A stretch of 41,479 nt of DNA from a bacterium. GTDB lineage: Bacteria; Armatimonadota; Chthonomonadetes; Chthonomonadales; Chthonomonadaceae. Within the stretch, counting starts at the first letter, position 1. Each line of letters opens with the position of its first letter. The DNA lies in the NCBI GenBank assembly GCA_021805395.1, contig JAJZFJ010000069.1, positions 1 to 41,479 of the forward strand, given 5' to 3'. Made by a program: the position numbers and the translations under genes. Under the pieces are notes generated by a model that worked only from the letters and a program-made list of their open reading frames with translations, made no database searches and was not told the DNA's origin. Below are positions 1 through 41,479 of this stretch, piece after piece.

Positions 1-195
1 TGAACATGTATCCCACTACTCAGCATACTAATCAAAGGTTAAGGATAGCAGTCTTTCTGGTCAAAATAGGTAACAAGACACATGTGAAGGGAACCATCTA
101 ACATTATGATTTCGTCCTAGTGACTGTAAGTATTACCCGGGGTTCTTCGAGTTGTATAGCCAATACTTCTTGCTGAGTAGTGGGATACATGTTCA
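1..195. mobile_element. Short non-coding element with 25-bp terminal inverted repeats (MITE-like)
   Basis: The first 25 bases (1-25, beginning tgaacatgtatcccac) are the exact reverse complement of bases 171-195. The 145 bp between them holds no plausible ORF. A perfect 25-bp inverted repeat bounding under 200 bp of non-coding DNA is the form of a miniature inverted-repeat transposable element. The left arm begins at the first base of the window, so the repeat may extend further left and a target-site duplication cannot be checked. No other copy of the arm was seen in this window. A long-range RNA hairpin is the alternative. Confidence 0.5.
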
Positions 196-293
196 ATGAA
201 CGTACAGTCTGAGAGTCATCAGGATGCTCAAACAACCCCAAATTATCTTTAGATCCCACCGAGCAGTGGGCTGAAGGCTTTTAGGAGAAGAAA

Positions 294-914
294 ATGTCAA
301 AAACACTTTATGCATCTTTTATAGATGCAGAGCTTGCAGTGAAAGCATCAGGGGCACTTTTGGATGAGGGTGTAAGGAAAGAAGATATAAGCGTTATCTC
401 AAAAGAGAAAGGTGAGTCTACTGATCCAAATCATCCGGCTCAGATGTACACCACGGATGGACAACTCTTTGAGAGAAACGCAGACGAGCGCGAAAAGACC
501 GAAAATGCTGCAAAGCACGGTCTCAGTACCACAACTTCCGGTGATGCAGCCGTGGGTGCAGCTAAAGGTGCTGGTATTGGGTTAGGCGTTGGTGTACTTG
601 CTGCACTGGCTGCCATTTTCATCCCAGGAGTCGGACTGGTACTCGGTGGAGGAGCACTCGCCACAGCAGTAGCTGCTGCAGTGGGTACAACAGTGGCAGG
701 GGCCGTTGTAGGTGGAGTAGATGGATACCTTGTTGATCAGGGTGTTCCACAGGAAGCAGCCATAGACTACAATCATGCTTATGAGAATGGCGGAGCCATT
801 CTAGCTGTCCATGTACCATCAAATGGCATAGACGAGTTCGCTGTACAGTCTATTCTGGCTAAATACAACGCTAGCAACGTCAGCACATACCCAGATATGG
901 CTGTAACCAGATAA
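294..914 (+). CDS. General stress protein 17M-like (YflT-type) glycine-rich protein
   Basis: A 206-aa protein whose first 40 or so residues (start MSKTLYASF, then a helix with AVKASGALLDEGV and a strand ISVISKE) look like the small ferredoxin-like fold of the YflT/GsiB-neighbour general stress family. Residues about 80-150 form a long Ala/Gly/Val stretch with two hydrophobic segments around a GVG/GGG-rich turn, able to insert in or lie on a membrane. The C-terminal part (AILAVHVPS, then an IDEFAVQSIL helix) looks like a second copy of the first fold. The ATG is preceded by ttaggagaagaaa, a good ribosome binding site. The gene stands alone, with a small 5-bp hairpin in its leader (cccac/gtggg near 255-270) and a strong terminator behind it. 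The role is inferred from family resemblance only; the exact function is unknown. Confidence 0.6.
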   Translation: MSKTLYASFIDAELAVKASGALLDEGVRKEDISVISKEKGESTDPNHPAQMYTTDGQLFERNADEREKTENAAKHGLSTTTSGDAAVGAAKGAGIGLGVGVLAALAAIFIPGVGLVLGGGALATAVAAAVGTTVAGAVVGGVDGYLVDQGVPQEAAIDYNHAYENGGAILAVHVPSNGIDEFAVQSILAKYNASNVSTYPDMAVTR

Positions 915-945
915 ACTGATCACTCGGAGTGATGTTTTAGCAGTA

Positions 946-978
946 AAGCAGGGAGACATGGATGTCTTCCTGCTTTTG
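946..978 (+). terminator. Rho-independent terminator of the stress-protein gene
   Basis: Bases 946-958 pair with 963-975 as a 13-bp stem with one G-U pair around a tgga loop, and the right arm runs into a tttt tract. A smaller hairpin (atcact/agtgat) lies just upstream near 918-934. Confidence 0.75.
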
Positions 979-1111
979 ATTCTATGCCACTTAGTTAATA
1001 GGACAAACTCCAGAAGAATTAGGCCTCTCAGCAATTAAACATTCTGAATTATCTCACTATATAAATCGTATAATAACTGCAATAGATTCTTACGTATCAA
1101 GGAATGTTTTA

Positions 1112-3145
1112 ATGACACATTGCCCTGTTGAAACAAAACGCGAAATTGTTAGTGAGACAATACATGGGATTACAATTGAAGACCCTTATAGATGGCTGGA
1201 AGATCAGAACAGCAGCGAAACCAGATCGTGGATAAAGAATCAATCCGCATACACACGCAGTCTTTTAGATGCCCGGCCAGAACGAGATAAAGTTACTTCA
1301 GTTGTAAGCAAATTAATCGATACAGATGTAACTGGATTACCTATAGAACGAAATAATATTCAGGTGTACACCAAAAGACTTGCCGGTGAACAGCAGGGCA
1401 GTATCTATAGTTATTCTTTAACAACTTCATTAGAGACCTTATTAATTGACCCTTTTAAAATTCACAACAATACTGATACGAATGTCTATATAGCTAACCT
1501 GTCAAATAATGCAGAGTTACTTGCATACTCCATTCAGCAGGGTGGTGAAGACGAGAGTGAAATCAGATTCATTGACCCCTTGACCTGCGAAAAAAAGCCT
1601 GATATATTGCCAAAATCACGCTATTTCGGCATATCAATTAAACCAGATAACACGGGTGTCTACTATGGAATAATGACATCCGATGGTCCTCGAGTACGAT
1701 TCCACCACATGGGAACACCAAATGAAACAGACGTTACACTATTCGGCGAGGGGTATGATAGTGGAAAAATTATTGCCCCTCGACTGAGCGAAAGTGGTGA
1801 ATGGCTTCTTATCACCGTATTCTATGGAGCCGGCTCGAAAAAGACCGAACTATATGCATTTAACACTCTCTCAAGCCAGCTAATCACCATTGTAAATGAT
1901 ATCAACGCTAATTTCTCCGGTTATATTGTGGGAAACACTATCTACATCGAAACCAACTGGGACGCTCCTAATGGAAGAGTGTTTAAAGGTGTAATAGGCA
2001 GCTCCAAACCATCAGAATGGACGGAAATTATCAAACAGAGTGATGAAACTATTGAGTCTGTGTCTTATGTATCCTCTTCAATTTTTGTATCTACATTAAA
2101 ACATGTTGTGTCTCACCTGTATCACTACTCAGTTAATGGGGATTTAATCGATGAAATTGCAATGCCTTGCATAGGCAGCATATCCAGTGTGGCTGGGCAA
2201 TGGAATTCAGATACCTTGTACTACAGTTTCTCATCATTCTCTCTACCACCCACCATATACAGCTATCATTCCGTGAAGAAAACGCAAAATATATGGTTCC
2301 AACAGCAGATTGATATCGACTCCGAGCTGTTTTCAATCGAACAGCAGTTTTACCCATCTACTGATGGCACCGAGATCCCCCTATTTGTTGTTACCAATCG
2401 TTTCTTCAAGGGTAATGGTCCTCGTCCCACGATCCTTTATGGTTATGGTGGATTTGGGGTTAACATCACACCTTCATGGTCACCAATAATAGCTGCATGG
2501 GTCACTCTTGGCGGCTCATATGCAGTTGCTAACTTGCGGGGAGGAGGAGAATATGGTGAAACCTGGCATGAGGCAGGCATGCAAAACCGCAAACAGAATG
2601 TGTTCGACGATTTTTATACGGCTGCAATGTGGCTGACAGCTAACGGATATACCACCAATGATATGCTGGCTATATACGGAGGCAGTAATGGAGGTTTACT
2701 GGTTGGGGCAACGATCGCTCAACATCCTGAACTATGCAGGGCCGCTATATGCTCAGTTCCATTACTGGACATGATCAGATATCACAAGTTCCTGGTTGCT
2801 CAGTTTTGGATTCCTGAATATGGTTCATCAGATGATCCAGATCAGTTCGAAACCTTATTAGCATATTCGCCGTATCATAATATCCAGATAGGCAAACACT
2901 ACCCTTCTGTAATGTTTGTGACAGGAGACTCAGACACGAGAGTTGCTCCTTTACATGCACGAAAAATGACTGCACTTTTACAATACCATTCAGCTAACCC
3001 TGAGGAACGACCAGTTTTACTGCACTACAGTGAAGAGTCTGGACATGCTGGAGGAAAAACTCTGGTCAATCAAATTGCTGACACTGTGGATTATATTGTG
3101 TTTCTTGTTTCCCAGATTGATAACAATCATCTTATGAATACTTAA
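1112..3145 (+). CDS. Prolyl oligopeptidase family serine peptidase (S9A)
   Basis: A 677-aa, two-domain peptidase of the length usual for prolyl endopeptidases (about 700 aa), cutting peptides after proline. The N-terminus carries the family motif DPYRWLED, followed by a beta-propeller region to about residue 400. The C-terminal alpha/beta hydrolase domain starts near PTILYGYGGFG. The catalytic triad is visible: Ser525 in GGSNGG, Asp608 in GDSDTRV and His645 in SGHAGG. The RGGGEYGE motif before the nucleophile is also typical. There is no signal peptide, so the enzyme should be cytoplasmic, degrading short peptides. The ATG lies behind a weak purine-rich site (aaggaatgtttt). The neighbour downstream starts 100 bp later on the same strand but is functionally unrelated. 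The family call is secure; substrate preference is not known. Confidence 0.93.
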   Translation: MTHCPVETKREIVSETIHGITIEDPYRWLEDQNSSETRSWIKNQSAYTRSLLDARPERDKVTSVVSKLIDTDVTGLPIERNNIQVYTKRLAGEQQGSIYSYSLTTSLETLLIDPFKIHNNTDTNVYIANLSNNAELLAYSIQQGGEDESEIRFIDPLTCEKKPDILPKSRYFGISIKPDNTGVYYGIMTSDGPRVRFHHMGTPNETDVTLFGEGYDSGKIIAPRLSESGEWLLITVFYGAGSKKTELYAFNTLSSQLITIVNDINANFSGYIVGNTIYIETNWDAPNGRVFKGVIGSSKPSEWTEIIKQSDETIESVSYVSSSIFVSTLKHVVSHLYHYSVNGDLIDEIAMPCIGSISSVAGQWNSDTLYYSFSSFSLPPTIYSYHSVKKTQNIWFQQQIDIDSELFSIEQQFYPSTDGTEIPLFVVTNRFFKGNGPRPTILYGYGGFGVNITPSWSPIIAAWVTLGGSYAVANLRGGGEYGETWHEAGMQNRKQNVFDDFYTAAMWLTANGYTTNDMLAIYGGSNGGLLVGATIAQHPELCRAAICSVPLLDMIRYHKFLVAQFWIPEYGSSDDPDQFETLLAYSPYHNIQIGKHYPSVMFVTGDSDTRVAPLHARKMTALLQYHSANPEERPVLLHYSEESGHAGGKTLVNQIADTVDYIVFLVSQIDNNHLMNT

Positions 3146-3244
3146 ACCGATCTCGAGGGCAGACACAACATACGTAACGACTACTTCTTTTCAACTAAAG
3201 CTAAATAGTTGGAGACTTCTTTTTGCGAAAGAATTCCATATCAC

Positions 3245-3943
3245 ATGTCGATCATATTCACCAAAAAATGTCCTTATTGTAGTCAGACCATTCAGGGAGA
3301 TGCGCGTACCTGTATGTACTGCTCCAGAGAGTTAGGAGCGGTTACTCCCAGAGAAACCGTGCCAATAAAAGCTTCCTCCGCTAAAAAGCATATATCTCCT
3401 GTTGCCCCTTTAATAATAGTGGTTGTTTTAGGTATATGGATTATTTTCACGCAGATGCACAAAAATGGCTCCATCAATAGCAGTCCCTATGCCACATCCA
3501 CTCAAAACATACCAAAAGATATGAGACCTGGCATCGATGATGTAAACAGTCCTGAACCAACCATGCTCGGTCGCCCAATGTTACCACCTGATGGCAAGAG
3601 GCTGCGAACAGCATTAGGGTTTTCATTTAACTTTATGGAGCATCCAATTCTACTAAAAGCTTCGAACGTACATGTGATTTCAGAAAGCCAAAAAGGTAGA
3701 AGTGCTTTGGTTGGAGTCATTACAAATCCTACCAAGTTTGAGTTATACAATGTAATGGTTCTATATCAAACCATAGGAACTCATCCTAATCTCATTGGAA
3801 ATGGGCAGCAAGCATATCCCTTTCTACCACCAGGGGATAAGATAGATTTGAAAATTCCAATACCGCATGGTGTGCAAACCATACAAATAATTCATATCTA
3901 TGGATCGCGATCAAAACATCCAAGAACCAACCAGTTTCCATAA
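3245..3943 (+). CDS. Zinc-ribbon membrane-anchored protein with FxLYD-like C-terminal domain
   Basis: A 232-aa protein. The start is placed at the ATG at 3245 (MSIIFTKKCPYC); the frame is open upstream to a TTG at 3209, but that codon has no ribosome binding site and would put a meaningless tail before the zinc ribbon. Residues about 9-27 form a CPYC-x10-CMYC zinc ribbon. A single hydrophobic helix (VAPLIIVVVLGIWIIF) follows at about residues 53-72, then a Ser/Pro linker. The C-terminal 100 residues contain the pattern ALVGVITNPTKFELYNVMV, then PPGDKIDLKIPIP, which fits FxLYD-type extracytoplasmic beta-sandwich domains. The zinc ribbon would face the cytoplasm. The function is unknown. It runs toward the quinone oxidoreductase gene, whose stop lies 49 bp away on the other strand. 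Confidence 0.7.
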   Translation: MSIIFTKKCPYCSQTIQGDARTCMYCSRELGAVTPRETVPIKASSAKKHISPVAPLIIVVVLGIWIIFTQMHKNGSINSSPYATSTQNIPKDMRPGIDDVNSPEPTMLGRPMLPPDGKRLRTALGFSFNFMEHPILLKASNVHVISESQKGRSALVGVITNPTKFELYNVMVLYQTIGTHPNLIGNGQQAYPFLPPGDKIDLKIPIPHGVQTIQIIHIYGSRSKHPRTNQFP

Positions 3944-3991
3944 TGCCACGTGTCAGAGTATCAAACGGCAACTTTATGCAATTGGAGGCTT

Positions 3992-4951
3992 TCAGGGAAT
4001 TAGAACTACCTTACCAGCAGAGTTTGCTTCCATAATATATGTATGTGCTTCGGGAGCTTGTTCAAGGGAAAAAGATTTATCAATGATTGGATTTAATACC
4101 GACATCTCCATTCCAGCCTGAATTGCACTGTGCATAGTTTTAAGATCTAAAGCTGACGATGCTGTCAGTGTTACACCATTCACACTTATCTCTTTACTCA
4201 TCATAAGTCTGGGGTCGATTTCAATCTGCCCTCTATTACCTACTACAACAATCCTGCCCTGTTTAGCAATGATTTGCAGGTCTGATTGCAAGTTGACATT
4301 TGCCAGCATCTCAATTATGAGATCTGGTCCATTCCCGCTCGTCAGCTCGAGAACTTTCGCTGTGTCTGAATGATTAATTGCGAAATGTGCGCCTTGTGCA
4401 AGCACAAGATCTCGTCCCGCATCTGTGCCAGCGCTGCCTATAACAGTTAACCCTGCTGCTCGTGCCATTTGCACAACCGCCGTACCTACGCCACCTGAAG
4501 CTCCATGAACAAGCACCGTCTCGCCAGCAGTTGCTTTTCCCTTGTGGAACAGAGCTCTCCATGCCGTGAAATAGGGCACGCCAAGAGCTGCACCTTGAGG
4601 ATAAGATATTCGTTCTGGCAGAGGATATACTTGTGTAGGTGCACAAAGACTATACTCCGCATACGTGCCACTAAGCGATCCATAGAGGTATACTCGTTGA
4701 CCAGTCTTAATACCCTGAACATTGGATCCAGTGGCATGAACATAACCTGCTCCATCTGTTCCTGGCGTATATGGCAACGCGGGTAATGCGGCGTATTTCC
4801 CTGATCTGATATAGCATTCAACAGGATTCACACCTATCGCTTCAATTTTTACTAGAACCTGATCGGGGCTAACCTCTGGTATTTGACGCTCAACCAGCCT
4901 CATCACCTCAGGAGCACCAAATTCATTCACTACGATTGATTTCACTTCCAT
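3992..4951 (-). CDS. NADPH:quinone oxidoreductase, zinc-independent MDR family
   Basis: A 319-aa medium-chain dehydrogenase/reductase. The N-terminal GroES-like domain shows VKIEAIGVNPVE and PGTDGAGYV, with Asn-Pro where zinc alcohol dehydrogenases carry the Cys ligand; the second zinc-binding Cys cluster is absent. This places it in the zeta-crystallin-type quinone oxidoreductases, which pass electrons from NADPH to quinones or reactive enones. The Rossmann domain has VLVHGASGGVGTAVVQMA, where AxxGxVG-type binding motifs lie, at about residues 145-165. The length is usual for the family. The start is supported by gaggggagg shortly before the ATG. It is a single gene, divergent from the flgM unit. 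The real substrate cannot be read from the sequence. Confidence 0.9.
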   Translation of the reverse strand: MEVKSIVVNEFGAPEVMRLVERQIPEVSPDQVLVKIEAIGVNPVECYIRSGKYAALPALPYTPGTDGAGYVHATGSNVQGIKTGQRVYLYGSLSGTYAEYSLCAPTQVYPLPERISYPQGAALGVPYFTAWRALFHKGKATAGETVLVHGASGGVGTAVVQMARAAGLTVIGSAGTDAGRDLVLAQGAHFAINHSDTAKVLELTSGNGPDLIIEMLANVNLQSDLQIIAKQGRIVVVGNRGQIEIDPRLMMSKEISVNGVTLTASSALDLKTMHSAIQAGMEMSVLNPIIDKSFSLEQAPEAHTYIMEANSAGKVVLIP

Positions 4952-5017
4952 ATCCTCCCCTCTTTCACTACTAGTACGAATAATATATTGCTGCTGTATA
5001 TTCTTTGAAAAAAACCC

Positions 5018-5045
5018 TAAAGAAGATTTATGAAGTTGCCAATAA
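5018..5045 (+). promoter_or_regulatory. Sigma-28 (FliA)-like promoter for flgM
   Basis: TAAA at 5018-5021 and GCCAATAA at 5038-5045 are separated by 16 bases. The flagellar sigma-28 consensus is TAAA, 15 bases, GCCGATAA, so the -10 box matches 7 of 8 with spacing one base long. Transcription would begin about 5052-5055, directly at the 5' edge of the riboswitch. A FliA promoter on flgM is common in flagellated bacteria. Confidence 0.45.
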
Positions 5046-5055
5046 TAATCTTACA

Positions 5056-5155
5056 GGGAGATGATAAAGGCAAACTCATGGAAATGTGAGGGCGCAAAGC
5101 TATGGGCCTAAGGGAATGCCAAGAAGTACATTCCGATGGCTGCCAGGTTCCCTTC
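5056..5155 (+). promoter_or_regulatory. Cyclic-di-GMP-I riboswitch (GEMM-I)
   Basis: The conserved GEMM-I core is present in order: GGCAAAC, a helix closed by a GAAA tetraloop (5069-5090), GGGCGCAAAGC, then GGGCCTAA, a second hairpin (ggaatg/cattcc, 5113-5134) and GATGGCTGCCAGGTT. The tetraloop, its receptor region (CCTAA facing GATGG) and the GCAAAGC joining segment are the hallmark positions of this aptamer, which binds bis-(3'-5')-cyclic dimeric GMP. P1 may form between gggag near 5056 and the ttccc that follows CCAGG. The ligand is the second messenger for motile-to-sessile switching, which fits the flgM gene downstream. No terminator with a U tract lies between aptamer and gene, so control is more likely at translation. 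Confidence 0.88.
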
Positions 5156-5199
5156 CTTGACAACTGGATTGCCTGTAAAGAGACAGAGCATTCTATCGC

Positions 5200-5218
5200 G
5201 TCAGGAGGTACTCAAATG
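5200..5218 (+). promoter_or_regulatory. Strong ribosome binding site of flgM with a possible upstream anti-SD
   Basis: The sequence gtcaggagg (5200-5208) sits seven bases before the ATG at 5216 and fixes that start; the open frame upstream runs back through the riboswitch. The segment ccttccttgac at 5151-5161, at the 3' edge of the aptamer, could pair with gtcaggagg (with a bulge), giving a route by which ligand binding changes access of ribosomes. The pairing is inferred by eye. Confidence 0.5.
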
Positions 5219-5527
5219 CAGATATCAATGAATGAAGTAAGAAGATTACTTTCATACAGTACAGAAGGAAATTCAAAACCTTCACTCGAAGTCAACTCAA
5301 GTGTAAGTCAACAGAGTAGTGGATCACCCAGTGCAGTGGTTGACATTTCTACCACGTCTCAAGACATACAAACTGTTAAACGTGAGCTAAGTCGCGTCTC
5401 TGATGTTCGTGAGGAGCGAGTAAATGCCTTACGACAACAAATCGCCAATGGAACCTACAATGTTCCTTCAAGTGATATCGCCGATTTGATGATTCGACGC
5501 ACATTGGCAGACAATACTCAGGGATAG
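5216..5527 (+). CDS. flgM: Anti-sigma-28 factor FlgM
   Basis: A 103-aa protein with a disordered Ser/Gln-rich N-terminal half and the FlgM C-terminal signature: the segment REERVNALRQQIANGTYNV followed by SSDIADLMIRR. In the family this region wraps around sigma-28 (FliA) and keeps it off RNA polymerase until the flagellar hook-basal body is complete and FlgM is exported. The N-terminus MQISMNEV is also typical of the family. Translation from the ATG at 5216 is set by a strong Shine-Dalgarno; the frame upstream overlaps the riboswitch and is not coding. It is the only flagellar gene in the window, transcribed alone between a sigma-28-like promoter and a terminator. Regulation by c-di-GMP is inferred from the riboswitch. 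Confidence 0.85.
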   Translation: MQISMNEVRRLLSYSTEGNSKPSLEVNSSVSQQSSGSPSAVVDISTTSQDIQTVKRELSRVSDVREERVNALRQQIANGTYNVPSSDIADLMIRRTLADNTQG

Positions 5528-5535
5528 ACAATAGA

Positions 5536-5571
5536 TTAAAAGAGGAGCTTTTAAAGGCTCCTCTTTTTTGT
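5536..5571 (+). terminator. Rho-independent terminator after flgM
   Basis: The arms aaagaggagc and gctcctcttt form a 10-bp stem around a ttttaaag loop, followed by tttttg. It lies between the convergent flgM and parB genes, and because the left side is A-rich it can act in both directions. Confidence 0.85.
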
Positions 5572-5578
5572 ATAGCCA

Positions 5579-6487
5579 CTACTTAACCTGAATAGTGCTC
5601 AGAAATTCCAATATGCGCTCTAGTTCCTCATCAGAATAGAACTCAATCTCAAGCCTGCCTGCCCCACTTCCATTCCATTTCAAATTTACCCGTGTTTGAA
5701 AAATCTGTTCCAGGTCTTCAACAATGCGCATGGTAAATGGATTTGGAACTGTGGAACCACCCGGGAGGTTATTTGTCGAAGGAAGTTCAGATTTCATTCG
5801 TATTCCACTATCAATTTCTTGCGAAGTGGGCGATTTGGTCTCTCGGGCCATACGTTCAGCTTCTCGAACAGAGAGCTTTCGCTTGCATGTCATCTCCCAC
5901 ACTCTCATCATAGCCTCAGGAGAATCTGCAGTTAGAATAGCTCTACCATGCCCTTCACTTATCTCGCCTGTCTCAATGCTTTGCTGTATCTTAACGGGCA
6001 GAGTCAGCAATCTCAAAGTGTTGGCTATGGAGGATCTGCTTTTACCAACCCGCTGAGAGATTATCTCCTGCGTCATTCCAAACTCTGTGATCATGCGCTG
6101 ATATGATTTCGCCGCCTCCATAGCAGAGATGTTTTCCCTCTGCACATTCTCAACTAAAGCGGTCTCGATCATTTCCTTCGTTGTATATGTTTTAACCAGA
6201 GCTGGTATTTCCTGCAGACCTGAATTCCGAGCTGCACGCAGTCTGCGCTCACCAGCAACCAGCTGGAATGCATTATCTCCAACTTTATGTACTAAAATGG
6301 GCTGTAAGACACCATGCTCTTTTATAGAAAGCTCTAAATCAGCAAGCGCAACTACATCAAACTGGGTTCTGGGCTGATATGGATTAGCCGCTATCTTGCT
6401 GATAGGTATAACCTCAACACTCACACTTTCCTGGTCGGCATCAGGCATAATTGCTGCAAGCCCCCTACCGAGTGCTTTTTTCTGCAT
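5579..6487 (-). CDS. parB: Chromosome-partitioning protein ParB (CTPase, parS-binding)
   Basis: A 302-aa ParB/Spo0J. The N-terminus KKALGRGLAAIMP is the segment that meets ParA in this family. The N-terminal CTP-binding domain shows NPYQPR and the GERRLRAAR motif at about residues 78-86. The central helix-turn-helix that reads parS lies around residues 135-170 (MTQEIISQRVGKSRSSIANTL). The C-terminal dimerisation helix ends the protein. ParB loads at parS, spreads as a CTP-dependent clamp, and with ParA segregates the origin region. Its start lies inside the 3' end of parA (23-bp overlap), so the two are translationally coupled. A parS-like site sits inside parA. Confidence 0.95.
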   Translation of the reverse strand: MQKKALGRGLAAIMPDADQESVSVEVIPISKIAANPYQPRTQFDVVALADLELSIKEHGVLQPILVHKVGDNAFQLVAGERRLRAARNSGLQEIPALVKTYTTKEMIETALVENVQRENISAMEAAKSYQRMITEFGMTQEIISQRVGKSRSSIANTLRLLTLPVKIQQSIETGEISEGHGRAILTADSPEAMMRVWEMTCKRKLSVREAERMARETKSPTSQEIDSGIRMKSELPSTNNLPGGSTVPNPFTMRIVEDLEQIFQTRVNLKWNGSGAGRLEIEFYSDEELERILEFLSTIQVK

Positions 6488-7241
6488 ATTTCCTCACCTC
6501 CTCAGCAATCTGTTTATAAAGTTGCGCACCCTTTGAACGCGGATCATATAGACTAATTGGCAGTCCATGGCTTGGTGCTTCTGAAAGCTTTACATTCCTG
6601 GTGATAAGATTTTTTGAGACCTTGTCACCAAAATATAACTTCACTTCCTCAATAACCTGTTGAGCCAGCCTATACCTCACGTCTACCATAGTCATTAATA
6701 CTAAAGCAATCTCCAAATTTGGGTTCAAACGCTTTCTCACAATCTCCACCGTTTTCATCAGATGCCCAATTCCTTCTAACGCATAATACTCTGCCTGAAT
6801 GGGAATAATCAAAGCATTTGCCGCCACTAGAGCATTCAGTGTCAACAATCCCAATGAGGGAGGCACATCAATAAAAATAAAATCGTAATTACCCTGCACG
6901 GTTGACAACGCCTCTGTAAGGATTGTTTCACGTGAAAGACGATTGATCATCGCTATCTCCGCACCTGCAAGATCTATATTGGCTGGAAGCACACTCAAAT
7001 TAGGCAATACATTCTCAGCTATTGCTTCCCGTATTGGTACCTCATGAATCAGTACATCATACACAGTTTTCCGGTTGACTTTTCTTTCAATCCCTATTCC
7101 ACTGGATGCATTGCCCTGAGGATCCATATCAACCAGTAAAACACGGGAACCGCCTATAGCTAAAAACGATGCGATGTTAATTGCAGTAGTTGTTTTACCA
7201 ACCCCGCCTTTCTGATTTACAACAGCTAAAATTGAAGTCAA
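6465..7241 (-). CDS. parA: Chromosome-partitioning ATPase ParA (Soj)
   Basis: A 258-aa ATPase with the deviant Walker A motif QKGGVGKTTTAIN at about residues 9-21, the switch region VDMDPQGNASSG and the Walker B-like DFIFIDVPPSLG. The length is usual for chromosomal Soj/ParA, without the N-terminal HTH of plasmid ParA. It binds DNA non-specifically in the ATP state and is stimulated by ParB to move the origin. The start codon is TTG: the frame meets a stop just upstream (taaTTG) and any later start would delete Walker A. A promoter is visible at 7267-7295. The gene overlaps parB by 23 bp. Confidence 0.95.
   Translation of the reverse strand: MTSILAVVNQKGGVGKTTTAINIASFLAIGGSRVLLVDMDPQGNASSGIGIERKVNRKTVYDVLIHEVPIREAIAENVLPNLSVLPANIDLAGAEIAMINRLSRETILTEALSTVQGNYDFIFIDVPPSLGLLTLNALVAANALIIPIQAEYYALEGIGHLMKTVEIVRKRLNPNLEIALVLMTMVDVRYRLAQQVIEEVKLYFGDKVSKNLITRNVKLSEAPSHGLPISLYDPRSKGAQLYKQIAEEVRKYAEKSTR
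6924..6939. promoter_or_regulatory. parS centromere site
   Basis: TGTTTCACGTGAAAGA matches the bacterial parS consensus TGTTTCACGTGAAACA at 15 of 16 positions, including the whole central TTTCACGTGAAA palindrome. It lies within the parA coding region, a common position for chromosomal parS. No second site was seen in the window. Confidence 0.85.
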
Positions 7242-7266
7242 TTATATTTCCGTTGGATATGTAATA

Positions 7267-7295
7267 AGTATAGAGGTAGTATACACAAATATCAA
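7267..7295 (-). promoter_or_regulatory. Promoter of parA-parB
   Basis: On the minus strand TTGATA (7295-7290) and TATACT (7272-7267) are 17 bases apart, a good fit to the housekeeping promoter, and lie 26 bases before the TTG start of parA. Confidence 0.55.
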
Positions 7296-7310
7296 CAGAA
7301 AGAAATCAGA

Positions 7311-9980
7311 ATGCCGTCAGAATTAACTGAATCTCAAAATTTAGCGGTTCACTCCCGTCATTCACTCACAACAGTTACCGCAGGGGCTGGATCGGGAAAA
7401 ACACGGGTGTTAGTGGAAAGAATTGCAAATTTAGTTGTTGAGCTGAATGATAGCTCGGTTTCTCAAAGCGGAATTGACAGAATTTTAGCCATAACTTTTA
7501 CAGATAAAGCAGCAAGTGAAATCCGTGCAAGACTTAGCATGCAATTTAGAGATTCGAATGATATTGAGGCGCAAAGAGGTTTAGAGGGAGCTTACATAAG
7601 CACAATCCATGCGTTTTGCGCAAGGGTTTTGCGAGATTGTCCATTTGATATTGGTCTGGATCCTAATTTCAAAGTATTAGATCCACTCACTGCCAAAAGA
7701 CTGTTGCGAACCTCTGTTTCAAATGTGAAAAACTCGCTAGATGGGACAAAAAGTGCGGATTATGAATTTTTGTGCTCGAACCTTCCATCCATGATTGAGG
7801 GAGAGATATCACCCAGTTTAATTCTGTTACAGAGCATCGAGAAACTAATAAGCGCACTGAGAGGATCCGGCCAATCATTAGAATTAATGAAAGAGATTTG
7901 CGATAGCGGACCCGATTCACTACCCGGATATGTCCTATCACCTTTGAAGAATATGATTAGCATTGTTCATAACGAGTTAGCTGCATCCACAGATATGATC
8001 AAAAAGGCAATCTATCAGTATGGAAAATCCATTCATTCTGATCTGTTAGAACTCTTCCAAAGAAGCCTTAATAAAATAGCTGGAAATGAAAATCCTGAGA
8101 TAGTTATACCAGTATTCATAACCCTCATGAAAGAAGCAAACCCTGTTCTTCACAGGCTTGAACGGGAAGATAAAATAGATACCCAAACGATTACATCAAA
8201 CTTGTTTTTATGGATGAATCAGGCGATAAATGTCTACTCTAAAAAGGGAGAATCGAAACGAAAATCAGACGATATATCATGGAAACTCTTTAGATTGACT
8301 GTGAACATTTGGAGCGAATATACAGATAGAAAAGAGGCTGCGGGTATCCTGGATCAGTCGGATTTAGAAGAACGTTGCTGCGAACTTCTCGTTAAAAGCG
8401 AATCAGTACGTAGAAGATACCACAGAAAATTTGCTGACATTCTTATTGATGAATTCCAGGATACAAGCCCGGTACAGATGAAGATCATTCAGAGTCTTCA
8501 CATGGAAGGCTCAGAAAGCAAGAATCGACTATTTATCGTTGGCGATTTGAATCAATCTATTTATGCCTTCAGAAATGCCCGACCTGCTCTCTTTGAAAGT
8601 CTGATTCGTTCGGCACAAGAAGGAGCACAAAGCACTGCAATTGTACTATCTGAAAACTTTAGAACAACCGCACCTCTCCTTGCTACAGTAAATATGCTCT
8701 TTGGTCAGGTATGGAATAACTCAGACAGCAGATTTAGTGAACAGAAAGCCTTAATCCATGGTTCAGATACCTCATCTCATTCTCTAGAGCTGCTTGTTTC
8801 AATGGGGACACCCCGATATCACTACGTCAAAGACGAATCAATTGCCATGGCGAGAAGAATTCAGGAGATAGTGAAAGGACAGAGTATACAAATCCAGCCT
8901 AGAGGCACTGAAAGAAGAACAGTAGCCAGATATGGAGATATTGCCTTGCTGCTGCGTACTCTGAATGAAGTGCACTATTACGAAGAAGCTTTTGCTGAAA
9001 ATGGGATACCCTTTCATGTGGTAGGAGGAGGCCGGGGATACTACACCCGTATGGAAATCCGGGATTTACTGAATGCACTCACATTAGTAACAAACCCCGA
9101 GGATGTAACGGCACTGATGGCAGTTCTCCACTCACCATTTGTTGGTATTGATACTAATAGTGTGTTTAAACTGGTTCGCAGAATTAAGAAGAAAGCCCAT
9201 CTGAAGTTATCTGTTGAATTGATTGATTTATGTCATGAAAGTGGTATTTCTGAAGAGAATATTGAAAAAATCAACAAACTCCTTCATGATCTGGCAAGAG
9301 TGAGTAATTATGAAAAGAGGGCAACAGTTGGATCTCTACTTGAGAGACTGATTGTAGAAACGAAATACGACGTTAAACTAGCCGTTCGTCCAGAAGGAAG
9401 AAGAAGACTTGCCAATATAAGGAAGCTCCTCCAGATTGCACATGAACACCCGGAACTGTCGGTAACAGATTTTGTTTCTGAACTTAAAGAACTAGAACTT
9501 TTGACGATGGGGGAGGGTGACGCTCCCATAGATGAAGAGGATGCGGATGTTGTTCGTATACTCACCATTCACAAATCAAAGGGATTAGAATTTCCTGTTG
9601 TGATCTTAGGAGACCTTGGACGAAGTATTGGAACCCGGGAATCTGAGCCATTTGTTTTCGATGGAATGACACCGAGTATTGGAACACGAATTCATGGCAA
9701 AACCGACGAAATCTACGATTTAATTACTTCTGAAAAAAAGAAATCAGATGCTGAAGAAGCCCTGAGAGTTCTGTACGTCGCTATGACAAGAGCAAAAGAT
9801 TACCTCATCCTTTGTGGGGATATTCAGCAGAACAGAAACAGTCTCGCTCACACACTCTTTCCAGCACTTGGTATTCTTGAACTTAGTTCTGATACTCCAC
9901 AGAATATCACTTTGCTAACTGGGGCGACAGCAAGACTGTCGCCCATCAGCTGGTATAAGAACCTCAATTCATCAACCTAG
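7311..9980 (+). CDS. UvrD/AddA-like superfamily I helicase lacking the nuclease domain
   Basis: An 889-aa SF1A helicase. Motifs in order: Q motif LTESQNLAV, Walker A AGAGSGKT (about residues 24-31), Ia ITFTDKAASEI, an AddA/RecB-style TIHAFCARVLRD, Walker B LIDEFQDT (about residue 385), III VGDLNQSIYAFR, IV SENFRT, V TIHKSKGLEFPVV and VI RVLYVAMTRAKD. These make it a 3'-5' ATP-driven DNA translocase of the AddA/RecB branch. AddA proteins usually exceed 1100 aa and end in a RecB-type nuclease; this one stops about 60 residues after motif VI, so it should unwind but not cut. No AddB/RecC partner gene is present in the window. The ATG has only a weak purine-rich leader. It is divergent from parA, and its stop codon shares a ctag tetranucleotide with that of the subtilase gene. 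Confidence 0.85.
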   Translation: MPSELTESQNLAVHSRHSLTTVTAGAGSGKTRVLVERIANLVVELNDSSVSQSGIDRILAITFTDKAASEIRARLSMQFRDSNDIEAQRGLEGAYISTIHAFCARVLRDCPFDIGLDPNFKVLDPLTAKRLLRTSVSNVKNSLDGTKSADYEFLCSNLPSMIEGEISPSLILLQSIEKLISALRGSGQSLELMKEICDSGPDSLPGYVLSPLKNMISIVHNELAASTDMIKKAIYQYGKSIHSDLLELFQRSLNKIAGNENPEIVIPVFITLMKEANPVLHRLEREDKIDTQTITSNLFLWMNQAINVYSKKGESKRKSDDISWKLFRLTVNIWSEYTDRKEAAGILDQSDLEERCCELLVKSESVRRRYHRKFADILIDEFQDTSPVQMKIIQSLHMEGSESKNRLFIVGDLNQSIYAFRNARPALFESLIRSAQEGAQSTAIVLSENFRTTAPLLATVNMLFGQVWNNSDSRFSEQKALIHGSDTSSHSLELLVSMGTPRYHYVKDESIAMARRIQEIVKGQSIQIQPRGTERRTVARYGDIALLLRTLNEVHYYEEAFAENGIPFHVVGGGRGYYTRMEIRDLLNALTLVTNPEDVTALMAVLHSPFVGIDTNSVFKLVRRIKKKAHLKLSVELIDLCHESGISEENIEKINKLLHDLARVSNYEKRATVGSLLERLIVETKYDVKLAVRPEGRRRLANIRKLLQIAHEHPELSVTDFVSELKELELLTMGEGDAPIDEEDADVVRILTIHKSKGLEFPVVILGDLGRSIGTRESEPFVFDGMTPSIGTRIHGKTDEIYDLITSEKKKSDAEEALRVLYVAMTRAKDYLILCGDIQQNRNSLAHTLFPALGILELSSDTPQNITLLTGATARLSPISWYKNLNSST

Positions 9981-11785
9981 TCTCGTTGTAACACTGCAGT
10001 CAAGCATATTCCACTTCCAATTAGCAAATTGGTTATTATCCATGGAAAAGCTACCCAAAGTGATGGTGAAAGACCATAAGGAACTGTGCCATGCACCAGC
10101 TCTGTGACAAGATGAATCATCAAGCCGAACGATAGCCATCCTATCAGCCGCCTCTCAGAGGGATTACTGGCACCAAAGACTATCAGGGCTATTGGTATAA
10201 TCACGCTATGAGTGATTATATTCAGATGTGAGCCGAGACCGACGTAATTTGTTAACCAATCTGGCAGCAGCAACCCCAAACTAATGGCTGCAGCTGGCCA
10301 AAATGGATAGCCGGTATTCCTTCTGGATCGTCTGCGAACTTCGCCAACAATGACACAGCCAGCAAACAGTCCACAAACCATCCATATCCTCATAAGAGCA
10401 TCGTGATAGATGTTGCCTGCCAAGTTAACAGCTGCGCCTGCATCCACAATTCCGGCTCCGTATTTGTTCCGTGGAGCTTTCGGCTGGGCGGACTGTTCCA
10501 GTATTCTCCTTACATCGGAAGGACGCCGAATTCCTGCTGCTTCTATGAGTGCGGCTACTGCTGCCACATGCGGAGACGCCATTGATGTACCCTGGAAGGC
10601 ATAGTAGCCATCCACTAAGCCCCCGTGGCCATCTCCAATAGTATTCTGAAGTATTCCCCCTGCTTCACCCATACCTGCACGAGTATCGCCGCCAGGTGCA
10701 GCGACGGTAATCACTTTGCCATAGTTCGAGTAGAAGCTAAGCTCACCTGTCGGTCCAACTGCTGACACTGCAATACAGTCACGGTAGCCTGCAGGATATC
10801 CCACCTGATCTGTAGAACTGTTGCCTGCAGCACATACAATTGTCACTCCTTTGCTATGTGCGTAAGAGCAGGCATCTCTCATCAATCTGTCTGGAATAGG
10901 ACCACCTAAACTCATATTTATTACATTAGCCCCATGATCTGCGGCATAACGAATAGCTTCAGCGATGCTAGCTGATGATCCTCCTCCTGCAGCACTCAAC
11001 ACCTTTAGCGGCATTATGGATGCATCAAACGCCAATCCTGCAACACCTTCCCCATTATTAGTGGATTCGGCAATGGTTCCTGCAACATGTGTTCCATGAC
11101 CATTATCATCATTAGGCAGGTTATCTTTGGCAACAAAGTCATAACCACCTACAAATCTGGTTTTGTTAAAATCTTTGCACTGAGTCCCTTTTCGATTGTT
11201 GGCATAAGCTACGCCAGTATCAATTACAGCAACAACAACACCTTTGCCCCTATCGGTCTCCCATGCTTGCTCAGCATGAACCATTTTGAAATTCCACTGT
11301 TCGTCAAAACGGGGATCATTAGGTCGCCAGCCGCTTCCCATTTTAGTAATGGCACTTGTATCATTATCAAGACCAATACCTTCTAAAGGTAACAGAGAGC
11401 TGGAAGGGATACTGTATATGTGCTCGACATCTGCATCTGCCACATGTGGATCAGAACGAAGCATATTCAGGATCTGCTTTTCATTTTGATTGGGTGTAAG
11501 TGTGGCTGTAGCTATCTCCGTCTCATGATGAAGAGGGCTTCTCCATGATAGTTTGGTGCCAGTTAATGTGCTCAATTCAGAAAGTTCAGCACTATCTTCA
11601 CCCGGCTTTAGCTCTACTTCTATGCGATCTGGGATTATCCACTTGCGCATGTCTGCAGGACGTCTATAATAGGTAGAGTAGTATGTTCTTTTGTCCTTAT
11701 GCCAAAGCCATACAAGTGGGATTGAGGCAATTCCCAACAGAAATACCGAAATCCATCTTAAAGCATGATTGTTTTTTGTGGGCAT
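9977..11785 (-). CDS. Membrane-anchored subtilase (S8) with C-terminal YdjM-like polytopic domain
   Basis: A 602-aa protein. The start is set at the ATG at 11785 (MPTKNNHAL), preceded by ggagcaagta; an upstream in-frame ATG at 11809 lacks a ribosome binding site. Residues about 10-28 are a hydrophobic signal/anchor. A prodomain-like stretch (IEVELKPGEDSAEL) spans about residues 50-125. The peptidase domain carries Asp189 (AVIDTG), His230 (NGHGTHVAG), the oxyanion Asn in AAGNSS and Ser401 (GTSMASPH), so it should be active. After about residue 460 come four hydrophobic segments containing LPDW, NIITHS and MIHLVTELVHG, reminiscent of the YdjM/DUF457 membrane hydrolase family. It ends a five-gene minus-strand operon, 35 bp behind the small conserved protein. 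The C-terminal assignment is tentative. Confidence 0.88.
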   Translation of the reverse strand: MPTKNNHALRWISVFLLGIASIPLVWLWHKDKRTYYSTYYRRPADMRKWIIPDRIEVELKPGEDSAELSELSTLTGTKLSWRSPLHHETEIATATLTPNQNEKQILNMLRSDPHVADADVEHIYSIPSSSLLPLEGIGLDNDTSAITKMGSGWRPNDPRFDEQWNFKMVHAEQAWETDRGKGVVVAVIDTGVAYANNRKGTQCKDFNKTRFVGGYDFVAKDNLPNDDNGHGTHVAGTIAESTNNGEGVAGLAFDASIMPLKVLSAAGGGSSASIAEAIRYAADHGANVINMSLGGPIPDRLMRDACSYAHSKGVTIVCAAGNSSTDQVGYPAGYRDCIAVSAVGPTGELSFYSNYGKVITVAAPGGDTRAGMGEAGGILQNTIGDGHGGLVDGYYAFQGTSMASPHVAAVAALIEAAGIRRPSDVRRILEQSAQPKAPRNKYGAGIVDAGAAVNLAGNIYHDALMRIWMVCGLFAGCVIVGEVRRRSRRNTGYPFWPAAAISLGLLLPDWLTNYVGLGSHLNIITHSVIIPIALIVFGASNPSERRLIGWLSFGLMIHLVTELVHGTVPYGLSPSLWVAFPWIITNLLIGSGICLTAVLQRD

Positions 11786-11820
11786 TACTTGCTCCGTTTC
11801 GGTGTGCACATAACTGGGAA

Positions 11821-12012
11821 TTAACTTTTTAACCAGTCTGGATGTCTGCTTGCAATATATTCATAACGGTCTAATCTTTTACCTGAACGCATATCAAAGA
11901 GAGGGTCTCCACCTGCGTACATTGTATCTTTACTGTCACCATACTGATTAAGGTTTTCTCGTTTGATTCTGGCATCTATAAGCTTTTTCTGTTCATCAGA
12001 TATATCGGTCAT
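11821..12012 (-). CDS. Small conserved hypothetical protein
   Basis: A 63-aa, highly charged, soluble protein with no cysteine. The start is placed at the ATG at 12012 (MTDISDEQ) because ttgaggagat lies just upstream; the longer frame to 12039 lacks such a site. The middle reads NQYGDSKDTMYAGGDPLFD and the end RYEYIASRHPDW, a pattern of fixed Gly, Asp, Tyr and Trp residues that looks conserved rather than random. No characterised family comes to mind. It lies between the aminotransferase (71 bp) and the subtilase (35 bp) in one apparent operon. The function is unknown. Confidence 0.65.
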   Translation of the reverse strand: MTDISDEQKKLIDARIKRENLNQYGDSKDTMYAGGDPLFDMRSGKRLDRYEYIASRHPDWLKS

Positions 12013-12083
12013 TTTAATCTCCTCAACAGACTTACTCAAATCTACGGTATGACATATAGCACTGTTTCAGTATATAACATATA

Positions 12084-13355
12084 CTATATGCTTTCTATCC
12101 CCTCAAGCATCTCAACGGCTTCAAGAGCAGATTCTGAAAAGATATTCACTGCAGCGTCAATCTGTTCTTCTGAAACAATGAGAGGTGGTTCAAATCTTAT
12201 CACCCTTGGATTGTTAAGTGTGTATCCAGCAATCACTCCTCGCCGGGCCATACCGTTAATGGTTAACTCAGCCACATCCTGAATGCTAAACTCCACTCCA
12301 ATCATCAATCCCTGTCCACGGACTTCTTTTATTGATTCACCAACTAATGCTTGCACATTCTTTAATCCGGAAATCAGTCGGGATCCCATCAAAAAAGCAG
12401 CTTGTGACAAATTGTCTTCCTGAATAATTTGCAAGGCAGCGATGGCGGCAGCACAAGCCATAGGATTTCCCCCAAACGTGGATGTATGAATGTAGGGATT
12501 CTCCCTGAATACTCCTTCCCATACCTCAGGAGTAGTAATTGTGGCGCCTATTGGCATTACTCCACCTCCTAAAGCCTTGGCCATTGTCATAATGTCTGGC
12601 ACTACTCCGTCATGATCGACGCCCCACATCAATCCCGTTCTACCTAATCCCGTTTGAACTTCATCTACTATTAACAAGGAACCATTCTTGCTGCATATAT
12701 CTCTTATGTCAGATATATAACCGGGTAACGCAGGAATAATCCCACCTTCCCCTTGAACAGTTTCTATAATCACTGCTGCAGTATTAGCACCTATCTGCTC
12801 ATTTATGGCATCTGCACTGTTGTACGGAACAAACGAAACCCCCGGGATAAGTGGTTCAAAGGGTAGTCTGTATTTTTGTCTGCCAGTTACTGAGAGGGCA
12901 CCAAGCGATTTCCCATGATAGGCGCCTTCTGTTGAGATAAACTCTGTCCTCCCTGTTGCAGCCCTGGCGAACTTAAGCGCTGCTTCCACCGCTTCTGCTC
13001 CACTATTGCTGTAAAATGAGTAGGTAAGGTTTCCCGGTGTACACTTTGCGAGCATCTCGGAAAGAATAGCCTGTGGTTCATGAAAGAAAGCTCGGGTAGA
13101 GAGCGGCATCCTGTCCAGCTGTCGGTGGACCGCTTCAACTACGCGAGGGTTACGATGCCCCAGTGCAAATACACCATACCCACCAAGAAAGTCCAGACAG
13201 GTAGTGCCAGAAGCCAGTGTAACCTCACACCCCAAAGCCTCCATTTCCACATCTCCAAAGCCGCCAAACTGGAGCAACTTTGTTAGCCCTGGATTAACAT
13301 ACTTGCTATATTTCTCTATTACCTCATCAATATGAGCCTCAGTATCTGCTATCAA
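12084..13355 (-). CDS. Class III PLP-dependent aminotransferase (putrescine/acetylornithine type)
   Basis: A 423-aa fold-type I aminotransferase. The PLP-contacting motifs are seen: SNSGAEAVEAALK (phosphate), EGAYHGKS, VDEVQTGLGRTG (Asp to the ring nitrogen) and the Schiff-base Lys260 in MAKALGGG, with TSTFGGNP following. The N-terminal SKYVNP and the overall layout fit putrescine or 4-aminobutyrate aminotransferases better than strict acetylornithine enzymes, but the subgroups cannot be separated by eye. It moves an omega-amino group to 2-oxoglutarate or pyruvate. The start is TTG at 13355, with agggaggt upstream; the start and the stop of the permease gene overlap as TTGA, so translation is coupled. 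Confidence 0.9.
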   Translation of the reverse strand: MIADTEAHIDEVIEKYSKYVNPGLTKLLQFGGFGDVEMEALGCEVTLASGTTCLDFLGGYGVFALGHRNPRVVEAVHRQLDRMPLSTRAFFHEPQAILSEMLAKCTPGNLTYSFYSNSGAEAVEAALKFARAATGRTEFISTEGAYHGKSLGALSVTGRQKYRLPFEPLIPGVSFVPYNSADAINEQIGANTAAVIIETVQGEGGIIPALPGYISDIRDICSKNGSLLIVDEVQTGLGRTGLMWGVDHDGVVPDIMTMAKALGGGVMPIGATITTPEVWEGVFRENPYIHTSTFGGNPMACAAAIAALQIIQEDNLSQAAFLMGSRLISGLKNVQALVGESIKEVRGQGLMIGVEFSIQDVAELTINGMARRGVIAGYTLNNPRVIRFEPPLIVSEEQIDAAVNIFSESALEAVEMLEGIESI

Positions 13356-14641
13356 TTGGATACCTCCCTGTTATTCTGTCTAGTCGCAGGCGAAACAAGA
13401 GAAATAGGTGGTGCCCCCACCCACAATCTGTATAACTGGGGTAGTGTTGCAATGCAGAGCGCTGTTAGGGGAGCTGCAAATAACACACCTGTTAATCCAC
13501 TTACTTCAAAACCTGCAAATAGCACAAAGAAAACTAGCACTTCATGCAGACCCAGGGCTGCTCCAACTAAACGTGGGTATAGAATTTTCGATCCAAACTC
13601 ATTGATCACAATAAAGAATACCACCACTACCACAACTCTTATTAAGGGAGTCATGAAGCCATCAGCAGGAGTTATAGCTGCTGAAATTAGTGCTGGAATA
13701 GCTCCAATATATGGCCCCACCACTGGAATAAGTGAAGCTACAACAATGAACAACCCTATAATTGCCCACAGCTTGATACCAATGATCAAGCAGAGCAGCC
13801 CACCAAGTACACCCATTACCAGAGCAACAAGAAGCTGTCCTCGTACAAAACCTCCCAAAATTGCATTCACATCGTCCTGCCACTGTTCAGCATACGGCGT
13901 CAACCAGTCTGGCAGACGTGCATTCCCTCGCTTTCTGATCTCTTCGCTATAGATCAGCATATACAGTGAGATCAACAACACTAAAACAGACTCAACGAAA
14001 AATTTACCAATTGAAGCAATTACTTTGAGTGCATTATTGGTTATTTTTTGGCTTAGTGCTTTCACTCCAGTAGGCGGGTGTTGAATACTTCGTTTTAAAT
14101 TAAGGTGGATGTGGTGAGCATAAAGCCATTTATCTTCTTCGTCAATTTCATGCTGTGCTCTCGCTTCGTAAGTTTGTCTGGCAAGCTCTCTCTGGTAAGG
14201 AGTGGCTGTTGGTTTAATTCCCGCCTGATAAGTGCTATTGTCTTTTATAAGCATTCTAACTTCTCTTGCTGTAAACTTGCCAATGAATGCAAGCCCCGTA
14301 AATACAATCAAGATCATTAAAATGAAAACAAAAAACACGGAACCGGTGCGTGAACGACTCTTTCCGGCAGGTAATCTTGCTTTTCGGACAGTTTCAACAA
14401 GAGGATCCAAGGCATAAGCTATTAGACCACCTAACGAAAACAGAAGCAGGGTATGATGAATTGATGAGAGAAGTCTTACACCCACAGAGATGGCAAGTGT
14501 AAACATTAGTATTGTGGTAATCACAATTAGTGTGTTTAACCAGTGATCTCTTCCCTGACGCGCTTTTGTGGTGTTTGGTGTTACTAGCGGAGCAACCTCT
14601 GGAGTTACAGCTGCAGAATCGGATACGACAGGTTGTGCCAT
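13352..14641 (-). CDS. AI-2E family transporter (PF01594-type permease)
   Basis: A 429-aa membrane protein with about eight hydrophobic helices. An N-terminal pair sits at about residues 35-80, a soluble loop of roughly 100 residues follows, then six helices from residue 210 on. The C-terminal region shows family features: GGFVRGQLLVALVMGVLGGL, then IPVVGPYIGAIPA and an ending LTGVLFAAPLTALC. The family includes E. coli TqsA/PerM-type exporters and Na+/H+ antiporters; the substrate cannot be inferred. The start is the ATG at 14641, only 3 bp after the stop of the upstream secreted-repeat gene, and the stop overlaps the aminotransferase start. It lies in the five-gene minus-strand operon. Confidence 0.9.
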   Translation of the reverse strand: MAQPVVSDSAAVTPEVAPLVTPNTTKARQGRDHWLNTLIVITTILMFTLAISVGVRLLSSIHHTLLLFSLGGLIAYALDPLVETVRKARLPAGKSRSRTGSVFFVFILMILIVFTGLAFIGKFTAREVRMLIKDNSTYQAGIKPTATPYQRELARQTYEARAQHEIDEEDKWLYAHHIHLNLKRSIQHPPTGVKALSQKITNNALKVIASIGKFFVESVLVLLISLYMLIYSEEIRKRGNARLPDWLTPYAEQWQDDVNAILGGFVRGQLLVALVMGVLGGLLCLIIGIKLWAIIGLFIVVASLIPVVGPYIGAIPALISAAITPADGFMTPLIRVVVVVVFFIVINEFGSKILYPRLVGAALGLHEVLVFFVLFAGFEVSGLTGVLFAAPLTALCIATLPQLYRLWVGAPPISLVSPATRQNNREVSN

Positions 14642-14644
14642 CTG

Positions 14645-15241
14645 CTATTTCTGCTCCTTAGTATCAGTTTGAGAAGGCACTGACCAAATCAGCTTTCCAT
14701 CCGCACCATTAAAAATGATGGCAGGCTCATTGTTTGCTCCCACCAATACTGCTGCACCTCCCTTTTGATTGGAGTTGGAAAGCAGAAGAGCAGGACTTCC
14801 ATCGGATCTCGACTCAAGTACAACGCGTGGAATGCCACTGATATCATCCATTGTAAGAAGCGGGCTGCCATCTGGTTTTAATCTTATTCCTGTCCTCATT
14901 TTTCCAGAGCCATCTATTAAAGCCAGACCATTTGTTCCATCGGCTTGCATGGTTAACCGAACACTCGCCTTGTTTTTCGTGTTCTTCATACTAATATCAG
15001 AAGTATCACCATCAAGACCTATCACAATTGATTTATTCCCTTTGCCATCGAGAAATGAAAGTGAGGGGTCTCCCTCTTTGGAGCAAGCGAGAACAGCACG
15101 CGGATTTCCGGAGGAGTCTACTAAACGGAACTGAGATGCCGTTTCTACAGATGCTGGGGCGTTCGCATAACTGACGTGTCTAAATAGCACAGTAACAGAA
15201 AGTACTGTTATGATCAGCAGTATTTTCTCTCGTAATGACAT
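14645..15241 (-). CDS. Secreted protein of tandem ~23-residue repeats
   Basis: A 198-aa protein with an N-terminal signal or anchor helix (LLIITVLSVTVLF, about residues 8-21). From about residue 37 it consists of six or seven tandem units of about 23 residues, each following hxLxDxxGxxRxxhxhxxDGxPxL; examples are FRLVDSSGNPRAVL, ALIDGSGKMRTGIRL and IFNGADGKLIWSV. Alternating hydrophobic positions between Asp/Gly turns suggest a beta-solenoid or similar repeat fold outside the cytoplasm. The ATG has aggaagactt upstream. It heads the minus-strand operon that continues into the AI-2E permease 3 bp downstream, behind a probable promoter at 15300-15328. No function is known to me for this repeat. 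Confidence 0.7.
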   Translation of the reverse strand: MSLREKILLIITVLSVTVLFRHVSYANAPASVETASQFRLVDSSGNPRAVLACSKEGDPSLSFLDGKGNKSIVIGLDGDTSDISMKNTKNKASVRLTMQADGTNGLALIDGSGKMRTGIRLKPDGSPLLTMDDISGIPRVVLESRSDGSPALLLSNSNQKGGAAVLVGANNEPAIIFNGADGKLIWSVPSQTDTKEQK

Positions 15242-15299
15242 ATTCGAAGTCTTCCTTTAATAGAACTATCACTCTCTCTGTTTTCTTGGATATACAACT

Positions 15300-15328
15300 A
15301 TTATAGTTCATTTATTATTACCTGTAAT
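15300..15328 (-). promoter_or_regulatory. Probable promoter of the five-gene minus-strand operon
   Basis: On the minus strand ATTACA (15328-15323) is followed after 17 bases by a perfect TATAAT (15305-15300). It lies 59 bp before the start of the repeat-protein gene. The -35 box matches 4 of 6. The rest of the 15242-15561 gap is AT-rich and shows no gene. Confidence 0.5.
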
Positions 15329-15520
15329 CTATCGCGAGAATCTTGACCTTCGTAAAGAATAAACTTTCATTAAGTACAATAGTATAGCTATTGTTTACGA
15401 TGAGTTGAATACCTTCCGTATCGTAACTCTCGTGAGACTTGGTATATGATAGTTACTTAAAGTGGATGGATTATAGATGAGCGAGTTGTACTGAATGCTT
15501 ACTAATCAACTATGAATGGC

Positions 15521-15555
15521 GCTAAGTGGTGAAGCTTTTCGAATCACCACTTAGC
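15521..15555 (-). terminator. Hairpin behind osmC (possible terminator)
   Basis: gctaagtggtga (15521-15532) and tcaccacttagc (15544-15555) form a perfect 12-bp stem with an 11-base loop, 6 bp beyond the osmC stop. No clear U tract follows on the minus strand, so it may stabilise the 3' end rather than terminate. Confidence 0.5.
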
Positions 15556-15561
15556 AAGATT

Positions 15562-15987
15562 CTATATTAGTGAGGCCTGCAGGGTGATTTCAGCACCAGC
15601 TAACACCTTTGAAACAGGACAGTTTTTCTTGGCAGATTCTGCATATTTTTGAAAAGCATCCGCATCAATTCCTGGGATTTCTGCTTCGGTAACAAGATGG
15701 ATTTTGGTAATCGCAAAGCCATTGTCAACCTGCTCCAATGTCACTTGTGCCGAGGTATGAATACTTTTCGGAGGTGTACCTGCCGTGCTTAGTTCATGTG
15801 AAAGAGCCATTGAATAACAGCCAGCATGTGCAGCTGCTATTAACTCCTCAGGGTTAGTGCCAGCTCCATCTGCGGAACGGCCACGCCAATCATAAGGGCC
15901 TTCAAAAGCCCCGCTGCCTAATTTTATGGCACCTCTACCTTCAATCAGGTTTCCGTGCCACTTAGCTTCTGCCGATCGTGTAGGCAT
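15562..15987 (-). CDS. osmC: OsmC/Ohr-family peroxiredoxin (OsmC subgroup)
   Basis: A 141-aa thiol peroxidase that reduces organic hydroperoxides. The two redox cysteines are in the expected settings: AAHAGCYSMAL (peroxidatic, about residue 57) and KNCPVSKVL (resolving, about residue 122). The N-terminus has the OsmC style AKWHGNLIEGRGAI, with the Arg/Glu residues of the active site in the middle of the chain. The length is usual (about 140 aa). It is a single gene. A perfect 14-bp palindrome lies 40 bp upstream of the start, where a peroxide-sensing repressor could bind. The assignment to OsmC rather than Ohr rests on the N-terminal pattern. Confidence 0.92.
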   Translation of the reverse strand: MPTRSAEAKWHGNLIEGRGAIKLGSGAFEGPYDWRGRSADGAGTNPEELIAAAHAGCYSMALSHELSTAGTPPKSIHTSAQVTLEQVDNGFAITKIHLVTEAEIPGIDADAFQKYAESAKKNCPVSKVLAGAEITLQASLI

Positions 15988-16026
15988 TATTATTTACTCC
16001 ATTGTTTCTCGATACTATTTGGACTT

Positions 16027-16040
16027 TACACAATTGTGTA
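16027..16040. promoter_or_regulatory. Palindromic operator candidate upstream of osmC
   Basis: TACACAATTGTGTA is a perfect 14-bp palindrome 40 bp before the osmC start, overlapping where a -35 box would be if TAGTAT (16017-16012, minus strand) is the -10. OhrR/MarR operators in other bacteria have the style TACAATT...AATTGTA. No regulator gene of that type lies in the window. Confidence 0.4.
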
Positions 16041-16067
16041 GAATGATATTGTACACAAACCGTGAAG

Positions 16068-16101
16068 ATTTTACATCAAAGACTTGCTTTGATCGTAAAA
16101 T
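16068..16101 (-). terminator. Hairpin between the Q/M-rich gene and osmC (possible terminator)
   Basis: Bases 16068-16081 pair with 16087-16101 over 14 positions with one bulged base around a 5-base loop. On the minus strand it follows the Q/M-rich gene and precedes osmC. The stem ends in A/T pairs, but no long U tract follows. Confidence 0.5.
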
Positions 16102-16181
16102 GGCTGATAAAACCTGTACGAACAGCAAAAGCCAGTTTTGCTGCAGGCATCTCATAAACGTGCGCGGTCTCCAGGTTTAAC

Positions 16182-16577
16182 CTAGAATATGCTGTTAATC
16201 AGATCGTCTCCAATCCCGAATCCAATTCCCATTTCTACTGCCTGACCGAATCCAGAATTCAGAAATCCGTCTACTGCGCCCATAATCCCTCCCTGTTGAA
16301 CATAGCCTGGCTGGTTCACAAAACCGCCCTGGTTATACTGCTGCATCTGGTTGCTCATCATTCCATGAATAGCCTGCATGAGAGACTGCATCTGCATCTG
16401 TTCCTGCTGAATCTGCATGGCCAGCTGTTTCAGGTCCATAAGCCACTCACGGGCATCCTGATTACCTGCCTGGCTTGCGTTTTGCAGCTTCTGCGCCAGA
16501 TTCTGAAGATTAAAGCTTACCTGCTGAGCCTCCATCTGAAGCTGTTGATATGCCTGATCCACCATGTACACGTCCAT
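16182..16577 (-). CDS. Q/M-rich coiled-coil small protein with Gly-rich tail
   Basis: A 131-aa protein. The start is placed at the ATG at 16577 (MDVYMVDQ), which has caggaggaagaaca before it; the open frame goes six codons further. Residues about 8-75 are predicted helix, very rich in Gln and Met (QIQQEQMQMQSLMQAI), with heptad spacing suggesting a coiled coil. Residues 80-131 are Gly/Gln/Asn-rich with an amphipathic GIMGAVDGFL...GIGFGIGDDL ending. There is no signal peptide. It is a single gene between osmC and an arsR-type gene. No family is recognised; the composition may give spurious matches. It could be a structural or aggregation-prone protein, which is speculation. Confidence 0.65.
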   Translation of the reverse strand: MDVYMVDQAYQQLQMEAQQVSFNLQNLAQKLQNASQAGNQDAREWLMDLKQLAMQIQQEQMQMQSLMQAIHGMMSNQMQQYNQGGFVNQPGYVQQGGIMGAVDGFLNSGFGQAVEMGIGFGIGDDLINSIF

Positions 16578-16791
16578 TGTTCTTCCTCCTGACAAAATTA
16601 GGTAGTCTGAGTGAATTGACTACATACACAATACGAGATTAAATGGATACTCGGTCTTAGCATTTTAGAAAAACGTTGGTCACATTAAATCGATTTGCGT
16701 TGTGATAACATTTCTGCACACATTAGAGATAAGCATCTTGCAAATCATATTCCGGGTATTAAAAATCTGTTTTAGTCCAGAAAGCTGGTTA

Positions 16792-17142
16792 TTAACAGCA
16801 TCTCTCGTTCTGCATAACTGCCTTGTTGTTTATAAAATCTGACAAGACAGCGTATGAGGCGAGATTGATTGAACAGATCATATTCTTTCCTCTTCTCTCC
16901 ATGATAATAAGGTTTGCCAGCCTCAACTCTCTGAGGTGATGTGAAATTGTTGAGTTAATTTCTGGCTGCCCGGTAATATGACAACAGATCTGTCCAGCTG
17001 TTGGTCCGCTGGTAACCTGAACTTCGCCTGCTTCTCCTACCGCAATTTCACAGTTCTGGGCTCGGAGAAATTCGTAGATATGCAGTCTGGTTGGGTCACC
17101 CAATGCCTTAAACATTTTTGAGAGGTCTACTCTATTATTCAT
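16792..17142 (-). CDS. ArsR-family winged-helix transcriptional regulator
   Basis: A 116-aa regulator beginning MFKALGDPTRLHIYEFL, the standard ArsR/SmtB opening, with the recognition helix in the NSTISHHLRELRLANLI segment (about residues 65-82) and a wing LIIMERRGKNMI. Cysteine pairs lie at ICCHI just before the recognition helix and at the C-terminal ERCC; ArsR metal sensors often use cysteines near the first place, so metal or redox sensing is possible, but no transporter or reductase gene is next to it. The start ATG has agaaggtaag upstream. Autoregulation is likely, as for most of the family; an inverted repeat at 17254-17273 is a candidate operator. Confidence 0.9.
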   Translation of the reverse strand: MNNRVDLSKMFKALGDPTRLHIYEFLRAQNCEIAVGEAGEVQVTSGPTAGQICCHITGQPEINSTISHHLRELRLANLIIMERRGKNMICSINLASYAVLSDFINNKAVMQNERCC

Positions 17143-17253
17143 CTTACCTTCTTTGAATTATATGCCTGTCAGTTATCAACCTAATGTCAAAGTTTTCCCG
17201 TATATATCTAGACTGAAAGCAGTTATCAGCCATTCATATACCCTTGAAATCAT

Positions 17254-17273
17254 CAAATTGCATAATCAATTTG
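17254..17273. promoter_or_regulatory. Inverted repeat between arsR-type gene and divergent mucin-like gene
   Basis: CAAATTG and CAATTTG flank six bases (cataat) as a perfect 7-bp inverted repeat, in the 262-bp gap between the divergent genes. It has the size of an operator, but is 112 bp from the ArsR start. The gap also holds a TATAAT at 17365-17370 before the plus-strand gene, without a good -35. Confidence 0.3.
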
Positions 17274-17404
17274 CTAAAATGTGCATGCGGAATGCATCGT
17301 GTTGCATAAGAATATCCTAAGCTAACAATTGCCGCATATCACAGACTGTTACATCTGATATAGGTATAATTTACTATCAATCGATTGAATCTGGAGTTTT
17401 TACT

Positions 17405-18031
17405 ATGAATACTCGTCGTAATGCCTCTCCCAGGCGGTCACGGAGTTCTGCAACTGCACAATTTGTGCTTCAACTATTTGTCGGTGGTGCATTAAGCCTA
17501 TGCCTCGGTTTCTTTGTAATTGCTCCACTTATTTCTAGAGGGCAGGGACCTGACACAGCTTCCTCTACATCAACTTCCAAGGAAATCAGCACACCCCAAA
17601 ACCCAGCACCTCCTGTAAGTAATCCCTCTCCACCTGCAATCACCACTCCTGCTCCATCCACACAGGTCTATACTCCACCACAGACCAGCGCAAGCAGTAA
17701 TCTGCCTCCCACCCAGCAGCCATCCCAAAGTCTCTCATCTGGCGGTCCAGCAGGTGGACCGACACTCGGTGGTGATAACAGCACAACCACGCAGAATCCC
17801 TCCAGTCTTGATAGTTCTCGATCATCTGGACAGAATACCAGATCAACTAAAACCACCAACTCTGTGAATCAATCACAGCCAACTCCACCAGCAACTGCAC
17901 CGGATACTTCGAAACAGAATACCACCAGCCCATCACAGAGTACTGGGATACAGCCTTCCACAATGAGTGGTGATAGCAACCCTTCTTCTACTCCCGGAAC
18001 CACACCTCCAACTCCTCTTGGCGGCAACTAG
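17405..18031 (+). CDS. Membrane-anchored Ser/Thr/Pro-rich (mucin-like) protein
   Basis: A 208-aa protein with an Arg-rich cytoplasmic N-terminus (about 15 residues), one transmembrane helix (FVLQLFVGGALSLCLGFFVI, about residues 20-40), and about 165 residues of Ser, Thr, Pro, Gln, Asn and Gly with no recognisable fold. The extracytoplasmic part resembles a disordered linker or O-glycosylatable stalk, ending in GGN. There are no repeats of fixed length. The start ATG follows ctggagttttt. It runs toward the RND pump gene on the other strand. The function is unknown; a stalk or cell-surface spacer role is an inference from composition only. Confidence 0.65.
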   Translation: MNTRRNASPRRSRSSATAQFVLQLFVGGALSLCLGFFVIAPLISRGQGPDTASSTSTSKEISTPQNPAPPVSNPSPPAITTPAPSTQVYTPPQTSASSNLPPTQQPSQSLSSGGPAGGPTLGGDNSTTTQNPSSLDSSRSSGQNTRSTKTTNSVNQSQPTPPATAPDTSKQNTTSPSQSTGIQPSTMSGDSNPSSTPGTTPPTPLGGN

Positions 18032-18043
18032 ACACTTAACAAT

Positions 18044-18080
18044 GGATGCCTCATGATAATTTAAGATCCATAAGGCATCC
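18044..18080. terminator. Hairpin between convergent genes (possible bidirectional terminator)
   Basis: ggatgcct (18044-18051) and aggcatcc (18073-18080) form an 8-bp stem with a 21-base AT-rich loop, between the convergent mucin-like and RND genes. The T tract after it is weak. Confidence 0.4.
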
Positions 18081-18082
18081 TT

Positions 18083-21000
18083 CTACTTGTCGGTCCGATG
18101 AAACCTGCGAACTAAAATCATCTTGAAATCTGCAAATAGTGTGAAGATGATGGGAATCATCACCAGAGTTAACAGCGTAGAGAGCAGCAATCCACCAATA
18201 ACTACTGTTGCCATTGGTGCCCGTATTTCTGATGCCTGCCCAATCCTTAACGCAATGGGCAACATCCCCATGATAGTGGCGATGGTGGTCATTAATATAG
18301 GTCTTAATCGTATTGACCCTGCTTCCTCCAGCGCTTCCTTAATACCCATACCATTTTTAATATGAGTTAGAGTATTGTCTAGCAGGAGTATGGCATTTCT
18401 TCCCATTAACCCACAAAGCATAATAATTCCAATTGCAGCAACCAGGGAGAGGGCTTCTCCTGTGATTGCAAGTGCAGCAAATCCCCCAACGAGTGCCATG
18501 GGAAGCACTGATAGAATAACAAGCGGAGTGCTTAAACTGTTGAAAAGTGTGGCAACAACAAGATAAACCAGCAGCGACGCTAGTCCAAGTGACATCACAA
18601 AAGGCAAAGCGTTGTCATTTAAAGCTTCAGCATCACCACTCCAGTGAATGGTTATTCCTGGATGAGCTATCCTGGAGATCCTGGATTGAACTGACTCTTC
18701 AACATTCCCCAGGTGAGCAGAAGGAGCAAGATCACCCGTTACCTCAATGAGCCTCTGTCCATCACTGCGTTCAATATTCGCAGGGCCCATTACACTCTGG
18801 ATACTGGCAATATCTGAAAGCTGAATCGGCTGGTTTTTGCTATCTGACCCCACCTGGACAGAACCTATAGACAGCGCGCTATTCTGCTGAATTCCAGCAA
18901 GGTGCACCCGGATAGTTACTGCCTTGTCTGGAGTTTGGAGGGATCCAGCTTCTGCACCATCTACTGCTTCTCTCAATATCTGCCCTGCCTGCGTAGGCGG
19001 TATATGATACAGATCAGCTCTCTCCGGGTTTATTAGAGCCTGTACCTCCGGCCTCCCGCCTCTTACTGAAACATCAGGATTAAGTACCGTCTTCATGCCT
19101 GCCAGCACGTTTCGAACCTTGGAAGCATAAGCAATTAGCTGTGAATAGTCTGGACCGCGAAGCTCAATATCTACAGGAGATGACAACCCGATAACCGATC
19201 TTAACGCTGAAACAGTTATCCTTTTGCCAGATGTAGCGAATGGTGTTAATTGGCTGCGAATTTTCGCTGCAACCTGCTCATCTGACTGGATTCGGGTGCT
19301 GCTGTTATGAAGTGAGAACAGTTTTGCTAATATTCCTGCCGACGGTTTAAGCTGAACAAGTATCTGGCCATATTGCGAACCATTACGGGGAATAACCCCG
19401 AAGCCTCCCACTATTTCTCCCACAGTTGAAACTGTTGTATGGACTTGGGTTACGCGTCTTATCTCTTTCACTAACTCGTCTGTCACAGTTTTAGTGTTTT
19501 GCATGCTGGATCCTGCTGGCATCTCAATATTTACCTGTACTTCGCCCTGGTCTATACCAGGAATGAAATCGAATCCCAGGTTTTCAACAGAAAAATAGCA
19601 GACAACACCTAGCACAATTACTACTGTAAGTACAACCGAAGCACGATGACTGAGTGCATATCGAATTAAACGTCTGTATAAATGCTCCAACTTCTCATAT
19701 TGCAGATCAAAAGCAGATTGAAACCGGGTCTTAATTCTGGCAATACTGTTTTCACTGTACCAAAGACTTGCCAGCATAGGGGTAACCGTGAAAGCAACCA
19801 GAAGTGAGAACAGAGTGGCAGTCGCAATGCACAATCCGAATTGTCGAAAGAAACCGCCTACAATTCCCCCCATAAACGCGATAGGAATGAATACCACAAC
19901 ATCTACGAGTGTAATTGTCATTCCTGCAAAGCCAATTTCCTGGCGGCCATTTAATGCAGCTATTGCCGGGGTTTCTCCCATGTTTAAATGACGCGTAATT
20001 GCCTCTAGCACCACAATAGAATCATCAATTAAGATGCCAACAGATAACGATAGTGCCAATAGTGTCATCTGGTTTAAGGTTAACTGCAGCACCTGCATCA
20101 TGGTAAAAGTTGCGGCCACACAGGCAGGAATAGCAATTGCCACTATAACTGTACCGCGGGCATTATGAAGGAAAAAGTATACTACCCCCATAGATAGAAT
20201 TGCGCCAAGAATGAGGCTGAAATCGACATCATCAAGAGCAGCACGTACAATGGTAGTGCTGTTATCCAAAATGCTGAGAGTGGCCTGATTGTTCAGGGCA
20301 GGATAGAGTGATTTCATAATATTCTTCACTTTATCTGCAACTTCTACAGCTCCAGCAGTGCTGGATTTACTGATTACTATTGAGATACCTGGTTTGCCAT
20401 CTATTTCCACAATGGATGCCGGTTTCTCCCAGGATAACGACACCGTTGCTAAATCGCCAACTGTAAATGGTGGGACTGGCGGCTCAGCAGATGCGGGAGC
20501 AGGGCGCATTAACGATGCTACAGATGAGGCAGCTAAAGACTGCGAAAAAATGGGAGCTTCGTTTATCTGGGAGAGAGTGTCGTAATCATCCTGCATTCTA
20601 ATGTCGGTTGTGGCCGAACCCTGGTTAATATTCCCAGCAGGTATATTGATGCCGCCGGCATCCAGGCTGTTTACAACATCTAGAATTGTTAGACCATTTT
20701 GCGCGAGTGCATCTGGACTTACTGAGACCGACACCTCGGGATCAGCCCCACCAAGAAGAGTAATCTTCCCAATTCCCTGTACAGACTGCAGCTTTGGCAC
20801 AACCAGTTTTTTGACGAGCATGCGCAACTGATTTATTTGAAGAGAATTACTGCTAACTCCCAGCGTCATAATAGGCTGGGTATTTATATCTAGTGGTGCA
20901 ACTACGGGATACTGTACCGATGTTGGAAACTGGGAGCGAAGTGTATCTATTCTCGATTGAAGATCTCTCTCTACTGACGGGATATCTGTTCCTACATGGA

Positions 21001-21283
21001 AATCGATACTGACGATGGAGAGGTTGGACTGCGAACTTGAATAGACATTCTTCACGCCATCCAATCCGCGAACCACATCCTCTATGGGTTTACTTATCTG
21101 CTTTTCAACTTCGGATGGACCCGCACCTGGATAAGCAGTCACAACAGTAATCGTGGGAATTGTTACACGGGGATTAAGTTCAACAGGAAGCTGATAATAC
21201 GACACTATCCCAATCAGAAGAGTAGCAACTAAACAAAGCCACACCACTAATGGTCTGGCGATAGCAATGCGAGTTAGCCACAT
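18083..21283 (-). CDS. RND-family efflux pump inner-membrane subunit (HAE1/AcrB-like)
   Basis: A 1066-aa proton-driven exporter of the length usual for the family. It opens with a transmembrane helix after IARPLVVWL, then the porter domain (PRVTIPTITVVTAYPGAGPSEVEKQI). Helix 4 holds the proton-relay Asp pair in GILIDDSIVVLE (about residues 415-420), and the second half repeats the pattern, with a helix 10-type Lys/Asn region in LLDNTLTHI. Normally it works with a periplasmic adaptor and a TolC-like channel; neither gene is next to it here, so it may use partners encoded elsewhere. An unusual Ala/Pro-rich insert (ASAEPPVPPF) lies at about residues 260-275. The ATG has gttgagg upstream. Substrate unknown. 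Confidence 0.93.
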   Translation of the reverse strand: MWLTRIAIARPLVVWLCLVATLLIGIVSYYQLPVELNPRVTIPTITVVTAYPGAGPSEVEKQISKPIEDVVRGLDGVKNVYSSSQSNLSIVSIDFHVGTDIPSVERDLQSRIDTLRSQFPTSVQYPVVAPLDINTQPIMTLGVSSNSLQINQLRMLVKKLVVPKLQSVQGIGKITLLGGADPEVSVSVSPDALAQNGLTILDVVNSLDAGGINIPAGNINQGSATTDIRMQDDYDTLSQINEAPIFSQSLAASSVASLMRPAPASAEPPVPPFTVGDLATVSLSWEKPASIVEIDGKPGISIVISKSSTAGAVEVADKVKNIMKSLYPALNNQATLSILDNSTTIVRAALDDVDFSLILGAILSMGVVYFFLHNARGTVIVAIAIPACVAATFTMMQVLQLTLNQMTLLALSLSVGILIDDSIVVLEAITRHLNMGETPAIAALNGRQEIGFAGMTITLVDVVVFIPIAFMGGIVGGFFRQFGLCIATATLFSLLVAFTVTPMLASLWYSENSIARIKTRFQSAFDLQYEKLEHLYRRLIRYALSHRASVVLTVVIVLGVVCYFSVENLGFDFIPGIDQGEVQVNIEMPAGSSMQNTKTVTDELVKEIRRVTQVHTTVSTVGEIVGGFGVIPRNGSQYGQILVQLKPSAGILAKLFSLHNSSTRIQSDEQVAAKIRSQLTPFATSGKRITVSALRSVIGLSSPVDIELRGPDYSQLIAYASKVRNVLAGMKTVLNPDVSVRGGRPEVQALINPERADLYHIPPTQAGQILREAVDGAEAGSLQTPDKAVTIRVHLAGIQQNSALSIGSVQVGSDSKNQPIQLSDIASIQSVMGPANIERSDGQRLIEVTGDLAPSAHLGNVEESVQSRISRIAHPGITIHWSGDAEALNDNALPFVMSLGLASLLVYLVVATLFNSLSTPLVILSVLPMALVGGFAALAITGEALSLVAAIGIIMLCGLMGRNAILLLDNTLTHIKNGMGIKEALEEAGSIRLRPILMTTIATIMGMLPIALRIGQASEIRAPMATVVIGGLLLSTLLTLVMIPIIFTLFADFKMILVRRFHRTDK

Positions 21284-21398
21284 TGCCTCAACCCCGGGAA
21301 GTGATTTAAGTGAGAAGTCCTAAATAGCATTAGTGTACTATTGTACCCTCCCTCACTCTACCGGTGGGATCCAAATTGCCTTACTTATGAATCCATGT

Positions 21399-21435
21399 AT
21401 TTATCCCCCCGAAAATATAACAGGGGGGGATAAAT
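21399..21435 (-). terminator. Terminator-like hairpin after the lipoprotein gene
   Basis: atttatcccccc (21399-21410) pairs with ggggggataaat (up to 21435) around a 12-base AT-rich loop. It lies 22 bp beyond the stop of the lipoprotein gene and before the start of the RND gene on the minus strand. Confidence 0.6.
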
Positions 21436-21456
21436 AAGGCTGTACTTCTCGAAATG

Positions 21457-22869
21457 CTACAGTAAGGTTGCTGTGAAACTGCCCGATCCATTGAATACGT
21501 TCCCAGAAGGGAGGTTAGCAAAGTTCCATGTCCCTGAAGCAGTTGTTGCACCTGACTTGCTTGTTAACGTAACAGTACCAGATGGAGTGCTGCCAGTTGC
21601 TGCTGGTGTAACAATTTGACCTGTTACAGTTCCAGATGAATTGGAAGCTGGCCCTATCATCAACACATAGGACTGAGTATGTGAAAGATTACCACCTGGT
21701 TGTACTGCGTATACAATTGAAGTACCATCTGAAAGAGTGAATAGAAATCCTATACCCTGTATCGGCACTGAAGAACTACTGGATGCTGTGAAGTCACATA
21801 CATATCCAGAGGACTGAACTGATCCATCACTACTCTGGCTGTTTGCTGCCTCCCAGTGACCTGCACCAGACCCACTTGCAGCAAACCACTCGCCATGTGC
21901 CTCTTCACCCATCACACTTCCCTGAATAGTGTACAGCTTGTCTACAGATGAGCCTGAGAATGTACCGTTCGAGGAAATTGGACATAAGAACGTATCTGCA
22001 TCTAGAATGTTATTAGATGAATCTGTTACCACAAGAAGCACATTTGCTTCCATTGTGGTTGTGTTTATGGTCAAGTTTACAATGCCATGCTCTGAGGAAG
22101 AAGATTCGCCATCTCCAGAGTCCGTGCTTGACTGGCCATTACTTGCAGTCTGACTAACTGATGCAGTTTGAACTGTTCCACCAGTAAGCATTGCACCCCA
22201 GGGATCATTACTAACATAGGCTGCTGAAACAAGAGTTTTTTGAGACTCTGTTTCTACACTTGTTAACTCAGTCTGATGCTGTTCCAGATTCTTTGTGAGG
22301 TCCACAGTAGGAGCAGTCCCACTGTTCTGTTCTATTGTAATTTGTGATTGAACCTGGGTGGCTACAGCACTGAGATCTTCGCTTGAACTGACAGTGTTCG
22401 CTGCTACCTGTGACAGCACATAGCTGCTAACCAAAGTGGAAGTGGAGTCGACATTTGCGCTAACAGGAGTGCTGCTGTTATCTCGAACATAGCTTCCTAA
22501 ATTGAGCGTAGTCGGTACTCCCCCAGTCCCGGTTACTGTTTTGGTTGCTTCCACAATGTAGTTATGTCCCGTGGTGAGACTTGAAAACTGATAATCGCCA
22601 TTTACATCAGTTGTTGTAGTGCTGACAGGAGCACTTGATAAAGCGGCTGTACCATTCTGAGTGATATCGTAAAGACTCACTGTTGCTCCAGGAAGCGGTA
22701 TCTCGCTGCTCGTTGCTCTTGTTGCAGTCCCCGCAGGCACATTAACGGTTCCAGACAACATGGCACTTTTAGTAATAGCAGTACCGCCGCTGCCACACCC
22801 CGCAAGCATAATCGCCAATAAGGAAGAAAGACAAAGGAAAAACACAAGTTTAAACGGTTTAGTGTACAT
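21457..22869 (-). CDS. Secreted lipoprotein with carboxypeptidase-regulatory-like domain
   Basis: A 470-aa protein. The start is set at the ATG at 22869 (MYTKPFKL), because caggagag precedes it and because it then begins with a proper signal peptide (LVFFLCLSSLLAIM) ending in the lipobox LAGC; the open frame runs 25 codons further upstream. The lipid-modified Cys is at about residue 24. Residues about 35-115 look like a carboxypeptidase regulatory-like/CnaB beta-sandwich (GATVSLYDI, DVNGDYQFSSLTTGHNYIVEA). The rest is Ser/Thr/Gly-rich with beta-strand patterns and no catalytic motif. It probably sits in the outer membrane or at the surface. No function can be assigned. Confidence 0.75.
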   Translation of the reverse strand: MYTKPFKLVFFLCLSSLLAIMLAGCGSGGTAITKSAMLSGTVNVPAGTATRATSSEIPLPGATVSLYDITQNGTAALSSAPVSTTTTDVNGDYQFSSLTTGHNYIVEATKTVTGTGGVPTTLNLGSYVRDNSSTPVSANVDSTSTLVSSYVLSQVAANTVSSSEDLSAVATQVQSQITIEQNSGTAPTVDLTKNLEQHQTELTSVETESQKTLVSAAYVSNDPWGAMLTGGTVQTASVSQTASNGQSSTDSGDGESSSSEHGIVNLTINTTTMEANVLLVVTDSSNNILDADTFLCPISSNGTFSGSSVDKLYTIQGSVMGEEAHGEWFAASGSGAGHWEAANSQSSDGSVQSSGYVCDFTASSSSSVPIQGIGFLFTLSDGTSIVYAVQPGGNLSHTQSYVLMIGPASNSSGTVTGQIVTPAATGSTPSGTVTLTSKSGATTASGTWNFANLPSGNVFNGSGSFTATLL

Positions 22870-23107
22870 ATAACTCTCCTGAATTATGCAGCATTGCATA
22901 AGCCAAACTGGTTGAATGTATGTGTATCGGTGTTTAGCAGCCAACTCAAGAGAGTATAATTACTGGTTTTCCTTATTTAATAGCCTGGAAATGATGCCAG
23001 CATGTTTACTGACTAAATAGAATCACTCATTTCGGGGAGGTCTAATGCATAAAACCATGGGAAAACATGTAATGCAATTGAATTGCGAATACTTGATATG
23101 CTTTCAG

Positions 23108-23136
23108 TTGACAGCGTAATAAACAGTAGCTATAAT
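23108..23136 (+). promoter_or_regulatory. Consensus housekeeping promoter of the PhyH gene
   Basis: TTGACA (23108-23113) and TATAAT (23131-23136) are separated by exactly 17 bases: both hexamers are perfect. Transcription would start about 23143, leaving a leader of about 45 bases. The 22870-23187 gap otherwise shows a 24-codon ORF at 23045-23119 with ggggagg before it, which is too short to support. Confidence 0.85.
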
Positions 23137-23187
23137 ACTTTAGCAATACAGCTTCAATTTGCTAAAGTTAGATTTTAGGAGGTAACA

Positions 23188-24030
23188 ATGCTTACCCAGA
23201 ATGCACTTGCCAATCAGTTTCAAACCGAGGGATACACGGTAGCCAGAGGACTATTCTCTACGGATGAAACGAATCGATACGTTGATCATTATATGAAAAT
23301 GCGGTCTGAAGGTGACAAACCAGGAGATTTTGCGGGCCTTGATCTAACAAGTGAAGACCCTCTCAAGCGCTTCCCAAGAATGATTCACATGCATCGATGG
23401 GATGATGTTACACTAAAATGGCTGCTGGATCCGCGTATTAACAGATGTTTGACAGAGATAATGGGGCTTGAGCCGTATGCAGTCCAAACAATGGTCTACT
23501 TCAAACCAGCAGGTGGCAGAGGGCAGGCACTCCACCAGGATAACTTTTATCTGCGTGTGCAGCCAGGAACCTGTGTTGCCGCCTGGATGGCACTGGATAG
23601 GTGTGATGAAGAAAATGGGTGCCTGCAGGTTGTTCCTGGGAGCCATCAGTGGCCAGTGCTTTGCCCCGTGAAGGCTGATCTATCGCAAAGCTTCACAGAC
23701 GTTACAGTGCCGCTTCCCCCAGATGTGAAGATTGAACCAGTGCTTATGGAACCTGGAGATGTGCTCTTCTTTAATGGTTCAATTGTACATGGCAGTCTGC
23801 CTAACATCTCATCAGACCGCTTTAGACGTGCTCTCATAGGACACTATATTGCTGGAGAAGCAAACAGCGTAGCTCAGTACTATCATCCTGTACTAAGAAT
23901 GGATGGAACGGAAGTTGAACTGGAAACCAGTGAAGGGGGCGGACCTTGTGGTGTATGGGTGGACAATGAGAGTGGTGCCAAGCAGATTGAAGTAACTGGC
24001 AAACTGGAAGCTGGCTTTCTTCACGAATAG
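23188..24030 (+). CDS. Phytanoyl-CoA dioxygenase (PhyH) family Fe(II)/2-oxoglutarate oxygenase
   Basis: A 280-aa non-haem iron oxygenase. The metal triad is visible: His116 and Asp118 in ALHQDN, and the distal His201 in IVHGS; NPGDVLFF-like EPGDVLFFNGS before it is typical of the family. The WMALD...ENGCLQVVPGSH segment is the classic PhyH core. Such enzymes hydroxylate varied small molecules using 2-oxoglutarate and O2; the substrate is not predictable. The start is fixed by ttttaggaggtaaca before the ATG. A perfect promoter drives it as a single gene. It ends 4 bp from the stop of the RHH gene on the opposite strand. Confidence 0.92.
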   Translation: MLTQNALANQFQTEGYTVARGLFSTDETNRYVDHYMKMRSEGDKPGDFAGLDLTSEDPLKRFPRMIHMHRWDDVTLKWLLDPRINRCLTEIMGLEPYAVQTMVYFKPAGGRGQALHQDNFYLRVQPGTCVAAWMALDRCDEENGCLQVVPGSHQWPVLCPVKADLSQSFTDVTVPLPPDVKIEPVLMEPGDVLFFNGSIVHGSLPNISSDRFRRALIGHYIAGEANSVAQYYHPVLRMDGTEVELETSEGGGPCGVWVDNESGAKQIEVTGKLEAGFLHE

Positions 24031-24034
24031 ATCG

Positions 24035-24265
24035 TTACTTCAAACTTTCCTGAATAGTTACAACTAACTGCATCTGCTCTTTTTCATAGCCGAAATCCTG
24101 AGCTTCATCGTCGGGAGGACGAAGATATCCAGTTTCAGCAATGAGCAGGTGCAGCTGATTTCTGATTAGCTGGGAAACACTTGTCGAATTCCAGTGAGCA
24201 CACCGTCTAAGCCATTCGTGCTCCTCATCAGTTAAACGTATTGTAATCGATTGTCTTCTAGTCAT
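24035..24265 (-). CDS. Small ribbon-helix-helix-like DNA-binding protein
   Basis: A 76-aa protein opening with RRQSITIRLTDEEHEWLRRCA, then SVSQLIRNQLHLLI: a short beta strand with alternating basic/hydrophobic residues and two helices, the layout of Arc/MetJ/CopG ribbon-helix-helix repressors. The C-terminal 30 residues are acidic and have no known fold. Antitoxins often have this build, but no toxin gene is adjacent (the upstream gene on this strand ends 124 bp away after a terminator). It may be a stand-alone regulator. The ATG follows gaggataggg. Confidence 0.7.
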   Translation of the reverse strand: MTRRQSITIRLTDEEHEWLRRCAHWNSTSVSQLIRNQLHLLIAETGYLRPPDDEAQDFGYEKEQMQLVVTIQESLK

Positions 24266-24316
24266 CCCTATCCTCTATCTCTCTGATATAGTTTACACCA
24301 GAATAGATCTCATACC

Positions 24317-24356
24317 ATAAAAACAGGAAGGTGAGAGGCATTTCCTCTCACCTTCC
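24317..24356 (-). terminator. Strong Rho-independent terminator
   Basis: ggaaggtgagagg (24326-24338) and cctctcaccttcc (24344-24356) form a perfect 13-bp stem with a 5-base loop; on the minus strand it is followed by tgttttta. It closes the transcript of the small gene at 24390-24572. Confidence 0.85.
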
Positions 24357-24389
24357 AGATCACCTGCCACAATCTAATTACAGGTACTT

Positions 24390-24572
24390 CTATGCTGCCT
24401 GCTCTACTTTGCGGAATTTACGGGTGTATTCAACCACACGTCTACCTTCAGGTAGAAAATCTTTTTCCTGCACATGGATCACAGTTCCAGCTTCTATGTC
24501 CACATAGGTTCCTGGCTCAACTTCCTGGCCAGAAATAAACTCTTCTGAACTAATGCGAGATAAATTATTCAT
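24390..24572 (-). CDS. Small hypothetical protein
   Basis: A 60-aa protein. The start is placed at the ATG at 24572 (MNNLSRIS), with aaaggagac 11 bases upstream; the frame is open for 16 codons more but without a ribosome binding site. The middle reads GQEVEPGTYVDIEAGTVIHV, a beta-rich PGxY...G pattern, and the end is basic (RKFRKVEQAA). It faintly recalls the YjzC-type small proteins, but this is not secure. It has its own terminator, so it appears to be a single transcription unit. The function is unknown. Confidence 0.6.
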   Translation of the reverse strand: MNNLSRISSEEFISGQEVEPGTYVDIEAGTVIHVQEKDFLPEGRRVVEYTRKFRKVEQAA

Positions 24573-24829
24573 CTTTCTCGTGTCTCCTTTGTGCCTGTGT
24601 CCTGCAAGTTTGGTTATCATTTCAACACAGTCACGGATGCGTTGGTAGCTTTAACGCGGTTGGGGTATGTACCCCTATTTTATTAGTACGCTCAATAAAG
24701 TGTACTATTCCTTGATTATGGCAAAAATATGAGAAAAACTCAAGAAAAGATGCAAAAAAATCATTAATTAGCTTCAAATCGCTTAATTAGCAACAGAAAA
24801 CATCTAATGCCCTTGACATCTTGATTAGG

Positions 24830-25444
24830 TTAATACCGCTTCAGACTACATATTGGGCATACTTCTCCCTCGGTTAAATACACTGCATCACAATCAGGAC
24901 ATAAAAGCCAACCATGATCAAGACGCCATCTACGCAAGAGCGTTTCTTGCACAATGCGCTTTTGTAACCTGGTTCTCAATTGGAAATCCTGAATGTTCTG
25001 ATATTTTTTTATTCTATCCGCCAACTGTGCATGTTCAGTTGGGAGTAACACCACAGCCATCAACTGGTCGTCTGTGGGATGTGGATCAGGTTCAGTTGTC
25101 TGCTGAATCGTCTCTACACCTACAGGTCGGAAAACAATCATATGAATATAATCGCCTTCCAGAAGGCGGTTCAACTCTTTAATGATTTCATTGTGGTGCA
25201 GCATAAGTTCATGCGACCACACAGAGCTGCGAGTATGAACAGTGAGAGTACCTTCACGGACTGCAATTGCCTTGCTAGCCCTGGCTGCATCCTTGCCTAC
25301 AACGGTAGGCCAATAGACAAGTGCCATGTTCTCATGGATCTTGCTCGCACTTTTCATCTTTGCAATGGTTGAAGATAGAGTTGAACTCACATTCTGCAGA
25401 CCTTCTCTATTTCGAGCAGGCCTCTGTGGCCGATTCCATCTCAT
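24830..25444 (-). CDS. DUF721/DciA-like protein with C-terminal zinc ribbon
   Basis: A 204-aa protein. The N-terminal 110 residues match the DUF721 layout: a basic start, a WPTVVGKDAARASKAIAVREGTL-type core and SSVWSHELMLHHNEIIKELN, followed by an IHMIVFRPVG strand. In many bacteria this domain (DciA) helps load or operate the replicative helicase. The C-terminal part is extra: a linker and a zinc ribbon made of LCPDCD and CPICSLKRY. The start overlaps the recF stop by 4 bp, so translation is coupled; recF-DUF721 adjacency is common near replication origins. The helicase-loader role is inferred from the family. Confidence 0.8.
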   Translation of the reverse strand: MRWNRPQRPARNREGLQNVSSTLSSTIAKMKSASKIHENMALVYWPTVVGKDAARASKAIAVREGTLTVHTRSSVWSHELMLHHNEIIKELNRLLEGDYIHMIVFRPVGVETIQQTTEPDPHPTDDQLMAVVLLPTEHAQLADRIKKYQNIQDFQLRTRLQKRIVQETLLRRWRLDHGWLLCPDCDAVYLTEGEVCPICSLKRY

Positions 25445-26646
25445 TCAAAGTTCCCCGTAGAGATCTCACCATTAGACATATTCCATATATTTGCCTGTTT
25501 CAACATTTCAGTAGGAATGGATCTAATCGCGGTACAAGTCAGAAATGTCTGTCCGCATGTGGAAGCATGTCTCAGCAGATGCATCCTGCGTGCGTCATCC
25601 AAATCACTCATAACATCGTCCAGAAGCATTATTGGCGGTTCACCAACACACAGCTCTATAAGTTTGAATTCTGCTAACTTAAGAGCAAGTGCTGCTGTTC
25701 GCTGCTGACCTTGTGAACCAAAGAGCCGTGCCTCTTTGCCGTTAATAAGTATCTGTATATCGTCCCTCTGTGGACCAATTAAGGTGGTTCCCCTACGTAT
25801 CTCATCGGGCTCTATCTTCCTCATCTGCTCCCGAAATGCTGCGGTAAACAGCGAGATATCTTTTGCAGAACCATCTATCACAAATGGAGGCCTCTCCTCC
25901 ATTACACCATCAGGGTAGTCATCTATAGTTTCATTCGTTTCCTCAAAATGAATACTGGGCAGATATCTGATCTCAAGGCATTCTTTCCCATCTGTCAACT
26001 CCTGATGTATACGGTCTGCAATTGGAGCCAGTCTGTCCAGATAGAACTGCCTTCTTTCGAACAGAAGGCCCCCATGTACAATAAGCTGCTCTGTCCAGGC
26101 ATCCAGCCCGGACTGTATGGCACCTCTAGGGTTGTCTCTTAAATCACGAAGCAGTTTATTCCTCTGCTCCAGCACTTTTTTATAGGAAGCAAACGTGTGT
26201 ATGTATTTAGGACTTATCTGGGCGATCTCAACATTCATGAAATGTCGCCTGTCAGAAGGCTCTCCCGCAACAATTGCCATATCTGGTGAACCAAAGAATA
26301 CGGCATTCAATTCACCAATGAGATCGACCATACGTGCACGTTTGGATCCATTTACTTTTAAGGTTTTTCTATCTGAAAGATGGATGGAGACCTGAATCTC
26401 TATCTCTCCCATCTTTTCCCGAACCACAGATGCTGAGATATGGGCATTCTCCTGGCCGCGTTCAATCATCTCCGATTCTCTAAAAGCTCTTAGACTTCGT
26501 GTGGTGGTAAGGAGCCATAATGCTTCCAGTATGCTGGTTTTCCCCTGGGCGTTTTCTCCTCGAATAATGTTGAGACCACTACCAGGAGACATCTCCAGCT
26601 GGGTACAGCAACGAAATGAAGTCAGGTTGAGTTTATCTATATGCAT
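25441..26646 (-). CDS. recF: DNA replication and repair protein RecF
   Basis: A 401-aa SMC-like ATPase opening MHIDKLNLTSFRCC with Walker A GENAQGKTS at about residues 30-38, the ABC-type signature LFGSQGQQRTAAL (about residues 305-317) and Walker B MLLDDVMSDLDDARR. RecF helps RecR/RecO place RecA at single-strand gaps. The length (about 370-400) is normal. It is followed by, and overlaps, the DUF721 gene. In many bacteria dnaA-dnaN precede recF; here neither does, and a 612-bp non-coding region lies upstream instead. Confidence 0.95.
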   Translation of the reverse strand: MHIDKLNLTSFRCCTQLEMSPGSGLNIIRGENAQGKTSILEALWLLTTTRSLRAFRESEMIERGQENAHISASVVREKMGEIEIQVSIHLSDRKTLKVNGSKRARMVDLIGELNAVFFGSPDMAIVAGEPSDRRHFMNVEIAQISPKYIHTFASYKKVLEQRNKLLRDLRDNPRGAIQSGLDAWTEQLIVHGGLLFERRQFYLDRLAPIADRIHQELTDGKECLEIRYLPSIHFEETNETIDDYPDGVMEERPPFVIDGSAKDISLFTAAFREQMRKIEPDEIRRGTTLIGPQRDDIQILINGKEARLFGSQGQQRTAALALKLAEFKLIELCVGEPPIMLLDDVMSDLDDARRMHLLRHASTCGQTFLTCTAIRSIPTEMLKQANIWNMSNGEISTGNFE

Positions 26647-27258
26647 TTTTCTTGAATTTCACCCTAAAGAGATTCCGGATAAATACCGATTATTTATATA
26701 TAAGAAGATTATATTGATTATTAGCATGTTGAAAAGTCTCAAATCCTGGCATCATGCGCTATATGATGCCGCCTGGATATTTCCGCTTACCATTAGTACC
26801 AACTGTTCATCCTTAAACATGTAGACGAACATAGTAGCAAAGCTTACGCAGTCTGTTTGAATGGAGTTATTAACAGAACTGTTGATAACTGGACGTTTGT
26901 TAACAGTAGTGATGATGAACGATTGTTGACTGATAGTTTTGAGTCTTCTCTCTCCATACAGGTTTAAAGTTTTAGTTCAGAGTTAATAACTTTGCAAATA
27001 CGCCAGGTTATTATCATCTACCGCACAGCTTTGTCCATACAAAGCTATACAATCCAATTCATACTCCATTATGCCCTAATAACCTGTCTGTTGAAAACTC
27101 TCTTTGCTATCCAGGAATATGCTGCTTCTGACCGGAATTTGCCGCTACAAGATTCATGAATGTGGAGAATGAAATCTTATTCTTACCGTCAGATTTGGTT
27201 ATTGAATGAAATGTATTCACATACCTGACACAAGAGAATGTCGATTGATTTTTCATGA
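26647..27258. other. Non-coding region upstream of recF with DnaA-box-like 9-mers and hairpins
   Basis: No gene is supported here. Four 9-mers differ by one base from TTATNCACA: TTATTAACA (26867-26875), TGTTGATAA (26880-26888, inverse), TGTGGAGAA (27161-27169, inverse) and GTATTCACA (27213-27221). The first two form an 11-base inverted repeat (26866-26889). A strong hairpin ggcatcat/atgatgcc is at 26748-26770. TTCATGAATGTG occurs twice (27153 and 27252). An origin of replication is possible but not shown. Confidence 0.35.
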
Positions 27259-27264
27259 ATGTGT

Positions 27265-27293
27265 TTGACATCATTGTCTTTGGGTAGTATGAT
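27265..27293 (+). promoter_or_regulatory. Near-consensus promoter of the kinase operon
   Basis: TTGACA (27265-27270), a 17-base spacer, and TATGAT (27288-27293). Transcription would begin about 27300, which rules out the longer reading frame starting at 27259 and supports the ATG at 27313. Confidence 0.8.
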
Positions 27294-27312
27294 TGTGAGG
27301 GGAGGCAGTGAA

Positions 27313-28794
27313 ATGAGATCAGAAGAGGAATCGAAAATAGATCAACTTAGTAGTGCTGAGCAGGGTTGGGCAGACTTCGAGAGGTTTGTAACTCAAGAGA
27401 TGTCCTCCTTTTTTGATGCCGAAGGACCAATTGTGGGTGCTAGAGCACCTGGAAGACTTGATGTAATGGGCGGCGTGGCAGACTATTCCGGTAGTATTGT
27501 CCTGGAGATGCCCATTGAAGAGGCAGCCTATGTGGCATGGCAGTGGCGAGACGATCGTATACTGCATATTCGATCTGTATCAACCAATCTGCAAGATGAA
27601 GACAGAGATGTATCCATTAGTTTAGATGTAATGCTGGATCCCGATGGCAGAATAAGAACTCCAGAAGAAGTAAACCGAAGTTTAACCAGCAACGCAGAAA
27701 CCCGCTGGGCTGCTTATGTTGCGGGCTGTTTTTATATAATGCTTTCTGCATATGGCAGAGTGGCTCAAGGGAAAGCTGATTCTCGTTTGGGAGAAAGAGG
27801 GGCGAATATCCTTCTGCGAAGCGAGGTTCCACAAGGTGGTGGTGTTTCCTCTTCCGCTGCCATTGAAGTTGCAACAATGCATGCCCTGAGCGATGCTGCT
27901 GGTATCCATCCCAGTGATCTCACTCTTGCAGCATGGTGTCAGAGAGTAGAAAACCAGATTGTGGGAGCACCCTGCGGCATAATGGACCAGGTTACATGTG
28001 CTCTCGGAGAAAAAGACTCACTGCTGGCACTGCGATGCCAGCCCCACGATCTGCTGGGAAGTTACAGAGCTCCTGCTGGGTGGAAATTTATTGGAATTGA
28101 TTCAAGAGTTAAACATTCGGTTGGAGGAAGTAACTATACTCGCGCGAGAATTGCCGCATTTATGGGTCTTAAAGTGATTCAGCTTGAAAGCGGTGGCCAG
28201 TTGCTAGAAAACTACCTCTGCCGAATGAGCGCAGCTGAATTTGCAGCATATAGAGAGCTTATTCCCGAAACTTTAACGGGTGCAGATTACAGGAAACTCT
28301 ACGGTCAGCTGCCTGATACAGTTACCAAAGTAGACCTGGAAGAAACTTACCATCCTCGGCTGGCTGCGGAGCATCCCATTCTTGAGAATGAGCGTGCGCG
28401 TGCATTCATCGGGTTGATGCACCTGGCCGACCTTCGAAGAGAAGAGACAGGCATGCTTGATTTGGGTATACTGAAAGAAGCTGGTTCTCTCATGCTTGAA
28501 TCACATAAATCGTATTCTGACAGGTTAGATTTGGGATCCCCTGAGACTGATCTGCTGGTGGATTTGATTATGCAGCAAGGTCATGACAGCGGCTTTTATG
28601 GCGCCAGAATTACCGGAGGGGGATCTGGTGGAACCGTTGCAGTACTGGCCAACTCTGAAAATTCCCAATATTCCTCAGCCCTGGAAAGCATCTGCAAACG
28701 TTATGAAATGCAGACAGGCAATACGCCACGACTATTTGTTGGCAGTTCTCCTGGAGCGGTAGCCTTTGGTTCCAGATTGATTTTGCGAGGATGA
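27313..28794 (+). CDS. GHMP-family sugar kinase, L-arabinokinase/galactokinase-like
   Basis: A 493-aa kinase. The start is the ATG at 27313, with gaggggaggcagtg before it and a promoter just upstream. The substrate-binding motif reads ARAPGRLDVMGGVADYSGS at about residues 43-61; true galactokinases have GRVNLIGEHTDYNGG, whereas the GRLDVMGG-ADYSGS form is that of the kinase domain of plant L-arabinokinase (ARA1). The ATP-binding GHMP motif is PQGGGVSSSAAIEV (about residues 174-187), and the C-terminal motif 3 is RITGGGSGGTVAVL. It should phosphorylate a sugar at C1. It is followed by the 45-codon ORF (4-bp overlap) and a nitronate monooxygenase. The sugar is not certain. Confidence 0.85.
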   Translation: MRSEEESKIDQLSSAEQGWADFERFVTQEMSSFFDAEGPIVGARAPGRLDVMGGVADYSGSIVLEMPIEEAAYVAWQWRDDRILHIRSVSTNLQDEDRDVSISLDVMLDPDGRIRTPEEVNRSLTSNAETRWAAYVAGCFYIMLSAYGRVAQGKADSRLGERGANILLRSEVPQGGGVSSSAAIEVATMHALSDAAGIHPSDLTLAAWCQRVENQIVGAPCGIMDQVTCALGEKDSLLALRCQPHDLLGSYRAPAGWKFIGIDSRVKHSVGGSNYTRARIAAFMGLKVIQLESGGQLLENYLCRMSAAEFAAYRELIPETLTGADYRKLYGQLPDTVTKVDLEETYHPRLAAEHPILENERARAFIGLMHLADLRREETGMLDLGILKEAGSLMLESHKSYSDRLDLGSPETDLLVDLIMQQGHDSGFYGARITGGGSGGTVAVLANSENSQYSSALESICKRYEMQTGNTPRLFVGSSPGAVAFGSRLILRG

Positions 28795-28928
28795 TGCATC
28801 TACTCTGTCATGATAATGTAGCGGGAATGTTTCGTTCCTTTGAGTTCAGCTGGTATCCAGACAGCCTGGATTATGACACTGTGCAAGCGTTACTGCACTG
28901 TTATACTGATCTGATGGATACTTTGTGA
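28791..28928 (+). CDS. Small 45-aa ORF coupled on both sides
   Basis: This 45-codon ORF opens with ATG at 28791, overlapping the kinase stop as ATGA (a second ATG follows at once), and ends in TGA at 28926-28928, sharing its last base with the next ATG (TGATG). Both junctions are classic for translational coupling, and the gaggatg just before it can serve as a ribosome binding site. The product is an acidic, aromatic-containing peptide (MFRSFEFSWYPDSLDYDT, then ALLHCYTDLMD) with two Cys and no signal peptide. No family is recognised. The nitronate monooxygenase gene has no good ribosome binding site of its own, so the ORF may also serve to carry ribosomes to it. Confidence 0.5.
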   Translation: MMHLLCHDNVAGMFRSFEFSWYPDSLDYDTVQALLHCYTDLMDTL

Positions 28929-29884
28929 TGAATGACTGGCTACCAGATATACCTGTTTGGCAGGCTCCCACTGGAAGCATAGCGGGTGTGGAGCTATGTG
29001 CTGCAGTTAGCAGAGCCGGAGGAATTGGCTCTATGGGGATGACCTGGGAGGCCGAAGAAGAAGGTGCCAGGAAGATTGAGGCTGTCCGGCGAATTACCGA
29101 TAAACCATTCATGTGTAATTTCGCTCTTGCATTTGCTCCGAAATGTCTGGATAATGTATTAAATGCTGGTGCACCTATCGTCTGTTTTTCATGGGGTGAC
29201 GCTGCGCCCTATGCTAAGCGGGTTAAGAATGCAGATGCCATTCTTGGCGTCCAGGTAACGAATGTGGATGGTATGAAGCGTGCCGCCGATATAGGTGCAG
29301 AGTTTGTGATATGTCAATCGGTAGAAGCTGGTGGTCATGTGCAATCTACCACCAGTATGGACACACTGTTGCCCAAAATACTTGATGCTGCAGGTGATAT
29401 TCCCGTGATTGCTGCCGGTGGAGTATCGACAGGAACTAGAATTGCCGAGCTTATAAGGTTGGGAGCAGCTGGGGTAATGTGTGGAACCCGCTTTGTGGCT
29501 TCGGTTGAGAGCCTGGCACATGCCGAATACAAGAGAAGGCTAGTGGAAGCAGAAGCTGAAGATGCAGCTCTCACAATGTGCTTTCAGGATGGCTGGCAAG
29601 GCGCCCCGCATCGGGTTCTCCGTAATTCAACTATGGAAACATGGGAGGCCTATGGTTCTCCGTCTGTGGGAAATCGGCCAGGTGAAGGTGATAAGCTTGC
29701 AGTGAACGGGCATGGCGAACCAATTTTGAGGTATGAAGACACCGCGCCAAGAGTTGGTATGGAAGGTGAGATTGAAGCAATGTGCTGTTATGCTGGAATG
29801 GGAGTTGGGAACATACAGTCGATACTCCCGGCATCAGAGATCCTGCTTCAACTCTGGAAAGAAGCATTAGAGACAAGTAATTAA
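28928..29884 (+). CDS. Nitronate monooxygenase (2-nitropropane dioxygenase-like FMN enzyme)
   Basis: A 318-aa TIM-barrel flavoprotein. It opens with PVWQAPTGSIAGVELCAAVSRAGGIGSMG, the standard first strand of the family; further FMN-contacting motifs are VICQSVEAGGH, PVIAAGGVSTG and GAAGVMCGTRF. Such enzymes oxidise nitronates to carbonyl compounds; the group also includes enoyl-ACP reductase FabK-like members, from which it cannot be fully separated by eye, though the absence of FabK hallmarks and the length favour nitronate monooxygenase. The start is the ATG at 28928, touching the stop of the small ORF; a GTG one codon earlier is possible. Confidence 0.88.
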   Translation: MNDWLPDIPVWQAPTGSIAGVELCAAVSRAGGIGSMGMTWEAEEEGARKIEAVRRITDKPFMCNFALAFAPKCLDNVLNAGAPIVCFSWGDAAPYAKRVKNADAILGVQVTNVDGMKRAADIGAEFVICQSVEAGGHVQSTTSMDTLLPKILDAAGDIPVIAAGGVSTGTRIAELIRLGAAGVMCGTRFVASVESLAHAEYKRRLVEAEAEDAALTMCFQDGWQGAPHRVLRNSTMETWEAYGSPSVGNRPGEGDKLAVNGHGEPILRYEDTAPRVGMEGEIEAMCCYAGMGVGNIQSILPASEILLQLWKEALETSN

Positions 29885-29888
29885 TTTC

Positions 29889-29917
29889 TTACAACTGCCA
29901 GATTGTCGTGGTATTCT
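29889..29917 (+). promoter_or_regulatory. Possible promoter of the lipid A gene cluster
   Basis: TTACAA (29889-29894) and TATTCT (29912-29917) are 17 bases apart, in the 92-bp gap before lpxD. Both hexamers match only partly, so read-through from the kinase operon is also possible. Confidence 0.35.
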
Positions 29918-29976
29918 ATTCAAGCCAATCTACCATTCCGTAAAAAAGTTACACCAGATTGCAACCGGAGCAGAGA

Positions 29977-31047
29977 ATGTTCTCAGAAGTCACACAACCC
30001 TCCCTCACAATTAAACAGATCTCAGAATATCTAGGTGCAGAGTACAGGGGCGATGGAGATGCCATAATAACTGGAGTCTCCGAAATAGAGACCGCTGGAC
30101 CTGGCGATCTGATCTTTGCCGATTCACCAAAATACATCTCTCGTATTATCGATTCTAAATGTGGTGCAGCTCTCATATCAAAGACGATTATCAACGATCC
30201 CCCCACAGGAATCAATCTCATACTTGTCGATGATGTTCGAAAATCCCTCCTCAGACTGCTTGAACTAGTGGAGCCACCTAAAGTATTTGAACCTGGCATA
30301 CATCCCACAGCATATATAGCCGGCAGTGTGCAGCTTGGTCTGAACATCCATATAGGTCCCAACGTTAGAATAGGTGAAGACAGTGTGATTGAAGATGGAG
30401 TAGCATTGCTCTCCGGTGTTTATATTGGAGATGGCTGCAGAGTGGGAGCATCTACTTTAATTCATCCAAACGTCACTCTCGTTCAAAAAGTGAGCATTGG
30501 AAAACGGTGTATCATTCATCCGGGTGCAGTTATTGGCTCAGATGGCTTTGGGTATCTCATGGTAGCGGGACTGTTACGAAAGATCCCTCATATGGGGGGA
30601 GTACTGATTGGCGATGAGGTGGAGATTGGTGCGAACAGCTGTATAGACCGTGCTAAAATGGGATTTACGTCTATTGGCGACAACTGCAAGATAGACAATC
30701 TTGTGCATATCGGTCATAATGTTTCAGTTGGAGCAGGATCAATACTCGTTGGCGCAGTAGCAATTGGAGGAAGTACTACAATTGGTTCTGGTGTGGTTTT
30801 AGGTGGCCAGGTGGGTGTAGCGGATCACATCCATATTGGTGATGGTGCCAAAATTGCTGCTCAGTCTGGGGTTATAAGCGATATTGAGGCTGGTGAAGTG
30901 GTGATAGGCTTTCCAGCGCGGTCACGTACAAAACGATTGCGTGAATATGCCGCAATAACTGCTCTTCCAGAGGCTCTTCGCAAGATTCGCAAACTAGAAC
31001 ACAGACTTGCCGAGTTAGAGAAAAAACAGGGTGGCCAAGATAACTGA
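29977..31047 (+). CDS. lpxD: UDP-3-O-acylglucosamine N-acyltransferase LpxD
   Basis: A 356-aa enzyme of the third step of lipid A synthesis, adding the second acyl chain to UDP-3-O-acyl-glucosamine. The start is the ATG at 29977 (MFSEVTQPS), with ccggagcagag before it; an in-frame TTG lies six codons earlier. Residues 1-100 are the N-terminal uridine-binding domain (ITGVSEIETAGPGDLIFAD). The rest is a left-handed beta-helix of hexapeptide repeats, with the catalytic His at about residue 247 in VHIGHNV. The C-terminal coiled tail (IRKLEHRLAELEKK) matches the family. It starts the lpx cluster and overlaps lpxC by 17 bp. Confidence 0.95.
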   Translation: MFSEVTQPSLTIKQISEYLGAEYRGDGDAIITGVSEIETAGPGDLIFADSPKYISRIIDSKCGAALISKTIINDPPTGINLILVDDVRKSLLRLLELVEPPKVFEPGIHPTAYIAGSVQLGLNIHIGPNVRIGEDSVIEDGVALLSGVYIGDGCRVGASTLIHPNVTLVQKVSIGKRCIIHPGAVIGSDGFGYLMVAGLLRKIPHMGGVLIGDEVEIGANSCIDRAKMGFTSIGDNCKIDNLVHIGHNVSVGAGSILVGAVAIGGSTTIGSGVVLGGQVGVADHIHIGDGAKIAAQSGVISDIEAGEVVIGFPARSRTKRLREYAAITALPEALRKIRKLEHRLAELEKKQGGQDN

Positions 31048-31909
31048 ATTGTTCCACAAATCCCCAGTTTCCATGCAGCAAACCCTGCATGAGAGTGTTT
31101 GTATATCGGGTATTGGAATACATACCGGCAAGATGGCTAAGGTAACTCTGCGGCCTTCCGACCCGAATACGGGACGCGTATTTCTGGTAAACGGTACCTC
31201 TATTCCTGCACTATGGAACAATGTTTCAGATACGAAAAGATCGACCACGCTCCAGATTGATGGCGTATCCATACAAACAGTGGAACATCTTTTATCTGTG
31301 CTGTATGCCTGCAATATAGACAACGCGATTATTGAGGTGGATGGCAATGAGCTTCCAATTCTGGATGGCAGTGGACAGGAGTGGGCACTCGCAGTAGACA
31401 GTGCGGGAATTAAGATTCAGGATGAAATTGCGCCAATTTGCAGGATTTGTCATGAAGATACAGTAATGGTAGGTAAGAGCATTGGAAAGTATGGGCCTCC
31501 TATTGAAGCAGGGCTTACTCTTGAAGTTGATGTAAACTTTGATGATTGGCAGGATGGAAGTGGTAAACTACAATGGAATACATTGCAGAATGGAAGAAAT
31601 GGATACTTTTCAGGAATTGCATCGGCTCGTACTTTTGCGTTTAGAAAAGAAGTAGACTATCTTTTATCAGCTGGATTAGCAAAGGGGGGTTCTTTGAACA
31701 ACGCTCTCATCATTACTCCTCCAGCAGAATTCTCTACGGAACTCCGACTTCCACAGGAGTGGATAGCACATAAGTTACTGGATTTAATTGGTGATTTTGC
31801 TTTAGCTGGTGTTCGCATAGAGGGGTTTGTTTCAGTATATCGACCTGGGCATGAAATAAATAACGCTACCGTTGCCGCTCTGCGCACTGCGCAGACAAAG
31901 TGCACGTAG
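31031..31909 (+). CDS. lpxC: UDP-3-O-acyl-N-acetylglucosamine deacetylase LpxC
   Basis: A zinc amidase of 292 aa (from the GTG at 31031) that carries out the committed step of lipid A synthesis. The zinc ligands are His86 in VEHLLSVLYA, and His247 and Asp251 in HKLLDLIGD; the general-acid His follows in RPGHEINNA. The SGIGIHTGK opening at the N-terminus is the family standard. The start is unsure: the GTG at 31031 lies inside lpxD, while the ATG at 31073 (MQQTLHES) would give the usual N-terminal length but lacks a ribosome binding site. It is not fused to fabZ, unlike in Bacteroidota. Confidence 0.95.
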   Translation: MAKITELFHKSPVSMQQTLHESVCISGIGIHTGKMAKVTLRPSDPNTGRVFLVNGTSIPALWNNVSDTKRSTTLQIDGVSIQTVEHLLSVLYACNIDNAIIEVDGNELPILDGSGQEWALAVDSAGIKIQDEIAPICRICHEDTVMVGKSIGKYGPPIEAGLTLEVDVNFDDWQDGSGKLQWNTLQNGRNGYFSGIASARTFAFRKEVDYLLSAGLAKGGSLNNALIITPPAEFSTELRLPQEWIAHKLLDLIGDFALAGVRIEGFVSVYRPGHEINNATVAALRTAQTKCT

Positions 31910-31955
31910 AAACGGAATGGGGAACGATTTGCCGCGAAAAGGAGACTGCTTGGAA

Positions 31956-32432
31956 ATGCCTCTTTCTATAGAGGCCATTTGGGATATCCTCCCACACCGA
32001 TATCCATTTCTTATGGTGGATAAGGTTCTTGAGCTAACACCTGGCAAGAGGGTGCTGGCTCTTAAAAACGTAACAATTAATGAGCCATTCTTTGAGGGTC
32101 ATTTTCCAGGAAGAGCAGTTATGCCAGGAGTACTTATCCTGGAATGCATGGCACAGGTAGCAGGGATTATTATGTTATCGCTTCCAGAACATAAGGGGAA
32201 GCTGGCATTTCTGGGTGGCTTAAACAAGTGCAGACTGTTAAAACCAGTTGTCCCGGGAGATACACTCATAGTTGAAGCTGTTGTAGCTCAGGTGCGAGGT
32301 TCCATTGGCAAAGCGCATATGAACGTTACAGTTGAAGGCGAGGTAGTTGCGCGTAGTGAAATGGTTTTCAAACTCATGGATCGCACATCACCTGCTGAGG
32401 GAAATGCGATATCAGGGGGAGAAGATTCGTGA
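31956..32432 (+). CDS. fabZ: 3-hydroxyacyl-ACP dehydratase FabZ
   Basis: A 158-aa hot-dog-fold dehydratase of fatty acid elongation. It opens MPLSIEAIWDILPHRYPFLMV; the catalytic His lies in EGHFPG and the catalytic Glu in LECMAQ. FabZ competes with the lpx pathway for 3-hydroxyacyl-ACP, which explains its place here. The ATG at 31956 is 11 bases after aaaaggag; a TTG two codons earlier has better spacing, and longer in-frame starts within lpxC are not supported. The stop overlaps the lpxA start as GTGA. Confidence 0.95.
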   Translation: MPLSIEAIWDILPHRYPFLMVDKVLELTPGKRVLALKNVTINEPFFEGHFPGRAVMPGVLILECMAQVAGIIMLSLPEHKGKLAFLGGLNKCRLLKPVVPGDTLIVEAVVAQVRGSIGKAHMNVTVEGEVVARSEMVFKLMDRTSPAEGNAISGGEDS

Positions 32433-33229
32433 ACAAGTGCTGGCACCCCACTGCCATTATTGATCCTACTGCAGAGATTGAGCCAGATGTCGAAATTGGG
32501 CCCTTTTGCACAATTGGGGCAAACTGTCGGGTAGGTTCTGGTACAATTCTCCAATCACAGGTACAGCTTTTAGAGAATACTCATATTGGACGAGGTTGCC
32601 AGATTTTTGGTGGCGCAATTTTAGGTGGTCCACCTCAGGATTACAAATTCCATGGAGAAAGCACATATCTGGTTATCGGAGATTTCAATATTCTTCGAGA
32701 ATATGTAACAATCCATCGTGCCACTGGAGAAGAGGCTGTCACTCGCATTGGAGATCACAACATGATTATGGCCTATGCACATATCGGCCACAACTGTGTG
32801 ATTGGTGATCATGTTACCATTGCCTCCTACGTCGGGATTAGTGGCCATGTAACAGTTGAAGACTATGCCAACTTTGGCGGGATCTGCGGAGTTCATCAGA
32901 ACTGCACCATAGGTGCATACGTAATGGTTGGAGGTATGTCCGGAGTTACTAGAGACATACCGCCATTTATGCTCGCTGAAGGCCGACCCGCAAAAGTGTA
33001 CGACATTAATATCCGTGGACTTAGAAGGGCGGGGGTTCCTGCCAAAGTTCGAGGAGAGCTGCGTCAGGCATATAAGCTGCTGTTCAGGTCGAATCTTAAC
33101 ATGTCTCAAGCGCTGGAAGAGATAGAAGAAGAGATTGAGCGCAGCGTGGAATTAGATAGATTAGTGGATTTTATAAAGCGCACACGAGATGGCTTTAACG
33201 GACGCGCAAACAATCCTCCACCTCTCTAG
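32429..33229 (+). CDS. lpxA: UDP-N-acetylglucosamine acyltransferase LpxA
   Basis: A 266-aa beta-helix enzyme that starts lipid A synthesis by moving a 3-hydroxyacyl chain onto UDP-GlcNAc. Hexapeptide repeats begin at once (IDPTAEIEPDVEIGPFCTIG). The catalytic His is His121 in the AHIGHNC motif, and the family segment GGMSGVTRDIPPFMLAEG precedes the helical C-terminal domain (GLRRAGVPAKVR). The start is GTG at 32429, overlapping the fabZ stop by 4 bp and preceded by agggggagaag. The length is normal. Confidence 0.95.
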   Translation: MNKCWHPTAIIDPTAEIEPDVEIGPFCTIGANCRVGSGTILQSQVQLLENTHIGRGCQIFGGAILGGPPQDYKFHGESTYLVIGDFNILREYVTIHRATGEEAVTRIGDHNMIMAYAHIGHNCVIGDHVTIASYVGISGHVTVEDYANFGGICGVHQNCTIGAYVMVGGMSGVTRDIPPFMLAEGRPAKVYDINIRGLRRAGVPAKVRGELRQAYKLLFRSNLNMSQALEEIEEEIERSVELDRLVDFIKRTRDGFNGRANNPPPL

Positions 33230-33253
33230 TACAGATGATGGGAGATTGACTGA

Positions 33254-34600
33254 GTGCAGATTGCTCTATTTTCTGGAGAACTATCAGGTGACCGCATAGG
33301 AGGAGCATTAGCACGCGAACTGCTGGCTAGAGAACCGGGACTTGAATTATGGGGCGTTGGCAGCAAAGCGATGCAGGATGCCGGTGTGGAGTTGATAGCA
33401 GATAGTGCAAGCTGGGGCGCAATTAGCATCACTGAAGCTCTCCCGAAAGTTCCCAGATTTCTATTGAAGGTCGCTCCGCTAGTGAGAGCAACTCTCAGAA
33501 AACGGAAACCCGACCTGGTAGTGGCAATCGATTTTGGGGCATTTAACGTCAGACTGGCTCGTTTTTGTAAATCCATTGATCTCAAAGTCTGCTACTACTT
33601 TCCACCTGGTTCATGGCGCAGAACTGGCTATGCCACACCAGAACTTGCTAAAACAACCGATCTTATATTAACTCCGTTTAAGTGGTCGGTAGACAGATAC
33701 GAACAGATTGGAGCTAATGTTGAATGGGTTGGACATCCAATTCTGGAAAATACCAGTACAAAACTGTCTCGTGAAGAGTTTATAGACAATCTCGGTTTAA
33801 ATCCAAACGACCCCATCATAGGATTGCTTCCCGGAAGTCGATCTCATGAGATTCAGCATCTTATGCCTGCAATGCTTGATGCAGCAGGCTTGATAGCAGC
33901 TTCGGAGAAAAGGGCACAGTTTGTTATTGGAGTTGCCCCAGGCATATCGCAGGATCAGATGTATAAACTGCTCACTGGAAGACAGGATCTTAAAGACCGC
34001 TTAACCGAGATTTGGCACGACCTGTCTGAAAAAGCGGATCGCAGTATAATATCGCCTCTAGCCCGAGGGGCAGACGTTCTCAAAGCTCGGACGTCACCAA
34101 TTCTGGTTACAGACACCGGTGTGCTTGTTCCAGAGAGAAAAGATCCATCACAGCAAAAGAGCTCAGCAACATCGCTTCCTGCAATCGTACTGGCCAGAAA
34201 TATGACTCATGAGGTGCAGGCATACAGTGATCTGTTGCTGGTGTGTTCTGGAACAGCCACTCTTGAGGCAGCTATATTTGGCACACCAATGATTATTCTC
34301 TATCGTGGTTCACGCATCATGGCTATGGAGTACAAGTTAAGAGGTCTGAAAAGGAAGATACAGTATATCGGACTCCCCAATATCATGATGGACAAGAAAA
34401 TTGTGCCTGAGCTTATTCAAGAGGAGGCGTCGCCCTCAGCTATTAGTGAAGCTTCTCTGCGACTGATGCGCGATCTGGAGCTTAGAAGCCAGATGCGGAC
34501 TGACCTGTTCTCTGTACGGGATGCGTTGGGAACCTCAGGTGCAAGTGGCAGGGCTGCCGAAAAAATTCTTCAGCTTTTACATACTTCCAAGGAAGATTAA
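33254..34600 (+). CDS. lpxB: Lipid-A-disaccharide synthase LpxB with an internal insertion
   Basis: A 448-aa GT-B glycosyltransferase joining UDP-diacylglucosamine and lipid X. The N-terminus FSGELSGDRIGGALARELL, GHPILEN, LLPGSRSHEIQ and VCSGTATLEAAIFGTPMI are family motifs. Common LpxB proteins have about 380 residues; the extra length lies mostly between about residues 235 and 315, in a charged region (RGADVLKARTSPIL, then PERKDPSQQKSS) between the sugar-nucleotide motifs. The start is GTG at 33254 with tgggagattgact before it. The stop shares a base with the msbA start (TAATG). No lpxH, lpxI or lpxK gene lies in the cluster. Confidence 0.93.
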   Translation: MQIALFSGELSGDRIGGALARELLAREPGLELWGVGSKAMQDAGVELIADSASWGAISITEALPKVPRFLLKVAPLVRATLRKRKPDLVVAIDFGAFNVRLARFCKSIDLKVCYYFPPGSWRRTGYATPELAKTTDLILTPFKWSVDRYEQIGANVEWVGHPILENTSTKLSREEFIDNLGLNPNDPIIGLLPGSRSHEIQHLMPAMLDAAGLIAASEKRAQFVIGVAPGISQDQMYKLLTGRQDLKDRLTEIWHDLSEKADRSIISPLARGADVLKARTSPILVTDTGVLVPERKDPSQQKSSATSLPAIVLARNMTHEVQAYSDLLLVCSGTATLEAAIFGTPMIILYRGSRIMAMEYKLRGLKRKIQYIGLPNIMMDKKIVPELIQEEASPSAISEASLRLMRDLELRSQMRTDLFSVRDALGTSGASGRAAEKILQLLHTSKED

Positions 34601-36402
34601 TGACAACTCAGTCACGTCTGTTAGCATACCTAAAACCATATCGCAAGATACTTGCTGCCGGGCTAATCTGTGCAGCCATTACTGCCGTACTCGATTCCAG
34701 TCTGGCACTTTTTATAAATCAGGCAATGGATGCGATGACACGCGGTCAGGTAGGTCACCTTAACTTTATTTGCGGTGCATTGGTTTTTGTATTTCTTGTG
34801 AAAGGGATTTTTACCTACGGCCAGAGTTATTTCCTCTCTCTCACAGCAAATAAAATGGTTACACGCCTTAGAGAGCAGATCTTTTCGCATCTTCACTCAC
34901 TTTCACTCTCGTATTTTAATCGGCAGCGAACCGGTACCATTATATCGGTGCTGACAAACGATGTACCCGTGATTCAGGAAGCTGCCATGAGCCTCAGGCA
35001 GATCATATCTGCCCCCCTCACAATTATAATATGTCTGGCAATTCTTTTCTGGAAAAACTGGTTTCTGGCTCTCATCTCTCTACTTTTTATCCCTTGTATG
35101 GCATACACTATCCAGCGTATTGGCAGCCAGATCCGAAGAATTTCAAGGACAATACAGAACAGCCTGGCATCTGTCACAAATATAGTTGAGGAGACTGTGG
35201 CGGGAGCACGTGCGGTGAAGTCATTTGCAGCTGAACGTCATGAGATAGACCGGTTTAGAAGTGAGAACGACAGAACGTTAGAAAACATAATGACTGGCGT
35301 TCGGCGCAGTGCAAGGCTACGGCCAATCACCGATTTTATAGGTGCTTTTGGTATCGCCCTCATTATGTTCCTTGGCGGAAATATGGTTGCAGCTACGGTG
35401 TATATTCATCATTATGGAGCAGCTGCAGCGCATAATCCGGTGCCATACTATTTACGGAGATGGGTATTGCATGGAGGCATGACAGTTGGTGGCTTTACTG
35501 CCTTCCTGTTTCTGTTAGATCGTATATCTCGCTCGTTCAGCAGTCTTGGCGGAATCGTTACCCTCAGGGGACGCGCTCTGGGCGCAGCAGGCAGAATTTT
35601 CGACGAAGTATTAGATGTAAATCCTGAAGTTGAAGACAGGCCGGGAGCCATCGTTATGCCCGTGATTGATGGCTCCGTGAAGTTTGATGATGTCTCATTC
35701 CGCTATGATGCTGAAAGCCCGCTTGTACTGGATGCTGTCTCATTTGAGATGCGACCTGGTGAGGTGGTTGCTCTCGTTGGAAAGAGTGGAGCAGGAAAGT
35801 CTACCTTGGCAGATCTGATTCCAAGATTTTATGATCCTACTCATGGCGCGATTCTGATCGATGGTATTGATGTACGCAATGTGCAGACCGAAAGCCTTAG
35901 AAGGCAGATAGGCATTGTTCCGCAGGAGACATGGCTTTTTGCTGGAACCCTGCGCGACAACGTGTGCTACGGTTATAGAGAAGCAACCGATGCAGAGGTC
36001 TGGCACGCATTGAGACTTGCAAATGCAGCATTTGTGGAAAGTTTTGAGGCTAAACTGGACACAATAGTGGGAGATAGAGGAGTTCGATTATCTGGTGGAG
36101 AAAAACAGCGAATCTCTATAGCACGTGCAATCTTGATGAATCCCCGCATTTTGATACTGGACGAAGCCACATCTTCTCTGGATGCAGCTTCTGAGGCGTT
36201 AGTACAGGAAGCTCTGGAGCATTTGATGAAAGGAAGAACAACTCTTGTGATAGCACACAGGTTGTCTACCATAGTGAATGCCGACAGAATTGTAATGCTG
36301 GATAGGGGCAAAATAGTGGAAACAGGCTCGCATAGAGAGCTGATGAAATCAGGTGGACCCTATTCCCGCCTGTATGAAACCCAGCTTAGCGGCTTCGATT
36401 AA
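34600..36402 (+). CDS. MsbA-like ABC exporter
   Basis: A 600-aa half-transporter with six membrane helices (residues about 15-300) and a C-terminal ATPase domain. ATPase motifs: Walker A GKSGAGKST, Q-loop VPQET, signature LSGGEKQR, Walker B LILDEATSSLD and H-loop AHRLS. The position directly after lpxB, with overlapping stop and start, makes it the likely lipid A flippase MsbA, but other exporters of this family share the same motifs. A loop of about 20 residues with Ala, His and Pro (about residues 265-285) lies between the fifth and sixth helices. Its 3' end overlaps the next, opposite-strand gene by 17 bp. Confidence 0.92.
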   Translation: MTTQSRLLAYLKPYRKILAAGLICAAITAVLDSSLALFINQAMDAMTRGQVGHLNFICGALVFVFLVKGIFTYGQSYFLSLTANKMVTRLREQIFSHLHSLSLSYFNRQRTGTIISVLTNDVPVIQEAAMSLRQIISAPLTIIICLAILFWKNWFLALISLLFIPCMAYTIQRIGSQIRRISRTIQNSLASVTNIVEETVAGARAVKSFAAERHEIDRFRSENDRTLENIMTGVRRSARLRPITDFIGAFGIALIMFLGGNMVAATVYIHHYGAAAAHNPVPYYLRRWVLHGGMTVGGFTAFLFLLDRISRSFSSLGGIVTLRGRALGAAGRIFDEVLDVNPEVEDRPGAIVMPVIDGSVKFDDVSFRYDAESPLVLDAVSFEMRPGEVVALVGKSGAGKSTLADLIPRFYDPTHGAILIDGIDVRNVQTESLRRQIGIVPQETWLFAGTLRDNVCYGYREATDAEVWHALRLANAAFVESFEAKLDTIVGDRGVRLSGGEKQRISIARAILMNPRILILDEATSSLDAASEALVQEALEHLMKGRTTLVIAHRLSTIVNADRIVMLDRGKIVETGSHRELMKSGGPYSRLYETQLSGFD

Positions 36403-37030
36403 GTGATGTTGACTTATCGGGTTCGAGACGTCTGCCTCTTCTGACAGTTCTTCTTACTGCTATTTCAGCAGGATCTAGGCCGGCTGCCTCTAGAGCACCC
36501 TCCCAAGAGAGAAACTTTCGTCTAGCTGCAGTAATTAGAGTAATATCCATTGCTTCCACATGCCTGGCATTGAGATTGATACCCTGCCTATGCATCTCCT
36601 GTAAGCGATGAATGATTGCATTGCCTGTCCACTCTCGGTATCTTCGAATGCGGGAGTAGTCTAAACCTGCCGCTGCGACAGCTGATCTCCATGAGCCATA
36701 ATGCTGTTTGCGGGTTGCTGCTGCTGCAAGTTGTGGATCGAGCCTTGTGCTGACATGCCGCCAGCTGAGATCGGCGCCGTTAGTGTGAAGCTCTTTTATG
36801 CGAGCGATAATTCGTTCTGGCGTCCATGTGCGGTATCGGCTAACGGATTCGTAATCGATCCCGGCAGCTTCAACACCCTCCCTCCATGAGCCATAGTAGC
36901 GCATGGTAGCGCGCAATAGGGCTATATCGGAGGCAGCCATATAGGAATAGGATAGATCTTCACCTGCATCGTAGCGATGGCGAATTTCAGCAGCAATGGA
37001 GTATTGGCTCCATCGTCGTTCAGTTGACAT
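36386..37030 (-). CDS. Protein of three homing-endonuclease-associated repeats
   Basis: A 214-aa basic protein built of three units of about 64 residues. Each unit has a W/Y start, a helix like ERIIARIKELHTNGADLSW, a second helix and the signature YGSWR-x2-V-x-AAG-[IL]-DY; the third copy is LSWEGALEAAGLDP. This is the homing-endonuclease-associated repeat (HNR) seen next to HNH nucleases and in Armatimonadota-type proteins, usually thought to bind nucleic acid. No nuclease motif (HNH, LAGLIDADG or GIY-YIG) is visible, so it is a stand-alone repeat protein. The Arg-rich tail (VRRGRRLEPDK) would fit DNA or RNA binding. The start is the ATG at 37030. Confidence 0.75.
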   Translation of the reverse strand: MSTERRWSQYSIAAEIRHRYDAGEDLSYSYMAASDIALLRATMRYYGSWREGVEAAGIDYESVSRYRTWTPERIIARIKELHTNGADLSWRHVSTRLDPQLAAAATRKQHYGSWRSAVAAAGLDYSRIRRYREWTGNAIIHRLQEMHRQGINLNARHVEAMDITLITAARRKFLSWEGALEAAGLDPAEIAVRRTVRRGRRLEPDKSTSLNRSR

Positions 37031-38278
37031 AAGAAGAGATTTCTCGTTAAAGTTTTAGTTATATGATGAACCCAATTGACCCATTAAGTCAAGCAAAAAA
37101 TATAACGAGGAAATTAGAGGTTATATTTTAGCCATAAAGTCTCATCGTATTGACAAGCTTGCAGATGCCTGTCGAATGGGTTATTCTCATAATACGGAGA
37201 TAACACTTCAAAACATTGCAGACTTTGCAGAAATTATTTAAGATGTCTATGGGACAATTTAAAATTTCATTACTGCTACTCATACATCCATGAAAATTAC
37301 TGGATGTTGATGTTCTGGTTGGAAATATGTATTCATTTTGGTTGGAAATACGATAGTGTATAGACTGTATTCATTTAAAAAAATCGAAAGATAAATAAAT
37401 TATTCAGATTATTACTACTCCTGCTAAGGATGCGATTACCATATAACCATATCTGGAATAGCGGAGGAATCGTTAATATTGATTGTGCATATATTTGAGT
37501 GTAATCTTCAACAGCTCAATTATGTCACTGCAAAATGTACGGGTTATTCCAAATAACTGATAACTGCTGGTTACCAGAACAAGCGTATTTCATGTATAGT
37601 GCTCTCTTTAGCTGGAAATGTATAGGTAATATCAGCATGAATACGAACTGAAAGCACTCTCTTTGGGAAACACCACAAATGTTGAACTCAATCTTCCAAA
37701 TATACCTCCATGGTGAACTGTTAAGTGAAGTAGTAGCGCAGGATTGATGGCTTCTCATCTTTCAAACTAATTATATGCTTTAGTCTTTATTCTAACAAAA
37801 TAGAAACAGGAGTAACTATAGCTGTCTCTAATATCCAGATGTATAACCCAAACTAATGAAGCGGTGTGAAGTCTTGCCATTTGGGTCCGACAAGTTTTAT
37901 GAAATACAGGCATGTCTGCAGTAGATGTACCATGAGTGTCAACAGGAAAACAGCAAGTTATTGCGGAATAGTCTATATACAAACGAATATCATACCGGTG
38001 CACATCGTCAAAAAATATCATGATTTCGTGATAATCAAAAAATAAGGATTAAATGAACCATGCTGTAAAATAGTTATGAAAGTATCCGATTGAAAATGAT
38101 TTCTATTGAAATAATGGCCAAAAAATGAATTGGAAATAGATCAAGAAGATTTTAACTCTACGTAATTATATGAGGCAGGTTATCCTGATTCATTTTTATG
38201 CAGTATTTTTCTTATACAACAAGAAAGAAAAGGCATGGAGACAGTGTGAATTTTCAGGTTTCTGAGGCTGTTCTGAAT
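37031..38278. other. AT-rich stretch without a supported gene
   Basis: This 1.25-kb gap is clearly richer in A and T than the genes around it. The longest frames (minus strand, 37525-37758 and 37767-38021) lack ribosome binding sites and have a composition typical of chance ORFs. A 37-codon frame near 37132-37242 starts without ATG. A short direct repeat ggttggaaata occurs at 37317 and 37340. No tRNA, riboswitch or terminator was recognised. It may be decayed DNA or an unrecognised RNA region. Confidence 0.5.
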
Positions 38279-39343
38279 TCAACTCTTCACTGACGAGATA
38301 GGATAGCCTTTCCAGGCCCAGGCAAGAGCTTCAGGCAGCGTTTCACCAACCACTCGTCCATCCACATGCCCAGCATCCTGAGCAAAAACGAACTGGTAGT
38401 GATAGTGTTTTACCTTTAGAGCTGCAGCCATCCTCTCGTTTGCGAGGACCCAGTTGTGCAGTGTAGAGATATCGTTTCCTGATCCTAAATCGTTCTGACC
38501 AACTTCCAACCATACCCTGAGCGGTTTACGTTTGGTTTGCAGGATGAGATGCTCATGGTATTCCCAGGCTCCGTGGGGAGATGCAGGATTGAATGGCGAC
38601 TGTTGATTAACGAATGTGCCCGAATATGTTAGTACACGATGAAAGAGGTCTGGACGAAACCACGCCATTGTAAAAGCTGCAGCTCCGCCTGAACTGCCAC
38701 CCATAGTCATTCGGCCGTCTGGATTCTTTGTGAGCGTTACGTTGTATAACCGTGATACTTTTGGAAGGACCTCATTCTGGATAAATCTTGCATATCTGCC
38801 TGAAACAGTGTCGTACTCAAGCCCTCTTTCACTTCCCTGAGCATCTCCACCTCCGGAATCAATCATAATCGCAATCATAACAGGCAAACGATGTTGATAG
38901 ATCATGTTGTCAAGAATCGTTGGAATTTGGCCTTCACCCATGCTGTCCTGTGAGATTAAAAATGGTGCAGGCGTGCCTGGCACATACTGACTGGGCACAT
39001 ATACTGTTACATTGCGATCGTATGGCACCACTTTCCCAGGCGCTGTTTTACTGATTCCGGGATAGATTTTGCTTTCGGTTGACTGCATGACGAAATGGTA
39101 GATCATGCCCTTTGGCACCGATGGATTAGCAGTTAGTTCTGCAGCATTTGAGTAAGGCGGTGCAACTGTATAGTCACCACTTTTGGAATTGGGCATAAGA
39201 ACTGGCAGGGAACTGAGATTTTGTACTCTGGTAGGAAGAAGGTTGGCAGGAGTCTGTGCAGAAGCAGATATGGTGAACAGACATCTGCCAATGAGCATGG
39301 CTGTTCCCGCAAAAGCAATACATTGTATCAGACGAATTCTCAT
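38279..39343 (-). CDS. Secreted esterase-like alpha/beta hydrolase (enterochelin-esterase-type)
   Basis: A 354-aa protein with a signal peptide (IAFAGTAMLIGRCLFTISASAQT, cut about residue 29-30). The mature part is an alpha/beta hydrolase of the putative-esterase family related to Fes/IroE and feruloyl esterases. The nucleophile is in MGGSSGGAAAF at about residue 219, with a likely acid in EVGQNDLGSG and a catalytic His in DAGHVDGR. The substrate is not known; carbohydrate esters are typical. The start is fixed by acggaggttgag before the ATG. It is a single gene. Confidence 0.85.
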   Translation of the reverse strand: MRIRLIQCIAFAGTAMLIGRCLFTISASAQTPANLLPTRVQNLSSLPVLMPNSKSGDYTVAPPYSNAAELTANPSVPKGMIYHFVMQSTESKIYPGISKTAPGKVVPYDRNVTVYVPSQYVPGTPAPFLISQDSMGEGQIPTILDNMIYQHRLPVMIAIMIDSGGGDAQGSERGLEYDTVSGRYARFIQNEVLPKVSRLYNVTLTKNPDGRMTMGGSSGGAAAFTMAWFRPDLFHRVLTYSGTFVNQQSPFNPASPHGAWEYHEHLILQTKRKPLRVWLEVGQNDLGSGNDISTLHNWVLANERMAAALKVKHYHYQFVFAQDAGHVDGRVVGETLPEALAWAWKGYPISSVKS

Positions 39344-39706
39344 CTCAACCTCCGTTTTTCAGAATGCCTTTAGAGACTCTGCAGCGAACCTGTTGTCTTC
39401 ATTCCTGGTTAACTCATTAGTACTCTGTTTTGAGGCGGTTCTCCTTCATGGTTATCTAAAGTAGTAGCTGCCTTGAATTCAGATATATAATCTTAGTCAC
39501 TTGGTGAATATATAAATGCGAGCGAAGGTTTTATAGTACAACAAAAAAAGATTTATCTAATCGCCTATAATGTGATATACTATCCTCATAATTGTTTATT
39601 GCAAGCAATTGTGAGCATATACCTACCCTCTGAAAGCGAGCACTGATGCAAAGGTATATCATTTGCTCCTTTTCAGCGGCTTTCATTCAATATTCGGGAG
39701 GAAACT
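39344..39706. other. Divergent intergenic region between esterase and prepilin genes
   Basis: No gene is supported. Near 39566-39581 lie TATAAT and TATACT without a clear -35. The leader of the prepilin gene has two nested inverted repeats (tgaaagc at 39631 with gctttca at 39679, and gcaaa at 39648 with tttgc at 39662), which could fold in the mRNA. No known riboswitch was recognised. Confidence 0.35.
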
Positions 39707-40516
39707 ATGAGGTCGGAACACGGTACGAAAGGTTTTACGTTAATTGAACTTCTGGTGGTGATAGCAATTATTGCCATTCTTGCCTCCATTCTCTTTCCTG
39801 TTTTTGCACAGGCCAGGGAAAAAGCACGGGCTATCACCTGTGTTTCAAACCTTGACCAGCTTGGCATTGCCATGATGATGTATGAGCAGGACTATGACGA
39901 AATTTTACCTGGACCTCTTGTAGGGTACGGGGATGGTGGCCCAGGGATTACGGATCCGGTAAATCAGCCAATGACATGGGATCGTTTAATCTATCCTTAT
40001 ACCAAGAATAACGGTATTATCACGTGTCCTAGTGATATCTACTCACCTTCAGTTATGACCAAAATGGGGATGGAAAAACGGTCATACACCATGCCAGGAA
40101 ATATGGGCTGGTGCTGGGCGTGCACTCAAAGCAGTACCACACATAACTGCTTCCTGAGTAATTTTGGTTGTGAGTTTACCGTTCCAGACTCAACAATATC
40201 ATATCCCACCATCACTGTGATGCTGTATGAGCGTGACAACTGTAACAATCCGGGTTGGAACTGGTGTGCAGTTGGAGATGGTGCAAATGAAATTGCATGG
40301 AGACACAGCCATGCGAGCAACCTGCTTTACACAGATGGTCATGTACACCCTGTACATGAGAACGCAAATGGACTTGTAATACTTCCGGGTTATAGATGCT
40401 GGCCACAAGTGAGTCCATACTCTGTTTCCAGATGGACAGGTAACTGGTACGACATTATTCCTGAACATGATGGACTGGATGTAACCTGTGGTGGAAATCA
40501 GGGTAACTGGCCATAA
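39707..40516 (+). CDS. Type IV prepilin-like protein (H-x9-DG type)
   Basis: A 269-aa pseudopilin. The prepilin peptidase site is KG|FTLIELL at residues 9-10, followed by a hydrophobic helix ([17 protein letters not shown]) and the linker QAREKAR, then [19 protein letters not shown]. The C-terminal domain contains many Cys and Trp and ends with a [16 protein letters not shown] segment, the H-x9-DG signature of this group. Such proteins are strongly multiplied in Armatimonadota and Planctomycetota. It should be exported, cleaved and N-methylated, and held in the inner membrane or in a pseudopilus. The start ATG has cgggaggaaact before it. A small membrane partner follows 29 bp downstream. Confidence 0.9.
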
Positions 40517-40545
40517 CTCTATATTGAAAGGAAGATCGTGCAGTT

Positions 40546-40791
40546 ATGAAAAGAGAGATCAACCCAATAGTGATTGTGATGACAGTGGTTGTGATGGTGT
40601 TAGGGCTTGGTTTGTGGCTGTTCAAGGATATGCAGCCAGCACCATACAAACCTTCGCCTGGAGCAGCAGGGACACCAATAGCACAATTGCCAAATGAAGG
40701 CAAAATGCCTGCCAATTATCGGTCTGGTCATGCAGACCCGTTACCACCTGCCAATGTCAGGCCCGGGGATCCTACAGGGATTAAAAACTGA
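40546..40791 (+). CDS. Small single-pass membrane protein paired with the prepilin
   Basis: An 81-aa protein with one transmembrane helix (IVIVMTVVVMVLGLGLWLF, about residues 8-26), then a Pro/Gly/Ala-rich tail (KPSPGAAGTPI, then PPANVRPGDPTG) likely outside the cytoplasm. Small genes of this build directly after a prepilin-like gene are, to my knowledge, common in Armatimonadota; the role is not known. aaaggaag lies 11 bases before the ATG. The pair shares a terminator at 40818-40852. Confidence 0.7.
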   Translation: MKREINPIVIVMTVVVMVLGLGLWLFKDMQPAPYKPSPGAAGTPIAQLPNEGKMPANYRSGHADPLPPANVRPGDPTGIKN

Positions 40792-40817
40792 CAGTACAAT
40801 AGATGGCTCATGATGTA

Positions 40818-40852
40818 GAGGAGGTTGCCAGAGTAACTGGCAACCTCTTCTG
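40818..40852 (+). terminator. Terminator after the prepilin pair
   Basis: gaggttgccag (40821-40831) pairs with ctggcaacctc (40837-40847) around agtaa; the stem can extend outward with one mismatch and is followed by ttctgttt. Confidence 0.75.
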
Positions 40853-41100
40853 TTTGGTGTGAAACGTTTACCGAAGTATGCCAGGATGAGGGGAAATCCG
40901 GGCTGTTTATGGTGACGCCAGTATAGTACTCTACTGCTTCTTATGTCGGCGTAGGCACGGCACTGAAGTACCGTGCTGAAATCCCAAAGCCCATCTGCGC
41001 GGGCTAGATGCGAAAGACTGATTCCTCTGGTCGTTACTGCTGAGAGGCTATATGTACCACTACCTTGCCTTCGGCACCTCTCCCTGCGCTGTTGGCACGA

Positions 41101-41234
41101 GCCCTGGAGGGGATGAATCCCCTCCCTGGGTCGACAGCACCCGCCTGCGCGGGTGGGCAGAGCGCGAGCCATTGCGGCTAGGGATTTGGTGCTTTGTGTT
41201 GACTAGAAACCGACCAGTCGACGTTGTAAAGTAT
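41101..41234. repeat. Direct repeat, copy 1 (134 bp)
   Basis: These 134 bp are repeated at 41346-41479 without gaps and with about ten differences, most of them in one central cluster. It starts with gccctggaggggatg and ends with gtaaagtat. It contains two hairpins. Confidence 0.85.
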
Positions 41235-41345
41235 ACAGTCCTTCGCATCTCGTCCGCGCAGGCGGACGGTTAGCCCGCCAGCGACCGGTTTTAACCGGTC
41301 GTGGCACAGGCCTGTGTTGTGCACCGGAGGCTGGCCCTGGAGGCT

Positions 41346-41479
41346 GCCCTGGAGGGGATGAATCCCCTCCCTGGGTCGACAGCACCCGCCTGCGCGGGTG
41401 GGCAGAGTGCGACCGATTACAATGTGGGATTTGGTGCTTTGTGTTGACTAGAAACCGACCAGTCGAAGTTGTAAAGTAT
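41346..41479. repeat. Direct repeat, copy 2 (cut by the window edge)
   Basis: Second copy of the 134-bp unit, 245 bp downstream of the first. It reaches the last base of the window, so its true end is not visible. Confidence 0.85.

Follow-up and report, generated by a model that had tools for sequence, protein, structure and literature searches.

c-di-GMP is a bacterial 'settle down' signal, and high levels of it usually go with low motility. FlgM is the antagonist, or brake, of the motility sigma factor sigma-28, and the control of flgM by sigma-28 is itself already known. The known RNA-based control of flagellar genes by c-di-GMP acts on an early operon: Cd1, the GEMM-I riboswitch of the Clostridioides difficile flgB operon, is an OFF switch that works by termination in this early flagellar operon, behind a sigma-A promoter, and flgM of the same species is SigD-dependent (PMC5386303). 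In the enteric FlgM/sigma-28 checkpoint, FlgM keeps sigma-28 inactive and translation of flgM is controlled by RNA, as would be the case at the locus described here; the enteric system differs in that trans-acting small RNAs, OmrA and OmrB, repress flgM translation, and the enteric flgM leader, unlike that of the window, holds no c-di-GMP sensor (PMC7602753). Among the open-licence papers searched, no description of a c-di-GMP riboswitch before flgM was found.

Here, we analyse a stretch of 41,479 nucleotides (the window) from a member of the Chthonomonadaceae, phylum Armatimonadota, in which flgM appears to be preceded by such an element. In our reading, to which we give a probability of a little over three in four, a c-di-GMP ON riboswitch would govern translation of flgM on a transcript started by sigma-28. 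The aptamer class and the target are both known, and the wiring is apparently new.

Aptamer, gene and promoter in the window

The first-pass annotation had placed a GEMM-I aptamer between a sigma-28-type promoter and flgM, in an interval (5018-5571) that also covers the terminator at 5538-5570, and had proposed a covariance-model search with RF01051 and a search of related genomes for the same order as checks. The first of these bears the aptamer out: the single Rfam match in the whole window is to RF01051 (GEMM-I, c-di-GMP-I), at 5059-5155 on the + strand, and it covers the model at full length (1-87/87) with 70.3 bits (E 6.3e-12), twice the gathering score of 35. It is also the sole RF01051 match in the 4.16 Mb genome. 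According to the RF01051 alignment, the aptamer core consists of GGCAAAC, a GAAA tetraloop (5081-5084, +), GGCGCAAAG and GGGCCUAAGG; the core expected of the c-di-GMP-I class is a GNRA-type tetraloop hairpin together with GGCAAAC / CGCAAA / CUAA, and both are found in the window. The ligand-specifying position, the first base of GGCAAAC (5069, +), is a G, the c-di-GMP type, and GGCAAA with G at this position is present in the window and in 18/18 class leaders. A change from G to A at this position of GEMM-I aptamers permits binding of cGAMP (PMC6274999). The window aptamer is thus placed by its sequence among those predicted to bind c-di-GMP.

In the Rfam structure, helix P1 is formed by the flanking GAUG:CGUC, for which 95.6% of cells are paired across 17 class leaders; no covariation of P1 could be demonstrated across these leaders, because the nearly invariant helix hardly varies within the class. 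In the window, this register reads GAUG (5060-5063) : CUUC (5152-5155, +) with one of the four pairs mismatched (U-U), and a six-pair alternative is present, in which the 5' strand AGGGAG (5055-5060, +) pairs with 5152-5157 (six possible pairs, folded). An assignment of P1 to GGCAA of the core and UUGCC at the aptamer end was dropped, as the Rfam structure pairs the GC of GGCAAAC with the GC of GACGCAAA.

The downstream gene (5216-5527, +), which starts with ATG at 5216 and has AGGAGG at 5203-5208, encodes a protein of 103 amino acids that matches PF04316 with 65.5 bits (cut-off 25 bits; residues 42-93, with the C-terminal region present) and the NCBIfam model TIGR03824 with 57.8 bits (cut-off 40.75 bits), so that its earlier naming as the anti-sigma-28 factor gene flgM holds. 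The protein also weakly matches the solved FlgM chain 9wsf_B (E 9e-5), and the genome encodes no other FlgM. flgM forms a single-gene unit flanked by an alcohol-dehydrogenase-like gene and parB, and is followed by an intrinsic terminator (5538-5570, +; 13-pair stem, -17.8 kcal/mol, then a T run) that is common to flgM and the convergent parB, a - strand terminator being predicted there as well. The genome encodes two FliA-type sigma factors above the TIGR02479 cut-off (240 and 218.7 bits) and has 5 flagellin matches and 16 GGDEF domains, a gene content with which it should be able to use a c-di-GMP/FlgM/sigma-28 circuit.

The sigma-28 boxes are TAAA - 15/16 - GCCGATAA, and TAAA-N16-GCCAATAA at 5018-5045 (+) fits them. 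In its full form the sigma-28-type promoter is CCCTAAAG (5015-5022)-N15-GCCAATAAT (5038-5046), on the + strand, and matches 16/17 positions of a motif that is the consensus common to the relatives' flgM leaders; none of 200 shuffles reached its score (p<0.005), and as a motif the promoter therefore stands as first described. Transcription would start at about 5052-5055. The motif CCCTAAAG - about 15 - GCCGATAAT is found at 12 or more of the 17 positions in 62/68 flgM leaders, and in 58/68 it outscores 99% of shuffles (p<0.01), statistics that are partly circular because the consensus was written after the leaders were seen, and that, as with all p-values here, count related genomes as independent. 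Its distance to the aptamer is similar among flgM leaders, and both boxes are spaced 15-16 in most of them. About 10 of the class's 23 flagellin genes, one belonging to this genome, have the same motif in front, and a shorter form is found in this genome 55 bases upstream of a chemotaxis-receptor-like gene, which fits sigma-28. A sigma-28 regulon drawn from the pattern alone was dropped: CTAAA-N15-18-CCNATAA has 12 matches in the whole genome vs 10 for the reversed control, a count that proves nothing, so that support for sigma-28 is taken from leader conservation and from the flagellin genes, and from these we infer a sigma-28-dependent flgM promoter. In six flagellin leaders of the class (L210, L211, L213, L215, L219 and L232), about 120-180 bases separate a sigma-28-type motif from the start codon, which points to long flagellin leaders.

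Distribution in the class and phylum

Among the 31 genomes of the class, flagellin was found in 19, FliA above the cut-off in 19 and FlgM in 18, and in all 18 FlgM-bearing genomes an RF01051 aptamer is located directly upstream of flgM on the same strand; nearly all have the flgM start about 52-64 bases 3' of this aptamer. Of the 291 genomes of the phylum, 215 have FlgM and 173 an RF01051 match, and among the matches listed the aptamer-flgM pair occurs at near-constant distance in 50 genomes. A scan of forty additional flgM upstream regions with every model of the clan brought in 26 further genomes, all with the aptamer on the correct strand and most through c-di-GMP-I-GGC or -UAU models, below gathering scores, with E below 1e-3. 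The search of relatives thus recovered the proposed aptamer-flgM order not only in 18/18 class genomes with flgM, but in 76 or more genomes across the phylum, with the shared promoter motif in front in nearly every case. In 14 of the 40 scanned regions no convincing aptamer was found, namely in eleven genomes (G202 twice) and at the second flgM of G005 and G039 (one of the 14, in G072, has a weak match, E 0.21), and families f36-f45 have FlgM and lack an aptamer among the matches listed; the arrangement is therefore common in the phylum without being universal. Among eleven FlgM loci of other phyla (Bacillus/Neobacillus, Selenomonadales, Nitrospinae and Thiotrichales, all with distant FlgM proteins), none has an aptamer adjoining flgM, and at two Neobacillus loci an aptamer lies about 4 kb off, on the opposite strand. 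Chance cannot produce the phylum-wide joint conservation of promoter, aptamer and flgM, conservation of the aptamer implies use, and the order promoter-sensor-brake, found in 76 or more relatives, suggests a conserved circuit.

Some genomes depart from this pattern. G020, a 99% complete class member, has flagellins and two FliA-type sigma factors, with no FlgM or aptamer detected; brake and sensor may have been lost together, or its FlgM may be too diverged for detection. The second FlgM of G005 (G005:C7:1300-1464; L047, L154) has no riboswitch; a second FliA, with a high score (G005:C7:12598-13272), is encoded at a distance of about 11 kb, and the two probably belong to a flagellar system of their own. 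The riboswitch-flgM unit of G071 directly follows a gene for selenocysteine tRNA (80 bits; L123:459-548, -); in L121 and L122, from two further f14 genomes, the tRNA gene at that place is an ordinary one and is encoded on the opposite strand.

Aptamers are also found at other genes. In L008, L022 and L025 (G015:C177, G013:C457 and G014:C110), class aptamers lie just before genes that were judged by eye to encode secreted S8 (subtilisin-like) protease-like proteins, in tandem pairs in two of the three genomes. In L020 and L024 (G027:C60 and G006:C206), they precede genes for proteins that are exported and terminate in a PEP-CTERM-like anchor, possibly surface or matrix proteins. Three tandem aptamers (L017, L023 and L029; G009:C283:2919-3182) are found in a genome that has neither flagellin nor FlgM.

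Expression platforms and the sign of control

In the window, the switching strand CUUCCUUGAC (5152-5161, +) has two possible partners. Its 5' part forms the 3' side of P1, and as a whole it is the anti-Shine-Dalgarno (anti-SD) strand, which pairs with the flgM Shine-Dalgarno (SD) region GUCAGGAGG (5200-5208, +) in a duplex of -9.3 kcal/mol. P1 and the anti-SD helix are mutually exclusive, as both need 5152-5157, and since the P1 3' strand doubles as the anti-SD strand, a ligand-stabilised P1 should release the ribosome site. In folding computed without ligand energy or cotranscriptional kinetics, the unpaired probability per base of the window SD is 0.02-0.39 in the free fold vs 0.45-0.85 with the aptamer and P1 forced, and occupying the P1 3' strand raises its mean from 0.13 to 0.35. 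With this strand masked, SD accessibility also rose in the class families f1 (0.12 to 0.36), f2 (0.23 to 0.65) and f3 (0.17 to 0.55); control masks on other stretches had little effect in these families (0.14-0.19). The window SD was opened equally by 4/16 control masks, and in families f15 and f9 the masking test showed no effect. The window's own anti-SD duplex is no stronger than those of shuffles (p 0.19), so that the mechanism proposed for the window leans on its relatives: across 45 translational leaders, pairing of the leader's own anti-SD with its SD is stronger than pairing between families (-16.3 vs -13.5 kcal/mol, p 2e-6), and in some leaders the SD region duplicates the P1 5' strand exactly, L126 reading GAGGCAG at both. 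A hairpin at 5165-5195 (+) forms in free and constrained folds; it has no U-tract, nor do other class leaders at this position, and it is therefore not an intrinsic terminator. A terminator was dropped as the platform of the window on this ground and because the core-complement motif GUUUGCC occurs in none of the translational leaders.

GUUUGCC, the complement of the aptamer core GGCAAAC, characterizes a different set of leaders. In the spacers of families f31-f35 it is followed by a U-tract, exact or at most 2 bases off, in 18/20 leaders, and in the free RNA of the four f31-f35 leaders that were folded, the core pairs with GUUUGCC with a probability near 1, in a stem that ends in the U-tract. 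As this terminator uses the ligand-binding core as its 5' strand, ligand binding must oppose termination. The two platforms are unlike and both read as ON, and they make a common prediction, that c-di-GMP raises FlgM; we infer the same sign, ON for FlgM, for the window, a direction of control that the first-pass annotation had left open. It is also rather likely, though we hold this with less confidence than the reading of the window itself, that much of the phylum links c-di-GMP to flagella through a riboswitch of the anti-sigma-28 gene, in which aptamer, promoter and target stayed constant and the platform was switched between translational and transcriptional with the ON sign kept.

An OFF switch, in which c-di-GMP would lower FlgM and thereby free sigma-28 (e.g. 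for late flagellar parts or chemoreceptors at high signal), seems unlikely to us. It would run against the generally known link between high c-di-GMP and low motility, and neither platform agrees with it, the strand that hides the SD in the window and the class being the one occupied by P1, and the f31-f35 terminator being one that a bound core must oppose. In its favour are the modest platform signal of the window taken alone and the near identity of GEMM-I aptamers in ON and OFF switches (PMC9262584).

It is likewise improbable that the aptamer is real and the promoter depends on the housekeeping or another sigma factor, which would leave no self-braking loop. The genome-wide pattern count given above would agree with this, as would two class leaders that read CCTATAAT, near the -10 box of the housekeeping factor, and ten further sigma-factor matches in the genome, all scoring lower than the FliA pair; yet both sigma-28 boxes keep their 15-16 spacing in most leaders, the motif recurs before flagellin genes and the chemoreceptor-like gene, and a sigma-70 scan yields weak matches only. 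We consider it very improbable that the element is decayed or re-tuned, having lost regulation or sensing, for example, 3',3'-cGAMP in place of c-di-GMP. The window aptamer does score toward the low end among class aptamers and its P1 is unusual in the U-U mismatch, but the base that decides ligand choice is the G of c-di-GMP binders and not the A that admits cGAMP (PMC6274999), the score is twice the gathering score, and conservation throughout the phylum implies use.

The proposed circuit and described riboswitches

In the ON circuit that we favour, the promoter at 5015-5046 would be used by sigma-28 (FliA) to transcribe flgM. As long as c-di-GMP is absent, 5152-5161 would pair with the SD at 5200-5208, little FlgM would be made and sigma-28 would remain active. 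Once c-di-GMP is bound, the stabilised P1 would capture 5152-5157 and set the SD free; FlgM would then be produced and bind sigma-28, turning off flagellin and chemotaxis genes and also the promoter of flgM itself. If this is true, the brake on the motility sigma factor is a product of that factor itself, with its strength set by c-di-GMP: a negative-feedback circuit with a small-molecule set point. The relatives would, in addition, offer a set of natural leaders that join one aptamer to different output devices of the same sign.

The element shares features with several described riboswitches. Like the pilM riboswitch of Geobacter metallireducens, it has a GEMM-I type aptamer and is, by our prediction, ON, and in the f31-f35 leaders formation of the predicted terminator would rule out the aptamer fold and use up ligand-binding bases, as happens in pilM; the pilM riboswitch differs in that it senses cGAMP and controls a pilus gene (PMC9262584). 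With the Vc2 GEMM-I riboswitch of Vibrio cholerae it would share a translational platform in which P1 stability is decisive, whereas Vc2 is described as translational OFF and is located upstream of a tfoX homologue, with no anti-sigma factor involved (PMC9262584, PMC12564702). The likeness to Cd1 lies in a GEMM-I aptamer in a flagellar leader and, by our prediction, in the outcome, high c-di-GMP leading to less motility and less activity of a sigma-28-type factor (SigD in C. difficile; PMC5386303). Unlike Cd1, the window aptamer belongs to the gene of an anti-sigma factor with a sigma-28-type promoter in front, and its predicted sign is ON. In this poorly studied phylum, and in every FlgM-bearing genome of the class, the signal apparently acts on the protein that restrains the late-stage sigma factor.
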